From NCBI RefSeq assembly GCF_017303155.1, contig NZ_JAEKJR010000002.1, positions 930,001 to 994,000 on the forward strand: DNA of 64,000 nt, given 5' to 3'. The stretch is from Microbulbifer salipaludis (lineage in GTDB: Bacteria; Pseudomonadota; Gammaproteobacteria; Pseudomonadales; Cellvibrionaceae). The notes beneath the pieces were generated by a model. That model was given only the letters and a program-made list of their open reading frames with translations. It made no database searches and was not told the origin of the DNA. Of the stretch, positions 1 to 64,000 are shown in pieces. How positions within the stretch are numbered: the stretch's first letter is position 1; each line of letters opens with the position of its first letter. A program made the position numbers and the translations under genes.

Positions 1-2
1 AA

Positions 3-263
3 CAATTGCCGGAAGCCGCCACCTCCCTCGTGCACGATACCTACCTGAACCGCTTTGAAGGTGTGGAAGGTGCGCTGATTGAGCAGGACGCGGCACTGGT
101 TGAAGACCTGGAAAAAGATTTCAACGTGACGTTGCCGCAGGCGCTGGACGGCAAGACCAGCGTGGACGATGTGCGCAAGGTGGTTGAATCCATGCAGGTC
201 AAACTGGATAAAGCCAAATCGCTTCTGCTGGAAGCCGAGAAAAAACGCAAGGACGTCTTCTAA
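3..263 (+). CDS. C-terminal end of a protein resembling the FTR1-associated periplasmic domain (partial)
   Basis: The reading frame is open to the left edge and ends at TAA 261-263, so the gene starts before the window. The visible 86 or so residues are predicted helical and charged, with no membrane segment. The pattern Y-x3-FEG-x-E-x2-L ... D-x2-L ... LE-x2-F resembles the periplasmic helical region that accompanies FTR1-type iron permeases; this is recalled, not searched. A ferric-type ABC transporter follows 33 bases downstream, which fits a role in iron handling. It could equally be an unrelated small protein. Strong as a coding frame, weak for function. Confidence 0.6.
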   Translation, partial: QLPEAATSLVHDTYLNRFEGVEGALIEQDAALVEDLEKDFNVTLPQALDGKTSVDDVRKVVESMQVKLDKAKSLLLEAEKKRKDVF

Positions 264-296
264 GTCCGTTCGAGAGCGTCACAGTAAGGACTATCA

Positions 297-1334
297 GTGC
301 AGCGCAGAGCTTTTTTACACAACCTGGCGGCAGTTGGTGCAATCAGCTGTCTGCCAATGTCCATCCAGCGCAGCTTCGCGGCGCAAGCCGTGGCTGTTTC
401 TGTTGAACAGTTGCCGAAGCTGGAAGGGGAGATCACCCTCTACCTCGGAAGGGGAGAGGGTGGCCTGTATGAAAATGTGCTTGAGGCCATTCGCAAGCGC
501 AACCCGAAGCTGAATCTGAAGATTCGTCGCGGCGCAACGGCGGCGCTGGCAAACAGCATTGTGGCGGAGTCAAAGGCCGGGGTGAAACGCGCAGATGTGT
601 TCTGGGCGGTGGATTCCGGCGCTATTGGCCTCATTAGTGACGCGGGGCTGGCGCGCCCGTTGCCGGCCGATCTGATCGCTCAGCTGAGGCCCGGCTTCCA
701 ATACCCGCAGTGGGCACCGGTTACCGGCCGGGTGCGAACCCTGCCATACAACACCGACCGCCTGACCGCGGAGCAAATCCCGGACAGTGTCATGGCGCTG
801 GCCGACAGTGACCTGTCCATTGGCTGGGCCCCCGCGTACGCTTCTTTTCAGTCGTTCGTTACCGCGATGCGCTTGCTGGAGGGTGACAAAGTCACCGCGG
901 ACTGGCTGCGTGCGATCAAGGCGCGGGCAACCACCTATGCGGGCGAGCTTGGTGTGGTGATGGCGGTAGAGCGCGGTGAGGTGGATCTCGGGTTTGCCAA
1001 TCATTACTACACCCTGCGTTTGAAAAACGGCAAGCCCGATGCCAAGGTGGCGCTCGGCTTTACCAAGAACGATGCCGGCTGCCTGGTGAATGCGGGCGGG
1101 ATTCTGGCGCTGTCCGATGGTGACTTGCCGATCAACTTTATTCGCTACCTGCTCACCGAAGAAGTTCAGTCTTACCTGGCGAGCGAGGCTTACGAAATTC
1201 CCCTGGTGGAAGGCGCCAAGCCGCCGCAGGGCCTGCCGCCGCTGGATACCATATCCCCGCCGAAAATTGACCTTACGCAGTTGGCCGATCTGCGCCCCAC
1301 GCTGAATCTGATGCGTCGTGTCGGGGTGCTATGA
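297..1334 (+). CDS. Ferric-type ABC transporter substrate-binding protein (FbpA-like)
   Basis: Periplasmic binding protein of an iron(III)-type ABC importer, 345 residues, the usual length for the family. The N-terminus has RRAFL at residues 3-7 followed by a hydrophobic stretch and an AxA-like site near residue 30, which looks like a twin-arginine export signal. The family pattern LYLGRGEG sits near residue 48, and adjacent tyrosines Y237-Y238 (NHYYTLR) match the iron-coordinating tyrosine pair of FbpA proteins. The GTG start at 297 is preceded by TAAGGA (285-290) at good spacing. The gene overlaps the permease gene by 4 bases. The substrate could be another metal or anion complex, but the tyrosine pair favours ferric iron. 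Confidence 0.9.
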   Translation: MQRRAFLHNLAAVGAISCLPMSIQRSFAAQAVAVSVEQLPKLEGEITLYLGRGEGGLYENVLEAIRKRNPKLNLKIRRGATAALANSIVAESKAGVKRADVFWAVDSGAIGLISDAGLARPLPADLIAQLRPGFQYPQWAPVTGRVRTLPYNTDRLTAEQIPDSVMALADSDLSIGWAPAYASFQSFVTAMRLLEGDKVTADWLRAIKARATTYAGELGVVMAVERGEVDLGFANHYYTLRLKNGKPDAKVALGFTKNDAGCLVNAGGILALSDGDLPINFIRYLLTEEVQSYLASEAYEIPLVEGAKPPQGLPPLDTISPPKIDLTQLADLRPTLNLMRRVGVL

Positions 1335-2857
1335 GCCTGACTCTCGGAAGGCGGTGGCCGGCGTCCTATCCGCTGGCGCTGGTGATTGCGTTGCTGGCCA
1401 TTGTGCCGGTTGGCGTGTTGGTGGGGCTGGCGTCTGACAGCGCGGAGCTGTTTGACGCACATAATCTTCGGGTCCTCTCGAATACCCTGCTGCTGATGGT
1501 GTTCACGGTGCTGGGTTCTGTCGCAATCGGGGTGCCGCTGGCATTGATCACGGCCTACGCGCAATTGCCCTGGCGCCGGCTGTGGCTGATTCTGCTGGCG
1601 GCCCCTTTGGCCATTCCAAGCTATATCGGGGCGTTCACCCTGTATGCGGCGTTTGGTCGCGGCGGCGAAATCCAGCAGTTGCTGGGGTGGCCAATGCCGG
1701 CGGTGAATGGCCTCCCTGGCGCCACCCTGGTCATGACGCTGTATTCCTACCCGTTTGTAATGCTCACCACGCGCGCCTCGCTGCTGAGCCTTGATGCAAG
1801 CCTGGTGAATGCTGCACGCACGCTGGGCATGAGCATTGCCGCCAGCCTGTGGCGTGTGGTGCTGCCACGGGTTGCTACGGGCATCGCTGCCGGCGCGTTG
1901 CTGGTAGCGCTGTATACGCTATCCGATTTTGGCACACCGGCCATCATGCGCGTGGATACCTTCACGCGGGTGATTTTCGTCGAATACAACGCATTTGGCC
2001 TTAGCCAGGCGGCCATGCTGTCGCTGCAGCTGCTGGTCATTGTCGGGCTGGTGTTGTTTCTCGAATCCCGCGTGCGCGGTAACAAGGAGCGGCCCGGCCG
2101 GCACCTCACCCTGTGGCCCTCGCGTGGGCAGAAACTGTTGATGGCTCTGGTATTTGCACCGGTGTTGGTGCTGGCTATTGTGTTGCCGCTGCTGGTGTTT
2201 GGTGTCTGGCTGTGGCGCGAAGGTACCGCTGGCTTCGATGCGAGTTATGCATGGAATTCGGCCCACGCCTCGTTTCTTGCGGCGCTGGTGGCCGTGGTGC
2301 TGGCGATTCCGGTTGCGCATGCCGCCATCGCCGGTCGTGCCGGACGTTTTATGGAGCGGCTGACTTATTTCGGTTTTGGCGTCCCGGGTATCGTTATGGG
2401 TACTGCACTGGTGTATGTCGGGCTGCAGCTGCCGTTTCTTTACCAGACTCTGGGGCTGCTGGTTCTGGCATACGTCCTGCGCTTCCTCCCTCTGGCGGTG
2501 GGATCTGTGCGCTCCACGGCGGAAGGTCTGGACCCGAGCCTGGTTAAGGCCGCACGCTTGCTGGGTGCGAGCCCGCGCGAGGCTTTTCAGAGAATTACCC
2601 TGCCACTGACAATCCGCGGCATGGTGGCGGGTGCCGCGCTGGTCTTCCTGGAGGCCATGCGTGAATTGCCCGCGACCCTGATGCTGGGGCCTACCGGCTT
2701 TGAGACGCTGGCTACGTACTTGTGGCGAATGTACGAGGCAGGTTATTTTGGCCGCGCGGCCATTCCGGGCCTGCTGCTGGTGTTGATGTCTGCGTTGGGA
2801 CTGGCGCTCATGCTGTCCGGTGAGCGCCGCGCCGAATTCGATGTTACTGGGAAATAA
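1331..2857 (+). CDS. Iron ABC transporter permease, two fused permease domains (FbpB-like)
   Basis: Inner-membrane permease of 508 residues containing two homologous BPD_transp_1 halves, each with about six hydrophobic segments. EAA-loop-like sequences occur near residues 158-180 (NAARTLGMS) and 400-425 (KAARLLGASPREAFQRITLP). This tandem architecture is typical of the FbpB/SfuB family. The start codon overlaps the stop of the binding-protein gene (ATGA), indicating translational coupling, and the ATPase gene starts 8 bases after the stop. Confidence 0.92.
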   Translation: MSLTLGRRWPASYPLALVIALLAIVPVGVLVGLASDSAELFDAHNLRVLSNTLLLMVFTVLGSVAIGVPLALITAYAQLPWRRLWLILLAAPLAIPSYIGAFTLYAAFGRGGEIQQLLGWPMPAVNGLPGATLVMTLYSYPFVMLTTRASLLSLDASLVNAARTLGMSIAASLWRVVLPRVATGIAAGALLVALYTLSDFGTPAIMRVDTFTRVIFVEYNAFGLSQAAMLSLQLLVIVGLVLFLESRVRGNKERPGRHLTLWPSRGQKLLMALVFAPVLVLAIVLPLLVFGVWLWREGTAGFDASYAWNSAHASFLAALVAVVLAIPVAHAAIAGRAGRFMERLTYFGFGVPGIVMGTALVYVGLQLPFLYQTLGLLVLAYVLRFLPLAVGSVRSTAEGLDPSLVKAARLLGASPREAFQRITLPLTIRGMVAGAALVFLEAMRELPATLMLGPTGFETLATYLWRMYEAGYFGRAAIPGLLLVLMSALGLALMLSGERRAEFDVTGK

Positions 2858-2865
2858 ACGCAGCC

Positions 2866-3876
2866 ATGCTGAAAGTACGTAACCTGTCTGTGCATTACGG
2901 TTCTACCCGGGTGGTGAACAACCTGAACCTGGCGCTCGGGGACGATGAAGTCCTCATGCTGGTGGGGCCCACAGGCTGCGGAAAAACCACGATATTACAG
3001 GCTCTGGCGGGCCTGATTCCGATCTCGGAGGGCGAAATTCAGCTGGGCTCCTGGCACGCCACGCCGAAGAAGTCGGTGCCGCCAGAGAAGCGTAATGTGG
3101 GCATGGTGTTTCAGGATTTCGCCCTGTTTCCCCACCTCACCGTGCAGCAGAATGTGTGTTTCCGTCTGTCTGATACGGCGTTGGCGGACCACTGGCTGAA
3201 CCTGCTGGGGCTGGATGCATTCCGTCACACCAAACCGGCGAATCTTTCTGGCGGCCAGAAGCAACGTGTCGCGCTGGCACGCACGTTGGCGCACGAGCCC
3301 GCGTTTGTTTTGCTGGATGAACCGCTGTCGAACCTCGACGCGGCGCTGAAAGACAGCTTGCGCTGGGAGATTCGCGAAGCGTTGAAAAAAGCGGGTATTC
3401 CTGCGATCTGGGTAACACACGATCAGGAAGAAGCGTTGTCGATCGGCGACCGGGTGGGAATCCTCAAGGGGGGCGAGCTGGAGCAGGTCGATTCGCCCGA
3501 GCGCTGTTTCTCCGAACCCGCCAGCCGCTTTGTGGCGCGCTTCCTCGGTGAAGCGAGCTTCTTGCCGGGGCAGCTCCGGCAGGCATCGGTGGAGACCGAA
3601 CTCGGCCACGCACCGGGGATTCCCATCAATGGGGCCGGTGGTGCGGTGGATTTGCTGGTGCGTCCGGATGATCTTTCTCTGGTGCCTTCAGTCCAGGGTA
3701 ACGGTGTGGTCGACTGGGTGCGCTACGAAGGGTGTTCGCGCCTGTTTGCGGTGACCGTCGACGGTGGTGCCCAGCTCCGCGTACGCACCAGTCACGAGGT
3801 CCAGGCTGAACCTGGCGAGCGCGTACAGCTCGCCATTGTTACCACCCATCCCCTGGCTGCATTTGCGCGGTCCTGA
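2866..3876 (+). CDS. Iron ABC transporter ATP-binding protein (FbpC-like)
   Basis: Cytoplasmic ATPase of 336 residues energising the importer. Walker A GPTGCGKTT lies at about residues 34-42, signature LSGGQKQR at about 127, and Walker B FVLLDEP at about 147-153, followed by an H-loop (VTHDQEEA). The C-terminal 110 residues form a TOBE-like domain, as in FbpC and other CUT1/iron ATPases. It is the last gene of the operon. A hairpin with a T run lies about 200 bases downstream. Confidence 0.92.
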   Translation: MLKVRNLSVHYGSTRVVNNLNLALGDDEVLMLVGPTGCGKTTILQALAGLIPISEGEIQLGSWHATPKKSVPPEKRNVGMVFQDFALFPHLTVQQNVCFRLSDTALADHWLNLLGLDAFRHTKPANLSGGQKQRVALARTLAHEPAFVLLDEPLSNLDAALKDSLRWEIREALKKAGIPAIWVTHDQEEALSIGDRVGILKGGELEQVDSPERCFSEPASRFVARFLGEASFLPGQLRQASVETELGHAPGIPINGAGGAVDLLVRPDDLSLVPSVQGNGVVDWVRYEGCSRLFAVTVDGGAQLRVRTSHEVQAEPGERVQLAIVTTHPLAAFARS

Positions 3877-4076
3877 CTCGACAGCCGCTGTGCCGTTCCC
3901 CCTCAGTGTGCCGCGGGCGTTTGTGCAGCTCGCTAGCGGCACGCTTGGTCTGCCAGGATAAGGCTGCGGCCTGTCCAATTTTCCTGCCTGGCGTCTGGCG
4001 GGATTTCCTCCAAACTTTCCTGAACATCTATTGCACCAATGTCGGGCGGATAGGCTCTGTTGGCGGCTGAAACCTG

Positions 4077-4103
4077 CTCGCCGCCGTGGCGAGTCGTTTT
4101 TTT
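4077..4103 (+). terminator. Intrinsic terminator downstream of the iron transporter operon
   Basis: CTCGCC and GGCGAG pair around a 5-base loop (4077-4093) and are followed after 3 bases by seven T. It lies 200 bases after the ATPase gene, so the operon transcript would carry a long untranslated tail. Confidence 0.65.
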
Positions 4104-4163
4104 CCTCGGCCGCAGGGCGATGCGCGGGGGATTGGTGTAGCCCCCAGGGGCTAGTGAAAAAAC

Positions 4164-4381
4164 CTTTCCACAGAGTGTGGTGAATATTTCATTGCCTCGA
4201 GTTACGTGTGTAATTTGTCAATACCGTTTTGAAAGTTTTTATAAGCTATTGATTTATATGGATAAAATATATTTGGTTAATTTTTCTTCACAGAGTGGGC
4301 ATTACGCAGCAATGCGGGCTGGCGGGGTTTTCCCGATAGTTGCTCACAGACATATCCACAGTTTCTGTGGATTGTGAATAA
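4164..4381. other. AT-rich gene-free stretch with DnaA-box-like motifs
   Basis: The 617-base gap between 3877 and 4493 holds no convincing gene. From about 4180 to 4290 it is far more AT-rich than its surroundings. DnaA-box-like 9-mers flank this patch: TGTGAATAA at 4373-4381 fits the reverse complement of TTATNCACA exactly; ATATCCACA at 4352-4360 has one mismatch; CTTTCCACA at 4164-4172 has two. A CCACAG-TTT-CTGTGG hairpin is at 4356-4370. A 66-residue reading frame here (4177-4377) has no ribosome binding site or recognisable content. It may be promoter DNA, a remnant of transferred DNA or a DnaA-binding locus. Confidence 0.35.
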
Positions 4382-4382
4382 A

Positions 4383-4406
4383 AAAAGCCGGCGGCTGCCG
4401 GCTTTT
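4383..4406. terminator. Bidirectional terminator between the iron operon and ompA-like gene
   Basis: A perfect 10-base inverted repeat AAAAGCCGGC / GCCGGCTTTT around GGCT. It lies about 88 bases past the stop of the minus-strand OmpA-family gene and can terminate in both directions because of the flanking A and T runs. Confidence 0.8.
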
Positions 4407-4493
4407 GTGCTACCCGGTGCGGCGGCATCGGGTCTTGGGGGCTCCTCGCGACGTCGGGTGGCGCCGAGCTCGTTGTGTTGCTGTCATACCAAC

Positions 4494-5585
4494 TCAGCGG
4501 AAGGTGAGTTCCACCCGACGGTTCTGGGCCCGGCCCGACTCGGTGGCGTTGCTGGCCACGGGCTGGGTTTCACCGTAGCCCCGGGCGGTGATGCGGGCAG
4601 CATTGACACCGTTTTGCACCAGATAGCGGCGCACGGATTCGGCGCGCTGGCCTGATAACCGCAGGTTGTAGCTGTCATTGCCCTGGCTGTCTGTGTGCCC
4701 GGCCACTTCCACCTGGGTATTGGGCTGGTCGCGCAGAGACTGAGCCACTTTGCTCAGTGCGGCTTCTGCCCGCGGTGTCAGCCTGGCTGAGTTGAACTCG
4801 AACTGGATGTTTTCCAGGGTGATGGTCTGGTCTGCCACCACACAACCGTACTCATCCACTTCCGCACCGGGCAGGGTATTCGGGCAGCGGTCGTTGCGGT
4901 CGAGAACCCCGTCACCATCGCTGTCGAGGTTGATGATCTCAGGCTTGGGCTCTGGGGGAGGCGGCGCCGCAACAGGTGCAGCCACCGGTGGGCAGCTGAG
5001 CGGGATACTCAGCCCGAAACCAAACTGCCAGTCATTCATGTCGCCGGCGAAAAAATCGCGCAAGTAGCGCACTTCAGCACGTATTTTCAGTCCGCTTCGG
5101 CTGATGGCACCACTGGTGATACCTGCGCCGAGGTTGATAAAGGCATTGGTTTCCTGGTAGCCGTAATCAAACTTGGTGTTGTTGTGAGACACACCCACGC
5201 CACCGAGCAGAAAAGGGGAGTAACCGTCACGGCCATTGAAGCTGTAGACCGCATCCATCCCCAGCCCGGTGAGGTCGTTGTCGCCACTGGGATAGAGCTC
5301 ACCGGAAAACAGGGGTGGCGGGGTGGTGAAACGGTCGTTGGTGCCATCAAGCTGGGTGCCGAACAGGTGGACCTCGGTGAACCAGTTGCCCTGGGTCTGC
5401 CAGCCAAATGCGGTGCGCAGACCAGCGGCCTGGCGCTCGGTATTGCGTTCCTCGTCCACACGGGTGAGGAACGGCATGATGTCGATGTACTTGTCTTCCT
5501 GGGCGAGCAGCGGTGTGCTGGCTGTCATGGCTGCGACCAACGCAGCCCCCGCGATCGTTTTAGCTGGCACTTGTGTTGAACGCAT
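4494..5585 (-). CDS. OmpA-family outer-membrane protein
   Basis: Outer-membrane protein of 363 residues. A signal peptide covers residues 1-28, followed by a beta-barrel-like region to about 197, a proline/alanine linker (199-215), a thrombospondin type 3 calcium-binding repeat (DSDGDGVLDRNDRCPNT, 221-237) and a C-terminal OmpA peptidoglycan-binding domain (about 255-363, with GHTDSQGNDSYN). This barrel-TSP3-OmpA layout is typical of OprF/OmpA-type porins that tie the outer membrane to the cell wall. A strong AAGGAAG ribosome binding site precedes the ATG. It is transcribed alone, with a terminator at 4383-4406. Confidence 0.93.
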   Translation of the reverse strand: MRSTQVPAKTIAGAALVAAMTASTPLLAQEDKYIDIMPFLTRVDEERNTERQAAGLRTAFGWQTQGNWFTEVHLFGTQLDGTNDRFTTPPPLFSGELYPSGDNDLTGLGMDAVYSFNGRDGYSPFLLGGVGVSHNNTKFDYGYQETNAFINLGAGITSGAISRSGLKIRAEVRYLRDFFAGDMNDWQFGFGLSIPLSCPPVAAPVAAPPPPEPKPEIINLDSDGDGVLDRNDRCPNTLPGAEVDEYGCVVADQTITLENIQFEFNSARLTPRAEAALSKVAQSLRDQPNTQVEVAGHTDSQGNDSYNLRLSGQRAESVRRYLVQNGVNAARITARGYGETQPVASNATESGRAQNRRVELTFR

Positions 5586-5890
5586 AGATGGCTTCCTTGG
5601 ATCTTGTTGTTTTTCGATGAGTCAGAACGCACGATTTTCGGGGATGGCCACGGTCGTCCTCTGCATGGGCGATCGTGTTTGAGTCGTGACCGGACTAATG
5701 AATCTGGTTAACACCCGTTACTTATTAGTTGATCCCTGCGACTTTTCCAGTGGTTTACCGCGTCCGGTGAAAATTATTGGCGGGGAATTTTTCGGTGTGG
5801 CAGCGATGTGCCCGGAAAAGAACTTCCGGGCGACACAGTTGGTTAGAGAGAGGCCGGTAAGGAGGGGAATGGAAGTGCTGAGTGCGCGGG
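5586..5890 (-). promoter_or_regulatory. Upstream region of the OmpA-family gene, with a hairpin
   Basis: This 305-base gap must contain the minus-strand promoter of the porin gene; I cannot name a convincing -35/-10 pair. A perfect 8-base stem (GCCCGGAA/TTCCGGGC, 5810-5831, loop AAGAAC) lies 60 bases past the stop of the upstream methyltransferase gene and may end its transcript, although no T run follows on that strand. A 75-residue plus-strand frame at 5686-5913 looks spurious. Confidence 0.4.
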
Positions 5891-6673
5891 CTAGTACTGG
5901 TGGCGGAAACTGATCAGCGCCGCCGTAATAGCCACATTGAGACTTTCCACACCGTTCTGCATGGGAATGCGCAGCCGGTGTGTGCAGACATTCTCCACCG
6001 CAGTGCTGACTCCATGCGTTTCGTTGCCAAGCACAAAAATCGTGGGTTTTTCGTCGCCGATGGTGCGCAGCGTGTCTTTCGCGTGGGATGACAGGGCGCA
6101 CACCCGGGCGCCTTTGATCGCAAACTTTTCCAGCACGGGTGCCAGTTGGTCGCAGCGCAGAATCCGGGTCTTGAACAGGGTGCCGACGCTGGCCTTGATC
6201 ACCAGCGGGTCTACCTGGGCGCATCCTTTGCGGGGGAGAATGATCCCATCAATCCCGCCGGCACAGGCAGAGCGGATGATCATCCCCAAATTCTGCGGAT
6301 TGGTGATGCCGTCCAGCGCCAGCAGCTCAAAAGGTTTTTGCTGCGGTGTCTCCAGGAAGGTTTCCGCGCTGCCGTAGTGGGGCAGTGCCAGATCCAGTGC
6401 TACGCCCTGATCCTGTCGCGCGTTTTTGGATATCCGTGACAGGCCCTTGCGATCCCAGTGCGCGATTTCGATGTTACGCGCGCTGGCCAGTTGCTCGATA
6501 CGGGTAATCAGCTGGTCTTTGCGGTTGCTGTCCGCCAGATGCAGCTTGTGCACTGGCAGGTTGTGGTCTTCCAGTGCTTCCAGGACGGGCTTGCGGCCGT
6601 AAATGGTCAGCAGGCTGTCGAAAAAAGCTCGTTTCTTGAGGTATTCAGGAGAATCATTCACGGGTTTGTTCAT
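5891..6673 (-). CDS. SpoU/TrmH-family RNA 2'-O-ribose methyltransferase
   Basis: Cytoplasmic SPOUT-class methyltransferase of 260 residues using S-adenosylmethionine to methylate a ribose in rRNA or tRNA. The three SpoU motifs are present: GITNPQNLGMIIRSA, FVLGNETHGVS and IPMQNGVESLNV. An N-terminal RNA-binding SpoU_sub_bind-like region (residues 22-90) precedes the catalytic domain. It resembles RlmB in architecture but lacks rlmB's usual rnr neighbour, so the target base is not assigned. The first 20 bases overlap the end of the DUF2520 gene, implying cotranscription. Confidence 0.85.
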   Translation of the reverse strand: MNKPVNDSPEYLKKRAFFDSLLTIYGRKPVLEALEDHNLPVHKLHLADSNRKDQLITRIEQLASARNIEIAHWDRKGLSRISKNARQDQGVALDLALPHYGSAETFLETPQQKPFELLALDGITNPQNLGMIIRSACAGGIDGIILPRKGCAQVDPLVIKASVGTLFKTRILRCDQLAPVLEKFAIKGARVCALSSHAKDTLRTIGDEKPTIFVLGNETHGVSTAVENVCTHRLRIPMQNGVESLNVAITAALISFRHQY

Positions 6674-7598
6674 CGAAAAGTGTGTGTAATTTCTGTGCGG
6701 TATCGGCGTTCAGGCCGGCTTTTTGCGCAAGTGGCAGGGCAGCTTTGCCCAGTAGCCGGTAGGCGTCTGCAAGCGTCGGGGGCGTTATCGGCGGCGCCGA
6801 TTCGGTCAACTGTGACAGGGCGTCCAGTTGGCGGGCAACGGTGCGTATATCGCCCCGTACCAGCGGGCCGGTCAGCGCCTTTTGCGGGCCGAGGGCGATA
6901 TTGTTCTGGGCCGTTTTTACCACAATCGGCCCCAGCAATTGTCGCGCGGTGTTTTCATCAATGCCGGCGGCGGAAAATGTCCGCAGGCTGAGGTCCAAGA
7001 GCACTGTCAGATAATTGCAGGCCATGACCGACCCCGCGTGATACAGCACCTTTTGTTCGGGGGTGAGGGTAATGCAGCTGCATTCCAGATTGGCGAACGC
7101 CTCCTCCAGCAGGCTTCGGGCGCTGGCGTCCCCCTCGAGTGCGACGTAACTCCCGGGCAAGTCGTGTAGCGAGCGCGCGGGATCGGCAAAACTGTGCACC
7201 GGGTGTGCGCTGGCAATACGCGCGGGTAAACAGTCCGTCAGCACACTGGAAGCCATGGCGCCGCTGCAGTGAAAAACGACCGGGGTGGGCGTGGGGGTGG
7301 ACGTCGGGGAGGGCGTGTTGGCACCGGCGTGTTGCGGGAGCCGCTGCAGATGCGCGGCGAGCGCCTGGGCAGCTACTTCGATATGGTCGTCGGGTACGGC
7401 GATCAGCCAGAAGTCCGCGGGGGCCATAGCGCCAATTTCGGTAGCGGCGGAGCCAGCGCCGATGAACGCCACCGCTTCCCGGGCGCTGGCCAGACTGCGG
7501 TTGCATATGCCCCCAACCCGAAAGACCTGGCGCTCGTGCCACAAGCGACCGAGGGTGCGGCCGAGGTTGCCCGCGCCAATGATGTTCAGTGAATGCAA
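6654..7598 (-). CDS. Rossmann-like/DUF2520 domain protein
   Basis: A 314-residue protein with an N-terminal dinucleotide-binding Rossmann fold (IIGAGNLGRTLG, residues 6-17) related to F420/NADP and 6-phosphogluconate dehydrogenases, and a C-terminal helical DUF2520 domain (VLYHAGSVMACNYL, about residue 190). The substrate is unknown. A threonine/proline-rich insert (SPTSTPTPTP, about residue 100) interrupts the Rossmann domain. The apparent start is TTG at 7598, directly after the TAG stop of pdxJ, so translation is probably coupled. There is no ATG nearby that keeps the glycine-rich loop. Confidence 0.8.
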   Translation of the reverse strand: MHSLNIIGAGNLGRTLGRLWHERQVFRVGGICNRSLASAREAVAFIGAGSAATEIGAMAPADFWLIAVPDDHIEVAAQALAAHLQRLPQHAGANTPSPTSTPTPTPVVFHCSGAMASSVLTDCLPARIASAHPVHSFADPARSLHDLPGSYVALEGDASARSLLEEAFANLECSCITLTPEQKVLYHAGSVMACNYLTVLLDLSLRTFSAAGIDENTARQLLGPIVVKTAQNNIALGPQKALTGPLVRGDIRTVARQLDALSQLTESAPPITPPTLADAYRLLGKAALPLAQKAGLNADTAQKLHTLFDEQTRE

Positions 7599-8354
7599 CT
7601 ACTTGCCCGCCAGGCAGTGGACGTAGGCGGCCACCGCGTTGGAAAGCCCCATATTGATGGCATCCACGGTTAGCGCATGGCCGATGGAAACTTCCTGCAG
7701 GCCGGGGAGCGTGCGATAGCGGGGCAGGTTGATCAGGTTGAGGTCGTGCCCGGCATTGATACCCAGACCCAGGTGCTGCGCGTGTTCTGCGGCCGCACAG
7801 TGGGCGGCGAAAATGGCTTCCAGATCAGGGCTCTGATGGGCAACCGCTTCCGCATAAGGGCCGGTATACAACTCAATGCGATCCGCGCCCACTTCCTTGG
7901 CCAGGCCGATCTGGGTTTTGTCCGGGTCCATAAACAGGCTGACGCGGATACCCGCGTCGCGCAGCTGCTGAATGATGGGTTCAAGACGGGTGCCATCTTT
8001 ATGCAGGTCAAAGCCGTGATCGGAAGTCAGCTGGTCATTGCTGTCCGGCACCAGCGTGCACTGCTGTGGCCGGGTTTCCAGCACCAGTGGCAACAGGCCG
8101 GGGTAGCTCCCCTGGGGGCCGGCGAATGGATTACCCTCGACATTGAACTCGATTTGGCGCGCGGCACACAGGCTGGAGAGGTCGCGCACATCGTGGGGGC
8201 GGATGTGTCGCTGATCCGGGCGAGGATGCACGGTGATGCCGTCGGCGCCAGCGTCCAGGCAGGTACGGGCATGCGCCACGACATCGGGGAAGTTGCCTTC
8301 ACGGGAGTTGCGAATCAGGGCGATTTTGTTGAGATTGACGCTAAGAGCAATCAC
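7599..8354 (-). CDS. pdxJ: Pyridoxine 5'-phosphate synthase, divergent type
   Basis: A cytoplasmic TIM-barrel enzyme of 251 residues that condenses 1-deoxyxylulose 5-phosphate with 3-amino-2-oxopropyl phosphate to make pyridoxine 5'-phosphate. Conserved PdxJ blocks are visible: SVNLNKIALIRNSREG at the start, GITVHPRPDQRHIR with the catalytic histidine region, EFNVEGNP with the catalytic glutamate, and GINAGHDLN and SIGHALTVDAI near the end. These blocks (NLNKIALIRN, EFNVEGNP) read more like the Bacteroidetes form than E. coli PdxJ, and the usual recO neighbour is absent. It overlaps the isomerase gene by 4 bases. Confidence 0.88.
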   Translation of the reverse strand: MIALSVNLNKIALIRNSREGNFPDVVAHARTCLDAGADGITVHPRPDQRHIRPHDVRDLSSLCAARQIEFNVEGNPFAGPQGSYPGLLPLVLETRPQQCTLVPDSNDQLTSDHGFDLHKDGTRLEPIIQQLRDAGIRVSLFMDPDKTQIGLAKEVGADRIELYTGPYAEAVAHQSPDLEAIFAAHCAAAEHAQHLGLGINAGHDLNLINLPRYRTLPGLQEVSIGHALTVDAINMGLSNAVAAYVHCLAGK

Positions 8355-8989
8355 TGGCCGTTGTCTCCAACTGTGGTCTGGGGTTGGCTATCGCTGTCAG
8401 CGCTGGCAGTTGCGTCACTGTCTTTGCGCTGAGCTTTCAGTATACGCACCGGTGTGTTCGGGGCATCGCGAAAGGCTTTGTGCTGGCCGCGAGGCTCTGC
8501 AGCGATCTGCTGTACCACGCTCATGCCCAGCAACACTTTTCCGAACACGGTGTAGCCGGGTTTGTCTGCGCTGCCATCCAGGCGACTGTTGTCCACCAGA
8601 TTGATGAAGAACTGCGCGGTGGCACTGTCCGGGTCATTGGTGCGCGCCATGGAAATCGTGCCGCGCTCATTAGAAAGGCCGTTGTTGGATTCGTTGACGA
8701 CCGGATCGCGGGTAGGTTTCTCCTGGAAATCGAACGTGAACCCGCCGCCCTGGGCCATAAAGCCCGGGATTACCCGGTGAAAAATGGTGCCGTTATAGAA
8801 GCCGCTGTCGACGTAAGCGAGAAAATTTTCCACCGTCTCCGGCGCCTTGTCGGCGTAAAGCACCAGCTCGATGGTGCCGAGGTCGGTTTCCAGCTCTACG
8901 CGGGGGTTGTTACTGATCGCCAGAGCAAAGTGCGAAAAACACATCAGCAGGGCGGTGATCAACAAATTGAACTTGGCGGTGCGCTTCAT
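8351..8989 (-). CDS. Secreted cyclophilin-type peptidylprolyl isomerase
   Basis: A 212-residue cyclophilin that accelerates proline isomerisation during protein folding. The start at 8989 (MKRTAKFN) gives a clear signal peptide ending near ALA at residue 24, so the product is periplasmic; a frame extension to 9049 would bury this signal behind 20 extra residues. Cyclophilin blocks present include FHRVIPGFMAQGG, ERGTISMARTNDPDSATAQFFINLVDN and FGKVLLGMSVVQQI. A serine/aspartate-rich tail of about 25 residues follows. The first gene of a coupled run into pdxJ, DUF2520 and the methyltransferase. Confidence 0.9.
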   Translation of the reverse strand: MKRTAKFNLLITALLMCFSHFALAISNNPRVELETDLGTIELVLYADKAPETVENFLAYVDSGFYNGTIFHRVIPGFMAQGGGFTFDFQEKPTRDPVVNESNNGLSNERGTISMARTNDPDSATAQFFINLVDNSRLDGSADKPGYTVFGKVLLGMSVVQQIAAEPRGQHKAFRDAPNTPVRILKAQRKDSDATASADSDSQPQTTVGDNGQ

Positions 8990-9022
8990 ACGGTGGTCTC
9001 TGGTTATCTTTTTTCTAAAACG

Positions 9023-9046
9023 AAAAAGCCCGGTCTGTGACCGGGC
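9023..9046 (-). terminator. Terminator of the SH3-domain gene (minus strand)
   Basis: GCCCGGTC and GACCGGGC pair around TGT (9028-9046). On the minus strand the stem is followed by a run of five T and further T-rich sequence. It separates the SH3 gene from the isomerase gene. Confidence 0.8.
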
Positions 9047-9118
9047 CAATCTGGTGTCTCATACAAAATGCCGGTTACGAAATTCTAACCGTTGCCCCTG
9101 TTGTGGGAAACCAGTCTG

Positions 9119-9802
9119 TCAGTTTGCCCACTCGGAATGACGCTTGCGTGGCCGGAAGTGGGGGGCTGCCATGGCAAGGATGGCACCCATCAAAACAGAA
9201 AGGGCACCATACATATACCACTTGTGGGTCTCGCTGCCCGATAGGCGCTGGATTTCAGCCTGGCTCATGGCCTGTTTCTGTTTCAGTAATTCGTGCTGGT
9301 GCAGCAGCTTCTGGTGGCGCTGGTTCAGTGCCACGGCGTCCGAGGAGAGCGACTTGAGCTCCTTCAGTTCCTTGGCCAGTGCCGTGGCGCGCTCCTGTTC
9401 CGCTTTCAGGGCGGTGGTCAGTTTGGTATTGGTATCTTCCAGCCGGCGCACCTCACCGCCCAGGTTGCCCTGCAGGCTTTCGATATGCTGCAGGCGCGCT
9501 TCTGCCTGGGCCAGCTTCAGCTTGGCCACGGGCTCCTCTTCCAGGTACTGACGGCGCACCCAGCCCTCTTCACCGCCCGGGGTGCGGACCTGAGCCCAGC
9601 CGGTGTCCGGGGAGTCTTGCAGCAGGGTGAGCTTGGTGCCGCTGGGCAGCCCACGGTGCAAAATACGGAATTCGTTACCCTGGCCGGAACGCATGGGAAC
9701 GTGCAGCTCATCGGTAATGTAGCGCTCGGAACTGATCGCTTGGCTGTGACTGGCCGCGACGGCAATCAGGGTGGCGGCAAGGGTGCTGAATAACTTTTTC
9801 AT
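9119..9802 (-). CDS. TIGR04211-type SH3 domain protein, membrane-anchored (YgiM-like)
   Basis: A 227-residue envelope protein: signal peptide (residues 1-23), a bacterial SH3 domain (about 26-90, with RSGQGNEFRIL and GWVRRQYLE), a long coiled coil (about 95-185, heptad-rich) and one C-terminal membrane segment (about 194-213) followed by a basic tail. This is the layout of the YgiM/TIGR04211 family, of unclear function but presumably periplasmic with a C-terminal inner-membrane anchor. It is transcribed alone, ending at the hairpin near 9035. Confidence 0.87.
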   Translation of the reverse strand: MKKLFSTLAATLIAVAASHSQAISSERYITDELHVPMRSGQGNEFRILHRGLPSGTKLTLLQDSPDTGWAQVRTPGGEEGWVRRQYLEEEPVAKLKLAQAEARLQHIESLQGNLGGEVRRLEDTNTKLTTALKAEQERATALAKELKELKSLSSDAVALNQRHQKLLHQHELLKQKQAMSQAEIQRLSGSETHKWYMYGALSVLMGAILAMAAPHFRPRKRHSEWAN

Positions 9803-9882
9803 GGTCTGGAATAAATCGGATCTAAATTTTTTCGTGCGTGAAAGCGTTCGGGACTACTTTCTGGGCGGCGCGGATCCGGAGA

Positions 9883-10182
9883 TCAGGGCAGCACCAGCTT
9901 GTAGGGCTTGACGGTCACTGCTGAGTAGACGCCGGCTTCCATGTAGGGGTCGGCATCTGCCCAGGCTTTGGCAGCGTCCAGGGATGGGAACTCAGCCACC
10001 ACCAGGCTGCCGGTAAAACCGGCTTCACCCGGGTCTTCGCTGTCGATGGCCGGGTGTGGCCCGGCAATCAGTAGGCGCCCCTGGTCCTTGAGTGCATTCA
10101 GGCGAGCAATGTGCTCGGGCCGGGCGGATTTGCGCAGGGGTAAGCTGTTTTCCACATCCTGGCTGATAATGGCGTACCACAT
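9883..10182 (-). CDS. YciI-family protein
   Basis: A small cytoplasmic protein of 99 residues with the YciI ferredoxin-like fold: N-terminal [14 protein letters not shown], the conserved RP-x-HI-x-RL segment and the histidine-containing AGPHPA motif, then SFDEAKAW-like ([14 protein letters not shown]). Function is not established in the family. I chose the start at 10182 because it matches the usual MWYAI beginning; the frame extends 12 residues further upstream. It belongs to a cluster with other yci genes (VC0807-like, PHP, YciO). Confidence 0.88.
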
Positions 10183-10246
10183 AATTAATTTCTGTTTCCT
10201 GAGTTCCGTTTTTATCAATTGGCTGCGTTTTTTGCCGCAGGCACTT

Positions 10247-10999
10247 TTATTGCTGTACCAAAATCTCTTCGAGCTTCAGTCCGGTGAGCTTGCCGATGCG
10301 GCGAAACAGGAACACCAGCACCAGCATCAGGATGATGGTGGCCGGAAGCGCAATTACCGGGAAGCTGAGCGCGGTCATTTTACCGAGCTCTTCGTTGAAG
10401 GCCGCGGTGCCGGGCGGGCTCTTGAGTAACACTTCGGCAAGAATGTAATTGAGTGTCGATGAAAGAAAGAAGGAGCCGGCGATCATCCACGAGGCCTGCT
10501 GCAGGGTGCGGTCAAACGCGGATTCGTTGCCTTTGGCGCTCAGGGCGCGGGTGACCTTGCCGGTGTCGAGGATCCGGTCGTTGTAGATCAGGGTGCGCAC
10601 CAGCGGCCAGCGGGTGTACAGGCTGCAAATGGTGGCGACGCCCAGCAGGCCGGGAATAGCCGCTTCTTTAATGGCAATGTATTTTGCATCCAGCTCCAGC
10701 AGGCTGATGCCGCCGGTCAGCAGGATACTGACGATTCCGAGCGCGGAGAAGAAGTTGACCTTGCCGGAGCGCAGCAAGTCGCGCAGCCCGTAACCGAAGG
10801 GAAACGCCAGCGCCACCACAATGGCCCACTTGGTGCCCAGCCAGTCATCGCCAGACAGCTTGGTCAGGATCAGGGTGGGAATGATGATATTGAGTGCCAG
10901 GTTGGCCAGCAGGCTCTCTTTCTTGGGAGCCTGATTCGCCGCCGCCAGCTCGTCGGAGGTGGCGGCGTGGCCGGTATTGCTCTGGTTGGTATCGGTCAT
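10247..10999 (-). CDS. VC0807-family integral membrane protein (septation protein A-like)
   Basis: A 250-residue inner-membrane protein with about six hydrophobic segments after a 28-residue polar N-terminus. The blocks [15 protein letters not shown] and [10 protein letters not shown], and the position next to a YciI gene and opposite a PHP gene, match the VC0807/YciB-related family. Members are linked to cell-envelope integrity, but no biochemical role is known. It is 65 bases upstream of the YciI gene on the same strand, so the two probably form an operon. Confidence 0.8.
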
Positions 11000-11291
11000 G
11001 GTCTGTTCCGGTGATAATGCCCGCTGGCTGACGTACAGCTGTCAGCGGCGAAAGTGGATCCCCGTTCGCGGGGGCTTATCCCTGAAACCGGTGGGCCGGT
11101 CTGGCGCTTGAGGGCCGGTGAAGGCCACACCCTGTGTCTGGCGCCCTAACATTGTTGGGACAGCGCAGCGGTACAGAGGTTCCGTCCTGAGTGGCACCTG
11201 CTTGCACGATGCTCGCCGCTTTTTCCAGCTTTGGCCCGTATATGGGAACAGAGTTTTAAAACTCACCGCTACTCAACAACGAAGTTTAAGT

Positions 11292-12236
11292 ATGGCCTCA
11301 ACTGCCCCTGAAAAAACACCGGCTGCTCGCCCTTGGCTGACTGCGGAAGCGCTTGCCGGTCAGATCGACCTGCACTGCCACAGCTCAGCGTCGGACGGTA
11401 TTTTAAGCCCTGCGGCGCTGGTGTCGAGGGCGAAATCCTCCGGTGTGACATTATTGGCGCTAACCGACCACGATACCGTTGCGGGGATAGCGGAGGCGCG
11501 GGAGGAGGCCGACCGTCAGGGGCTGGCTCTGATGCCGGGGATTGAGCTCACCGCACGCTGGGGCCGGCGGGTGGTGCACATTGTGGGGTTAAATGTTGAC
11601 TGTGAAGCCACGGCGCTCCAAAGCGCGATTGCCGTGCGCGACGATTTGCGCCAGGCGCGGGCGGTTCAGATTGCCGAGCGGCTGGAAAAACGTGGATTTA
11701 GTGGTGCCTACGAGGGTGCAAGCGCACTGGCAAACGGCGCCGTGATCGGGCGGCCGCATTTTGCCCGCTGGATGGTGGACGCCGGGCATGTGAGCGATAC
11801 GGCAAAGGCCTTCAAGCGCTATCTGGGAGCCGGAAAGATCGGTGATGTCATCGTGCCCTGGCCCGAACTCGCGGAAACGCTGGCCAGTATCCGCGCGAGT
11901 GGCGGCGCCTCGGTGCTGGCACACCCGCTGAAATACGGCCTGACCCGGACCCGGTTGCAGGCGCTGCTGACTGACTTCAAACGCGCCGGTGGCGATGCGG
12001 TAGAGCTGGTGTGCGGTCAGCAAAACCCCGTGCAGACTCGCGAGATCCAATCGCTGGTGGCGCGAGTGGATGCGGCAAGTGGGGTGGATGGGAACGTGGA
12101 GAGGCCCCTGTTAGCATCGCTGGGCAGTGACTTCCATCAGCCTGATCAGTCCTGGCGAGCGCTGGGTAGTGTGCGCCTGCCTGCAGGTGTTGAGCCGGTG
12201 TGGGGCTTGTGGCGTGGTCAGGGGACTGACCGCTAA
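11292..12236 (+). CDS. PHP-domain phosphoesterase (YciV / RNase AM-like)
   Basis: A 314-residue metal-dependent phosphoesterase of the PHP superfamily. Metal-binding motifs appear in order: DLHCHSSASDG (about residue 33), LTDHDTV (about 58), GIELTA (about 82), HIVGLN, and a late DFH (LGSDFHQPD). The E. coli homologue removes nucleotides from the 5' end of RNA and acts on 3',5'-bisphosphonucleotides. The start at 11292 matches family length; a longer frame to 11118 would add an unrelated 58 residues. It heads the yciO-scpA-scpB-rluB run, as in many gammaproteobacteria. Confidence 0.9.
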   Translation: MASTAPEKTPAARPWLTAEALAGQIDLHCHSSASDGILSPAALVSRAKSSGVTLLALTDHDTVAGIAEAREEADRQGLALMPGIELTARWGRRVVHIVGLNVDCEATALQSAIAVRDDLRQARAVQIAERLEKRGFSGAYEGASALANGAVIGRPHFARWMVDAGHVSDTAKAFKRYLGAGKIGDVIVPWPELAETLASIRASGGASVLAHPLKYGLTRTRLQALLTDFKRAGGDAVELVCGQQNPVQTREIQSLVARVDAASGVDGNVERPLLASLGSDFHQPDQSWRALGSVRLPAGVEPVWGLWRGQGTDR

Positions 12237-12367
12237 GTACAGTTCTCCAGCACGATGGGCGTGGCTGAAGGATGGATAGCTGCCAGGCAGCGGGTGTTTG
12301 TGGCAAACTGGCGGCATTCAGGTCCAAGGGATTTTGGACGTTTCTCTTTTGTCTTCAGGGGGTCGCA

Positions 12368-12991
12368 GTGGCGCAGTTCTTCCAGATTCACCCGGATAAT
12401 CCTCAGTCTCGCCTGATTACCCAGGCGGCCGACATTATTTCCGCCGGTGGTGTCATCGTATTTCCGACTGACTCGGCCTATGCCATTGGCTGTCGGTTGG
12501 GGGACAAGCTGGCGCTGGAGCGCATACGCGCCCTGCGCCAGCTGGATAAAAATCACAATTTCACCCTGATGTGCCGGGATCTGTCCGAGCTGGCCAGTTA
12601 TGCCAAAGTGGACAACCAGATGTTTCGCCTGTTGAAGAACCATACCCCCGGGCCCTACACATTCATCATGCCGGCCACCTCCGAGGTGCCGCGCCGCCTG
12701 TTGCATCCGAAGCGCAAGACCATTGGTTTGCGGGTTCCGGATAACGCCATTGTGCAGGGATTGATCGCCGAGCTGGGCGAGCCCCTGATGAGCTGCAGCC
12801 TTATCATGCCCGGTGACGAGCAGCCGCTTACCGACCCCTACGATATCCGCGAAACCCTGGAACATCAGGTTGAGCTGGTAATCGACGGCGGCTTCTGCGG
12901 CCTGGAAGCCACGACGGTGGTCGATCTCACCGGCGATTCGGCAGTACTGGTGCGTCAGGGCTGCGGTGCGATTGATGAAATTCTCGGCTGA
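12368..12991 (+). CDS. yciO: YciO-type Sua5/YrdC-family protein
   Basis: A 207-residue protein with the YrdC/Sua5 fold, in the subfamily of YciO, related to the enzymes that make threonylcarbamoyl-AMP for tRNA t6A. Typical blocks are GGVIVFPTDSAYAIGC and TIGLRVPDN, and LTGDSAVLVRQGCG at the end. The GTG start at 12368 has a strong AGGGGG binding site 5 bases upstream and gives E. coli YciO length. YciO is usually not the essential t6A enzyme; its physiological role is uncertain. Confidence 0.9.
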   Translation: MAQFFQIHPDNPQSRLITQAADIISAGGVIVFPTDSAYAIGCRLGDKLALERIRALRQLDKNHNFTLMCRDLSELASYAKVDNQMFRLLKNHTPGPYTFIMPATSEVPRRLLHPKRKTIGLRVPDNAIVQGLIAELGEPLMSCSLIMPGDEQPLTDPYDIRETLEHQVELVIDGGFCGLEATTVVDLTGDSAVLVRQGCGAIDEILG

Positions 12992-13036
12992 CACTGATGT
13001 ATAATCGCCCGTTTGGTTTTGCCGAAGGACTGCAGT

Positions 13037-14248
13037 GTGTCCAGTGAAGAAGTAGAAGAAGCAATCGCGGTCGCCCCGGCTGAGGCTGGTGGTGTTGACG
13101 ATGCCGTGGGTGAAACCCTTTCCGGCCCTGGTGAGGCCGTTGTCGAGACGGAACACGCGGAGGCCGGGAACGGAACCGAAGCGCCACCAGAAAGCGATGC
13201 CGCCGCGCCGCAAAGCCCGGCCGAGTCCCCGGGAGCTCAGGGGCCTCGCCAGGGCGAAATGCCGTTTGCCATGGTGGAAGGCAAGGCGTTTACCGATCTC
13301 CCGAGCGATCTGTATATCCCACCGGACGCGCTGGAAGTCATTCTGGAGGCTTTCGAAGGCCCCCTCGACCTGCTGCTGTATCTGATTCGCCGGCAAAACC
13401 TCGATATCCTCGAGATCAATGTTGCGGATATCACCCGCCAGTACATGACCTACGTGGACATGATGACCGCTATCCGCTTCGAGCTGGCGGCAGAATATCT
13501 GGTGATGGCGGCCATGCTGGCCGAGATCAAGTCGCGCATGTTGCTACCGCGCCCACCGGAGGCCGAAGAAGAGGAGGGCGAAGACCCTCGCGCCGCATTG
13601 ATCCGGCGCCTGCAGGAATACGAGCGCTTTAAAACGGCCGCGGAAGATGTCGATGCGCTGCCGCGTATGGGCCGCGAAATCCATCAGGCCAGCGCCGCGG
13701 GCCCTGATCGCAAGCTTACCCGCCCAGAGCCGGAAGTAGACCTGAAAGAAGTGCTGGTGGCGCTCGCCGATGTGCTGCGTCGCGCGGACATGTTTGAGAG
13801 CCATCAGGTAGAGAAAGAAAAGCTCTCCACCCGCGAGCGTATGACCCAGGTGCTGGACAAGATCCGCCACCGCCAGTTTGTGCCCTTTGTCAGCCTGTTC
13901 CGTGCCGAAGAGGGGCGGTTGGGCGTAGTGGTTACCTTCCTCGCCGTCATGGAACTCGTCAAAGAGTCCCTGCTGGAACTGGTGCAGAACGATCCCTTTG
14001 GCCCGATTCACGTGCGTGCCCGTGGCGAGGTAGAGCAGTCATCCGATGATGAAGCAGGCGATGAAGGGCGCGCGGACGCGGAAATCGAGGATGTCGCAGG
14101 TGACGATGCAGGCGTTGATGGCGCCGCCGGCCCTGATGACTTTTTAGCGGCTGAAGGCACGGCCGACGTTGAAACATCCGCTACGTCGGCAGCGGATAGC
14201 GAACAAGAACCCGAAGCTGAACCAGCCCCGTCGCTGTTTAGCCAATAG
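13037..14248 (+). CDS. scpA: Segregation and condensation protein A
   Basis: Kleisin subunit of the SMC-ScpAB condensin that compacts and segregates the chromosome. The core begins near residue 85 with SDLYIPPDALEVILEAFEGPLDLLLYLI and runs to about residue 333. It is flanked by an acidic 85-residue N-terminal extension and a 70-residue acidic C-terminal tail; typical family members are about 250-300 residues, so this one (403) is long. I chose GTG 13037, with AAGGA 7 bases upstream, over a TTG 24 bases earlier. scpB follows 17 bases later. Confidence 0.92.
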   Translation: MSSEEVEEAIAVAPAEAGGVDDAVGETLSGPGEAVVETEHAEAGNGTEAPPESDAAAPQSPAESPGAQGPRQGEMPFAMVEGKAFTDLPSDLYIPPDALEVILEAFEGPLDLLLYLIRRQNLDILEINVADITRQYMTYVDMMTAIRFELAAEYLVMAAMLAEIKSRMLLPRPPEAEEEEGEDPRAALIRRLQEYERFKTAAEDVDALPRMGREIHQASAAGPDRKLTRPEPEVDLKEVLVALADVLRRADMFESHQVEKEKLSTRERMTQVLDKIRHRQFVPFVSLFRAEEGRLGVVVTFLAVMELVKESLLELVQNDPFGPIHVRARGEVEQSSDDEAGDEGRADAEIEDVAGDDAGVDGAAGPDDFLAAEGTADVETSATSAADSEQEPEAEPAPSLFSQ

Positions 14249-14265
14249 TAAGTGAACGCAATTAG

Positions 14266-15285
14266 ATGACTATTGCCCCGGAACTACTGCGCCGGATTGT
14301 TGAAGGCGCATTGCTGGCAGCGGCACAGCCGCTGTCAGAAGACCGCTTGCTCGGCCTGATCGAGGAGGGCGAGCGCCCTGAAAAGGCCGTGCTGCGTGAA
14401 GCACTTGAGCAGATCGCGGAGAACTGCGCAGAGCGTGGTTTTGAACTCAAGCAGGTTGCCAGCGGCTGGCGATTCCAGGTGCCGGAGGACCTCGCGCCCT
14501 GGGTAAACAAACTCTGGGAAGAAAAGCCCCAGAAGTATTCCCGTGCCACTCTGGAGACCCTCGCGATTATTGCCTATCGCCAGCCGATTACGCGCGGTGA
14601 TATCGAGGAAATTCGCGGTGTAGCGGTGAGTTCACATATCGTGAAAAGCCTTTCGGAACGCAGTTGGATCAAAGTGGTTGGGCATCGTGACGTACCGGGC
14701 AAGCCGGCGCTGTATGCCACTACCAGAGAGTTTCTCGACTACTTCAATCTCAAGAGCCTGGATGACCTGCCGACACTGGCAGAAATTCGCGATATCGACA
14801 GCCTGAATGCGGCACTCGACCTCGGTGAGGGCGCGGCTCCAGCCGAGCCGGCTGAAGCCGAGGGTGCAGAAGGAATAGAGGGAACAGAGATAGCAGAAAA
14901 CGGCAGTCAGGCCGCGGATGCGGCAGCCGCCGAGGATCTGGCGAGTGAGGGTGAAGCGGAGCAGCTTTCAGACGAAGAAATCGACGAGGCAGATCGCGGC
15001 GAATCCCCTGACGCAGAAGCAGAAAACGTTCAGCAGCCCGCAGTAGAAGGCTACGCTGAAGAAGCGGAAGACCTGCAAGCCGATCTCGCCCCATCACACG
15101 ACCCAGTCGGCGAGGATTCTGAGGCTACTGCGGAAAGCCAGCAAATCGAGGCAGACCTGCAACCCATAGACCAGGACCAACCTCTGCCGGAGCAGCCGGA
15201 TGAAACGGCAGCCGCAGAGGACTCACCCGAGCAGCAATGCAGCGATGAAGATGAAAACAAATCCCCGGAAAACCTCAATTCATGA
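14266..15285 (+). CDS. scpB: Segregation and condensation protein B
   Basis: Accessory winged-helix subunit of the SMC-ScpAB complex. The folded part is residues 1-185 (for example [25 protein letters not shown]). Beyond that lies a 150-residue low-complexity tail very rich in Glu, Asp, Ala and Gln, absent from short homologues of about 190 residues. The gene's last bases overlap the rluB start (ATGA), so the two are translationally coupled. Confidence 0.92.
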
Positions 15286-16385
15286 GTAATGACGCAGCGC
15301 CAGCGGGCGAAAAACTGCAAAAAGTGTTGGCTCGCGCGGGCCTTGGTTCGCGCCGGGAAATGGAGCGTGCTATCGAAGCAGGGCGGGTCACCGTCAATGG
15401 TGAAGTCGCCGGATTGGGCGAGCGGGTCACCGACGATGATCTCGTGGAATTTGATGGCAAGCGCTTGCCGGGTGGTGAAGAAAACCGCCTGCGCGTTATT
15501 TTGTACAACAAGCCGATCGGCGAAATCTGTTCCCGTCACGACCCGGAAGGGCGCCCCACGGTCTACGATCGGTTGCCGCGCCTGAAGAGCGGTCGCTGGA
15601 TTTCTGTGGGCCGCCTGGACTTCAATACCAGCGGGTTGCTGCTGTTCACCAATAGCGGTGAGCTGGCCAACAAGCTGATGCATCCGTCTTCTGTGATCGA
15701 CCGCGAGTACCTGGTGCGTATCCAGGGGCAGGTGGACGATGAAATGAAGAAACGTCTCACCAAAGGTGTGTTGCTGGATGATGGCCAGGCGCGCTTCACC
15801 GACATTGTGGAAAGTGGCGGCGAAGGCACCAACCGCTGGTTCTACTGTGTTGTGATGGAAGGGCGCAACCGTGAAGTGCGTCGCCTGTGGGAGTCCCAGG
15901 GTGTGCGGGTGAGCCGTCTGAAGCGCGTGCGCTATGGCAGTGTGTTTATCCCGTCACATGTGCGGGTCGGCCAATGGGTTGAAATGGAGCCGAAGGAAAT
16001 TGATGACCTATGTGTGACTGCCGGGCTGCCGAAGCTGGGGCAGCGGCCACTGACTCAGGCGGAAAAAGAAACTCTGCAGCGCCAGCGGCGCAAACTGCGT
16101 AAATCGCCAGCACCGGCAAGTGCCAGGGCGCCGGTCAAAAGTGCGTCTGGCAAATCCGTTGCGGCAACGAGTAGCGCAGGTAAAAGTACTGCGGCGAAGG
16201 CGGGGGCTGCCAAGGCCGCTCACGAAAAGGAACCCCGGGGGCGCAAAGACCTGCGTGGCAACGAGCCACGAGGTAAGGAAGCTCGTGGGAAGGATACACG
16301 CGCGAAGGATACACGCGCGAAGGATACACGTGGAAAAGCTCCGGCGAAGAAAAACAGCGTGAAGCCGTCTCGTCGAGGGCGTTAG
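15282..16385 (+). CDS. rluB: 23S rRNA pseudouridine synthase B
   Basis: Converts a uridine in 23S rRNA helix 89 (position 2605 in E. coli) to pseudouridine. An N-terminal S4 RNA-binding domain (about residues 8-65, [18 protein letters not shown]) precedes the RsuA-type catalytic domain with Asp113 in [13 protein letters not shown] and the [10 protein letters not shown] motif. Residues from about 262 to 367 form a basic Lys/Arg/Ala tail that ends in degenerate KDTRA repeats. The gene order scpA-scpB-rluB is conserved among gammaproteobacteria. RluB is preferred to RluE or RluF because of this context. Confidence 0.92.
16290..16334 (+). repeat. Three 15-base tandem repeats in rluB
   Basis: Three consecutive copies of AAGGATACACGCGCG (the last slightly altered) encode K-D-T-R-A repeats in the basic tail of RluB. 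The repeats are in frame, so copy-number change would lengthen or shorten the tail by five residues. Confidence 0.9.
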
Positions 16386-16409
16386 TTTTCAGGCGTTTCG
16401 TGCGGCAAT

Positions 16410-16437
16410 AAAAAAGGCAGCTTAGGCTGCCTTTTTT
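16410..16437. terminator. Bidirectional terminator after rluB
   Basis: AAAAAAGGCAGC and GCTGCCTTTTTT pair around TTAG. It lies 25 bases after rluB and 38 bases after the convergent SRPBCC gene, and serves both. Confidence 0.9.
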
Positions 16438-16474
16438 GTGTCTGAAATTTCCCGCGGTAGGTGTACTCGGGGGC

Positions 16475-17182
16475 TCAGGGTTGTTCTTCCCGATCGAAGT
16501 CTTCCAGCGCATCCCCATCGGTGTCTGGCTGTTCAATGTCATCGCCCTCGATGATCTGGTTTTCCATATCCGGGTCGACATTTTCAGGTTCGAGTGTGCC
16601 GGGTTCAGCGGGGGTCGGTGCAGGTATAGAGGTATCGGGCCCATCCTGGCCGGTATTGCCGGCTTCTTTTTCCACCACCGTTTTCAGTTTCTGCAAACCC
16701 TGCTGATAAGACTGTCCGACCATTCGGGACACCAGTAACCCCATCCAGCGAGCAATGGGGCTGCCGCCCATTTCTGAAGAGAAAGACCAGGTCACATTGG
16801 TACCACTGCCCTGTGGTTGCAGGGTGAACTCGGCCTTGGCCTGTCCCTGAGAGCCAAAATCCAGATCGGTGGCAACCCGGGAGTAGGGTTCACTGGCGGT
16901 GATCGTCTGGGATCCGTTGCCGACATTGGGGTCGTCGCTGGTCCACTTCATCACTGCGCCATTGCCCTCCGGGAATCCTTCGTAGGTATATTGGGTGCCA
17001 GGGTCGATATGGTGCCAGGGGGACCACTTGTTGAAATTGCGGAAATTGTTCAGGTAGGGGAATACCACTTGTGGTGGCTCAGCGATGTAGACGCTGCGTT
17101 CGGTGGTTGCTACGCGTGGAAATAAAAAGCCGGCGAGTACCAGCAGGGCGATCAATATAAGAATGTACAGTAACCAGCGCAC
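16475..17182 (-). CDS. SRPBCC-family (polyketide cyclase-like) membrane-anchored protein
   Basis: A 235-residue protein with one N-terminal membrane segment (about residues 3-21) and an SRPBCC/START-like lipid- or ligand-binding domain (about 28-175; PPQVVFPYLNNFRNFNKWSPW is the typical start of the fold). The last 50 residues are acidic and proline-rich (PDTSIPAPTPAEPG). Related proteins bind hydrophobic ligands, but no substrate can be named. It stands alone, after a strong hairpin upstream at 17208-17234. Confidence 0.8.
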   Translation of the reverse strand: MRWLLYILILIALLVLAGFLFPRVATTERSVYIAEPPQVVFPYLNNFRNFNKWSPWHHIDPGTQYTYEGFPEGNGAVMKWTSDDPNVGNGSQTITASEPYSRVATDLDFGSQGQAKAEFTLQPQGSGTNVTWSFSSEMGGSPIARWMGLLVSRMVGQSYQQGLQKLKTVVEKEAGNTGQDGPDTSIPAPTPAEPGTLEPENVDPDMENQIIEGDDIEQPDTDGDALEDFDREEQP

Positions 17183-17207
17183 GATGGATTCCCCCAGTCA
17201 GTTCCGT

Positions 17208-17234
17208 GAATGCCGCCTGCTGCAGGCGGCATTC
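17208..17234. other. Strong stem-loop between the kinase gene and the SRPBCC gene
   Basis: A perfect 12-base inverted repeat (GAATGCCGCCTG / CAGGCGGCATTC) with a 3-base loop. It is 120 bases past the kinase gene stop and 26 bases before the SRPBCC start on the minus strand. No T run follows, so it may be a weak terminator or mRNA-stabilising structure. Confidence 0.55.
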
Positions 17235-17353
17235 TGTGTTCCGCCCTCATCATCGAAGGCGGCAGCGAGTACATCGGTGTTCTGCGAGTGTACTGGTTGG
17301 TGTGATCGTTCGCCAGCAGCGCTGTTTTAAAGCACGGCGTTTTGCCGGGCACC

Positions 17354-18727
17354 TCAAAAGGTGTTGTCGAGCAGTGGTAAGGTCATGCGAATCCCCAGGC
17401 CCGCGTTAGGAACATTGAAAGCTTCAATTGCCCCGTGGTGCTGGGCAACGGTGCGCTGGGCGATGGCCAGCCCGAGGCCAAAGCCGCCGCTTTCACGGCT
17501 GCGGGCTTCATCGGTGCGGTAGAAGGGCCGAAAGATGGCCTGTAACTCGGAATCGGGTACGCCGTTGCCGGAGTCGGTAACCTGGATACTGCACTGGCCC
17601 TCACTGTGCGCGATCTCCACCGCGATACGGCCACCCTCCTCACTGTACTTGATGGCATTGCGCAGAATATTTTCTAGGGCGGCGGTGAGCGAGCTGCCGC
17701 GGGTGGCTACCAGTAGTTCGAGATCGTCGCTGCGGGTATCGAAACGCACGTTTTTTTCACGGGCTTCGTCTTTCAGGTCGTCAGTCAGTGCGGCGAGTAG
17801 GCCATTGATTTCCACAACGTCATCCAGAGGGCGCTCATCACTGCCACTCACCGGCAGCGACAGTATGTCTGCGATGATGTCTTCGAGGTAATCCGCGGCC
17901 TTGCCGATTTTGTCCAGCTCCGGGTCCAGCGCTTGTACATTTTTCTGGCGCGCGATACCCAGGGCTACCTGCAGGCGCGCCAGCGGAGAGCGGAGTTCGT
18001 GGGACACATCCTTGATCAGCCGGCGTTGTTCGCCCATGGATTCCTGAAGTTGGGATGTCATGGAATCGAAATCCGCCGCCAGCTCGCCCAGCTCCCGGCC
18101 GTGACCGCGCAAGGTGGGAGCGACCCGGTAGCTCAGGTCTCCGGCGGCCACCCGACGAGTGGCAACCCGCAGATTGTCGAGGGGCTTGCTCAGGTAGCGG
18201 GCCAGCCAATAACAGGCGAGCCCCGAGGCCAGGGTGGCGAGTACCAGAATTGGCCAGAAGCTACGCAGGATGAAGCGCAGTAACAGCTCGCCCTCGCTTT
18301 TGCCGGCAATGAAGACCACCCGAAGATGGTCGGTGCCGCGCTGGGGTACGAAAAAGGCCACGCTGGGTTTTTTATCCACCAGGCCGTGGGCCTCGCGATT
18401 GCGATAATTGAGCGCGCCGAACAGCGGGGCCATGGATGGAGGAATAGGGCGCGCGAGGATTTCCGCCCCGCTGCGGTCGATGGCAAAGATCCTGTTGCGC
18501 ACGTCGTCTGGCTGGCGCTCCAGCCAGTGACGGAAGTGTTCGGTACCGTGGCGGCGGGTCATGCGTAGGTTGCGGGTAATTTCACGGAACAGTGCCGGAC
18601 CTTCCCAGCGATCTTGCTGTGCCGGATCCCCAAACTCGCGGATGTGGGTAATATAAACGGCGGCCAGCACCATAATCACCGCGGTAAGCCAGGCCCCAAA
18701 AAAGATTCGCCCAAACAGACTGCTCAT
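17354..18727 (-). CDS. Sensor histidine kinase, CpxA-like
   Basis: An inner-membrane kinase of 457 residues: membrane segment near residues 8-27, a periplasmic sensing domain (about 30-160), a second membrane segment (about 163-185), a HAMP domain, then a dimerisation domain with His243 in DVSHELRSPLARLQ and an ATPase domain with N, G1 (DSGNGVPD) and G2 (GGFGLGLAI) boxes. The HAMP/HisKA layout and the CpxP-like neighbour point to envelope-stress sensing. Start ATG 18727 is 9 bases after the regulator's stop and is preferred to an adjacent GTG. Confidence 0.88.
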   Translation of the reverse strand: MSSLFGRIFFGAWLTAVIMVLAAVYITHIREFGDPAQQDRWEGPALFREITRNLRMTRRHGTEHFRHWLERQPDDVRNRIFAIDRSGAEILARPIPPSMAPLFGALNYRNREAHGLVDKKPSVAFFVPQRGTDHLRVVFIAGKSEGELLLRFILRSFWPILVLATLASGLACYWLARYLSKPLDNLRVATRRVAAGDLSYRVAPTLRGHGRELGELAADFDSMTSQLQESMGEQRRLIKDVSHELRSPLARLQVALGIARQKNVQALDPELDKIGKAADYLEDIIADILSLPVSGSDERPLDDVVEINGLLAALTDDLKDEAREKNVRFDTRSDDLELLVATRGSSLTAALENILRNAIKYSEEGGRIAVEIAHSEGQCSIQVTDSGNGVPDSELQAIFRPFYRTDEARSRESGGFGLGLAIAQRTVAQHHGAIEAFNVPNAGLGIRMTLPLLDNTF

Positions 18728-18736
18728 CACCCGTCC

Positions 18737-19444
18737 TTAATGCCCCTGGCTGCGCGTGAGCATATATCCGGCCCCGCGGATGTTGATGATCAAGTCGCGG
18801 CTAGCACCCTGCTCGGCGAGTTTCTTGCGGATGTTACTGACGTGGACATCAATGGAACGATCGTAGGGCATCAACTTCCGCCCCAGCGCCTGTTCGGTGA
18901 GAACTTCCTTACTGACCACTTCACCAGCGCTTTCTACTAGCACCCGGAGTACGGAAAATTCTGCACCGGTCAGGCCGACGCTCTGGTCATCCCAGAAGCA
19001 CTGATGCTCCCGGGGCAGAAGGCGCAGGGGGCCACTGGTGAGATTGTCGTCATCTGCCTCTACGGCAGTGCGCCCACGTCGCAGAATGGCGCGCAACCGT
19101 GCGGCCAGCTCGCGGGGGTTGCAGGGTTTGGGTAAATAGTCGTCGGCCCCCATTTCCAGGCCGACGATGCGGTCTACCGTGTCGCCCTTGGCGGTCAACA
19201 TGACCACCGGCAGCGAGTGCCCCGGGTTACCGGCATCCTCACGCAGCTTTCGCAGCACCTCGAAGCCGTTGTGCACGGGCAGCATCACGTCCAGCACCAG
19301 GGCATCGAAGGGCTGGCTGCGGGCCAGCTCAAGACCGCGGCCGCCATCATTGGCTACGGTGACTTCAAAGCCCTCCCCAACAAGAAACTCTTGCAGCAGC
19401 TCTGTCAGTTCGGTGTCGTCGTCGACCAGCAGGATATGGCTCAT
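18737..19444 (-). CDS. OmpR-family response regulator, CpxR-like
   Basis: A 235-residue transcription factor. The receiver domain (1-115) has the acidic pocket DDD at residues 8-10, phospho-acceptor Asp52 (LVLDVMLP) and the conserved K in LPKPCNPREL. A winged-helix DNA-binding domain follows (about 135-232; RSIDVHVSNIRKKL). It is cotranscribed with the kinase and diverges from a CpxP/Spy-like gene. The intergenic region holds a periodic TTTAC array that could be its operator. Confidence 0.9.
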   Translation of the reverse strand: MSHILLVDDDTELTELLQEFLVGEGFEVTVANDGGRGLELARSQPFDALVLDVMLPVHNGFEVLRKLREDAGNPGHSLPVVMLTAKGDTVDRIVGLEMGADDYLPKPCNPRELAARLRAILRRGRTAVEADDDNLTSGPLRLLPREHQCFWDDQSVGLTGAEFSVLRVLVESAGEVVSKEVLTEQALGRKLMPYDRSIDVHVSNIRKKLAEQGASRDLIINIRGAGYMLTRSQGH

Positions 19445-19545
19445 AGGTGTGCGGTTATCCGGTTACTTTGAATTACGTGCGAGTGTGTAGGAGTTGGTGC
19501 CCTGGAAGAATTATATGCGCAGGGCCAGCGGTTTTCGGGGAAAGG

Positions 19546-19600
19546 TTTTGCGTGTTTTACCGTTCTTAACAAATGTTTACCGCCGTTATCCCCTGTTTAC
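19546..19600. promoter_or_regulatory. Array of TTTAC-like half sites at 10-base intervals
   Basis: Between the divergent regulator and CpxP-like genes, the pentamers TTTTG (19546), TTTAC (19556), TTAAC (19566), TTTAC (19576), TTATC (19586) and TTTAC (19596) begin exactly 10 bases apart. TTTAC-N5-TTTAC is the complement of the GTAAA-N5-GTAAA CpxR box, so this reads as several overlapping CpxR boxes on one face of the helix. It sits 101 bases upstream of the regulator start and 161 bases upstream of the CpxP-like start, well placed for dual control. Confidence 0.7.
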
Positions 19601-19761
19601 AGAGCGTGAGCCTAGTATGCATCTATCGACTCGGAAAACACGTGCCGCGAGTTGCTAAACGGATAGCGCAGCAACACGGCAAAGCAATCGCCAAAACACT
19701 GGTTGAAATAAGGGATACCGGCGGCCGGTATCGTCAATCGGCATCACTTGAGGAAACACGT

Positions 19762-20259
19762 ATGAACAAATGGAAAGCACTGGCAGGCAGCCTGGTCCTG
19801 GGCACTGCCCTCAGCACTTCAGGCATGGTATTGGCCTCTCCAGAGGCCGGCGAGGGACATCGCGGTCACAAAGCGCATCACGGCGGTGGCCACCATCGGG
19901 AGAGAATGTTCGAGCGCATGGCCGAAGAGCTGCAGTTGACCGAGGGCCAGAAGGCGCAGCTGAAGGCAGACCGCGAGGCTACCAAAGAGCAGCACAAGGC
20001 CCAGCGCCAGGCGGCGCGTGAAGCCCGCAGTCAGCTGCGTGAGGCCGTCGAGGCAGGGGCCGATCAGGCTACGCTCGACGCACTTGGCGCGAAAATCGGC
20101 CAGCTCGAAGTCCAGAAAGTGCAGCGCATGCATCAGAGACGCATGCAGTTGGAGTCCATTCTGACCGACGAGCAGCGGGCAAAACTGGCGGAACTGCAGG
20201 CCGAGCGCAAGGCTCACCGTGAGAAGCGCATGGAACGCTGGAAGAAAGACGAAGGTTAA
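19762..20259 (+). CDS. CpxP/Spy-family periplasmic protein
   Basis: A 165-residue periplasmic protein: signal peptide (1-25), a histidine-rich segment (residues about 32-46, GHRGHKAHHGGGHHRE) and a long helical body with two LTxxQ motifs (LTEGQKAQL and LTDEQRAKL), the mark of the Spy/CpxP fold. Family members are chaperones or feedback inhibitors of the Cpx kinase. The histidine cluster could bind metal ions. The start at 19762 has GAGGAAA at ideal spacing. It is divergent from the CpxR/CpxA-like pair. Confidence 0.88.
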   Translation: MNKWKALAGSLVLGTALSTSGMVLASPEAGEGHRGHKAHHGGGHHRERMFERMAEELQLTEGQKAQLKADREATKEQHKAQRQAAREARSQLREAVEAGADQATLDALGAKIGQLEVQKVQRMHQRRMQLESILTDEQRAKLAELQAERKAHREKRMERWKKDEG

Positions 20260-20329
20260 CCCTCCAACCCCCAGACCATCCGATCGGCTCGCTGGCGTTT
20301 ACCCCAACTGCTGGTGGGCTATACCTGAC

Positions 20330-20354
20330 GCCCCGTCTCGTACGGGGCTTTTTT
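20330..20354 (+). terminator. Terminator of the CpxP/Spy-like gene
   Basis: GCCCCGT and ACGGGGC pair around a 5-base loop and are followed by six T. It is 71 bases after the stop codon. Confidence 0.88.
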
Positions 20355-20500
20355 GTGTGGGATGCCGTGAGCCCGGCCTGCACCTTGCTGTACCCGGCTA
20401 TTGTTGGGAAAATGCCGCCCCATCGGGCGCGGTATCGCTCCCGGCAACCTGCCGCGGTCGATTTGGATTCGCGGGAGCATCTGGCAGTTGAGGAGAAGCA

Positions 20501-21052
20501 GTGAGCAAGATCGGCCTGTTTTACGGTAGTGACGAAGGTAACACCGAAGGCATCGCCCAGCGTATCGCCGCGCGCCTGGGAGAGGAGCGGGTGGATATTC
20601 ACGATATTGCCGACGTGACCCAGTTGGAGATTGGTGAGTATGACCAACTGATTTTTGGGATTCCCACCTGGGACTTTGGCCAGATTCAGTCCGACTGGGA
20701 GGACTTCTGGGAAGACGTGCAGGAAATCGACTTCACTGGTAAAACCGTGGCGTTGTTTGGCCTCGGCGACCAGTTTGGTTACGGTGATTACTTCCTCGAT
20801 GCCATGGGCATGCTGCACGATGTGATTGTGGCCAACGGTGCTGCGATCATTGGCCACTGGCCAACTTCAGGTTACGAGTATGAAGCTTCCAAGGCAGAAG
20901 TGCCGGGGCAGAATATTTTTGTAGGCCTTGCCATCGACGAAGACCAGCAGGAGGAGCTTACGGGCGCCCGACTGAATGACTGGTGTGAGCAGATTGCGGA
21001 AGAATTTGGGCTGGAAGGCGGCGCTGAAAGCGTCGTGCGGCTAGAGGACTGA
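20501..21052 (+). CDS. fldB: Long-chain flavodoxin
   Basis: A 183-residue cytoplasmic FMN-binding electron carrier. The phosphate-binding loop GSDEGNTEGIAQRI (residues 9-22) and the FMN-stacking region IPTWDFGQIQSDWEDFW and GLGDQFGYGDYFLDAMG are characteristic of long-chain flavodoxins, including the extra loop. GTG start with AGGAG upstream. The FldA/FldB distinction cannot be made firmly from sequence alone; the symbol is tentative. An unknown small gene follows 6 bases after it. Confidence 0.88.
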   Translation: MSKIGLFYGSDEGNTEGIAQRIAARLGEERVDIHDIADVTQLEIGEYDQLIFGIPTWDFGQIQSDWEDFWEDVQEIDFTGKTVALFGLGDQFGYGDYFLDAMGMLHDVIVANGAAIIGHWPTSGYEYEASKAEVPGQNIFVGLAIDEDQQEELTGARLNDWCEQIAEEFGLEGGAESVVRLED

Positions 21053-21058
21053 TTACCG

Positions 21059-21436
21059 ATGCCGCACACTGATTCCCTGACGCTGCAGGATTTTTGGCCC
21101 TGGCTGGCCGATCACTGCAATTGCATTCTTCGCGCCGGCACGCCGGATTCCATTCTGTACGACGACGATGATTTTCATTGGCGCTTTACCGAAGAAAACG
21201 CCACCACATTGCTGGTGCAGTTGGTGCGGGGCAAGCGCTATATCGGCGAAGTTTTTATCGAGTCTGGCCTGGTCAGCTCTGTACGCATGACGCGCGGGGA
21301 GAAAGGCGAAGTGATCTTTGACCTGATGGCTGAAGCCGATGGCGAGGAGCAGGTACTATACTACTTCGTCATGGCGCATGGCTTCGATGAGCCGGAACCG
21401 CCGGCACCGGTCACCCGCCACGGCAGGTTGCACTGA
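21059..21436 (+). CDS. Conserved-looking small protein of unknown function
   Basis: A 125-residue acidic cytoplasmic protein that I do not recognise. It has no signal peptide or membrane segment. It starts 6 bases after the flavodoxin stop and ends just before a strong terminator, so it is cotranscribed with flavodoxin. The N-terminal half contains LQDFWPWLADHCNCILRAG with a CNC pair, the middle a beta-rich segment (TTLLVQLVRGKRYIGEVFIE). Codon use and context support a real gene; a role with flavodoxin is inference only. Confidence 0.75.
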   Translation: MPHTDSLTLQDFWPWLADHCNCILRAGTPDSILYDDDDFHWRFTEENATTLLVQLVRGKRYIGEVFIESGLVSSVRMTRGEKGEVIFDLMAEADGEEQVLYYFVMAHGFDEPEPPAPVTRHGRLH

Positions 21437-21454
21437 CTTTAGGCATAGTAAAAT

Positions 21455-21484
21455 AAAAAACGCGGCTTGTTGGCCGCGTTTTTT
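21455..21484. terminator. Bidirectional terminator between the flavodoxin operon and dapE
   Basis: CGCGGC/GCCGCG stem with flanking six A and six T runs around TTGTTG; it serves both convergent genes. Confidence 0.9.
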
Positions 21485-21519
21485 ATGGGGGTTCTTATTC
21501 GGGTGCCTGTTGGTCTTTT

Positions 21520-22650
21520 CTAGCGGGCCAGAAGTCCTGCCAGAATCTTGCGGTACATATCTTTAACCAAATCGAGATCCTCCGCTTTCACGCATTCATC
21601 TACCTTGTGAATGGTGGCGTTTACCGGGCCGAGCTCTACGACCTGTGCGCCGGTGGGGGCGATAAAGCGGCCGTCGGAGGTGCCGCCGGCCGTGGACAGT
21701 TCGGTTTCGCGGCCGGTGACTGTGCGGATGGCCTTCTGCGCGGACTCCACCAGTGGGCCCTCTGCGGTGAGGAAGGGTTGGCCGGACAGGTTAAAGTCGG
21801 CTTGGTACTTCAGGCCGTGTTTATCGAAAATTGCGCGGGCGCGGCTCTCCAGCTGCTCGGCGGTGGTTTCGGTGGAGAAGCGCCAGTTGCACACGACTTT
21901 CACATCGCCGGGAATCACATTGGTGGCTCCGGTGCCGCCATTGATATTGGAGACCTGAAAGCTGGTGGCGGGGAAGAAATCGTTGCCCTGATCCCATTCC
22001 TCAGCGGCCAGTTCGGCCAGTGCGGGCGCCAGCTTGTGTACCGGATTTTCCGCCAGGTGCGGGTAGGCGACATGGCCCTGAATGCCGAACACCGTAAGTT
22101 CGAGGCCCAGTGAACCGCGGCGCCCGTTTTTGATGACGTCGCCGGCGAGGGTGGTACTGGAAGGCTCGCCCACCAGGCACCAGTCGATTTTCTCTCCCCG
22201 CTCTTCCAGCCATTCGACCACTTTCACGGTGCCGTGTTTGGCCGGGCCTTCTTCGTCGCTGGTAATCAGAAACGCGATACGGCCTTTGTGATCTGGATGC
22301 GCGGCAACAAACTCTTCGCAGGCGACGACCATCGCGGCCAGTGAGCCCTTCATATCCGCGGCGCCACGGCCATAGAGCATGCCGTCTACGATTTGTGGTT
22401 CAAACGGTGGGTATTTCCAGTTTGCTTCCGGGCCGGTTGGCACCACGTCGGTGTGGCCGGCGAAAGCAAACAGTGGGCCCTCTTCGCCGCGCACGGACCA
22501 GAAGTTATCGGTATCACCGAAGCGCAGGCGTTCGGTCTTGAACCCGATTTTTTCCAGGCGTTCGAGCATTAATTCCATACAGCCAGCGTCTTCTGGAGTT
22601 ACGGATCTTTTACTTATCAGGTCGCAGGTAAGCTTTATTGTCGGGGTCAT
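21520..22650 (-). CDS. dapE: Succinyl-diaminopimelate desuccinylase
   Basis: Removes succinate from N-succinyl-LL-diaminopimelate in the lysine and cell-wall pathway. A 376-residue M20 metallopeptidase with metal ligands and catalytic residues in place: H66 and D68 (GHTDVVP), D99 (RGAADMKG), and the EE pair in [12 protein letters not shown]; a dimerisation lid domain lies between about 180 and 295. Start 22650 gives the usual N-terminus [21 protein letters not shown]; a frame extension to 22734 would run into a structured repeat. Separated from dapD by 454 bases containing two repeat elements. Confidence 0.94.
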
Positions 22651-22702
22651 TGTGGTGTCTTTTGGCTCCGTGGTTTTGGGAGCACTGTTCCTATTTTGTG
22701 GC

Positions 22703-22870
22703 GGCCCGGCTGGCGGTGACTCCTTGCGAGACACGGACTAGGCGTCCCCCCTCAACCCATCCATGGGGGCTCTTCCGCGAGGTCCCTCTCGCGGACAAAG
22801 CATTCGCTTTGGACGCCGAAGGCGCCCGCAGCTCATCAACGTCTAGCAAGGAGTTACCGCCAGCCAGGCC
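22703..22870 (-). repeat. Structured GGA-hairpin repeat element, divergent copy
   Basis: Outer arms 22703-22732 and 22841-22870 are complementary at 27 of 30 positions. Read on the minus strand, they enclose a hairpin TCCGCGAG-AGGGAC-CTCGCGGA (22774-22795) and then a core hairpin CCCA-TGGA-TGGG (22756-22767) preceded by GAGC. The order arm, hairpin, core, arm matches the other two elements in the window. It reads in the same direction as dapD and dapE and ends 52 bases before the dapE start, so it may lie in the dapE leader. Confidence 0.7.
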
Positions 22871-22957
22871 TGTATTTCTAACTTTTATGCATTGAACTAG
22901 ATCAGCTGGTTGCCCGATGCTGTAATTCGAAGTGCAAAATGTTGACTGAAGGCGAAG

Positions 22958-23055
22958 CACCGGGTGGAGCCTTTCGGAACCGTCGGTGCCATGGATGGCA
23001 CCGCCGGAGCGTACAGGGATGTATTCACAGCGATTCCGAAAGGCTCCACCCGGTG
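22958..23055 (+). repeat. Structured GGA-hairpin repeat element with CsrA-consensus core
   Basis: Perfect 22-base outer arms (22958-22979 and 23034-23055) enclose a hairpin CGGTGCCA-TGGA-TGGCACCG (22984-23003) and a 26-base core (23007-23032) that begins GAGCGTACAGGG and ends TTCACAGCG. The core folds as TACA-GGGA-TGTA and contains GTACAGGGATGT. The core is identical to that at 63782-63807. On this strand it is antisense to the flanking dapD and dapE genes; it lies 50 bases past the dapD stop. Confidence 0.85.
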
Positions 23056-23104
23056 ATTTGCCGCTACGAGGGTCAAAAAAACGGACCCGGTAGCGTCGAA
23101 AAAA

Positions 23105-24136
23105 TCAGTTGCTATGCAGCTCAGCGTTCAACTCGACGGCACTTTTGTTGGTCAAACACTCGACCGCACCAGTGGCAGAGTTGCGGCGGAACAACAGGTC
23201 TGACTTGCCAGCGAGGTCGCGCGCTTTTACGGACTCTGCCACTTCGCCTTTGTCGTCGAGCACAGAAACTTTAGTGCCGGAGGTGATGTACAGACCGGAC
23301 TCAACGGTGCAGCGATCGCCCAGCGGGATACCGGTGCCGGCGTTGGCGCCCAGCAGGCAGCCATCGCCCAGGGAAATTACGATATTGCCACCACCGGACA
23401 GGGTGCCCATGGTGGAGCTGCCACCGCCCAGATCAGAGCCGGCACCCACGAATACGCCAGCAGAGATGCGGCCTTCGATCATGCCCGGGCCTTCAGTACC
23501 TGCGTTAAAGTTAACAAACCCCTCGTGCATGATAGTGGTGCCTTCGCCCAGGTAAGCACCCAGGCGAACACGAGCGGTGTGTGCGATACGCACGCCGGTG
23601 GGTACCACGTAGTTGGTCATTTTCGGGAACTTGTCCACGCAGGACACTTCCAGCAACTCACCCTTCAAGCGCGCTTCCAGCTGACGCTGGGGCAGTTCTG
23701 CCAGATCGATTGCCCCCTGGTTGGTCCAGGCAACGTTTGCCAGCTGGCCAAAAATACCGTCCAGTTTGGTGCCGTGCGGCTTTACCAGGCGGTGAGACAG
23801 CAGGTGTAGCTTCAGGTAGGACTCGGGTACAGACTGTGGCGCGTCATCGCTGTGCAAGACGACCGCCACCAGCGGACGCTGGCTGCCGGCAAACTGGCGC
23901 AGAATCTCGGCCTGCTCATTGGCGCCGGCGCTTTCCAGCTGTTCGGCAAGCGGTTGTAACTGCGCCTGCTCCAGTGCCACAGCGACATTGCCGCCTTCAA
24001 TGTTCAGCGTCCCGGTAACTGCACTGGCAACCGCGTCTGCCGGGTTCAGCAGAGGTTGTGGGAAGTAGACTTCGAGCCACTCGCCCTTGCTGTTGCAGGT
24101 GCCGACGCCAAAGCCGATGCTGTATACGTTGCTCAT
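23105..24136 (-). CDS. dapD: Tetrahydrodipicolinate N-succinyltransferase
   Basis: Transfers succinate from succinyl-CoA to tetrahydrodipicolinate in the lysine pathway. At 343 residues it is the long, Pseudomonas/actinobacterial-type DapD, not the 274-residue E. coli type. The N-terminal 170 residues form the type-specific domain, and residues about 180-290 form a left-handed beta-helix of hexapeptide repeats (RVRLGAYLGEGTTIMHEG, GGGSSTMGTLSGGGNIVISLG). Start ATG 24136. Confidence 0.94.
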   Translation of the reverse strand: MSNVYSIGFGVGTCNSKGEWLEVYFPQPLLNPADAVASAVTGTLNIEGGNVAVALEQAQLQPLAEQLESAGANEQAEILRQFAGSQRPLVAVVLHSDDAPQSVPESYLKLHLLSHRLVKPHGTKLDGIFGQLANVAWTNQGAIDLAELPQRQLEARLKGELLEVSCVDKFPKMTNYVVPTGVRIAHTARVRLGAYLGEGTTIMHEGFVNFNAGTEGPGMIEGRISAGVFVGAGSDLGGGSSTMGTLSGGGNIVISLGDGCLLGANAGTGIPLGDRCTVESGLYITSGTKVSVLDDKGEVAESVKARDLAGKSDLLFRRNSATGAVECLTNKSAVELNAELHSN

Positions 24137-24202
24137 GATGGTTTCCTTTTCCTGAGTCTGATTCTTTTCACATAGTCGAGATTACGGTGACTGGGGACTG
24201 CG

Positions 24203-24547
24203 CTACTCGACGAAGCGGGCGTAGTCATCGGCCTTGAAGCCGAACAGGGTGTTTTCACCCCGGGCCATGACCGGGCGTTTGATCAGGGTGGGCGTTTCGC
24301 TGGCCAGAGACTCGGCACTACCGTTGTCCATTGCGTTTTTTTGCGCGTCGCTCAGCGCACGCCAGCTGGTGGAGCGCCGATTCAATACCTGTTCCCAGCC
24401 GAATTCCTGCAGCCATTGCTGCAGGGGAACATCACTCATGCCGTCTTCGCGGAAGTCGTGAAAGCGGTACGCCACATCGTTCTGCTCGAGCCACTTGCGC
24501 GCTTTTTTTACGGTGTCGCAATTCTTGATGCCGTAAAGGGTAATCAT
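24203..24547 (-). CDS. ArsC/Spx-family reductase (YffB-like)
   Basis: A 114-residue thioredoxin-fold protein. The N-terminus MITLYGIKNCDTVKKARKWLE has the single active-site cysteine of the arsenate reductase family at residue 10, and RRSTSWRAL and TLIKRPVM are the usual later blocks. YffB proteins neighbour dapE in E. coli too, supporting the assignment. Arsenate reduction is not demonstrated for this subfamily; a glutathione-dependent thiol role is more likely. Confidence 0.88.
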   Translation of the reverse strand: MITLYGIKNCDTVKKARKWLEQNDVAYRFHDFREDGMSDVPLQQWLQEFGWEQVLNRRSTSWRALSDAQKNAMDNGSAESLASETPTLIKRPVMARGENTLFGFKADDYARFVE

Positions 24548-24586
24548 GGAATTTCCTGTCTCTGTTTGATCGTCCTGAGGACGGGC

Positions 24587-25255
24587 TCAGGCTTTGTTGA
24601 TTTTTTTCGGGTGTTTGCGCGCAGGGTAACAGGTGGTGCAAATTTCACACACGGTACCATCGCAGCCCCGTGCGCTACAGTATTCGCGTCCGTAGAAAAT
24701 GATCTGCAAGTGCAGTTTGTTCCACTTTTCCTTGGGGAATAAGCGCTTCAGGTCTTTCTCAGTCTGCACCACATTTTTTCCTGAGGTGAGCCCCCAGCGC
24801 TGGGCCAGACGGTGGATGTGGGTGTCCACCGGAAATGCCGGGTGGCCGAAGGCCTGCGCCATCACCACGCTTGCGGTCTTGTGGCCAACACCGGGAAGGG
24901 TTTCCAGTGCTGCCATATTCTCCGGTACCTGGCCGTGGTATTCGTTGACCAGAATTTCCGAGAGTTTCTGGATGGCCTTCGATTTCTGCGGCGACAGTCC
25001 GCAAGGGCGGATGACTTCGCGGATCTTCTCTACCGGTACTTTGGCCATATCGTACGGGTTGTCTGCCAGTGCCCACAGGGCCGGCGTAATCTGGTTTACC
25101 CGTTCGTCGGTGCATTGTGCCGACAGCAGTACCGCCACCAGCAGGGAGTAGGCGTCGAAGTGGTCCAGCGGGACCGGCGTTTCCGGGTAGAGCTCTTCCA
25201 GCCGGTTGAGCACGTAGTCCACGCGCTCTTTTTTTAACAGATTCTTTGCGGTCAT
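24587..25255 (-). CDS. nth: Endonuclease III
   Basis: DNA glycosylase/AP lyase that removes oxidised pyrimidines, 222 residues. The helix-hairpin-helix LPGVGHKTASVV carries catalytic Lys126, and Asp144 lies in PVDTHIHRLAQRW. The C-terminal cysteines that should hold a 4Fe-4S cluster are C193, C198, C203, C206 and C209, spaced x4, x4, x2, x2, unlike the x6, x2, x5 spacing of E. coli Nth. The cluster may be ligated with altered spacing. Confidence 0.93.
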   Translation of the reverse strand: MTAKNLLKKERVDYVLNRLEELYPETPVPLDHFDAYSLLVAVLLSAQCTDERVNQITPALWALADNPYDMAKVPVEKIREVIRPCGLSPQKSKAIQKLSEILVNEYHGQVPENMAALETLPGVGHKTASVVMAQAFGHPAFPVDTHIHRLAQRWGLTSGKNVVQTEKDLKRLFPKEKWNKLHLQIIFYGREYCSARGCDGTVCEICTTCYPARKHPKKINKA

Positions 25256-25279
25256 TGTCGATTCGTTTGCGGGGTGCGC

Positions 25280-26455
25280 TTAACGGCAGAACTGCTTGAT
25301 GCGTTTTGCCCCTTCGATACATTCATCCAGGGTGGCGACCAGGGCCATACGGACATATTCCGTGCCCGGGTTTACCCCGTTGGCCTCGCGGGCCAGGTAG
25401 GCACCGGGGAGGACGGTAATATGTTGTTGGCGGAACAGCTCGCGGGCAAATGCCTCGCCATCGCCCACGCGGGGCCACAGGTAAAAACTCGCTTCGGGTT
25501 TCTGCACATCCAGACAGCCGTCGAGAATGTCCAGTACGGCATCGAATTTCTGTCGGTATAGTGCGCGGTTTTCCTTCACGTGCTGCTCGTCTTGCCAGGC
25601 GGCGATGGAGGCGTACTGGGTTGGCACCGGCATGGCGCAGCCGTGATAGGTGCGGTAGAGCAGGAATTTTTCCAGAACCTCAGCATCGCCCGCGACAAAG
25701 CCTGACCGCAGGCCCGGCAGGTTGGAGCGCTTTGACAGGCTGTGAAACACAACGCAGCGGCGGTAGTCGTCGCGGCCCAGCTCCGCACAGGCCTGTAGCA
25801 GGCCTGCGGGCGGGCTGGTCTCATCGAAATAGAGTTCCGAGTAGCACTCGTCAGACGCGATGGTGAACTGGTAGCGATCGGCCAGGGCAATCAGGCGCTT
25901 CAGGTCGTCCATGTCCAGCAGGGCGCCGGTGGGGTTGCCCGGCGTGCACAGGTACAGCAGTTCGCACTGCTGCCAGACAGTTTCAGGGACCGCGTCAAAG
26001 TCTGGCTTGAAGCCGGTTTCGGCACTGCAATTGATGAAGTGTGGCGTGGCGCCCGCCAGCAGCGCGGCGCCCTCGTATATCTGGTAGAAGGGATTGGGCA
26101 TCAGTACCCTGGCACCGGGCGATACCACCGCCTGCGCGAACGCAAACAGCGCTTCGCGGGTTCCGTTGACCGGAATGACCTGGCTGGCCGCGTCGACGTG
26201 ATCCAGCTGAAAGCGCTGGCATAGCCAGCGGGCTATGGTTTCGCGCAGTGCATCCAGCCCCTTGGTGAGAGGGTAGGCTGAGAGCTTGTCCAGATTGTCG
26301 ATCAGCTCGTCGCGCACAAAGGCCGGCGGGGTGTGTTTGGGTTCGCCGATTGACAGCGCGATATGGCTGAGTGCCGCCGGCGGTTCCAGCCCCTCCTTGA
26401 GTGTCGCCAGTTTGGCGAAAGGGTAGGGCTGTAGCTGTTGCAAATTCGGGTTCAT
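25280..26455 (-). CDS. dapC: Succinyldiaminopimelate transaminase
   Basis: PLP-dependent class I aminotransferase of 391 residues, transferring the amino group onto N-succinyl-2-amino-6-oxopimelate in lysine synthesis. Motifs: NGTREALFAFAQA, NPTG-type loop (CTPGNPTGALLD), the DECYSELYFDE region and the PLP lysine in HSLSKRSNLPGLRSGF. The position with dapD, dapE and glnD, as in Pseudomonas, supports DapC over other aminotransferases. Its stop is 24 bases upstream of nth. Confidence 0.92.
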   Translation of the reverse strand: MNPNLQQLQPYPFAKLATLKEGLEPPAALSHIALSIGEPKHTPPAFVRDELIDNLDKLSAYPLTKGLDALRETIARWLCQRFQLDHVDAASQVIPVNGTREALFAFAQAVVSPGARVLMPNPFYQIYEGAALLAGATPHFINCSAETGFKPDFDAVPETVWQQCELLYLCTPGNPTGALLDMDDLKRLIALADRYQFTIASDECYSELYFDETSPPAGLLQACAELGRDDYRRCVVFHSLSKRSNLPGLRSGFVAGDAEVLEKFLLYRTYHGCAMPVPTQYASIAAWQDEQHVKENRALYRQKFDAVLDILDGCLDVQKPEASFYLWPRVGDGEAFARELFRQQHITVLPGAYLAREANGVNPGTEYVRMALVATLDECIEGAKRIKQFCR

Positions 26456-26495
26456 GTTGTTGGTCTGTATACAAAGCTATTCGGGGCTGCGGCGG

Positions 26496-29231
26496 TCAGG
26501 GCTGCGGCGGCAGCGTGGCCTGGTGTGCATCCAGTTCCTGGCAGATGGCCTGCTCCAGTGTCTCGATCAGTGCCGGGTCGGTGAGCGGTTGATCGTCGGC
26601 GTCGGTGATATGGAAAATATCCTCGACGCGCTCCCCCAGGGTGGAAATCTTGGCATTGTGCAGACGCAGATCGTGGGAAATGAATATGCGCGCGATCCGC
26701 GCCAGCAGGCCCGGTCGGTCCGCGCTGGTGATTTCCAGGGTGCTGTAGTTATCTTCCGGGCTCGTAGAAATATGGGCCTGGCTGGGCAGGTGGAACATTT
26801 TCAGGCGGCGCGGAGTGCGGCGCTGAATCACTTTGGAGTAGTCCTCCACCAGTTTCAGTTCCTGCTGCAGGGTATTGCGGATCTGCTCCAGACGATGCGG
26901 TTCATCCAGCAGGGGCTGGCCAGACTCATCCAGCACATAGAAGGTGTCGAGGGTGTAACCGCCCGCGGAGCTGTACAGGCGCGCATCGTGAATGTTCAGG
27001 TTGAGCATATCGAGGCCGGTTACCACCGCGGCAAACACGTTGGGGCGGTCCGGAGTGTATACGAAAACCTCGGTGGCACCGTCGTGTTCGCCGGGGCCGG
27101 AATTGCGGGTGAGCACAACACTGTCCGTGTCCTCGTCGCGCTCCGGGTCTTTCTGCAGCTGATAGATCGCGGCGGTGTGCCAGGTGATACTGTCGGCGCT
27201 TTCGCGCACGAAATAGTCTTCCCCCATTTCCGACCAGATGTCTTCGACAGCATTGCTGGGCAGGCCCATGGCGCGCAGCATGTTGCGGGCTTGCGCCTGG
27301 GTTTCGATGTAGATTTCATCGCGATCGATCGGGTTTTCCAGGCCCCGGCGCAGCGCGCGCTGAGTGTACTGGTACAACTGGCGCATCAGGCTCGCGCGCC
27401 AGCTGTTCCACAGGTCCGGGTTGGTGGCATTGATGTCCGCCACGGTAAGGGCATACAGGTAGTCCAGGTGTTCACGGTCGCCGACTTCGCCGGCAAACGC
27501 GTGCACCACCTCGGGGTCGGAAATGTCCTGCTTCTGGGATACCGCGCTCATCAGCAGGTGTTTTTCCACCAGCCAGCACACCAGGCGGCGGTCCCGCGCC
27601 GGCAGCCCGTGACGGCGGCAAAAAGCGTCTGCGTCCACGATGCCGAGCTTTGAGTGGTCGCCGCCACGGCCCTTGGCGATGTCGTGGTAGAGGCCGGCGA
27701 TATACAGCAGCTCTGGCTTGCGCATACGCGACAGGATTTCTGCGGCGAGGGGGAATTTCTCCCAGGCATCGTCGTCGCGGAAGCTGCGCATATTACGCAC
27801 CACCTGCAGGGTGTGGGCGTCCACGGTGTAGATGTGGAACAGGTCGTGCTGCATTTGCCCGGTGACCCGGCCAAACTCCGGCAGATAGCGACCGAGGATG
27901 CCGTAGCGTGTCATGCGGGTGAGCTGGGTGGAGAGCCCGCGGGGGCTGCGCAGCAACTGCATGAACAGGCGTGTGTTGGTAGGGTCTGCGCGAAACTGGT
28001 CGTCAATCAGGTGGCGGTGTTCGCGGATCAATCGGATGGTGGAGGCCCGTACACCGTCGATGTCCGGGTTGTTGGCCATCAGCACGAAGATTTCCAGCAG
28101 CGCGGGCGGGTATTCGATAAAGGTGCGGGTGACCGTGGCCTCAATCGTGTTGCCGCGCAACTGGAAGCGTTCGTTGATGGGGGTGACCGGCAGGTGTTTG
28201 CCGCGCTGGAGGATGGCCTCATCCAGGAACTGCAGCATCACATCGTTCAGTTCCCGCAGCGCCATAACGATGCGGTAATAAGTGTGCATGAACTGCTCGA
28301 CGGCCAGGTGGGCATCGTTGTCCTTGTAGCCAAACTCCCGCGCCAGTTCGCGCTGGTAGTCAAACAGCAGCCGCTCTTCCGGTCGTCCGGCCAACAGGTG
28401 AAGCCCGTAGCGTACGCGCCACAGGAAGTCCTCACCGGACTGCAAAATGGCAAATTCCTCCTCGGTAAAAAAGCCTTTGCCCTGCAGCTGCTTGAGTGTA
28501 CGCACCTTGAAGTAACGCTTGGCCACCCAGTTGATGGTCTGGATATCCCGCAATCCACCGGGAGCCTTTTTGATGTTGGGCTCGAGGTTGTATTCGGCAC
28601 CCTGCTGTTTGTTGTGGCGGGATTCCTGTTCGGCATACTTTGCGCTGAAGAACTGGTCCGCGGGCCAGATCTTGTCGGGCGTCATGCGCGCCGCCAGTGC
28701 CTCGCCCAGCGCCGGGTTGCCCACCACCGTGCGGCATTCCATCAGATTGGTGGCGACGGTGATGTCTTCCGCGGCCATTTCGATGCAGTGGTCGACCGTA
28801 CGTACCGCGTGACCAATGTCGAGCTTCAGGTCCCACAGAAAAGCGACCAGCCGTTCGATATTGTCGACGGTGTTGCCGGTGGGCTTTTCTAGGCTGAGGA
28901 TCAGCAGGTCAATGTCCGACTTCGGGTGCAATTCACCGCGACCGTAACCGCCGACGGCCAGCAGGCTGATGTTGTCTGGCCACTGAAACTGATGCCAGGC
29001 GTAGTGCAGCAGGCAGTCGACAAACAGGGCCCGCTCGTAAACCAGCGTGCGGACATCTTCGCCCTCGTGGAAGCGGCGCCCCATATGGGTGTCAGCCGCA
29101 ACCACGGCATCTTTGAAAATCTCCAGCGCCGGGCGCTCACCGGCTTCCAGGTCGCGGCGGAAGCGGGACTGGTCGAAGAAAAAAAGCGGCCTTTCAAAGT
29201 GTGGTATCTGAGCCAGTGGCTTGGAATTCAT
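26496..29231 (-). CDS. glnD: Bifunctional uridylyltransferase/uridylyl-removing enzyme
   Basis: The glutamine sensor that uridylylates PII protein under nitrogen limitation and removes UMP when glutamine is plentiful. At 911 residues it has the full layout: nucleotidyltransferase motif GGYGRGELHPKSDIDLL (about 94-110), a helical region, an HD hydrolase domain (LYHDIAKGRGGDHS, about 510), and two C-terminal ACT domains that bind glutamine (about 700-780 and 830-905). It is 167 bases downstream of map and probably cotranscribed with dapC. Confidence 0.95.
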   Translation of the reverse strand: MNSKPLAQIPHFERPLFFFDQSRFRRDLEAGERPALEIFKDAVVAADTHMGRRFHEGEDVRTLVYERALFVDCLLHYAWHQFQWPDNISLLAVGGYGRGELHPKSDIDLLILSLEKPTGNTVDNIERLVAFLWDLKLDIGHAVRTVDHCIEMAAEDITVATNLMECRTVVGNPALGEALAARMTPDKIWPADQFFSAKYAEQESRHNKQQGAEYNLEPNIKKAPGGLRDIQTINWVAKRYFKVRTLKQLQGKGFFTEEEFAILQSGEDFLWRVRYGLHLLAGRPEERLLFDYQRELAREFGYKDNDAHLAVEQFMHTYYRIVMALRELNDVMLQFLDEAILQRGKHLPVTPINERFQLRGNTIEATVTRTFIEYPPALLEIFVLMANNPDIDGVRASTIRLIREHRHLIDDQFRADPTNTRLFMQLLRSPRGLSTQLTRMTRYGILGRYLPEFGRVTGQMQHDLFHIYTVDAHTLQVVRNMRSFRDDDAWEKFPLAAEILSRMRKPELLYIAGLYHDIAKGRGGDHSKLGIVDADAFCRRHGLPARDRRLVCWLVEKHLLMSAVSQKQDISDPEVVHAFAGEVGDREHLDYLYALTVADINATNPDLWNSWRASLMRQLYQYTQRALRRGLENPIDRDEIYIETQAQARNMLRAMGLPSNAVEDIWSEMGEDYFVRESADSITWHTAAIYQLQKDPERDEDTDSVVLTRNSGPGEHDGATEVFVYTPDRPNVFAAVVTGLDMLNLNIHDARLYSSAGGYTLDTFYVLDESGQPLLDEPHRLEQIRNTLQQELKLVEDYSKVIQRRTPRRLKMFHLPSQAHISTSPEDNYSTLEITSADRPGLLARIARIFISHDLRLHNAKISTLGERVEDIFHITDADDQPLTDPALIETLEQAICQELDAHQATLPPQP

Positions 29232-29398
29232 CAGTATCGAGTCCGGTTCGGCCCGGGCTCCCGTGGGTGTGCACGGTGCCCTGAACCTGTTGTTCCTTCC
29301 CTGGCCACGATCGAATTAGCCAGACGCAGGCTGGTTAATGGTGGCCGTATTCACGCGATAACTCTGGCTGTGCTCTGTACCAGCAGCGCCTTGCCGGA

Positions 29399-30169
29399 TT
29401 AAAACGACTCTTCCTTGCGCGCGGTCAGGATCTCTACGCCGTCCGACGTAACAGCCATGGTGTGCTCCCACTGAGCGGACAGGCGTCTGTCTACGGTCAC
29501 GGCGGTCCAGCCATCCCGCAATACACGACTGCCTGGTTTGCCGGCGTTGATCATGGGTTCGATGGTGAAGGTCATGCCTTCTTCCAGCACCTGCCCGGTG
29601 CCGGGCTTCCCGTAGTGCAGGATTTGTGGGTCTTCGTGGAAGACGTTGCCGATCCCGTGGCCGCAGAAGTCTTTCACCACGGAATAGTAATTTTTCTCGG
29701 CGTGCTGCTGGATAACATGGCCGATATCCCCCAGGGTGGTGCCGGGGCGCACAATTTCGATGGCCTTGTACAGACACTCCTGCGTCACCTCGACCAGGCG
29801 TTTTGCGTGGGGCACGGGCTTGCCTACGAAGTACATCTTGGAGGTATCGCCATACCAGCCATCCTTGATGACTGTTACGTCGATGTTGATGATGTCGCCC
29901 TTCTTGAGAACCTTGGATTCCGACGGAATACCATGGCAGACCACCTCGTTGACGGAGGTGCAGATGGACTTGGGAAAGCCGCGGTAGCCGAGGCAGGCGG
30001 GAATCGCCTGTTGCACATTGACGATGTGGTCGTGGCAGCGGCGGTCCAGCTCTTCCGTGGTGACACCGGGAACGACGTACTCGCCAATCATCTCCAGCAC
30101 CTCGGCGGCCAGGCGGCCAGCGGTGCGCATTTTGGCGATCTGTTCAGGGGTCTTTACGGCATTGGTCAT
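29399..30169 (-). CDS. map: Methionine aminopeptidase, type I
   Basis: Removes N-terminal methionine from new proteins; 256 residues. The metal ligands are visible in INIDVTVIKDGWYGDTSKMY (two Asp), GHGIGNVFHEDP (His), FTIEPMI (Glu) and WEHTMAVT (Glu). The start at 30169 gives the normal MTNAVKTPEQIAKMRTAGRLAAEVL beginning; an extended frame to 30277 is spurious. It diverges from rpsB, as in E. coli. Confidence 0.95.
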   Translation of the reverse strand: MTNAVKTPEQIAKMRTAGRLAAEVLEMIGEYVVPGVTTEELDRRCHDHIVNVQQAIPACLGYRGFPKSICTSVNEVVCHGIPSESKVLKKGDIINIDVTVIKDGWYGDTSKMYFVGKPVPHAKRLVEVTQECLYKAIEIVRPGTTLGDIGHVIQQHAEKNYYSVVKDFCGHGIGNVFHEDPQILHYGKPGTGQVLEEGMTFTIEPMINAGKPGSRVLRDGWTAVTVDRRLSAQWEHTMAVTSDGVEILTARKEESF

Positions 30170-30439
30170 GGATTTTCCCGGAAATTCTGTACATTTATAC
30201 GCACGTTGGCGAACAACGTCTGGCGAGCCAGGTGGCGTGCGGCGCGATATTGTAGCGGAATTACCGCGCTGCAGCACATAATCAGGCCCCTGTGGCCGGC
30301 CCCGTCTCTCCGGTCATTCCGTGGGAGGTCAGCGCTGCTGGCGGGCGGTGGTGTCGGGGGCTGTGTGGGCAGCGGCAATCGGAGTGGCCTTCGACGCATT
30401 CCTGACGAGCCTATACTTCCAGCGCTCCCGGTAATGTGG

Positions 30440-30445
30440 TATAAA
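30440..30445 (+). promoter_or_regulatory. Candidate rpsB promoter (extended -10)
   Basis: TGGTATAAA gives an extended -10 element (TGnTATAAA) followed by a GC-rich discriminator GCGCGCC, typical of stringently controlled translation genes. No good -35 lies upstream (TTCCAG at 30417). Start of transcription near 30452 would give a leader of about 215 bases. The rest of the 500-base gap 30170-30669 holds no gene. Confidence 0.5.
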
Positions 30446-30560
30446 GCGCGCCGCTTTGGGCGGTGCCCGGGCGAAATCAACCAAGCCGGGGCGGGATTTT
30501 TTCTCTGCCCTGAACAAACGCCGCACATATACCGGCACATTCTCCTGGGTGTCTTCACTG

Positions 30561-30661
30561 TCAGTTTTGAAGGTGGGGATTGGTGAATGGGGTATATGGA
30601 GGATGTAACCCGGGAAGTGATCAGCAAAAGATAGTGCTCGTCGCTTCCGTGTGAAAACTGA
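30561..30661 (+). promoter_or_regulatory. Candidate structured rpsB (S2) leader
   Basis: TCAGTTTT (30561-30568) is complementary to AAAACTGA (30654-30661), which lies next to the GAGG binding site, and a smaller GGAAG/CTTCC stem lies between. This would form a closed leader stem touching the ribosome binding site, as expected for the S2-controlled rpsB leader known in gammaproteobacteria. I matched the idea, not a recorded consensus. Confidence 0.4.
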
Positions 30662-30669
30662 GGTTTATT

Positions 30670-31416
30670 ATGCCGCAAGTCAGCATGCGCGATATGCTGC
30701 AGGCTGGTGTCCACTTTGGTCACCAGACCCGCTACTGGAACCCCAAGATGGGTCAATTCATCTTTGGTGCCCGTAACAAGATTCACATCATCAACCTCGA
30801 GCACACTGTTCCGGCCTTCAACGAAGCTCTGCAAATCATCAAAGGCATGGCTGCGCAGAAGAAGAAGGTTCTGTTTGTTGGCACCAAGCGCGCTGCGCAG
30901 AAGTCCATCAAAGAGCAGGCGGAGCGTGCAGGCCAGCCTTACGTCAGCAACCGCTGGCTGGGTGGTATGCTCACCAACTACAAAACCATCCGCGCTTCCA
31001 TCAAGCGTTACCGCGACCTCGAAGCCCAGTCTCAGGACGGCACCTTCGAGAAGCTGACCAAGAAAGAAGCCCTGATGCGCACTCGCACCATGGAGAAGCT
31101 TGAGCGCTCCATCGGTGGTATCAAAGATATGGGCGGTCTGCCTGACGCATTGTTCGTGATCGACGTTGAGCACGAGCGTATCGCTATTCAGGAAGCCAAC
31201 AAGCTGGGTATCCCGGTGATTGGTATCGTTGACACCAACAGCAGCCCTGAAGGCGTTGATTACGTTATCCCTGGTAACGATGACGCCATCCGTGCCATCA
31301 AGCTGTACACCACTGCGGTAGCCGATGCGGTTGTTGCCGGTGCTGCAGAAGCTGGCGGTGCTGCGCAGAGCGAATACGTAGAAGCGAGCGACGACCAGGC
31401 TGCTGCTGACTCTTAA
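30670..31416 (+). CDS. rpsB: 30S ribosomal protein S2
   Basis: Small-subunit protein of 248 residues that closes the head-platform junction. It begins [27 protein letters not shown] and contains [13 protein letters not shown] and [12 protein letters not shown], the family hallmarks. It is followed by tsf after a partial terminator, as in E. coli. Confidence 0.98.
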
Positions 31417-31475
31417 TATCTGAGTCATAGCTGCAGGCTACTGGCGGTGTAACATTATTGGGTTACGCTGCAGGG

Positions 31476-31506
31476 AAAAGGGGCCATTTATCCGGCCCCT
31501 TTTTTT
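31476..31506 (+). terminator. Terminator/attenuator between rpsB and tsf
   Basis: AAAAGGGGCC and GGCCCCTTTT pair around an 8-base loop, followed by seven T. It would reduce transcription into tsf, allowing S2 to outnumber EF-Ts or a processing point. Confidence 0.85.
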
Positions 31507-31549
31507 CAAATCCATCAAAGAATTTGAATCTGAACCCGAGGATTGAATC

Positions 31550-32413
31550 ATGGCGATTACCGCGTCAATGGTAAAAGAACTGCGCGAGCGCACCGGCCTG
31601 CCGATGATGGAGTGCAAAAAAGCACTGACCGAGGCCGATGGTGATATCGAAAAAGCGATTGAAGATCTGCGTAAGGCCTCCGGCCTGAAAGCGGCCAAGA
31701 AAGCGGGCCGTACCGCAGCGGACGGCATTGTTGCCGCCAAAGTTGCCGAAGATGGCAGCTACGGTGTTCTGGTAGAAGTGAACTCCGAAACCGACTTCGT
31801 GGCCCGCGATGACAACTTCAAGGCGTTCGTTGCCAAGGTTGTTGATAAGGCTTTTGCCGAGCGCCAGGTGGACGTTGCCGCGCTGATGGAAGGCGAGCTG
31901 GAAGAAGCGCGTGAAGCGCTGGTACAGAAGATCGGCGAAAACATTGGTGTGCGCCGTATCGAGCTGGTGGAAGCGCCGGTAGTGGGTGCTTATGTTCACT
32001 CCAACAGCCGCATTGCGGCCATCGTTGCCCTGAGCGGCGGTGACGTTGAGACTGCGCGCGATGTGGCCATGCACGTAACTGCGGTAAACCCGCAGGTTGT
32101 GAAGCCGGAAGATATGCCGGCCGACGTGCTGGAGAAGGAAAAAGAGATCATCAAGGCCCAGCCGGATATGGAAGGTAAGCCTGCCGAAATCGTCGAGAAG
32201 ATGATGGGCGGTCGTATCAAGAAGTTCCTGAAGGAAAACAGCCTGGTTGAGCAGCCCTTCGTGAAGAACCCGGATGTTACCGTTGCCAAGCTGGTGAAGG
32301 ATGCCGGTGGTGATGTAGCCAGCTTCGTGCGTTTCGAAGTGGGTGAAGGCATTGAGAAGGAAGAAGTGGACTTTGCAGCGGAAGTGGCTGCACAGGTTAA
32401 ATCCAGCTCTTGA
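31550..32413 (+). CDS. tsf: Elongation factor Ts
   Basis: Nucleotide exchange factor for EF-Tu, 287 residues. The N-terminal UBA-like domain ([20 protein letters not shown]) with the TDFV motif ([13 protein letters not shown]) and the core EF-Ts repeat are complete. It follows rpsB at 133 bases with a strong terminator in between. Confidence 0.98.
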
Positions 32414-32422
32414 TGTCTGATT

Positions 32423-32497
32423 CGCCGGCGACCCAGTGTCGCCGGCGCCAGCGGGGTGCTCCCGGGGTGTTCATCCGAATACTGCCGGGGCACCCCG
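32423..32497 (+). terminator. Stem-loops after tsf, possibly a terminator
   Basis: A perfect 10-base stem (32423-32432 with 32438-32447, loop CCAGT) is followed by a second stem CGGGGTGC (32452) / GCACCCCG (32490). No T run follows. They lie in the 290 bases between tsf and pyrH, which otherwise contain no gene; the pyrH promoter is probably downstream of them. Confidence 0.45.
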
Positions 32498-32703
32498 TTG
32501 TGGTATCTGGCTTGCGGCAATCTGGTGCTCACAAAGTGTGCAGTTGTATTGCCTGCAGGGCGGAATATCGAGGTAATGCGCCCTCCTGAACGGCTGGGCC
32601 ATAGGTAAAGCGCCGAAATTGTTGTAATGTTCGGCGGGCGCAAACTGGAATGGAGTTTGTGCCTCAACAATGAATTGAGCCCGTGACAGTTGAGGATCAA
32701 AGG

Positions 32704-33441
32704 ATGCCAGGTATTAAAGACCGTAAGTACAAGCGAATCCTGTTAAAGCTCAGCGGAGAAGAGCTGATGGGCGAGCAGGGGTTCGGGATCAGCCCCAAGG
32801 TGCTGGACAAAATGGCACTGGAAATCGGTCAGCTGGTGGGCATTGGTGTCCAGGTTGGCCTGGTGGTCGGCGGTGGCAACCTGTTCCGCGGTGCGGCGTT
32901 GAATGCCGCCGGACTGGACCGTGTGACCGGCGACCATATGGGTATGCTGGCCACGGTGATGAACGCACTGGCGCTGCGCGATGCGCTGGAGCGCTCGAAT
33001 ATCTCCTCCCGGGTTATGTCCGCGATCCAGATGAGCGGTATCGTAGACCACTACGACCGCCGCGCGGCGATCCGATACTTGGAGCGCGGGGAAGTACTGA
33101 TTTTCGCCGCAGGCACCGGTAATCCGTTCTTCACCACCGATTCTGCGGCGTGTCTGCGTGGTATCGAAATCGAAGCGGAAATGGTCCTCAAGGCCACCAA
33201 GGTAGATGGGGTTTACTCCGCTGACCCGGTGCTGGTTCCCGATGCGACCCGTTACGACCGCCTCACCTACGATGAGGTGCTCGACAAAAAGCTCGGTGTG
33301 ATGGATTTAACTGCAATCTGCCTGTGCCGCGAGCACAACATGCCAGTGCGGGTCTTCCGGATGGACAAGACCGGCGCACTGCTGAACATCGTTGTGGGCG
33401 GTGTTGAAGGCACACTTATTGAAGAGGACGTGAATCAGTGA
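32704..33441 (+). CDS. pyrH: UMP kinase
   Basis: Phosphorylates UMP to UDP; 245 residues, amino-acid-kinase fold. Key blocks are [40 protein letters not shown] and the ATP-site region [15 protein letters not shown] 32704 has GAGG 8 bases upstream and gives E. coli-like length; a GTG at 32683 is less likely. The stop overlaps the frr start by 4 bases (GTGA). Confidence 0.96.
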
Positions 33442-33995
33442 TTGACGATATCAAGAAAGAAGCGGAAGGGCGCATGAAGAAGGCCCTTGAAGCACTGGGC
33501 AGCAATTTTAACAAGATCCGCACAGGTCGCGCGCACCCCAGTATTCTCGACGGCATTCAGGTGTCTTACTACGGCTCTGATACCCCGCTTTCCCAGGTGG
33601 CCAATGTCACTGTGGAAGATGCGCGCACCCTGTCGGTGACGCCCTGGGAAAAGAACCTGGTACCCGACATCGAAAAAGCCATCATGAAGTCAGATCTCGG
33701 TCTGAATCCGAGCACCGCCGGTGCGGTCATTCGTATTCCTATGCCCATGCTGACCGAAGAGACTCGCAAGAATTTCATCAAGCAGGCGAAAGGTGAAGCG
33801 GAGAGCGCGCGGGTGTCTATCCGTAATAACCGTCGCGATGCGCTGGCAGAAGTAAAAGCGCTGCTGAAGGAAAAGGAAATCTCCGAAGACGATGAGCGTC
33901 GTGCTGCGGATGAAATCCAGAAGCTGACGGACAAGTACGTTGCCGAAGTGGAAAAAGCACTGGCGGTGAAAGAAAAAGACCTGATGGAAATCTGA
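33438..33995 (+). CDS. frr: Ribosome recycling factor
   Basis: Splits post-termination ribosomes together with EF-G; 185 residues. [33 protein letters not shown] and [12 protein letters not shown] are hallmark blocks of the three-helix bundle. The start overlaps pyrH and the stop overlaps uppS by one base (TGATG). Confidence 0.97.
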
Positions 33996-34756
33996 TGTCA
34001 GCTGGTGGTACTGGTGCGACAGAGTATGAGCCATTGGGGCCTCGCCACGTTGCCATCATCATGGATGGCAACGGCCGCTGGGCGGCAAACCGGGGCTTGT
34101 CGCCCTCCGCGGGGCACAAGGCCGGTGTCGAACGGATTCGTGATCTGATCGAGGCCTGCAAAGCGCGCCAGATTGAGGTGCTGACGCTGTTCGCTTTTTC
34201 CAGTGAGAACTGGCAGCGTCCGCCGGCGGAAGTGGAACTGTTGATGACGCTGTTCCATTCCTATCTGCGGCGTGAGGCACGCAAGATGCACGAGCAGGGC
34301 GTGCGGCTGCGGGTGATTGGCCGGCGGGACCGCTTCTCGCAGAGGTTGCAGCGAGCAATTGCCGAAGCCGAAGCGCTGACCCGCGAAGGCACCAGCGGTA
34401 CGCTGGTTATCGCTGCGGACTACGGTGGCCGGTGGGATATCGCCCAGGCGGCCCGTTTACTGGCCGAAGAGGTGGCTCGCGGTGAGCGCAGTGCAGAGTC
34501 CATTGACGATGTGGCATTGGGCGAGCGAGTGCAGCTGGCTGACCTGCCGCCGGTGGATTTATTGATACGTTCCAGTGGTGAACAGCGAATCAGTAATTTC
34601 ATCCTCTGGCAGGCCGCCTACAGCGAATTCTATTTTACCGAAACGCTGTGGCCGGATTTCGATACAAACGAGTTGGACCTTGCGCTGGATGCGTACCAGC
34701 GGCGTGATCGCCGCTTTGGTGGACGTAATCCGGGCGGTCTGGAGGCGCAGGCCTGA
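33995..34756 (+). CDS. uppS: Undecaprenyl diphosphate synthase
   Basis: Adds isoprenoid units to farnesyl diphosphate to make the C55 carrier for peptidoglycan and O-antigen. 253 residues; HVAIIMDGNGRWA holds the catalytic Asp, and FAFSSENWQRP and SSGEQRISNF are family motifs. The translational coupling with frr is unusual only in detail; the order frr-uppS-cdsA-dxr-rseP matches Pseudomonas (in E. coli dxr precedes uppS). Confidence 0.97.
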   Translation: MSAGGTGATEYEPLGPRHVAIIMDGNGRWAANRGLSPSAGHKAGVERIRDLIEACKARQIEVLTLFAFSSENWQRPPAEVELLMTLFHSYLRREARKMHEQGVRLRVIGRRDRFSQRLQRAIAEAEALTREGTSGTLVIAADYGGRWDIAQAARLLAEEVARGERSAESIDDVALGERVQLADLPPVDLLIRSSGEQRISNFILWQAAYSEFYFTETLWPDFDTNELDLALDAYQRRDRRFGGRNPGGLEAQA

Positions 34757-34831
34757 GGGCCGGGGTTAATCGGTCCCGGCTGATGAGATGAGGCAGCCGG
34801 TCACCAGAATACATTGATCAAGGGTTAAACG

Positions 34832-35677
34832 GTGCTAAAACAACGAATAATTACCGCGCTGGTGTTAGTCGCTCTTTTTCTGGGGCTGCTTTTCTGGGTG
34901 CCGCAGCAATGGTTTTCGATTGCGATTGCCGGTGTCATTCTTTTGGGTGGCTGGGAGTGGGCCAATCTCTCCAATTTGAATCGTGCTTTGCGGTTCGTTT
35001 TCCTTGGCGCATTGGGTGCGGCATTGATTGCCACCGCGCGCTATGTATTTGACTTTGATTTTTCCAACCCCGATACCGATCGCGCGCGCCAGATTCTGGC
35101 CGTCGCTTGCGGATGGTGGGCACTGGCATTTCTCTGGGTACAAGGGTATCCCGCCAGTGCCATGTTGTGGGGTAACCGCTGGGCGCGGGGGCTGATTGGC
35201 CTGGTGGTGCTGGTGCCTGCGTGGCTGTCCGTCGTGATCCTCCAGGGACTGGAGCACGGTGCCTGGCTGGTGTTATTTGTGGTGGCGGTGGTGGTTGCCG
35301 CCGATGTCGGCGCCTACTTCGTGGGGCGCAAGTTTGGCAAGCACAAGTTGGCGCGCGAGGTGAGTCCCGGCAAATCGTGGGAAGGCTTCTTTGGCGGTCT
35401 CGCCGCGTGTCTCGTGCTGGCGTTGGGGGTCTCGTTCGCGTTTGAGCTCCCCGCCAAGAATACCTTCCTGTTTACGGTGGGTGTCCTGGTGACGGCTCTG
35501 GCATCGGTGATTGGCGACCTGGTAGAGAGTATGTTCAAGCGCCACCGGGGAATCAAAGACAGCAGCCGAATCCTGCCTGGCCACGGCGGTATTCTCGATC
35601 GCCTCGACAGCCTCACGGCCGCGTTGCCGGTATTTACCATGGCGGCCCTGGCCAGTGAACTTCCCAAGTATCTGTAA
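34832..35677 (+). CDS. cdsA: Phosphatidate cytidylyltransferase
   Basis: Makes CDP-diacylglycerol, the precursor of all phospholipids. A 281-residue integral membrane protein with about eight hydrophobic segments. The C-terminal CDS signature is clear (SVIGDLVESMFKRHRGIKDSSRILPGHGGILDRLDS). GTG start at 34832. Confidence 0.95.
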   Translation: MLKQRIITALVLVALFLGLLFWVPQQWFSIAIAGVILLGGWEWANLSNLNRALRFVFLGALGAALIATARYVFDFDFSNPDTDRARQILAVACGWWALAFLWVQGYPASAMLWGNRWARGLIGLVVLVPAWLSVVILQGLEHGAWLVLFVVAVVVAADVGAYFVGRKFGKHKLAREVSPGKSWEGFFGGLAACLVLALGVSFAFELPAKNTFLFTVGVLVTALASVIGDLVESMFKRHRGIKDSSRILPGHGGILDRLDSLTAALPVFTMAALASELPKYL

Positions 35678-35790
35678 CCGTAGGGCGTATCTTGTCTGTG
35701 TGCCGCCCAGCCTGTGAGCCGTTAACGAAAATTGGCCCTCGCGTCAGATCGACTCGATCTGCCGCCGGGGCTTTGAGGTAGTTCGTTTTC

Positions 35791-37023
35791 ATGTATTCCA
35801 ACACCCCGCAACCCGTCTGCGTGCTCGGTTCCACTGGCTCTATTGGTGTCAGTACCCTCGATGTGCTCGCCCGTCACCCTGATAAATATTCCGTATTTGC
35901 ACTCACCGCCCGTGAGCGTGTGGCGGAGTTGGCGCAGCAGTGCCGGCAGTATGCCCCGCGCTACGCCGTTGTGCTGGACAAGGAGCGGGCCACTCAGCTC
36001 CAGTCCGCGCTGGCGGGGGAGGATCTTCCCACGGAAGTGCTCTATGGTGTCGACGCTTTATGTCGGGTGGCGTCTGATGCGCGGGTGGCGGTGGTGATGG
36101 CGGCCATTGTTGGTGCCGCCGGGCTGAAACCGACGCTTGCTGCCGTGCGCTCCGGGAAGAAGGTGCTGTTGGCCAACAAGGAGTCGCTGGTGATGGCTGG
36201 TCCCTTGTTCATGCAGGCTCTCGCCGAGAGTGATGCCCAGCTGCTTCCCATCGACAGTGAACACAACGCCATTTTTCAGTGCTTGCCGCACCCCTGTGAC
36301 ACCTTGCAGGGCGCGGGGGTTGAGCGGATTCTGCTAACGGGCTCCGGTGGTCCTTTCCGTACCACCCCACCAGCGGCGTTGGAAGCAGTGACGCCGGATG
36401 AAGCCTGCGCCCATCCCAACTGGTCGATGGGACGCAAAATCTCGGTAGATTCCGCCACCATGATGAACAAGGGGCTGGAATTTATTGAGGCCTGCTATCT
36501 TTTCCACGCCAGCCCGGAAGATATTGAGGTGGTGGTGCATCCCCAGAGCATCGTGCACTCCATGGTGCAGTACCGGGATGGCTCGCTGCTGGCGCAAATG
36601 GGCAACCCGGATATGCGGACCCCCATTGCGCATGCGCTGGCGTTCCCGGAACGTATCGACAGCGGGGTTTCGGCCCTGGATCTGATTGCACAGGGGCGGC
36701 TCGATTTTGAGGCGCCGGATGAGGTGCGTTTCCCCTGCCTGCGACTGGCCCGGGAAGCGATGGAGGCCGGAGGTAGTGCGCCCACGGTTCTCAATGCCGC
36801 CAATGAGATTGCCGTTGAGGCGTTCCTCGGCGGGCGCCTTCCGTTCACCGGAATTGCCCAGTTGATCGAAAAGGTCATGAAATCCAGCCAAATTGTTGAA
36901 CTGACAGACCTGGATGCAGTCGAACTCGCTGACCGGATCGCTCGTGAGCGGGCCTGCGACCTACTGGAAGAAATGTGCGGTACCCCTGTGGGGCAACCGT
37001 GTCCGCAATCGAGATCAATGTAA
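35791..37023 (+). CDS. dxr: 1-deoxy-D-xylulose 5-phosphate reductoisomerase
   Basis: The committed step of the MEP isoprenoid pathway, making 2-C-methylerythritol 4-phosphate with NADPH. 410 residues; NADPH loop [13 protein letters not shown] near residue 13, [15 protein letters not shown], the metal/substrate region [11 protein letters not shown] and the loop [27 protein letters not shown] lies 11 bases upstream of ATG. Confidence 0.97.
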
Positions 37024-37032
37024 ACTGACCCC

Positions 37033-38391
37033 ATGTTAGATTTTCTACAAACTGCAGTCTGGGCCCTGATCGCCCTCGGTGTGCTGGTGAGCTTTCACGA
37101 GTTTGGCCACTTCATCGTGGCGCGCTGGTGTGGGGTCAAGGTATTGCGCTTTTCCGTGGGATTCGGCCGTCGGCTGTTTTCCCGCTATGACCGGCACGGT
37201 ACCGAGTTCACTATTTCTGCCATCCCGCTTGGCGGCTATGTAAAGATGCTGGACGAACGCGAGGGCAATGTTACGCCGGCAGAGCTGGATCAGGCGTTTA
37301 ACCGCAAAAGCGTGTGGCAGCGCATGGCGATCGCCGCGGCAGGACCTGCCGCCAACTTTTTGCTGGCGATTGTCCTCTTTTGGGGCGTTTTCCTCGGTGG
37401 TACCTCGGGTGCGGTGCCCATCGTGGACAAGGTGGAGCCCGGCAGTCTGGCGGCATTTGCCGGTCTGGAGGCGGGGCAGGAGATTATCGCGGTCGATGAT
37501 CACGCCACGCCGACCTGGCAGGCGCTCAACTGGCAACTTGCCCAGCGCCTGGGTGATACGGGGCACATCAAATTTTCGGTGCGCTACCCGGATTCTTCGC
37601 TCGAATATCATATGTACGCGGACGTGGAGCGCTGGCTGGCCGGGCAGGAAGTGCCAGACCCGCTGCAGGAGATCGGTATCGCGCTGTGGACGCCGTCGGT
37701 GAGTATGCAGCTCGCCCAGGTCGTCCCGGGCAGCCCTGCGGAGCAGGGTGGGTTACAAGCGGGGGATGAGATCGTCGCCACCGACGGCCGCAAGTACGAC
37801 GGTTGGGATGACTGGACCAACTATATCAAGGCCCATCCGGGGCAGGCGCTGGAAGTCACCGTGCTGCGGGATGGGGCCGAGCAGCGGCTGTCGATTACGC
37901 CGGATACGGTCAAGCAGGATACCGGTGAAGAGATTGGGCGCATCGGTGTGCTGCCGCTGGCCTCGGCCTGGCCTGAAGACCGGGTGAGACGCTATCACTA
38001 TGGGGTGCTCGGCGCTTTCAGCAAGGGGCTCGAGGAAACCTGGAGTAAAACCGCGTTTACCCTCGAGAGCCTGAAGAAGCTGCTGTTCGGACAGTTGTCT
38101 ACCCGCAACTTGAGTGGCCCAATTACCATTGCTAAAGTGGCCGGCACCTCGGCGGACGCCGGATGGCAGTCGTTCTTGTCATTGTTGGCGCTGTTGAGTA
38201 TCAGCCTGGGCGTATTAAACCTGCTACCCATTCCGGTTCTCGATGGCGGGCATCTGCTTTACTACGGAATCGAGGCCATCAAGGGCTCACCGGTATCGGA
38301 ACGGGTGCAGATGATTGGGCTGCAGGTGGGTATGGCCATGGTACTCGGTATTATGGCGCTGGCGTTATACAACGACATTTTGCGCCTCTAG
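37033..38391 (+). CDS. rseP: Regulator of sigma-E protease
   Basis: Site-2 intramembrane zinc metalloprotease of 452 residues that cuts the anti-sigma factor RseA and clears signal peptide remnants. HEFGH (22-26) is the zinc site in the first membrane segment; two periplasmic PDZ domains span about 115-290; the second metal motif VLDGGHLLYYGIEAI lies near residue 402. It is just upstream of bamA, whose client load it helps monitor. Confidence 0.96.
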   Translation: MLDFLQTAVWALIALGVLVSFHEFGHFIVARWCGVKVLRFSVGFGRRLFSRYDRHGTEFTISAIPLGGYVKMLDEREGNVTPAELDQAFNRKSVWQRMAIAAAGPAANFLLAIVLFWGVFLGGTSGAVPIVDKVEPGSLAAFAGLEAGQEIIAVDDHATPTWQALNWQLAQRLGDTGHIKFSVRYPDSSLEYHMYADVERWLAGQEVPDPLQEIGIALWTPSVSMQLAQVVPGSPAEQGGLQAGDEIVATDGRKYDGWDDWTNYIKAHPGQALEVTVLRDGAEQRLSITPDTVKQDTGEEIGRIGVLPLASAWPEDRVRRYHYGVLGAFSKGLEETWSKTAFTLESLKKLLFGQLSTRNLSGPITIAKVAGTSADAGWQSFLSLLALLSISLGVLNLLPIPVLDGGHLLYYGIEAIKGSPVSERVQMIGLQVGMAMVLGIMALALYNDILRL

Positions 38392-38473
38392 GTCCGGCTC
38401 CCGGAAAGCTGGAAATGTAACAACGGGCACAATGGCCCGGCTGGATTTGCGAATAACAACTCGGAATTAGTAG

Positions 38474-41044
38474 ATGAAGAATTTCCTGAAAGCGGCGTCG
38501 CTTGGCCTGGCTCTGCCGGTTGCAGCCTATGCCCAGTCGTTTGTCGTCAACGACATTCGCGTTGAAGGCCTGCAGCGTGTCTCTGCCGGTAGCGTATTTG
38601 CGGCACTGCCAGTGCGTGTTGGCGACCAGATCGAAAGTCTGGAAATCCAGAGTGCTACACGCGCGCTATTCCGTACCGGTTACTTCCAGGATATTCAGAT
38701 TGGTCGTGAAAACGGCGTTCTGGTAATTACCGTGCGCGAGCGTCCGGCCATTTCCAAGATTGAAATCACTGGCAACAAGGCGATCAAAACGGAAGACCTG
38801 CTCAAGGGCATGAACGATAACGGCCTGGCCGAAGGGCAGATCTTCAAGCGCGCAACCCTTGAGGGGCTGGCCCAGGAGCTGCAGCGGCAGTACGTGGCGC
38901 AGGGGCGCTACGGCGCCAGCGTGAAAACCGAAGTCAAAGAGCTGCCGCGCAACCAGGTGGAGCTGAGAGTTGTCGTGGACGAGGGCTCCGTGGCTGCGAT
39001 CAAGCATATCAATATTGTCGGCAACAGTGCCTTCTCGGACGATGAGCTGGCGGAAATTTTCGAGCTGCAGACCACCGGCTGGCTGTCGTGGCTGAACAGC
39101 GACGACAAGTATTCCCGGGAAAAGCTGACCGGCGACCTGGAACGACTGGAGTCCTACTATCTGGACCGCGGTTACCTGGAATTTAAAATCGACTCTACCC
39201 AGGTTTCCCTCAGCCCGGACAAGCAGAGCGTATTTATCACCGTCAATATTACCGAAGGGGACATCTACAAGGTTTCCGAGGTAGAGCTGGCGGGTGATCC
39301 TGTGGTATCCGAGGAAGAAATTCGTCGCCTGTTGCTGGTGCGCAAGGGGCAGACGTTCTCGCAGGTGTTGATGACCACCACCTCTGATTACATCACCAAG
39401 CGCCTCGGCAACGAAGGCTACACCTTTGCCGAAGTCAACGGCATGCCGGAAGCCAATAATGAAGACAAAACCGTGAAGGTGACCTTCTTCATTGATCCGG
39501 GTAAACGCGCCTATGTCCGCCGGATCAATTTCCGTGGTAACACGCGTACCTCGGACGATGTACTGCGCCGTGAAATGCGCCAGATGGAATCTGCATCGGC
39601 ATCTTCTGCCCGTATCGAGCAGTCCAAGGTACGTCTCGAGCGTCTCGGGTACTTCAAGGAAGTGCAGGTGGAAACCACCGAGGTGCCGGGCACTTCCGAC
39701 CAGATTGATGTGGAATACACCGTAGAAGAGCAGCCATCGGGCACCATTGGTGGCACTCTGGGTTATGCGCAGGGCAGCGGCCTGGTACTGGGCGCCAATA
39801 TTCAGGAGAACAACTGGCTGGGTACCGGCAAATCGGTTGGTTTTGCGGTAAACACCTCCCGATACCAGTCTGTGGTTAATTTCTCCTACACCGACCCTTA
39901 TTTCACGCCGGATGGGGTAAGCCGCGGGTTCAATGTGTTTTACCAGGAGCGCGACTATTCGGAAATTAATCTCTCCAGCTATAACACCACTACCTATGGG
40001 GCCGGCCTCAGCTTTGGTTACCCGGTGTCTGAAATTTCCCGGGTTGGGCTGAACGTAGGCTTCAACCACCTGGAATTGAGCTCCAACAGCAACTCGGTGC
40101 AGGAAATCAAGGGTAGTCCGCTACCCGTGGATGGTGTCACTGGGGAAATCCTGAGTTCTGATCAGGCGGATGTGCTGGAGGCTATCGCGAAGGCAAAAGA
40201 AGACAATCTGGCGCTGGATCTCAGTATGCCGCTGGATGAGAGCCTGTTGAATACCAATCCCATGGGGTTTGTTGACCTCTACGGCGATGCATTCGATACC
40301 TGGTCTCTGACCACCTCCTATGCCCGCTCGACCCTAAACCGAGGTATTCTCGCCACTCGTGGTGCGTCGCAACGGGCATCGGTAGAAATCGCGTTGCCCG
40401 GTGGCGATCTCGAATACTACAAGTTCATTTACACGGGCCAGTATTTCCGCCCGCTGACCAAGGATCTCACCCTGCGGCTGCGCACCCGCCTCGGTTACGC
40501 CGAAGGGTATGGGGATACAGAGCAGCTGCCATTCTTTGAGAATTTCTACGGTGGTGGATTCGGCTCGGTACGAGGGTTCGAGCGCAATACCCTTGGCCCG
40601 CGCTCCACGCCAGCGGTCAACTATATTATCCGCGAGTGCGCCGTGAATGCGGAAGGGGACACCACCAAATTCTGCTATGTGTTGGATGACTCCACCGGTG
40701 AGTTGGCGACGACCGAACCCACGCGCCGGCCGCAACCTTTTGGTGGCAACATTCTGGTGGAAGGTAGTGCGGAAGTCATTTTCCCCATCCCGTTCGTGAA
40801 AGATCAGCGCTCCATGCAGTCTGCATTTTTTGTCGACGTGGGTAATGTTTTCAGTTCCAACTGTGGTGAATCTCAGCTGAACTGTTACGATATCGACGCC
40901 AAGTACCTCAACGTCTCAGCAGGTATAGGCCTGACCTGGATTACCGGCTTTGGCCCGCTTACCTTCAGCCTCTCCAAAGCACTGGAGCAGAACGACGACG
41001 ATGATGTAGAAGTGTTCCAGTTCTCGCTGGGTAACAGCTTCTAA
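38474..41044 (+). CDS. bamA: Outer-membrane protein assembly factor
   Basis: Central subunit of the BAM complex that inserts beta-barrels in the outer membrane. 856 residues: signal peptide (1-20), five POTRA domains (about 22-420), and a C-terminal 16-strand barrel. The loop 6 motif VRGFE ([15 protein letters not shown]) is near residue 700, and the protein ends with the phenylalanine of a beta-signal (QFSLGNSF). No anomalies. Confidence 0.97.
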
Positions 41045-41105
41045 TTAATAAAAATACCTGTGCTCCCTTGGGTGCAGTAAATGAACAGAGATACGGAGAA
41101 TAAAC

Positions 41106-41621
41106 GTGTTCAAATTTGTTAAAGCAAGTGCAATTTTACTGGCAGGTCTGCTGTTTACCGGCGCAGCCGTAGCGCAGACCAAGGTCGCTGTGGTGAATAT
41201 TCAGGCGGCGATCATGAGCACTGAAAAAGCGACCTCCAAAATCAATGCGCTGAAAACCAGTTCAGAATACTCGCAATTGCAAAACAGCGCGGAAAGCATT
41301 CGTGCGGAAGTGCAAAAGATGGCGGAAGACGCCCAGAAAAATGGCATGACTTGGTCCGACGAGCAGAAGGCCGAGCAGCAGCGCAAAATGAATTTCAAGC
41401 GTTCCGATTTTGAAACCACACTGAAAAAGCTGCGCGCAATGGAGGGTCAGGCGGTGCAAGACCTGCAGAAAGACCTGCTGCCGAAAGCCAAGACCGCGCT
41501 GGAAGAAGTGATCAAAGAGCGCAAGCTCGACCTGGTGCTGGATGCCACCTCTGCGGTTTATGCGGGTGCCAACGCAAACCTGACCGAGGAACTGGTGAAG
41601 CGTCTTAACGCCGCCAAATAA
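41106..41621 (+). CDS. skp: Periplasmic chaperone Skp/OmpH
   Basis: A 171-residue periplasmic chaperone that carries unfolded outer-membrane proteins to BAM. A signal peptide ends near AVAQT (residue 22), followed by a long coiled-coil body (about 45-145), the tentacles of the trimer. GTG start with GGAG upstream. It sits between bamA and lpxD, the standard position. Confidence 0.93.
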   Translation: MFKFVKASAILLAGLLFTGAAVAQTKVAVVNIQAAIMSTEKATSKINALKTSSEYSQLQNSAESIRAEVQKMAEDAQKNGMTWSDEQKAEQQRKMNFKRSDFETTLKKLRAMEGQAVQDLQKDLLPKAKTALEEVIKERKLDLVLDATSAVYAGANANLTEELVKRLNAAK

Positions 41622-41650
41622 TTGCTGAACAACCGCTTTCGGAAAACAAT

Positions 41651-42748
41651 ATGAGCGAGCAGCCAACGCTGGCGCTGTTGGCTGAGAAGCTGGGCGCTGA
41701 ATTGCGCCTGGCGGCCGGGGCCAGTGATTCTCTGGTCCCCAGCGGGCTCAATACCCTGCAAGACGCCACCCAGCAAGAAGTCAGCTTTCTGGCCAGTGCG
41801 GCCTACAAACGTTTCCTTTCCTCCACGCGTGCCTGTGCCGTGCTGGTGACCGCGGAGCAGGCGGCGTCCTGCCCCGTGAGTGCCCTGGTGGTGGCCGATC
41901 CCTACCAGGCATTTGCCCGAGCGACGTCCATTTATGATCGTTCCCCACAATATGCTGCGGGCATTGACCCGTCGGCGTCGGTTGCCCCCTCGGCTGAGGT
42001 GCATCACAGCGCCTACGTCGGTCCCGGTGCGGTAATCGAAGCGCGGGCGCAGATTGCAGAAAACGCGGTAATCGGTGCTGGCAGCATTGTTGGTGCCGGC
42101 AGTGTTATTGGCGCGCGGAGCCGGTTATTTCCCGGCGTGGTGGTTTATCACGGATGTTTTATTGGTGCCGACTGTATTGTTCACAGCAATACGGTGATTG
42201 GTGCCGATGGTTTCGGTTTCGCCCCCAGCCAGGGTAAATGGACTAAAATCCATCAGCTTGGTGGCGTTGAGATCGCGGATGAGGTCGAGGTTGGCGCAAA
42301 CTCCTGCATTGACCGCGGTGCACTGGGTAATACCGTGATCGGCCGTGGGGTCAAGATCGACAACATGGTCCAGATCGCGCACAATGTGCAGATTGGTGAC
42401 TACTCAGCCATGGCTGCCTGTTCCGCGGTGGCGGGTAGTGCCGTTATCGGTAAGCACTGCACAATTGCGGGTGGCGTGGGTATCGTTGGCCACGTGACCA
42501 TCGCGGATCGCAGCCACGTTACGGCTCGTACCCTGGTAACCAAATCCATTGAGGAGCCCGGCTCTTATTCCAGCGGTACGCCTTTCTCAGAGAGTCGCAC
42601 CTGGCGTCGCAACGCGGTCCGTTTTGGCCAGTTGGATCAGATGTCGAAGCGTCTGGGGAATGTGGAAAAGTCGCTGGCGCAGATTGAGCAGGAAGCTGCG
42701 CCACGGAAGCAAGAGGCGGATGGCCCGCCGCAAGGTGATCCTCGCTGA
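41651..42748 (+). CDS. lpxD: UDP-3-O-(3-hydroxymyristoyl)glucosamine N-acyltransferase
   Basis: Third step of lipid A synthesis: adds the N-linked acyl chain. 365 residues; an N-terminal uridine-binding domain (1-100), then a left-handed beta-helix of hexapeptide repeats (about 105-320) including the active-site His region (MVQIAHNVQIGDYSAMAAC), and a C-terminal helix. A hairpin lies between it and fabZ. Confidence 0.96.
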   Translation: MSEQPTLALLAEKLGAELRLAAGASDSLVPSGLNTLQDATQQEVSFLASAAYKRFLSSTRACAVLVTAEQAASCPVSALVVADPYQAFARATSIYDRSPQYAAGIDPSASVAPSAEVHHSAYVGPGAVIEARAQIAENAVIGAGSIVGAGSVIGARSRLFPGVVVYHGCFIGADCIVHSNTVIGADGFGFAPSQGKWTKIHQLGGVEIADEVEVGANSCIDRGALGNTVIGRGVKIDNMVQIAHNVQIGDYSAMAACSAVAGSAVIGKHCTIAGGVGIVGHVTIADRSHVTARTLVTKSIEEPGSYSSGTPFSESRTWRRNAVRFGQLDQMSKRLGNVEKSLAQIEQEAAPRKQEADGPPQGDPR

Positions 42749-42799
42749 GTCCGGACATTGGTCGGTCTTTGATCGTAAAACAGTTTTTTTATCAGTAGT

Positions 42800-42824
42800 T
42801 TCGGGGCGTCAGAGGCGCCCCGAA
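42800..42824 (+). other. Stem-loop upstream of fabZ
   Basis: TTCGGGGCG and CGCCCCGAA (9 pairs) around a 7-base loop, ending 23 bases before the fabZ start. No T run follows. It could moderate read-through or fabZ translation. Confidence 0.5.
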
Positions 42825-42847
42825 GTGGTTTCTGGGGACATATTGTC

Positions 42848-43285
42848 ATGATGGACGTACAGGAAATTCGTCAATACCTGCCGCACCGCTATCCTTTTCT
42901 TCTGGTGGATCGTGTGGTCGAGTTGGAAGAGGGCAAGTTGATCAAAGGCTTCAAGAATATCTCGATCAATGAGGAGGTATTCAATGGCCACTTCCCGGAA
43001 GTGCCGATTTTCCCGGGTGTGATGATTGTAGAGGCCCTGGCGCAGGTATCCGGGATTCTGGGGTTCAAGACCCTCGGTCAAAAGCCGGAAGATGGTTACC
43101 TGTACCTGTTTGCCGGCATTGATAACGTGCGCTTCAAGCGCCAGGTGGTTCCTGGTGACCGTTTGCAGCTGGAGTCACAGGTGGTTTCCGAGCGTCGTGG
43201 TATCTGGAAGTTCGCCGGTAAGGCCAGTGTCGATGGTGAGTTGGCGGCGTCCGCCGATATTCTGTGTGCGGTCAAAAAAATCTGA
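42848..43285 (+). CDS. fabZ: 3-hydroxyacyl-ACP dehydratase
   Basis: Dehydrates beta-hydroxyacyl-ACP in fatty acid synthesis; 145 residues, hot-dog fold. The active-site histidine is in [20 protein letters not shown] and the [12 protein letters not shown] block starts the fold. Either of two adjacent ATGs (42848 or 42851) may be used. It sits among lipid A genes because FabZ and LpxC compete for the same substrate. Confidence 0.97.
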
Positions 43286-43453
43286 GTGCACGGCATGAAT
43301 AATTGGTCGCATTTGCTTGGCGCGTGTGTGACCGAATTGTTTTTTATATTCGCCGTTCGGGGGTAAAGTAGCCGCGTTGTCTGCGGCGCCATTCTTCGAT
43401 GGCAGGCAGTTGCCCGCGGATGGAACCCGAGCCGGTGAGGAGAAGACCACAGA

Positions 43454-44233
43454 ATGCAGACCAGTATTCACCCGACCGCGATCGTCGACGACTCGGCAAA
43501 AATTGGCGAGGGCGTGAAAATTGGCCCCTACAGTGTGATCGGGCCGGATGTAGAGATCGGCGATGGCTGCGAAATCGCCTCCCATGTCGTACTCAATGGG
43601 CCCACCACGCTGGGCAAAAACAACCGTATTTATCAGTTCTCCACCGTGGGGCAGGATACGCCGGACAAAAAATACCAGGGGGAAGACACGACCCTGGTGA
43701 TCGGCGACAACAACGTGATTCGCGAGGGCGTCACCATTCACCGCGGCACGGTCCAGGATCGTGGTGAAACGTCGATTGGCAATGATAATTTGCTGATGGC
43801 CTACGCGCATATCGGTCACGACAGCGTGATCGGCAACAACACTATTCTGGTCAACAATGTGGCGCTGGCAGGTCACGTCTTCGTGCGTGACTGGGCCATC
43901 TTGAGTGGCTACACCCTGGTTCACCAGTATTGCACCATTGGCGAACATGCGTTCACCGGTATGGGTGCGGGTATTGGCAAGGATGTCCCCGCATATGTCA
44001 TGGTGGCCGGGAACCCGGCAGAAGCTAAAACCATCAACGCAGAAGGTTTGCGCCGCCGCGGGTTCACCCGTGAAGAAATCTCGCTGATCAACAAGGCTTA
44101 CAAGATTGTCTATCGGCGCGGGTTGACGACCGATGAGGCCCTGGAGTCTCTGGCTCAGCTGCGCCAGGAATCTGCGGTGATCCAGCCCTGGATTGACTCC
44201 CTTCAAAACTCCACTCGCGGCATTGTCCGCTGA
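43454..44233 (+). CDS. lpxA: UDP-N-acetylglucosamine acyltransferase
   Basis: First step of lipid A synthesis. 259 residues with a hexapeptide-repeat beta-helix and C-terminal helical domain; the catalytic His region is MAYAHIGHDSVIGNNTILVNN. GAGGAGA lies upstream of ATG. The 168-base gap from fabZ is longer than in E. coli, where the genes are nearly joined, and may hold a promoter (TATATT at 43345). Confidence 0.97.
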   Translation: MQTSIHPTAIVDDSAKIGEGVKIGPYSVIGPDVEIGDGCEIASHVVLNGPTTLGKNNRIYQFSTVGQDTPDKKYQGEDTTLVIGDNNVIREGVTIHRGTVQDRGETSIGNDNLLMAYAHIGHDSVIGNNTILVNNVALAGHVFVRDWAILSGYTLVHQYCTIGEHAFTGMGAGIGKDVPAYVMVAGNPAEAKTINAEGLRRRGFTREEISLINKAYKIVYRRGLTTDEALESLAQLRQESAVIQPWIDSLQNSTRGIVR

Positions 44234-44242
44234 GGATGCCAA

Positions 44243-45400
44243 GTGTCTGAGCGAGAGGTATTGCGCATCGGCATTCTGGCCGGTGAGGCGTCCGGTGATA
44301 TCCTCGGCGCCGGCTTGATCGCGGCGCTGCAAAAGCGTTTTCATAAAGTGGAAGCGATTGGCATCGCCGGGCCACGTATGCAGGCCCTGGGTGTGGAATC
44401 GTTATTTCCCATGGAGCGTCTGTCAGTGATGGGGCTGGTGGAGCCACTCAAGCGCTTGCCGGAGCTGTTGAAAATTCGCCGCACCCTGCGCGAACACTTT
44501 ATTGCCAATCCCCCTGACCTGTTTGTCGGTATCGACTCACCGGATTTTAATCTCGGCCTGGAAGAGGCGCTGCGCTCTGCCGGTATCCCCACCGTGCATT
44601 ATGTCAGCCCATCGGTGTGGGCCTGGCGGCAGGGGCGGATCAAGAAGATTGCGCGGGCGGTGGACCATATGCTGACGCTGCTGCCGTTCGAGGCGGACTT
44701 CTATCGTGAGCACGACGTGCCGGTAACGTTTGTCGGGCATCCGCTGGCGGATGAAATCCCACTGGAAGTGGATGTGCCCGCGGCGAAAAAAGCATTGGGG
44801 TTTGCGCCGGATGACGAAGTGGTGGCACTGCTGCCCGGAAGTCGTGGCGGCGAGGTGCGTCTGTTAGGCCCGCTATTCCTGCAGGCAGCGCTCTGGTGCT
44901 CACAGCGGCGCAGAAGCCTGCGGTTTGTGTTGCCAGCGGCCAGCCCGGAGCGAAAGGCGCAGCTGGAGCAGCAAATTGCGGGGATGCCGGGGATCGAGGC
45001 CCTGCCGCTGCGTGTGCTCGATGGGCAATCGCAGCAGGCGCTGGCGGCCGCCGACACCGTGCTGATTGCTTCCGGCACGGCCACCCTCGAAACCATGTTA
45101 ATGAACAAGCCCATGGTGGTCGCCTACAAAATGGCGAGCCTGTCCTACGCTATTTTCTCTCGCATGCTGCACACCCCCTGGGTATCGCTTCCCAACCTGC
45201 TGGCGCAACGCGAGCTGGTGCCGGAAATTCTGCAGGATGATGCAACGCCCGAAGCGCTTGGCGCCGCGATATTGCATTATTTTGAAGATCCGTTGCTGGG
45301 GGATACCCTGCGCAGGGAGTTCAGTGAGCTGCACCAGCAGTTGCGTCGCGATGCCTCGGAAAAAGCCGCGGAAGCCGTGTGCAAATTGATCAACCAATAA
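44243..45400 (+). CDS. lpxB: Lipid-A-disaccharide synthase
   Basis: Joins UDP-diacylglucosamine with lipid X to form the lipid A disaccharide; peripheral inner-membrane GT19 glycosyltransferase of 385 residues. AGEASGDILGAGL near residue 12, VGIDSPDFNL, YVSPSVWAWRQGRI and the C-terminal SGTATLETML are hallmarks. GTG start 10 bases after lpxA. Confidence 0.96.
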   Translation: MSEREVLRIGILAGEASGDILGAGLIAALQKRFHKVEAIGIAGPRMQALGVESLFPMERLSVMGLVEPLKRLPELLKIRRTLREHFIANPPDLFVGIDSPDFNLGLEEALRSAGIPTVHYVSPSVWAWRQGRIKKIARAVDHMLTLLPFEADFYREHDVPVTFVGHPLADEIPLEVDVPAAKKALGFAPDDEVVALLPGSRGGEVRLLGPLFLQAALWCSQRRRSLRFVLPAASPERKAQLEQQIAGMPGIEALPLRVLDGQSQQALAAADTVLIASGTATLETMLMNKPMVVAYKMASLSYAIFSRMLHTPWVSLPNLLAQRELVPEILQDDATPEALGAAILHYFEDPLLGDTLRREFSELHQQLRRDASEKAAEAVCKLINQ

Positions 45401-45418
45401 TCTTTCAGTAGTGCTCCC

Positions 45419-46033
45419 ATGAAGTCCAAATCCACTCTGCCTCCCTATGTCTGTCGTTACACCGGTGACCTGTTGGCGGGGGTGGACGAAGTGGGGCGGG
45501 GGCCTCTGGCGGGTGATGTGGTGGCCGCTGCGGTGATTCTTGATCCGCAGAATCCGATTGCCGGGCTGGCGGATTCGAAAAAGCTTTCGGAAAAAAAGCG
45601 TGAGCGGCTGTTCGACGAGATTCGGGAAAAAGCACTCAGTTTTGCCATCGCCCGGGCCACGGTCGAGGAAATCGACCAGTTGAATATTTTACAGGCGAGT
45701 CTGCTGGCGATGAGTCGCGCAGTCGAGCAGTTGTCAGTGCAGCCGGAATTTGTTTTGGTGGATGGCAATCGCAAGCCTGTCTGGCGCTATGATTGCGATA
45801 CGGTGGTGAAAGGCGACGACCGGGTTGCGGCAATTGCTGCGGCATCGATACTGGCCAAGGTCACCAGAGACCGTGAAATGGTTGCGCTGGATGCTATCTA
45901 CCCCGGGTACGGTCTTGCGGGGCACAAGGGTTACCCCACCAAGGTACATATGGAAGCCCTCGCAAGGCTGGGAGTGACCCCCGTACACCGCAAGAGCTTC
46001 GCGCCGGTGCGGCGACAGCTGGAACTGATCTAG
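45419..46033 (+). CDS. rnhB: Ribonuclease HII
   Basis: Removes ribonucleotides misincorporated in DNA; 204 residues. The catalytic DE pair lies in [20 protein letters not shown], with an Asp in [10 protein letters not shown] and in AKVTRDREM. It ends the lpx block. In E. coli and Pseudomonas dnaE follows; here a convergent gene follows instead. Confidence 0.96.
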
Positions 46034-46097
46034 AGCTGTTCTAGCTGCGCTGCCTCTGTCCGGCGCCACTGCTCGTCACCACGGTGGGCGACGCGAA

Positions 46098-47369
46098 CTA
46101 CCCCCGCGCTTTCTTTACCCGCGCACTGGTAATCATCTTGTCCGAGACTTCCACAATTTCGATCAGGTAGTCCTGGATATACAGGCTGATGTTGCCCTCG
46201 GGGATGCTTTCGAGGTGCTCCATGATCAAGCCATTGAACGTCTTGGGGCCGTCGGTGGGCAGGTGCCAGTGCAGGGTGCGATTGATCTCGCGGATTGATG
46301 TGCCGCCATCGACCAGGTACCAGCCATTTTCCTGCTCGATTATTTCTTCATCATCGCTGGGTACAGGGCTCGCGGTAAAGTCGCCGACGATTTCTTCCAG
46401 CAGGTCTTCCAGCGTCACGATGCCCATCACCTCGCCGTACTCGTCAACGACCAGTCCCATGCGCCGCTTCTTCTGCTGGAAATTCATCAGCAGGGTTGGC
46501 AGGGGAGTGGCTTCGGGGACGAAGTAGGGTTCGTTCAGGTGGGACTTCAGTGTCTCCGCGGTGAGTTCCTCCGGGCCGTCGCGCAGGATTTGCGCGGCGC
46601 GGCGCAGGTGCAATATGCCGACCACCTGGTTGATGTCGCCGCGGTAGACCGGCAGGCGGGTAAAGCTGCTTTCCGCCAGTTGCTGCAGGATTTCTTCAGC
46701 GGAGTGGTCCAGGTCGACGCCAATCACTTCGTTGCGGGGGATCATGATGTCCTCCACGGTGGCCTGATCCAGATCCAGCACATTGAGCAGCATGCCTTTG
46801 TGCTTGGTGGGCAGCAGTGCACCGGATTCGAACACTACCGAGCGGAGTTCCTCCGGGGCCAGATGTTCCGCTTCTGACTCTTTGCCTGCCTCAACGCCTA
46901 CGAGTCGTGCCAGTGCGTTGGAAACACTGCCTACCAGCCACACAAAAGGCGACAGAAGCCACAGTAGGGGGCGCAGTATCACGCTGGCGGGGAAGGCGAT
47001 TTTTTCCGGGTGCAACGCAGCAATGGTCTTTGGGGTCACTTCTGCAAAGACCAGCACAATCACTGTGAGTGCGGCGGTGGCATACCAGACCCCGGCTTCT
47101 CCGTACAGCCGGGTAAACACCGCGCCGGCGATCACGGACGCCAGGATGTTGACCATGTTGTTGCCGATCAGGATGACACCAATCAGCTTGTCCGGGCGCG
47201 CGAGCAGCTCCATGGCACGCTTGGCACCGCGATGCCCGCTTTTTGCCTGGTGGCGCAAGCGATAGCGGTTCAGCGCCATCATGCTGGTTTCGGAGCTGGA
47301 GAAGAAGGCGGAAATGACTATCAGCAGGCCTATTAATCCAAATAACAGGCCGGGGGGCAGGTCGTTCAA
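46098..47369 (-). CDS. CNNM/HlyC-CorC-family transport protein
   Basis: A 423-residue membrane protein: DUF21/CNNM domain with four hydrophobic segments (about 1-180), paired CBS domains (about 200-330, PRNEVIGVDLDH; RMGLVVDEYGEVMGIVTLEDLLEEIVGD) and a C-terminal CorC_HlyC domain. Relatives (YfjD, MpfA) act in magnesium or cobalt export. The start appears to be TTG 47369; no ATG gives a complete first segment. Confidence 0.9.
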   Translation of the reverse strand: MNDLPPGLLFGLIGLLIVISAFFSSSETSMMALNRYRLRHQAKSGHRGAKRAMELLARPDKLIGVILIGNNMVNILASVIAGAVFTRLYGEAGVWYATAALTVIVLVFAEVTPKTIAALHPEKIAFPASVILRPLLWLLSPFVWLVGSVSNALARLVGVEAGKESEAEHLAPEELRSVVFESGALLPTKHKGMLLNVLDLDQATVEDIMIPRNEVIGVDLDHSAEEILQQLAESSFTRLPVYRGDINQVVGILHLRRAAQILRDGPEELTAETLKSHLNEPYFVPEATPLPTLLMNFQQKKRRMGLVVDEYGEVMGIVTLEDLLEEIVGDFTASPVPSDDEEIIEQENGWYLVDGGTSIREINRTLHWHLPTDGPKTFNGLIMEHLESIPEGNISLYIQDYLIEIVEVSDKMITSARVKKARG

Positions 47370-47437
47370 GGGGAAGCTCTTTCTATTGAATCAGGGCGAT
47401 AGTGGAACAGTTCTGTGTATGCCGCAAGTCGGTTGGC

Positions 47438-48241
47438 TTAACCGCGGGGCAAAATGACTTCCAGCGCCAGTTTACTGCCGAAAAAGGCGAGCATCAGAAT
47501 GGCGAACGCAGACAGGGTCCAGCGCACCGCCGTGTTGCCCCGCCAGCCTTTTTTCCAGTGACCCCAGAGCAGGATGCTGTACAGGATCCAGGCGAGGATG
47601 GACAGCGCGGTCTTGTGTACCAGCTGCTGGCCAAACAGGTCGTCCACAAACAGCGCCCCGGTAACCAGTGAGGCGGTGAGCAGCAGTTGGCCGAAGGCAA
47701 TCAGGGCGAACAGCAGGCTCTCCATGGTCTGCAGCGGTGGCAGCAGACGGCTGATACCGGATGGGCGGTGGTTGTGGAGCTGCTGGTTGAGCCAGTAAAG
47801 ATAGATGGCCTGCAGGGTGGCCAGGGTCAGCAGGGCATAGGCTGAGATTGAGAAGAGCGCGTGCGCCGCGATTCCTGGGGTCAGGTCTGTGAGCGGTGGT
47901 GCGCCGCCCCAGGCGTGCACCGCAGCCAGTTGCGAAAGTGCGGCGAGCGGTGCGATAGCCAATATCAGCAGGGTAAGACGGTGTTTGAGCGAGAGGAATA
48001 ACAGCACCAGCGCTACGGAGCAGGTGACCAGAGACAGCATGGCCAGCAGGTCGAAGCGGAAGCCGTCGTTCGCCACCAGAATGTATTCCAGGGCAATGAC
48101 ATGGGCCGCGACAGCGCAGCCGAACATCCCCAGCAGCAAGGGCTGGAGTCGCGCCAGCGGTTGGCGAGACAGGCTGAGAGCCGCTACTAATGTAGTGGCC
48201 AGATAGAGTGCAATTGCCGTCCAGTGGGCGAAGGCCGCCAT
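47438..48241 (-). CDS. CcsA-like cytochrome c assembly-type membrane protein (YpjD)
   Basis: A 267-residue integral membrane protein with about eight hydrophobic segments. The segment AWGGAPPLTDLTPGIAAHALFSISAYALLTLA has the histidine context of heme-handling CcsA/CcmC proteins. YpjD-type members neighbour ffh in many gammaproteobacteria. Whether it handles heme is unproven. Confidence 0.88.
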   Translation of the reverse strand: MAAFAHWTAIALYLATTLVAALSLSRQPLARLQPLLLGMFGCAVAAHVIALEYILVANDGFRFDLLAMLSLVTCSVALVLLFLSLKHRLTLLILAIAPLAALSQLAAVHAWGGAPPLTDLTPGIAAHALFSISAYALLTLATLQAIYLYWLNQQLHNHRPSGISRLLPPLQTMESLLFALIAFGQLLLTASLVTGALFVDDLFGQQLVHKTALSILAWILYSILLWGHWKKGWRGNTAVRWTLSAFAILMLAFFGSKLALEVILPRG

Positions 48242-48394
48242 TGGGTGATTCCGTCTTGCTGATTCTTATGGGTCCGGGCCGGCAGTGTGTCACAGCGCGC
48301 CTGTGCTGGAAAGCCCGCCTGGGCTATACTGCCGCGTTTTTGGGGAACCGGTCTTGATCGGTCCGCCGCGGCTTTTACGATTTGAGAAGGTGAT

Positions 48395-49813
48395 ATGTTC
48401 GATAACCTGAGCGACCGTCTGTCGTTAGCACTGAAAAAAGTCACAGGTAAAGCGCGCCTGACGGATGACAATATCCGCGATACCTTGCGTGAAGTGCGCA
48501 AGGCGCTGCTGGAGGCGGATGTTGCGCTGCCCGTAGTGAAGGCATTTGTGCAGCAGGTGCGTACTGCGGCGGTGGGCCAGAAGGTCAGCAAAGCGCTGAA
48601 TCCGGGGCAGCAGTTCGTCAAGATTGTGCAGGACGAGCTGGTCAAGGTGATGGGCGAGGCTGCCACGCCCCTGAATCTGGCGGTGCAGCCGCCGGCGGTC
48701 ATTCTTATGGCGGGCCTGCAGGGTGCGGGTAAAACCACCAGTGTGGCCAAGCTCGCCAAGTATCTGCAGGAGCGGGAAAAGAAAAAAGTCATGGTGGTCA
48801 GTGCGGACGTCTACCGCCCCGCGGCCATCAAGCAGCTGGAAACCCTGGCGGGGGAGGTGGGTGCACTGTTTTACCCCTCCGAGGCGGATCAGAAGCCGGT
48901 GGACATCGCCAAGGGCGCCATGGATGCCGCGCGCAAGCAGTTCGCAGATGTGCTGATTGTGGATACTGCCGGCCGCTTGCATATCGATGACCAGCTGATG
49001 GACGAGATTCGCGAACTCCACGCGGTACTGGATCCGGCAGAGACTCTGTTCGTCATCGACGCCATGATTGGTCAAGACGCCGTAAATACGGCCAGTGCCT
49101 TCAATGATGCACTGCCGCTGACCGGTGTGGTGCTGACCAAGGCGGATGGTGATGCCCGCGGTGGTGCCGCGCTTTCGGTGCGTCATGTGACCGGCAAACC
49201 GATCAAGTTTATCGGGGTTGGCGAAAAGACCGATGCGCTGGAGACCTTCCATCCCGACCGTATCGCCTCCCGTATTCTCGGCATGGGCGATATTCTCTCC
49301 CTGATCGAGCAGGCCGAGCAGACGATCGACAAGTCCAAGGCCGAAAAACTGGTCAAAAAGGTCCAGAAGGGCAAGGGCTTTGATCTCGAAGACCTGCGCG
49401 ACCAGTTGCAGCAGATGCAGAATATGGGTGGCCTCGGCGCCCTGATGGACAAGATGCCGGGCATGGGCGGGCTCGCCCAGGCCGCACAGCAGGCGGATAT
49501 GGGTAAAGAATTCCGTCGTATGGATGCCCTGATCAGCTCCATGACACCGGATGAGCGCCGCAACCCGGAACTGCTCAATGGCTCCCGCAAGCGCCGCATT
49601 ACCGCAGGCTCCGGCACGCAGATTCAGGATCTGAATCGTCTGCTCAAGCAGCACAAGCAAATGGGCAAGATGATGAAAAAGCTCAAGGGTGGCGGCATGA
49701 GCAAAATGATGCGTGGCCTCGGTGGCCTTCCCGGTATGGGGGGCGGTGCCGGTGGCCCCGGTGGGCTGGGCGGAATGCCCGGCGGCCTGCCGCCGGGATT
49801 CCGCAAGAAATAG
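48395..49813 (+). CDS. ffh: Signal recognition particle protein
   Basis: The SRP54 homologue that targets nascent membrane proteins to FtsY/SecYEG. 472 residues: N domain (1-95), GTPase domain with GLQGAGKTT (107-115) and DTAGRL, and a methionine-rich M domain (about 295-440). The C-terminus is unusually rich in Gly/Met/Pro (about the last 45 residues). Divergent from ccsA-like. Confidence 0.97.
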   Translation: MFDNLSDRLSLALKKVTGKARLTDDNIRDTLREVRKALLEADVALPVVKAFVQQVRTAAVGQKVSKALNPGQQFVKIVQDELVKVMGEAATPLNLAVQPPAVILMAGLQGAGKTTSVAKLAKYLQEREKKKVMVVSADVYRPAAIKQLETLAGEVGALFYPSEADQKPVDIAKGAMDAARKQFADVLIVDTAGRLHIDDQLMDEIRELHAVLDPAETLFVIDAMIGQDAVNTASAFNDALPLTGVVLTKADGDARGGAALSVRHVTGKPIKFIGVGEKTDALETFHPDRIASRILGMGDILSLIEQAEQTIDKSKAEKLVKKVQKGKGFDLEDLRDQLQQMQNMGGLGALMDKMPGMGGLAQAAQQADMGKEFRRMDALISSMTPDERRNPELLNGSRKRRITAGSGTQIQDLNRLLKQHKQMGKMMKKLKGGGMSKMMRGLGGLPGMGGGAGGPGGLGGMPGGLPPGFRKK

Positions 49814-49933
49814 CCCATCCACGGCACAGTGTCTGGCGGCTCTATTCGCTGCTATACAAACCGGAAACGGTACATTAGAATACGCCGCCTTTCAGTTGGC
49901 CCCTGGCCGCTGAGTGTTGATTTAAAAGCAGAT

Positions 49934-49988
49934 TTTGTCGTGACGTTCTGTTGCGACAAATTCTGAAATACCGCCGTGAGGCGGGATA
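49934..49988 (+). promoter_or_regulatory. Structured leader of rpsP
   Basis: TTTGTCG (49934-49940) pairs with CGACAAA (49954-49960); then CCGCC-GTGA-GGCGG (49971-49984), a stem capped by a GNRA-type GTGA tetraloop; then CCGGT/ACCGG (49991-50010) up to the gene. The GCC-GTGA-GGC hairpin recurs twice in front of rplS. Confidence 0.5.
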
Positions 49989-50038
49989 TGCCGGTTGCAA
50001 AGGGTGACCGGTGAGTGTTGAAACTACAGGATAGCTAC

Positions 50039-50278
50039 ATGGTAACCATTCGTTTGGCTCGTGGCGGTGCAAAGAAGCGCCCGTTTTATCACCTGACTGT
50101 GACTGACAGCCGCAAATCCCGCGACGGTCGTTTCATTGAGCGTGTTGGCTTCTTCAACCCGGTAGCCCGTGGTCAGGAAGAGCGTCTGCGTGTTGATCGC
50201 GAGCGCGTTGAGTTCTGGGTAGGCCAGGGCGCACAGGTTTCTGATCGCGTCAGCAAACTGCTGAAAGAATCTGCCTGA
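50039..50278 (+). CDS. rpsP: 30S ribosomal protein S16
   Basis: A 79-residue small-subunit protein. [34 protein letters not shown] is the standard beginning. ATG 50039 has AGGA at good spacing; a frame extension to 50015 is discarded. First gene of rpsP-rimM-trmD-rplS. Confidence 0.98.
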
Positions 50279-50317
50279 TCTTTTATTGCCCAATAGTCTG
50301 TATTCCGGGGTATCTCT

Positions 50318-50881
50318 GTGGTTGAGCAATCGGTAGTTGGTGAAGACCTGGTTACCGTCGGGCGTATCACCACAGTGTACGGGGTGCGCGGTTGGGTAAA
50401 GGTGCATTCCTTTACCGAGCCGATGGACAATATCCTGCAGTTCTCCCGCTGGTGGCTTGAGCCCGCCGGTGCAGGTAGCAAGCAGGATGCAGGGCAGTGG
50501 CAGTCTCTCGATATCGACGACGGCAAGCGCCACGGCAAAGGCCTGATCGTTCATATCAAAGGTGTAGAGGACCGCGACCTCGCGGCCCAGTTCTGCCAGA
50601 GAGATATTGCGGTTGCGCGCAGTGAAATGCCGCAGCTAGAAGAAGGTGAATATTATTGGCATCAGCTGCAGGGACTGCAGGTGGTCAGCCAGTTTGAAGG
50701 TCGTGAATTTCGTTTCGGCGAAGTGGTGCGGCTGATGGAGACCGGCGCCAACGATGTCATGGTGGTGCGTGGTGGGGACGACGGGCGCGAGCGCCTGATT
50801 CCGTACTTGCCCGGTGAATACATCACCAACGTTGATCTGGACGCGGGTCAGATAACCGTCGATTGGGACCCTGAGTTCTGA
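50318..50881 (+). CDS. rimM: 16S rRNA processing protein
   Basis: Helps mature the 30S head region around S19; 187 residues. An N-terminal RimM barrel ([22 protein letters not shown]) is followed by a PRC domain (about 105-180). GTG start 50318. The stop overlaps the trmD start by one base (TGATG). Confidence 0.95.
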
Positions 50882-51666
50882 TGACGGCTGAGCGTGTCAT
50901 TAAGCCCAGGCGTGTGGCCCTGGTAAGTATCTTTCCCGAGATGTTTGCCGCACTGACCGAATACGGTATCAGTGGGCGAGCGGTGAAAGATGGCTTGCTG
51001 GAGGTGCGCTGCTGGAATCCCCGGGATTTCACCAGCGACCGGCATCGTACGGTGGACGATCGCCCTTACGGCGGTGGCCCCGGGATGGTGATGCTGGCGG
51101 AGCCGCTCACCCAGGCACTGCGCGAGGCGCGCAACTGGGCGGAGGAGTCTGGTCCTGCGCGGTCTATTTACCTGTCACCCCAAGGGCGACAGTTGGATCA
51201 GGCCGGTGTGGAAAGCCTCGCCCAGAGTGGCAACCTGGTCATGTTGGCCGGGCGCTACGAGGGCGTTGATGAGCGTGTGGTGGAGTCTCTGATTGATGAA
51301 GAGTGGTCAATCGGGGATTACGTCCTGAGTGGTGGCGAGCTCGCTGCCATGGTGCTGGTAGACGCGGTAACGCGGCTGATACCGGGCGCGCTGGGACACG
51401 ATCAGTCGGCGGTGGAGGACTCCTTCGCCCAAGGGCTGCTCGACTGTCCACATTACACTCGCCCTGAAGACTATCAGGGCAGCCGGGTGCCGGAAGTTCT
51501 GCTTTCTGGCAACCATGAAAAGATACGTCGCTGGCGCCTCAAGCAGGCCTTGGGGCGCACGCAGCAGCGCAGGCCGGACCTTCTGGAAAAGCTGGCGCTG
51601 ACCCCGGAGCAGACGCAACTGCTGGAAGAATTCCTGCAGGAGCCGTCGGCCGGGAAAAAGCATTAA
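50881..51666 (+). CDS. trmD: tRNA (guanine-37 N1)-methyltransferase
   Basis: Methylates G37 next to the anticodon to prevent frameshifting. A 261-residue SPOUT enzyme with a trefoil knot ([19 protein letters not shown] and [19 protein letters not shown]). The spacing to rplS is 78 bases and contains hairpins. Confidence 0.97.
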
Positions 51667-51670
51667 TATC

Positions 51671-51745
51671 GGATTCGCCGTGAGGCGAGAGTAATCCGGT
51701 GATCTAGCCGTGAGGCTACACAAAACCCTTTTGGAGAACTCCAAA
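51671..51745 (+). promoter_or_regulatory. Structured rplS leader with a hairpin over the ribosome binding site
   Basis: GGATT (51671) pairs with AATCC (51693), enclosing TCGCC-GTGA-GGCGA (51675-51688). A second GTGA hairpin TAGCC-GTGA-GGCTA lies at 51705-51718. Then TTTGGA-GAAC-TCCAAA (51730-51745) includes the GGAG binding site and the A of the start codon, so ribosome access would need this hairpin to open. Confidence 0.6.
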
Positions 51746-52095
51746 TGACCAACAAAATCATCCAGCAGCTGGAAACCGAACAGCTCAAAGCCGAACTGCC
51801 TGAGTTTGCCCCGGGCGATACCATTATCGTTCAGGTAAAGGTAAAAGAAGGTAACCGTGAGCGTCTGCAGGCGTTTGAAGGTGTGGTAATTGGCAAGCGT
51901 AACCGCGGCCTGAACTCTTCCTTCACCGTACGTAAAATCTCTCACGGTGTAGGCGTTGAGCGTACTTTCCAGACTCACAGCCCGCTGGTAGACAGCATTT
52001 CTGTGAAGCGTCGCGGTGACGTTCGCCAGGCCAAACTGTACTACCTGCGCAACCTGACTGGTAAAGCGGCACGTATCAAGGAAAAACTCGGCTGA
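51745..52095 (+). CDS. rplS: 50S ribosomal protein L19
   Basis: A 116-residue large-subunit protein at the 30S-50S interface. [55 protein letters not shown] is standard. Last gene of the trmD operon, ending at a strong terminator. Confidence 0.98.
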
Positions 52096-52111
52096 GTTTC
52101 TTCTTGTACAT

Positions 52112-52142
52112 AAAAAAACCGGAGCTTGTCTCCGGTTTTTTT
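52112..52142. terminator. Terminator of the trmD operon
   Basis: CCGGAG and CTCCGG with a loop CTTGT, flanked by seven A and seven T. Confidence 0.92.
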
Positions 52143-52188
52143 GTGCCCGTAAAACACGTGATCCCGCGCCCTGTGATTTAATGGGGCA

Positions 52189-53091
52189 ATGAATGTTTTT
52201 CCCGATGCACAACAATTGATTGGCAGCTGGCTGGATATGCTGTGGGCCGAGCGCGGCGTGAGTGAGCATACCCGCGCCGCCTACGGGCGCGATCTGAAAG
52301 GCTTTGCGTCCTACAGTGCGCAGGTGGGCAAGCATCTCGGCCAGGTAGCCAGGGAGGATGTGTTGGCCTATCTCGGAGCGCGCCACGCTGCCGGTCACTC
52401 GGCCCGCTCCAGTGCCCGTGCGCTGGCGGCACTGCGTAGCTTCTACCGCCACTGTCTGCGTCAGCGGCTTATTGATCACGACCCGGTTGCGTTGATCGAC
52501 AATCCCAAGGTGCCCAAGCCCTTGCCGAAGTCGTTGTCTGAGGCGGATGTGGAGGCGTTGCTGGATGCCCCTGACACGGATACACCCATCGGTCTGCGCG
52601 ACCGCGCCATGTTCGAGCTGCTTTATGCCTGTGGCTTGCGAGTGAGTGAACTGGTGGAGCTCAGTATGTCCCAGCTGAACCTGCGTCAGGGCGTCGTGCG
52701 GGTGTTTGGCAAGGGCAGCAAGGAGCGTCTGGTGCCCATGGGGCGGGCTGCAGAGCGCTGGCTTGAGCGCTACCTGCGGTCAGCGCGGCCTCAGCTTCTG
52801 GCGATGGGGGAGAGCGATGCCTGCTTTCCGGGGCGTGCCGGCAAGGCAATGACCCGCCAGACCTTCTGGTATCGGATCAAGCACTGGGCCAAGGTGGCGG
52901 GCATTGAAAAGCCCTTGTCACCCCACACCCTGCGCCATGCCTTTGCCACGCACCTGCTGAACCACGGGGCCGATCTCCGGGTGGTGCAGCTGCTACTGGG
53001 CCACTCCGATCTTTCCACGACACAGATCTATACCGCGGTGGCGCGAGCCCGCCTGCAGGCTTTGCATGGGGAGCATCACCCCAGAGGGTGA
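52189..53091 (+). CDS. xerD: Site-specific tyrosine recombinase XerD
   Basis: Resolves chromosome dimers at dif with XerC; 300 residues. The N-terminal SAM-like domain precedes the catalytic domain with R in ACGLRVSEL, HTLRHAFATHLL, LLGHSDLSTTQIYT and nucleophile Tyr281. The C-terminus HHPRG and dsbC downstream support XerD over XerC. Confidence 0.95.
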   Translation: MNVFPDAQQLIGSWLDMLWAERGVSEHTRAAYGRDLKGFASYSAQVGKHLGQVAREDVLAYLGARHAAGHSARSSARALAALRSFYRHCLRQRLIDHDPVALIDNPKVPKPLPKSLSEADVEALLDAPDTDTPIGLRDRAMFELLYACGLRVSELVELSMSQLNLRQGVVRVFGKGSKERLVPMGRAAERWLERYLRSARPQLLAMGESDACFPGRAGKAMTRQTFWYRIKHWAKVAGIEKPLSPHTLRHAFATHLLNHGADLRVVQLLLGHSDLSTTQIYTAVARARLQALHGEHHPRG

Positions 53092-53242
53092 GCTGTGCAT
53101 GGCATTTATGCCCTGCCTGTAGTAAAACGCGCCTTGGCGATCCGCAAATAAACGATAAGTGCGATATAAGTGCCATACTGGCTTGAACCCCTAGCCGTAA
53201 AACGGGTCAGAAAATGACGAATAATCTGGAGCGAACCGAATC

Positions 53243-53992
53243 ATGACATTTCTTGCCAAGCCACTTTCTGCTCTTGTTGCCGCAGTGTCTCTATTGGCGG
53301 GACACGCCGCATTCGCAGATGTGGATGCCGCTGTTGCCAAGCAGATCAAGGCCAAACTGGCCGCAGGCAACCCCCAGGCGACGTTCGGCGACGTACGCGA
53401 GAGCCCAATGCCGGGCCTGTATGAGGTGGACGTAAACGGCGGCAATGTTCTGTTCGTTTCCAAAGACGGTGGTCACTTTATCGCGGGCGATCTGTTTGAA
53501 GTGGGGCCGCAGAAAGTGGTCAATCTCTCCGAGCAGCGTCGCGGTCAGCATCGCTCGGAAGTGATGGGCCAGCAGAACCTGGACGATATGATCGTCTTTT
53601 CCCCCAAGGGCAAGCCAAAAGCACATATCTACGTGTTTACCGACGTGGACTGTGGTTATTGCCGCAAGCTGCACGACGATGTGCCCGAGCTGAATCGCCG
53701 CGGCATTGAAGTGCGCTATCTGGCGTTTCCCCGCGCCGGCCTGAATTCGGTCGGATACCGCAAGGTGGCTACGGCCTGGTGTGCGGACGATCCGAACAAG
53801 ACCCTGACCGACCTGAAAAACCGCAAGAATGTGCCGCTCAAAGTCTGCAACAACAACCCGGTAGCCGCGCAGTACAAGCTGGGTAACGAGGTGATTGATG
53901 TGCGTGGCACACCCACCATCGTGATGGAAGATGGCACGGTCGTGCCGGGCTATCTGCCGCCGGAGACCCTGGTGAAGGCACTGGGTATCTGA
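53243..53992 (+). CDS. dsbC: Thiol:disulfide interchange protein DsbC
   Basis: Periplasmic disulfide isomerase, 249 residues. Signal peptide (1-25, cut after AFA), N-terminal dimerisation domain (about 26-95), and a thioredoxin fold with the CGYC active site (137-140) and RGTPTIV cis-proline loop. GGAG precedes the ATG. Confidence 0.95.
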   Translation: MTFLAKPLSALVAAVSLLAGHAAFADVDAAVAKQIKAKLAAGNPQATFGDVRESPMPGLYEVDVNGGNVLFVSKDGGHFIAGDLFEVGPQKVVNLSEQRRGQHRSEVMGQQNLDDMIVFSPKGKPKAHIYVFTDVDCGYCRKLHDDVPELNRRGIEVRYLAFPRAGLNSVGYRKVATAWCADDPNKTLTDLKNRKNVPLKVCNNNPVAAQYKLGNEVIDVRGTPTIVMEDGTVVPGYLPPETLVKALGI

Positions 53993-54016
53993 CCTTTAGC
54001 GGAACCCCGATCCCTG

Positions 54017-54041
54017 AAAAGCCGGCAACTGCCGGCTTTTT
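54017..54041 (+). terminator. Terminator of dsbC
   Basis: AAAAGCCGGC/GCCGGCTTTT around AACT followed by T-rich sequence, 24 bases past the stop codon. Confidence 0.9.
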
Positions 54042-54129
54042 CTTTTTAAGGTTGCCGGGCAGGGTAAGGGGTTGGCCTGCAGGGGGGTGGGTTGCGTTGG
54101 CGATTGTTTAACCGCTCTGCGCAATTTTA

Positions 54130-54159
54130 TTGACAATTTCCCCCTGATCTCAGTAAGGT
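54130..54159 (+). promoter_or_regulatory. Candidate hom promoter
   Basis: A perfect TTGACA (54130-54135) is followed 18 bases later by TAAGGT as a weak -10 candidate. It lies 70-100 bases before the hom start, downstream of the dsbC terminator. Confidence 0.4.
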
Positions 54160-54230
54160 TGTCGAGCTTTTTTTGATTTTAACGCCAGTTATTGCGCCGT
54201 GTTCCATAGAGTCATGCGCGGAGGGAAGTT

Positions 54231-55610
54231 GTGAGCGCATTCGCCGACGAAGCCACCAAGAGAGCCCCTGAGGTTGTAGAAAACGCTAATGCCGCCGGCG
54301 CACTGCCCGCGGTCCGTATCGGGATTTGCGGGCTCGGTACCGTGGGTAGCGGTACCGTCAATGTGATGGCGCGCAACGGCGACGAGATTGCCGCGCGCTG
54401 CGGACGCCCGGTGGAGATTATCCAGGTGGGGGCCCGCCGGGATAATGCCGATTGCGACATGACGGCACTGAATGTCACCCGCGAAATCTTCGATGTGGCC
54501 AATAACCCCGATGTGGATGTACTGGTCGAGCTCATCGGCGGTACCACCGTGGCCCGTGAGCTGGTGCTCACAGCCATAGCCAACGGCAAGCACGTGGTCA
54601 CCGCCAACAAGGCGCTGATTGCCGAGCACGGCAATGAACTGTTCGCCGCCGCGGCCGACAAGGGCGTCACCATCGCCTATGAAGCGGCCGTTGCTGGCGG
54701 TATCCCGATTATCAAATCCCTGCGCGAGGGGCTGGTTGGCAACCGCATCCAGTGGTTGGCGGGCATCATTAATGGCACCGGCAACTACATCCTGACCGAA
54801 ATGCGTGAGAAAGGGCGCAGCTTCGACGAAGCGCTGGCCCAGGCGCAGGCGCTGGGTTACGCCGAGGCAGACCCGACATTTGATGTGGAGGGGATTGATG
54901 CAGCGCACAAGCTGGTGATCATGGCGTCCCTCGCCTTCGGCATGCCGCTGGCATTCGACAAGGTGTATACCGAGGGCATCAGCGGGGTTGCCAGGGAAGA
55001 CATCCGCTACGCCGATGAGCTGGGCTATCGCATCAAGCACCTGGGTATCGCCCGGCGTACCAGTGAAGGAGTTGAGCTGCGGGTACACCCGACGCTGATT
55101 CCCCAGCGTCGCCTGATTGCCAATGTCAACGGGGTGATGAACGCGGTGCTGGTCAACGGCGATGCCGTGGGGCCGACCCTGTATTACGGTGCCGGCGCTG
55201 GTGCCGAGGCCACGGCCTCTGCGGTGATTGCGGATATTGTCGATGTGGCGCGGACTCTGAATGTGCGCCCCGACCAGCGTGTGCCGCTGGCGGGCGTCAC
55301 CCAGGACAGCCAGGGCAACCTGGACGATGTGCTGCCCATGGCAGAAGCCGAGACCAGCTATTACATGCGTATCTCCGCGTTTGACAAGCCGGGGGTCATG
55401 TCCCAGGTGGCCAAAATTTGCAGCGATCAGGGCATCAGCATTGAGGCTTTGATTCAGCATGAGCCGGCAGAAGATGAGGAGCTTGTGCCAGTGGTGCTGC
55501 TCACCAGTCGCGCCCGCGAAGCGCAGCTGCAGGAAGCCGTCAATCAGATCGAAGCCCTGGACAGCATTCAGGGGCCGGTTGTGCGCATTCGCGTAGAGCC
55601 TCTGGGCTGA
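54231..55610 (+). CDS. hom: Homoserine dehydrogenase
   Basis: Reduces aspartate semialdehyde to homoserine on the way to threonine and methionine. 459 residues: a 28-residue extra N-terminus, NAD(P) loop GICGLGTVGSGT (about 32-43), catalytic domain (AAVAGGIPIIKSLREGL; NGTGNYILTEM), and a C-terminal ACT domain that likely senses threonine (about 375-455). GTG start with GGAGGGAAG upstream. Confidence 0.95.
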   Translation: MSAFADEATKRAPEVVENANAAGALPAVRIGICGLGTVGSGTVNVMARNGDEIAARCGRPVEIIQVGARRDNADCDMTALNVTREIFDVANNPDVDVLVELIGGTTVARELVLTAIANGKHVVTANKALIAEHGNELFAAAADKGVTIAYEAAVAGGIPIIKSLREGLVGNRIQWLAGIINGTGNYILTEMREKGRSFDEALAQAQALGYAEADPTFDVEGIDAAHKLVIMASLAFGMPLAFDKVYTEGISGVAREDIRYADELGYRIKHLGIARRTSEGVELRVHPTLIPQRRLIANVNGVMNAVLVNGDAVGPTLYYGAGAGAEATASAVIADIVDVARTLNVRPDQRVPLAGVTQDSQGNLDDVLPMAEAETSYYMRISAFDKPGVMSQVAKICSDQGISIEALIQHEPAEDEELVPVVLLTSRAREAQLQEAVNQIEALDSIQGPVVRIRVEPLG

Positions 55611-55739
55611 TTCCCTGAAGTGCGCCCGTTCGCCGGGCGATGAGCGTGAAGAGGGTGCCGGTCACCCGCTTCACGTGTCCTTGATATTCTCCAAGCCTTT
55701 AAAAACCCAGTCAGTAGAAACCAAGCCAGTAGCTATAAC

Positions 55740-57131
55740 GTGAAATTTGTCAGCACCCGCGGCCGCGCGCCCTCTCTCAGTTTTGCCGATACCGTCCTTA
55801 CCGGCCTCGCCAGTGATGGCGGCCTGTATGTCCCTGAAAGCCTGCCACAGTTCAGCCGTGAAGAAATTGCCGAGATGGCCGGGCTGGATTACCAGGAACT
55901 GGCTTTTCGGATTATGTGGCCCTTCGTGCGCGAAGACCTGACCGAGGACGAGATGCGCGGAGCGATCGAGCGTGCCTACGCCAGCTTCCGCCACGACGCG
56001 ATTGCGCCGCTGGTACAGACCGGTCACAACGAGTGGGTGCTGGAGCTGTTTCAGGGGCCAACCCTGGCATTCAAGGATTTCGCCCTGCAATTCCTCGGGC
56101 AGTTGTTTGACCTGCTGCTGAAAAAGCGCGGTGAAAAAGTGGTGGTTCTGGGGGCCACCTCCGGTGATACCGGCTCGGCGGCAATCGAAGGTTGTCGGCA
56201 TTGTGAAAACATCGACATCTTCATTTTGCATCCGCACAACCGCGTGTCGGAGGTGCAGCGCAAACAGATGACCACCGTCCTGTCGGACAACGTGTACAAC
56301 ATCGCGCTGGAAGGTAATTTTGACGATTGCCAGAACATGGTGAAGGCCAGCTTTGCGGATCAGTCGTTTCTGCCCGATGGGCGCCGCCTGGTGGCGGTGA
56401 ACTCCATCAACTGGGCGCGCATCATGGCCCAGATCGTGTATTACTTTTACGCGGCCCTGAGCCTCGGCGGTCCACACCGCCCGGTGAATTTTTCCGTACC
56501 CACCGGCAATTTTGGCGATATTTTTGCCGGCTATCTGGCCCGCGGTATGGGCTTGCCCATCAATCAGCTGGTCATTGCCACCAACGCCAACGATATTTTG
56601 CACCGCTGTATCAGTGACAACGACCACTCGCCCATGCCGCTGGTGCACAGCCTTTCGCCCAGCATGGATATCATGGTTTCCAGCAATTTTGAGCGCCTGC
56701 TGTTTGATCTCTATGACCGCAATGGTAGTGCTGTGGCCGAACTGTTGGCGGACCGCAGCGCACCGCTGAAACTGGATGAGGGCGTTCTGGACAGGGCTCG
56801 CACCCTGTTTGCTTCCGAGCGGGTGGGGGACGAGCGCACCGTGGAAGTGATTCGCGCAGTGTTCGAGTCCACCGAATACCTGCTGGATCCGCACACCGCC
56901 ATTGGTGTCGAAGCCGCACGCCGCGCGCGCAAGTCCAGTGCCGAACCCATGGTCTGCCTGGCTACCGCGCACCCGGCCAAGTTCAGCGAAGCGGTGGACA
57001 AGGCGCTGCCGGGTACCTCTGTGCCGCTACCGCACCACATGCAAGACCTGCTGGAGCGGGAAGAGCGGATGCAAGTTCTGCCAAACGAGCTTTCTGCGGT
57101 ACACGATTTTATCTCTCGCCAATTCGGCTGA
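55740..57131 (+). CDS. thrC: Threonine synthase
   Basis: PLP enzyme converting O-phosphohomoserine to threonine; 463 residues. The PLP lysine is Lys112 in TLAFKDFALQ, with GATSGDTGSAA binding the phosphate. GTG start 55740 without a clear binding site; hom is 129 bases upstream and probably cotranscribed. The substrate kinase (ThrB/ThrH) is not in the window. Confidence 0.95.
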   Translation: MKFVSTRGRAPSLSFADTVLTGLASDGGLYVPESLPQFSREEIAEMAGLDYQELAFRIMWPFVREDLTEDEMRGAIERAYASFRHDAIAPLVQTGHNEWVLELFQGPTLAFKDFALQFLGQLFDLLLKKRGEKVVVLGATSGDTGSAAIEGCRHCENIDIFILHPHNRVSEVQRKQMTTVLSDNVYNIALEGNFDDCQNMVKASFADQSFLPDGRRLVAVNSINWARIMAQIVYYFYAALSLGGPHRPVNFSVPTGNFGDIFAGYLARGMGLPINQLVIATNANDILHRCISDNDHSPMPLVHSLSPSMDIMVSSNFERLLFDLYDRNGSAVAELLADRSAPLKLDEGVLDRARTLFASERVGDERTVEVIRAVFESTEYLLDPHTAIGVEAARRARKSSAEPMVCLATAHPAKFSEAVDKALPGTSVPLPHHMQDLLEREERMQVLPNELSAVHDFISRQFG

Positions 57132-57226
57132 GCCCGTTTTAGCCGTGGCCGGTCGGCGTTAGAATGGCGGTTCGCCGGTGGATACCGGCGGCCCAGGATT
57201 CCCCAAATCGATAGCGACCGGATGCG

Positions 57227-58957
57227 ATGAAACCGATTATTCAACGGCGGCCAGTGGATTTGTCCTCTGGCCGTTTTACTTCCTCCACGCCGGAAATTCT
57301 CCAGCGGGTACTGCTGGGGCGCGGTGTGCGCAGCGACGACGAACTCGATCACCAGCTGACCCGCCTGCATAGCCCCACATCCATGCGCGGGGTGGAAGCC
57401 GCGGTAACGCTGCTGGTGGAGGCCGTGCGCAACCAGCACAAAATTCTCATCGTCGGTGACTTCGATGCTGATGGCGCTACCAGCAGTACCCTATCGGTAC
57501 TGGCACTGGGTGCGCTGGGCGCCGGGGCGGTGGATTTTCTGGTGCCGAACCGCTTCGAGTTTGGCTACGGGCTGACCCCGGAAATCGTCGAAGTGGCGGG
57601 GGAATACAACCCGGATCTGCTGATTACGGTCGACAATGGTATCAGCAGTATTGAAGGCGTGGCAGCCGCCCGTGCCGCGGGCCTCAAGGTGATCGTGACC
57701 GACCACCACTTGCCCGGCAGTGAACTTCCCGATGCAGATGCCATCGTCAATCCCAACCAGCCCGACTGCGACTTTCCGAGCAAAAATCTCGCGGGCGTCG
57801 GGGTTATTTTTTACCTGCTCAGTCGGCTCAAGAGTGTGCTGCAAAAACAGGGCTGGTTTGCGGAGGTTGGCATACCGGTGCCGAACATGGCCGAGTACCT
57901 GGATCTGGTGGCGCTGGGCACCGTGGCCGATCTGGTGCCCCTGGATCACAACAATCGTGTGCTGGTGCATCAGGGGATCGCGCGTATCCGTGCGGGCCGC
58001 TGCCGCCCCGGTATTCAGGCGCTGATGGACGTCGCGGGCAGGGACCGCACCCGCCTTTCCACCACGGATATCGGCTTTATCCTTGGGCCGCGTATCAACG
58101 CTGCCGGTCGCCTGGATGATATCGGTACCGGTATTCGCTGCCTGCTGACGCCTGACCCCGAGGAAGCCCGGGAACTGGCCACGGAGCTGGACGGCCTCAA
58201 CCGGGATCGCAAGGCTATTGAGGCGGGGATGCAGCGGGAGGCCATGGCCGCGCTGGAAAAACTGCAACTGGCCGAGGAGGGATTGCCCTGGAGCCTGTGT
58301 CTGTACGACAGCGCCTGGCACCAGGGGGTGGTCGGTATTCTTGCGAGTCGCATCAAGGAAAAGTTCCACCGCCCGGTGATTGCCTTTGCCGACGGCGACA
58401 ATGGTCTGGTCAAGGGGTCGGCGCGCTCGATTCCCGGGTTACACATTCGCGACGCCCTGAGTGATGTTGCGGCCACCCATCCCCACTTGATCAGCAAATT
58501 CGGTGGTCACGCGATGGCGGCCGGCTTGAGTCTGCCGGCGGAGCATCTGGCCGCGTTCACCGACGCCTTTGAGCAGGCGGTGCGCGCGCGCCTCAACGCA
58601 TCGCAATTGCAGGCGGTGATCGAAACCGATGGCGAGCTGCAGCCGCAGGAATTTTCCATGGAAACGGCGGCGCTGTTGCGCGCCTGTGCCCCCTGGGGCC
58701 AGGCCTTCCCGGAACCGGAATTTGATGGAGAGTTCCTGTTGCTGCAACAGCGCATTGTGGGCGAGCGCCACCTGAAGATGACCGTGGCTCCGGTGACGGC
58801 ACCGCAACAGGCGATCGACGCCATTGCTTTCAACATTGATACGGACTTCTGGCCCGCCCAGGTGGACAGGGTCCAACTAGCGTTCAAGCTGGATATCAAT
58901 GAATTTCGCGGGCGGCAGTCTCTGCAACTGATGGTCAGTCATATCCATCCGCTCTGA
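57227..58957 (+). CDS. recJ: Single-stranded-DNA-specific exonuclease RecJ
   Basis: 5'-3' exonuclease in recombination and mismatch repair; 576 residues. DHH-family motifs: VGDFDADGATS, DNGISS, TDHHLPG and, later, GSARSIPGLHIRDAL and FGGHAMAAGLSL (DHHA1). C-terminal OB-fold. Typically followed by prfB-lysS, but here four accessory genes intervene. Confidence 0.95.
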   Translation: MKPIIQRRPVDLSSGRFTSSTPEILQRVLLGRGVRSDDELDHQLTRLHSPTSMRGVEAAVTLLVEAVRNQHKILIVGDFDADGATSSTLSVLALGALGAGAVDFLVPNRFEFGYGLTPEIVEVAGEYNPDLLITVDNGISSIEGVAAARAAGLKVIVTDHHLPGSELPDADAIVNPNQPDCDFPSKNLAGVGVIFYLLSRLKSVLQKQGWFAEVGIPVPNMAEYLDLVALGTVADLVPLDHNNRVLVHQGIARIRAGRCRPGIQALMDVAGRDRTRLSTTDIGFILGPRINAAGRLDDIGTGIRCLLTPDPEEARELATELDGLNRDRKAIEAGMQREAMAALEKLQLAEEGLPWSLCLYDSAWHQGVVGILASRIKEKFHRPVIAFADGDNGLVKGSARSIPGLHIRDALSDVAATHPHLISKFGGHAMAAGLSLPAEHLAAFTDAFEQAVRARLNASQLQAVIETDGELQPQEFSMETAALLRACAPWGQAFPEPEFDGEFLLLQQRIVGERHLKMTVAPVTAPQQAIDAIAFNIDTDFWPAQVDRVQLAFKLDINEFRGRQSLQLMVSHIHPL

Positions 58958-59031
58958 GTACCAGTGGGGATGTTCAATAATTTCATAATCGGTGGGCGCC
59001 CCGGGTGCGCCCGCGGTATCCGGTGAGTGGT

Positions 59032-59943
59032 ATGAATCAAAAACAGGCGAGAGCCGAGCTTCTGTTATTGCTGGCCGCCCTTTTCTGGGGGCTGGCGTTT
59101 GTGCCGCAGAAGATTGCCATGGCGCATATTGAGCCGCTGGCATTCAATGCATGGCGTTTCTTTCTGGGCGGGCTTCTGCTAATTCCCATTGTTTACTGGC
59201 TGTCTTCGCGCCGTGACGTACAGCCCGGGGAGCTGGACGGTACGCCCGTTCACCATCGCTGGCGTAAATGTCTGCCGGGTGGTGCAGTACTGGGTTTCTG
59301 GCTGTTCCTCGGGGCCGCACTGCAGCAGGTGAGCTTGCTGTACACCACGGCGGGGCGGGCCGGGTTTATTACTGGTTTCTATCTGTTGCTGGTGCCAGTG
59401 ATCGGCCTGTCCCTGGGGCACAAAACCAACCGCTGGACCTGGGCTGGGGTCGCCCTGGCTCTGGCGGGGCTGTACTGGCTGGCAGACTTTTCTGAAGAGG
59501 CGCAGTTGATCGGCGACCTGATGGTGTTCGCCAGTGCCTTTGTGTTTGCAATACAGGTGCTGTCTGCGGACTATCTGGTACATCGCTACGATGCACTGCG
59601 TCTGGCGGCAATCCAGTTTCTGGTGTGCGGGGTGCTGTCCGCGGTGGCTTCATTACTGGTGGAACAGCCCACACTACAGGCAGCGTGGGACGCGGCCTGG
59701 CCGATTGCGTACATGATGGTGTTCTCCACGGCTATCGCATTTACGTTCCAGTTATTGGGGCAGCGCAATGCGGCACCTTCCCACGCCACAGTGATCATGA
59801 GTCTGGAATCTGTATTTGCGGTGGCTGCGGGCTGGATGTTCCTGAATGAGATACTGAGTGGCACGGAGCTGATTGGCTGTGGCCTGATGCTCGCGGGCAT
59901 GCTCGTCAGCCATTTTGGTAATCACCAGGGAACCCACCATTGA
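59032..59943 (+). CDS. DMT-family (EamA) transporter
   Basis: A 303-residue integral membrane protein with about ten hydrophobic segments and two EamA repeats (AALFWGLAFVPQKIA at the start; SLESVFAVAAGWMFLNEILS near the end). Substrate unknown; homologues export amino acids or metabolites. Start MNQKQARAE at 59032; a frame extension to 59005 is possible. It lies 74 bases after recJ. Confidence 0.88.
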   Translation: MNQKQARAELLLLLAALFWGLAFVPQKIAMAHIEPLAFNAWRFFLGGLLLIPIVYWLSSRRDVQPGELDGTPVHHRWRKCLPGGAVLGFWLFLGAALQQVSLLYTTAGRAGFITGFYLLLVPVIGLSLGHKTNRWTWAGVALALAGLYWLADFSEEAQLIGDLMVFASAFVFAIQVLSADYLVHRYDALRLAAIQFLVCGVLSAVASLLVEQPTLQAAWDAAWPIAYMMVFSTAIAFTFQLLGQRNAAPSHATVIMSLESVFAVAAGWMFLNEILSGTELIGCGLMLAGMLVSHFGNHQGTHH

Positions 59944-59987
59944 TCGTGGGTGTAGGCGTTGGTGTACCCGTGATGGAGTTGGATTGA

Positions 59988-60614
59988 ATGCTGGATTGGT
60001 CGCTGCTGGCACTGTTTGTGCCGACGTTTTTCTTTGTGTCGATTACGCCGGGTATGTGTATGACCCTGGCGCTCACCATGGGTATGGCGTTTGGTGTGCG
60101 CCGCACCCTGTGGATGATGTGGGGTGAGCTGTGCGGTGTGGCGCTGGTGGCCATTGCCGCGGTGGTGGGTATTGCCGCCTTTATGCTGCAGCATCCCACG
60201 GCGTTTCAGGTGTTCAAGTACTGCGGTGCTTTGTACCTTGCGTATCTCGGTGTACAGATGTGGCGCGCGCGCGGGCGGATGGTGTTAGTAGAGCCCTCCG
60301 CGGGCGAGCAGCCCGCCATCCCTGCACTGTCCCTGATGACCCAGGGATTTGTCACGGCCGTCGCCAATCCGAAAGGTTGGGCGTTTTTCATCGCCTTGCT
60401 GCCGCCGTTCATCAATCAGAGCAAACCGCTGCTTGCGCAGATGGCCGTGCTGCTGTGTATTATCCTGACGCTGGAGTTTATCTGCATGCTGATCTATGCC
60501 AGCGGTGGTCGCACCTTGAGCCGGTTGCTGACCAAGGGTGAGAATGTGCGCCTGATGAACCGGGTCGCCGGTACCCTCATGCTGGGCGTGGGAGGGTGGC
60601 TCGCGCTAAGCTGA
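59988..60614 (+). CDS. LysE/RhtB-family amino-acid exporter
   Basis: A 208-residue membrane protein with about six hydrophobic segments. The N-terminal FVSITPGMCMTLALTMGMAFGVRR and NPKGWAFFIALLPPFI are typical of LysE/RhtB exporters. Substrate not predictable; homoserine/threonine is plausible given hom-thrC nearby. It starts 44 bases after the DMT gene. Confidence 0.9.
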   Translation: MLDWSLLALFVPTFFFVSITPGMCMTLALTMGMAFGVRRTLWMMWGELCGVALVAIAAVVGIAAFMLQHPTAFQVFKYCGALYLAYLGVQMWRARGRMVLVEPSAGEQPAIPALSLMTQGFVTAVANPKGWAFFIALLPPFINQSKPLLAQMAVLLCIILTLEFICMLIYASGGRTLSRLLTKGENVRLMNRVAGTLMLGVGGWLALS

Positions 60615-60675
60615 TCAGAGGGAACCCGGTCTGCCCGCTCAGATCGGGTGATAACGGCAACAAGGGAGAGAGTGT

Positions 60676-61182
60676 ATGAGTCATGCCTGGTTACGAGCGA
60701 TGTTTGCAGCGGTCCTAGTCCTGTCGATGGGCGGCTGCGATTCTTCGCAAAAAAATACCGCCGATACGCCGTCGACGGAAAAGGCACCGAATCAACCGGC
60801 AACAGAGGCATCCCCGGAAATGTCAGACGAGCAAGCGAGCGGGACGGATGCGGCACCTGCCGCACAGCAGGGCGGGCAGAGCCTGTGGGTCATGCAGCCC
60901 CGCGGTAACCGTCAGTGTGAGGGGGGAGGTCGCAGCCTGGAAGCCAGTGGTGCCGAGCTGGCGCAGAATGGTATCAAGGTGCAGGAGTCCCGTTGTGGTG
61001 TGCGCACAGATCGTATGTACCCCAGTGTTTGCGGGGGCGCGACCGGAGACCTGCTGATGCACCGGATTCCTGCGAGCTTCCTCGATGCCGCCCTGGAGCT
61101 CGGGTTTGACCCGGCCAAGCCCGGGCAGTACCAGTTTGTGGATTGCCCCCAGGTAGCGCCGCGCGCGCCCAGCGACCGCTAA
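60676..61182 (+). CDS. Lipoprotein of unknown function
   Basis: A 168-residue protein with a signal peptide and lipobox LSMGGC, with lipidated Cys21. A low-complexity Thr/Ala/Gln/Glu linker (22-65) is followed by a compact C-terminal domain with four cysteines (RQCEGG, SRCGV, SVCGG, VDCPQ), perhaps two disulfides. I do not recognise the family. GGGAGAG precedes ATG. Confidence 0.8.
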   Translation: MSHAWLRAMFAAVLVLSMGGCDSSQKNTADTPSTEKAPNQPATEASPEMSDEQASGTDAAPAAQQGGQSLWVMQPRGNRQCEGGGRSLEASGAELAQNGIKVQESRCGVRTDRMYPSVCGGATGDLLMHRIPASFLDAALELGFDPAKPGQYQFVDCPQVAPRAPSDR

Positions 61183-61212
61183 GCGCGACAAGCCTTGCGG
61201 CTGATCGTGGTT

Positions 61213-62385
61213 TCAGAAGGCGGGGCTCCAGCCCGCCAGAATCCGGTCGCGGGTGTATTTCCTCGCTTCATCATCACCGAGCTGGCGTCGCTGAGGGTTA
61301 ATGGCGGCGCCGGGGCCGTGGCTCTGGTACTCGAAAAAGCGCGCACTCTGCGGGAGAAATACCGTCGACTTGGTGCCATCGCGGCTGGTCCCGCGCATGG
61401 AAGCCCAGCCGTCAACGGTGATGTGATCATCCATAAAGGTGTTGATGAAAACCGCAGCCCCAATGGCATCCGGGTCCGCGTAACGACCGTCCGGAAAATC
61501 GGTTGTCGGGTGCCAGGGGCGTCCCAGCGGGGTCGAGTTTGCCGGTACACCCTGCGACTTCAATAGCCGGCAATTCAAAAAAACCAGCCCAAATTCCTTC
61601 CCGATATTGGTGCTCGGAGCCGTCACATACCCGACATCGGCACGCTCTGTGCCGCGCGGGCGGGTGACAATGTCACTGTCTTCAAACAGCGCCTGCCCCG
61701 CGCCAAAAATAAAGTCTACATTGCCCTCAATCACACTGTTCAGGAAGTAACTGCGTCCGCCCTGTACAAACAGAGTGTCCTGGTACCCGGCGAGGCGCAC
61801 ATTGCGAAACGCCGCACGGTCGCTACCGATACTGGTCTCAAGCGCAACCGCCTGGGTGCCGCGGATCTTGTCCGGGTGACCGCTGGGCAGCGCATCCGTG
61901 GCGAGAAAGTCAAAGCTGTTTTCAATGGTCAGGTTTTGTGCACTGAAATCCTCTGCGGCAACGGTGAGCGTTGCGGTAGCAAAGGTGCCCAGTGTTGCAC
62001 CGGAGCCGGAGGCGCTGCCCGGTGCGGGCATTCCCGCGAAATCCCCGTAACTGAGGATTGTCTTGTCTCGGCCCGCGCCAATCAGGTGAATATTGGGTTT
62101 GTCGATGCGGATTTTTTCCAGATAGCGGCCTTCTGGTAAATAGATAGTAAACGGCGTGTTGGCCAGCGCCGGAGCGGCTGCGAGCGCCTGCGCGATACTG
62201 GAGTAGGCATTTTTTTGGGCATGCTCCGCAGAAGTACTGACAATGGCGTCATAGCCCCTTTCTTCAGGTGTTGCTGCTCCGGCAAGCAGGGGAATCAGCA
62301 GTACCGCCAGTTGCGCAGCCGCGCGCAACCGAGCGCGCGCCGTGGCCCGGATGGCGGGGAAGGCGTGTGTGAGGGGAGAAACCAT
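61213..62385 (-). CDS. Secreted pectinesterase-family protein (CE8)
   Basis: Carbohydrate esterase family 8 fold, removing methyl esters from pectin; some bacterial members act instead as YbhC-like outer-membrane lipoproteins. About 390 residues with an Ala-rich signal sequence, then a right-handed beta-helix. The motifs GTQAVAL, YQDTLFVQGG (catalytic Asp), GNVDFIFGAG (catalytic Asp) and LGRPW (Arg) are intact. Start 62385 has GAGGA 11 bases upstream; an alternative ATG at 62412 lacks one. Convergent with the lipoprotein gene, it interrupts recJ-prfB. Confidence 0.9.
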   Translation of the reverse strand: MVSPLTHAFPAIRATARARLRAAAQLAVLLIPLLAGAATPEERGYDAIVSTSAEHAQKNAYSSIAQALAAAPALANTPFTIYLPEGRYLEKIRIDKPNIHLIGAGRDKTILSYGDFAGMPAPGSASGSGATLGTFATATLTVAAEDFSAQNLTIENSFDFLATDALPSGHPDKIRGTQAVALETSIGSDRAAFRNVRLAGYQDTLFVQGGRSYFLNSVIEGNVDFIFGAGQALFEDSDIVTRPRGTERADVGYVTAPSTNIGKEFGLVFLNCRLLKSQGVPANSTPLGRPWHPTTDFPDGRYADPDAIGAAVFINTFMDDHITVDGWASMRGTSRDGTKSTVFLPQSARFFEYQSHGPGAAINPQRRQLGDDEARKYTRDRILAGWSPAF

Positions 62386-62583
62386 ACTTGTCGCTATCCT
62401 CGTCGCTATCATAGATGCGTTGCCTGATAATTGGTCTGTTCAGCCTAAATATTGGTCAGGCCATTCTAGCGCCAGTCCGCGGGGCGGCTCAAGGCGCCTC
62501 TGCCAGCGCGCGTGCCCCTTATTTCTGCGGGCTGCCTGAGGTAGAATGCGCGCCCGATTTAACCGACAGAAGCCGACCTCGCT

Positions 62584-63679
62584 ATGGAAATCAATCCGCT
62601 TCTTAACCAGCTCAAAGACCTCGCAGAACGCACTGACGTTCTCAGGGGGTATCTTTGACTACGCTGGCAAAAAAGAACGCCTGACCGAAGTTGAACTGGA
62701 ACTGGCCGAGCCCAGCGTCTGGGACGACCCCGACCGCGCCCAGGACCTGGGCCGCGAACGCTCCGCTCTGGAAGCCGTAGTCAAAACCATCGACGACCTC
62801 GACAGTGGCATCAGCGACAGCCGCGAGCTGCTCGACATGGCCGTTGAGGAAGATGACGAAGATTCCGTCGCCGAAGTGGCCAGCGAACTCGAAAGCCTCC
62901 AGCAGCAGCTGGAAACCCTCGAGTTCCGCCGCATGTTCTCCGGCGAAACCGACCCCAACAATGCCTACCTGGACATCCAGGCCGGCTCTGGCGGCACCGA
63001 AGCACAGGACTGGGCCGAAATGCTGCTGCGCATGTACCTGCGCTGGGGCGAAGCCCACGGCTTCAAAACCACCCTGGAAGAAGCCTCCGCCGGCGAAGTG
63101 GCGGGCATCAAAAGTGCCACCATCCACTTTCAGGGCGAATACGCCTTCGGCTGGCTGCGCACCGAGACCGGCGTACACCGCCTGGTACGCAAAAGCCCGT
63201 TCGACTCCGGCAACCGTCGCCACACCTCGTTCACCTCCGTCTTCGTCTCTCCGGAGATCGACGACAACATCGAAATTGAAGTGGACAAATCCCAGGTGCG
63301 TGAAGACACCTACCGCGCCTCCGGTGCCGGTGGTCAGCACGTGAACAAAACCGACTCCGCCGTGCGTTTGACCCATATCGAATCCGGCATCGTCGTGGCC
63401 TGTCAGAGTGAACGCTCCCAGCACCAGAACCGCGACAAAGCGTGGAAAATGTTGCGGGCCAAACTCTACGAGCAGGAAATGCAAAAGCGCAACGCCGAAA
63501 AGCAGGCGATGGAAGAGAGCAAATCTGACATCGGCTGGGGCAGCCAGATCCGCTCCTACGTACTGGACGACCAGCGCATCAAAGACCTGCGTACCAGCGT
63601 CCAGACCAGCAACTGCCAGGCAGTGCTGGATGGCGACCTGGACCAGTTTATTGAGGCAAGCCTGAAGGCTGGTCTGTAA
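62584..63679 (+). CDS. prfB: Peptide chain release factor 2 (programmed +1 frameshift)
   Basis: Recognises UAA and UGA stops. The first 24 codons run to an in-frame TGA at 62656-62658, and the rest of the protein is in the +1 frame from 62657. The slip sequence CTT-TGA-C with AGGGGG upstream (62644-62649) is the classical autoregulatory site. The full protein is about 364 residues with the GGQ motif ([17 protein letters not shown]) and PxT/SPF-type region. Not a pseudogene. Confidence 0.97.
62644..62658 (+). promoter_or_regulatory. prfB frameshift site
   Basis: AGGGGG-TAT-CTT-TGA: an internal Shine-Dalgarno, the slippery Leu codon CTT and the stop TGA. When RF2 is scarce the ribosome slips +1 and makes more RF2. 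Confidence 0.95.
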
Positions 63680-63734
63680 CTCAGGCAAGCTTAACGGCTG
63701 ACGAAGTACCTCAGTCAAATGCGAAGGCGGAGTG

Positions 63735-63828
63735 CTGGGGATCTGTTTTCAGAACTGTCGCAAACAGGGAAGTTTGCGACAGAGCGTACAGGGATGTATT
63801 CACAGCGGTTCTGAAAACAGATCCCCAG
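63735..63828 (+). repeat. Structured GGA-hairpin repeat element with CsrA-consensus core
   Basis: Perfect 20-base outer arms (63735-63754 and 63809-63828) enclose a hairpin CTGTCGCAAAC-AGGGAA-GTTTGCGACAG (63755-63782) and a 26-base core (63782-63807) identical to that at 23007-23032, folding as TACA-GGGA-TGTA. The arms share no sequence with the other copies. It lies between prfB and lysS on the same strand, 81 bases before lysS. Confidence 0.85.
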
Positions 63829-63908
63829 TGCTCAGCCGCCACTGCACCGGAACCAAGCTCCAAAGCTGCGACGTCCGAAACACACTTTACAATGACATGT
63901 GATAGATC

Positions 63909-64000
63909 ATGAGCAACACACCAACTCAGCAAGACGAAAATAAACTGATCGCCGAGCGCCGCGCCAAACTGAGTGCCATGCGCGAGAAGGGCAATGCCTT
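63909..64000 (+). CDS. lysS: Lysyl-tRNA synthetase, start only (partial)
   Basis: Only about 30 codons are present before the window ends. MSNTPTQQDENKLIAERRAK followed by LSAMREKGNA resembles the LysS N-terminus, and prfB-lysS is a conserved pair. Confidence 0.85.
   Translation, partial: MSNTPTQQDENKLIAERRAKLSAMREKGNA

Follow-up and report, generated by a model that had tools for sequence, protein, structure and literature searches.

A YPAL-type palindromic repeat with two conserved GGA hairpin loops recurs in Gammaproteobacteria and may be kept for the fold of one strand

The palindrome that lies between prfB and lysS of Microbulbifer salipaludis was found to be one copy of a class-wide repeat of the YPAL kind, which carries two conserved GGA loops. 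We favor the reading, with a probability of about 0.55, that it is a mobile palindrome of the YPAL type, maintained for the fold that one of its strands adopts. The window, meaning the whole stretch of 64,000 nucleotides of the M. salipaludis genome that was analyzed, contained the features listed below. The names prfB and lysS are presumptive, and gene calls throughout came from a script of our own and are uncurated.

63723..63842, plus strand: prfB-lysS copy (the element under study), core as given by covariance model R1, 127.4 bits, E 6e-28
63735..63755, plus strand: outer 5′ arm, 21 bp, perfectly complementary to 63808-63828, varying from copy to copy
63808..63828, plus strand: outer 3′ arm, pairing with 63735-63755
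63755..63782, plus strand: hairpin 1, 11-bp stem, hexaloop AGGGAA at 63766-63771 with GGA at 63768-63770
63786..63799, plus strand: hairpin 2, short stem, loop AGGGAT with GGA at 63792-63794
63799..63807, plus strand: unpaired junction strand TTCACAGCG, present also in copies of other genera
63701..63706, plus strand: flank motif ACGAAG, upstream of the core
62584..63679, plus strand: prfB (release factor 2, with frameshift), from sequence and reading frame; stop 43 nt upstream of the core
63909..64000, plus strand: beginning of lysS, truncated where the window stops, from sequence
22948..23067, plus strand: second element copy in the window, R1 130.9 bits, with the exact motif

Within prfB, positions 62645-62659 (GGGGGTATCTTTGAC) are presumably the known programmed +1 frameshift site, and the listed open reading frame (ORF) at 62546-63679 is the downstream prfB frame prolonged upstream. 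A sequence-only reading of this DNA had described perfect outer arms around two hairpins with GGGA in their loops. This was confirmed, with arms of 21 bp, and a longer arm pair (63726-63755 and 63808-63837) was 90% complementary. Motif matching likewise bore out that hairpin 2 is an exact CsrA consensus, as GTACAGGGATGT at 63786-63797 agrees fully with RUACARGGAUGU, the sequence obtained by SELEX. The GGAs of loops 1 and 2 are separated by 21 nt, and the earlier proposal that one CsrA dimer could bridge them agrees with the available text of PMC7652899, which gives the CsrA consensus, the loop rule, and a site spacing of 10-63 nt with an optimum above 18 nt. RNA folding of the prfB-lysS copy gave z = -10.2, with equal stability reached in 0 of 200 shuffles, and both strands folded strongly, also when modeled as single-stranded DNA. 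A window should contain 0.42 chance matches to the 12-mer if one mismatch is allowed, and the 21-mer plus tail with up to three mismatches occurred 0.00 times (100 shuffles).

Because the prfB-lysS copy is in sense with its two flanking genes, any RNA made from it should present CsrA with two well-spaced sites, and CsrA is predicted from the motif to bind RNA of such sense copies in vitro, which we consider likely. The exact motif and the 21-nt spacing also favor an alternative explanation, in which the two loops of each transcribed copy are bridged by a CsrA dimer, so that the copy serves either as a switch on the spot or as part of a dispersed sponge, and CsrA binding itself is the selected trait. 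We regard this as possible but not probable. Counting against it, no sigma-70 promoter pattern occurred in 63500-64000, and the hairpin 1 stems exceed most SELEX stems in length. No intrinsic terminator pattern was found in the same interval, and no T run follows the hairpin.

In the window, R1 matched the two copies (22948-23067 and 63723-63842) together with their shadows on the other strand, as well as two weak partials, and the count of three copies made earlier was therefore corrected to two in the window and about 99 in the genome. One weak partial (22745-22799, minus strand, 17 bits) is separated by some 150 bp from the copy that begins at 22948 and is possibly a decayed inverted partner; the other is at 32423-32447 (minus strand, 11 bits). 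An Rfam search assigned the element to no family at cut-off and detected no csr or rsm family in the window; positions 30504-30609 matched the t44 RNA with 57.2 bits against a cut-off of 44.

Throughout the M. salipaludis genome, the 12-mer occurred 17 times, 16 of them inside the element, and the reversed pattern was absent. The whole-genome search that the sequence-only reading had named was carried out with a covariance model built from those 16 copies and found about 99 copies, which were hand-picked from 161 rows by removing opposite-strand shadows and retaining one weak 33-bit match. Among the 16 copies, 98.8% of the cells were paired and 25 of 45 pairs showed double changes, and neither value was reached in any of 500 shuffles; one of the five covariation measures, that of further pair types (alignment A2), was unremarkable and was matched by 51 of 500 shuffles. 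The outer stem differed in sequence among copies and kept its complementarity, whereas hairpin 2 fell into subfamilies (TACA..TGTA, CCCA..TGGG, and rarer ones) around a constant loop GGA. Arms without covariation had been set beforehand as a possible refuter of the earlier claim; the arms covary, and the claim was not refuted. An intrinsic terminator or a chance palindrome, for which the strong stem downstream of prfB could speak, was refuted by the missing T run, the number of copies (about 99), and the covariation, and retains practically no probability.

Among the M. salipaludis copies, loop 1 retained its GGA in 96 of 99, loop 2 in 95 of 99, and both loops together in 93 of 99, with the stems changing; the 13-nt contexts around it numbered 25 for hairpin 1 and 15 for hairpin 2. 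Such retention despite stem change argues for CsrA binding as the selected trait, whereas the length of loop 1 argues against it, since an A-N-GGA-N-type hexaloop was found in 58 of 96 copies and a loop one base shorter in 38 of 96. A csrA gene, whose presence the sequence-only reading had listed as a check, was found in the M. salipaludis genome. The 5′ foot of hairpin 1 reads CGTC in 70 of 99 copies and TGTC in 3. The junction strand was variable within this genome, with exact TTCACAG in only 28 of 99 copies, which counts against our favored reading. ACGAAG occurred 21-22 nt ahead of the core 29 times over the 99 copies. In L001 and L011, two copies of this genome, an extra GC-rich piece of about 14 nt lies between TTCACAG/TCCACAG and the 3′ arm.

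Nineteen pairs of copies were no more than 200 bp apart in the M. salipaludis genome, and 15 of these pairs were back to back. We abandoned the idea of a cassette, as the genes between inverted copies appeared ordinary (HutC-like, rpmB/rpmG-like, DUF423-like, and HslR-like, by reading the ORFs by eye). The close pairs, together with a location like that of the repetitive extragenic palindromes (REPs) described in the available text of PMC3733652, would suit a REP-type repeat that a RAYT (Y1) transposase mobilizes. We consider this very unlikely, given that no element adjoins either of the two Y1 genes of M. salipaludis, that GTAG occurred at any one position in at most 4 of 99 copies, that the core measures about 120 nt against 20-40 nt, and that Y1 matches were unlinked to element presence (found in 22 of the 28 genomes positive for the element and in 23 of the 39 negative ones). 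The same Y1 counts weigh against the favored mobile palindrome, to which no transposase was tied; the genome G278, with 23 copies, gave no Y1 transposase match.

Beyond this species, named genomes were scanned with a pattern of 22 bases placed on hairpin 2 and its tail, which gave at least 120 stretches; those listed held 122 copies. Among the matches listed were Microbulbifer, Marinobacter, Halomonas and kin, Pectobacterium, Sedimenticola, Zobellella, Alishewanella, Pseudomonas, and many metagenome bins. Between genera, the outer arms were unrelated in sequence and mostly similar in length, whereas named Microbulbifer loci had arms like those of the genome studied here. A class survey found 29 of 370 gammaproteobacterial genomes positive (28 of 273 genera; reversed control, 0), with 1 to 75 pattern counts per positive genome, and a phylum survey found 21 of 397 genomes positive, all 21 inside Gammaproteobacteria; in both surveys, copies were taken from at most 10 places per genome among the matches listed. 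Viral contigs searched with the exact 22-base pattern and plasmids and phages searched with a 54-base query yielded no copy, which weighs against our favored reading. All 28 positive genomes examined carried csrA, as expected if CsrA binding is selected, but so did 35 of 39 negative genomes, and this co-occurrence is therefore non-discriminating.

At the original locus, the 99-aa end of prfB was matched in 48 of 48 genomes of the genus. The prfB-lysS site was read in 30 of the 48 and held the element in 17 (one of them cut by a contig end) and lacked it in 13. Arms at this site differed in sequence from species to species and were self-complementary. The empty-site genome L277 had the filled L276 as its nearest neighbor in prfB (93%), and it was the only close relative that was empty. 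ACGAAG was present on both sides of some copies. Clean target duplications were not apparent, which weighs against the mobile palindrome. In L269 and L271, another stem-rich insert splits the element at this site, on the 3′ side of hairpin 2.

Hairpin 1 lay outside the scan pattern, and 117 scanned copies were far enough from the stretch edge for it to be assessed. The hairpin 1 stretch carried the loop motif in 108 of these 117 copies, compared with 3 when the reverse complement was read and an average of 12.8 over 200 shuffles, which supports the selection of CsrA binding; however, only 71 of 117 passed when GGA was strictly required to sit in a loop of 5-6 nt closed by at least four unbroken pairs, which detracts from it. 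The C, G, G, and A of loop 1 were invariant in the 39 copies of alignment A4, which we chose ourselves (38 from scanned stretches plus the prfB-lysS copy). Conservation of the junction in other genera partly reflects the choice of copies, because the junction was in the search patterns. Hairpin 1 was enlarged by further hairpins, several with NGGA loops, in L072 (Halomonas), L133 (Billgrantia), the similar L159 and L182, L112 (Marinobacter), L096 (Sedimenticola), the similar L184, and L106 (Pectobacterium). The extra NGGA hairpins in some Halomonas, Marinobacter, Sedimenticola, and Pectobacterium copies are slightly CsrB-like and to that extent favor the CsrA explanation. In the L155 copy, hairpin 1 is apparently turned round (loop ATCCAT).

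The orientation of the copies was then compared with that of the genes around them. In M. salipaludis, 81 of 99 copies lay outside called ORFs, 2 of those 81 in divergent gaps, and with the 18 ORF-overlapping copies left out the strand relative to neighboring genes was divided 32 to 30. Nine other genomes gave 18 sense and 23 antisense copies (of 85 copies, 5 edge and 5 inside copies were left out). A sense preference of 26 to 14 seen at scanned loci with crude ORFs, from which 25 contig-edge copies, 3 copies without flank, and 18 ORF-overlapping copies had been omitted, was not confirmed by these nine genomes. In the pooled set, 286 copies reduced to 211 with 31 in ORFs and 16 at edges uncounted, tandem gaps held 52 sense and 54 antisense copies, and 44 copies were convergent and 14 divergent. 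Both hexaloops were kept in 23 of 49 sense and 21 of 32 antisense M. salipaludis copies (p 0.12). As the strand is random and the loops are no better kept in sense copies, a role that requires transcription together with the neighboring gene cannot be the reason why the whole family is kept. The earlier claim thus stands in part: the exact motif, the conserved loops, and the sense position are consistent with a putative two-site CsrA/RsmA RNA at prfB-lysS, whereas its role as a local regulator is disfavored by the dispersed nature of the repeat, the random strand, and the loops.

Intergenic M. salipaludis copies were often close behind genes, lying within 60 nt of the gene end for 25 of 49 with a sense upstream gene and for 39 of 47 with an opposing gene. 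This placement, the 44 convergent and 106 tandem copies against 14 divergent ones, and the strong folding of both strands are consistent with a hairpin at the 3′ end of RNA that protects the upstream transcript or directs its trimming, whichever way the copy points, with loops that matter little. A role of this sort was proposed for YPAL, which is reported to affect upstream transcript stability in the available text of PMC2229807. We consider it rather unlikely as the explanation of the family, because it leaves the retention of the GGA loops and the pairing preference of one strand unexplained.

That pairing preference was seen in the mismatches of the arms, where G.U outnumbered A.C by 96 to 32 in the pooled copies, after leaving out arms less than 16/20 complementary, duplicates, 30 Microbulbifer-like scan copies, and 5 G.U in conserved columns. 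The ratio was 26:7 in M. salipaludis, 27:9 in nine other genomes, and 43:16 at scanned loci of other genera; counted per element, it was 19:3, 18:7, and 26:8, respectively. Antisense tandem copies showed 31:10, and copies with a sense gene upstream 46:12, made up of 30:5 in tandem and 16:7 in convergent gaps. A strand that folds alone tolerates G.U but not A.C, whereas maintenance as a duplex predicts parity, and therefore the fold of the GGA strand seems to be kept. That the GGA strand is the one whose fold appears selected is well supported. Upkeep of the palindrome at the DNA level, at first suggested by the scarcity of G.U in 16 copies, was given up when the larger G.U and A.C counts changed the reading. 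Two points count against our favored reading here: the bias was weak in convergent gaps (elements 9:6, p 0.6), and strand-biased mutation could contribute. A pairing preference on the GGA strand would equally suit selection for CsrA binding, against which it stands that half of the tandem copies are antisense and yet have hexaloops as frequent and the pairing bias kept. A tie to replication was considered as well. The strand of the element followed local GC skew in 44 single M. salipaludis copies (p 9e-5), but this link was unconfirmed in a 30-copy pattern subset (p 0.058) and in 174 other copies (p 0.11), and the association had opposite signs in G336 and G384.

Among known repeats, the 168-nt Yersinia repeat RU-2, printed by Delihas 2007 (PMC2759123, available text) and identical to YPAL of De Gregorio 2006, aligned with the prfB-lysS copy through loop 1 (CANGGA) and an AGC-TACA-GGATGTATT-AC-GCG core. 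Both loops and the junction are present in RU-2. In alignment A5, which comprised RU-2, three Pectobacterium copies, one Vreelandella copy, and the prfB-lysS copy, 31 of 108 columns were invariant, and by eye RU-2 differs at 3 of the 20 fixed positions of the search pattern. The element resembles YPAL also in its many intergenic copies behind genes and its internal inverted repeats. The arms of the prfB-lysS copy had no clear sequence in common with RU-2, whereas the inner arms of the Pectobacterium copies agree with it. Because the core is common and the arms differ, the element is assigned to the same superfamily and not to YPAL in the strict sense. According to the available text of PMC2229807, YPAL is mobile, as judged from sites that are empty in some genomes and filled in others, and target duplications of 3-26 bp adjoin the dyads; it possibly affects upstream RNA and is listed for Yersinia and Erwinia carotovora alone. 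CsrA is unmentioned in that part of the review, and our literature search found nothing joining YPAL with CsrA.

Two Pectobacterium copies also scored above the cut-off for Rfam RF02770, Ysr224 (73 and 82 bits), although on the strand opposite the GGA, and the prfB-lysS copy reached 17 bits against a gathering cut-off of 70. In Yersinia ruckeri, Ysr224 is reported to occur in several copies that are not expressed alike (PMC12112432, available text). Expression of these Ysr224-filed relatives speaks for the CsrA explanation, and the opposite strand of the matches against it. Searches on Ysr224 and on YPAL found no paper common to both.

The CGTC-1 REP dimers of Halothiobacillus neapolitanus (41-bp palindromes) have 'attcacg' 3′ of the dimer, comparable with TTCAC here, and their described stems are 8-9 bp with loops of 4-5 nt (PMC3733652, available text). 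The stems and loops of the element differ from these, and its CGTC lies inside a stem rather than in an unpaired tag; by this description the two are set apart, and a tie through the hairpin 1 CGTC and 'attcacg' is a lead only. With known CsrA ligands (SELEX hairpins, CsrB, and RsmZ), the element shares A-N-GGA-N loops, paired AC/GU, and two sites 21 nt apart, but it differs from them as a dispersed repeat present in both orientations. Literature searches for the motif letters returned nothing related, those on CsrA with palindromic repeats or REP found no such link by title and start of abstract, and those on palindromic intergenic repeats of Marinobacter or Halomonas found none.

We therefore return to the YPAL-type mobile palindrome. 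It would be a miniature palindromic repeat, dispersed over gammaproteobacterial chromosomes, whose working form is probably the GGA strand folded alone. In this fold, an outer stem that is long and largely unconstrained in sequence leads to a three-way junction with two GGA hairpins, their loops mostly of the A-N-GGA-N form, and an unpaired strand of the TTCACAGCG type. A protein may read this fold during propagation, either as single-stranded DNA or as RNA that is copied back, and it is likely that the fold serves propagation of the element. Copies would settle close downstream of genes in either direction. RNA of a sense copy may offer CsrA two well-spaced loops, and many copies together may draw CsrA off, but such binding would be incidental or adopted later and not the reason for the family. 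Two further considerations oppose this reading: the CsrA loop rule fits so closely that an unrelated DNA-binding recognizer would be a coincidence, and arms of free sequence are unusual as a transposon end. A bolder and, in our judgment, doubtful extension is that the palindrome spread through Gammaproteobacteria by carrying a double CsrA site, its transcribed copies forming a scattered, genome-wide CsrA sponge ("CsrB in pieces"). The level of CsrA activity would then be determined by how many copies there are, and the element would itself be under CsrA control. If that were true, the extra GGA hairpins inside some copies would represent growth of the sponge.

The findings unite YPAL/RU-2, Ysr224, and the repeats of Microbulbifer, Marinobacter, Halomonas, Pectobacterium, and others in one family with a defined fold, and this view names the strand on which selection seems to act. 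Small-RNA calls of the Ysr224 type may accordingly be transcribed repeats. Two questions become testable: what moves elements that have no fixed arm sequence, and whether about a hundred scattered loops titrate CsrA.
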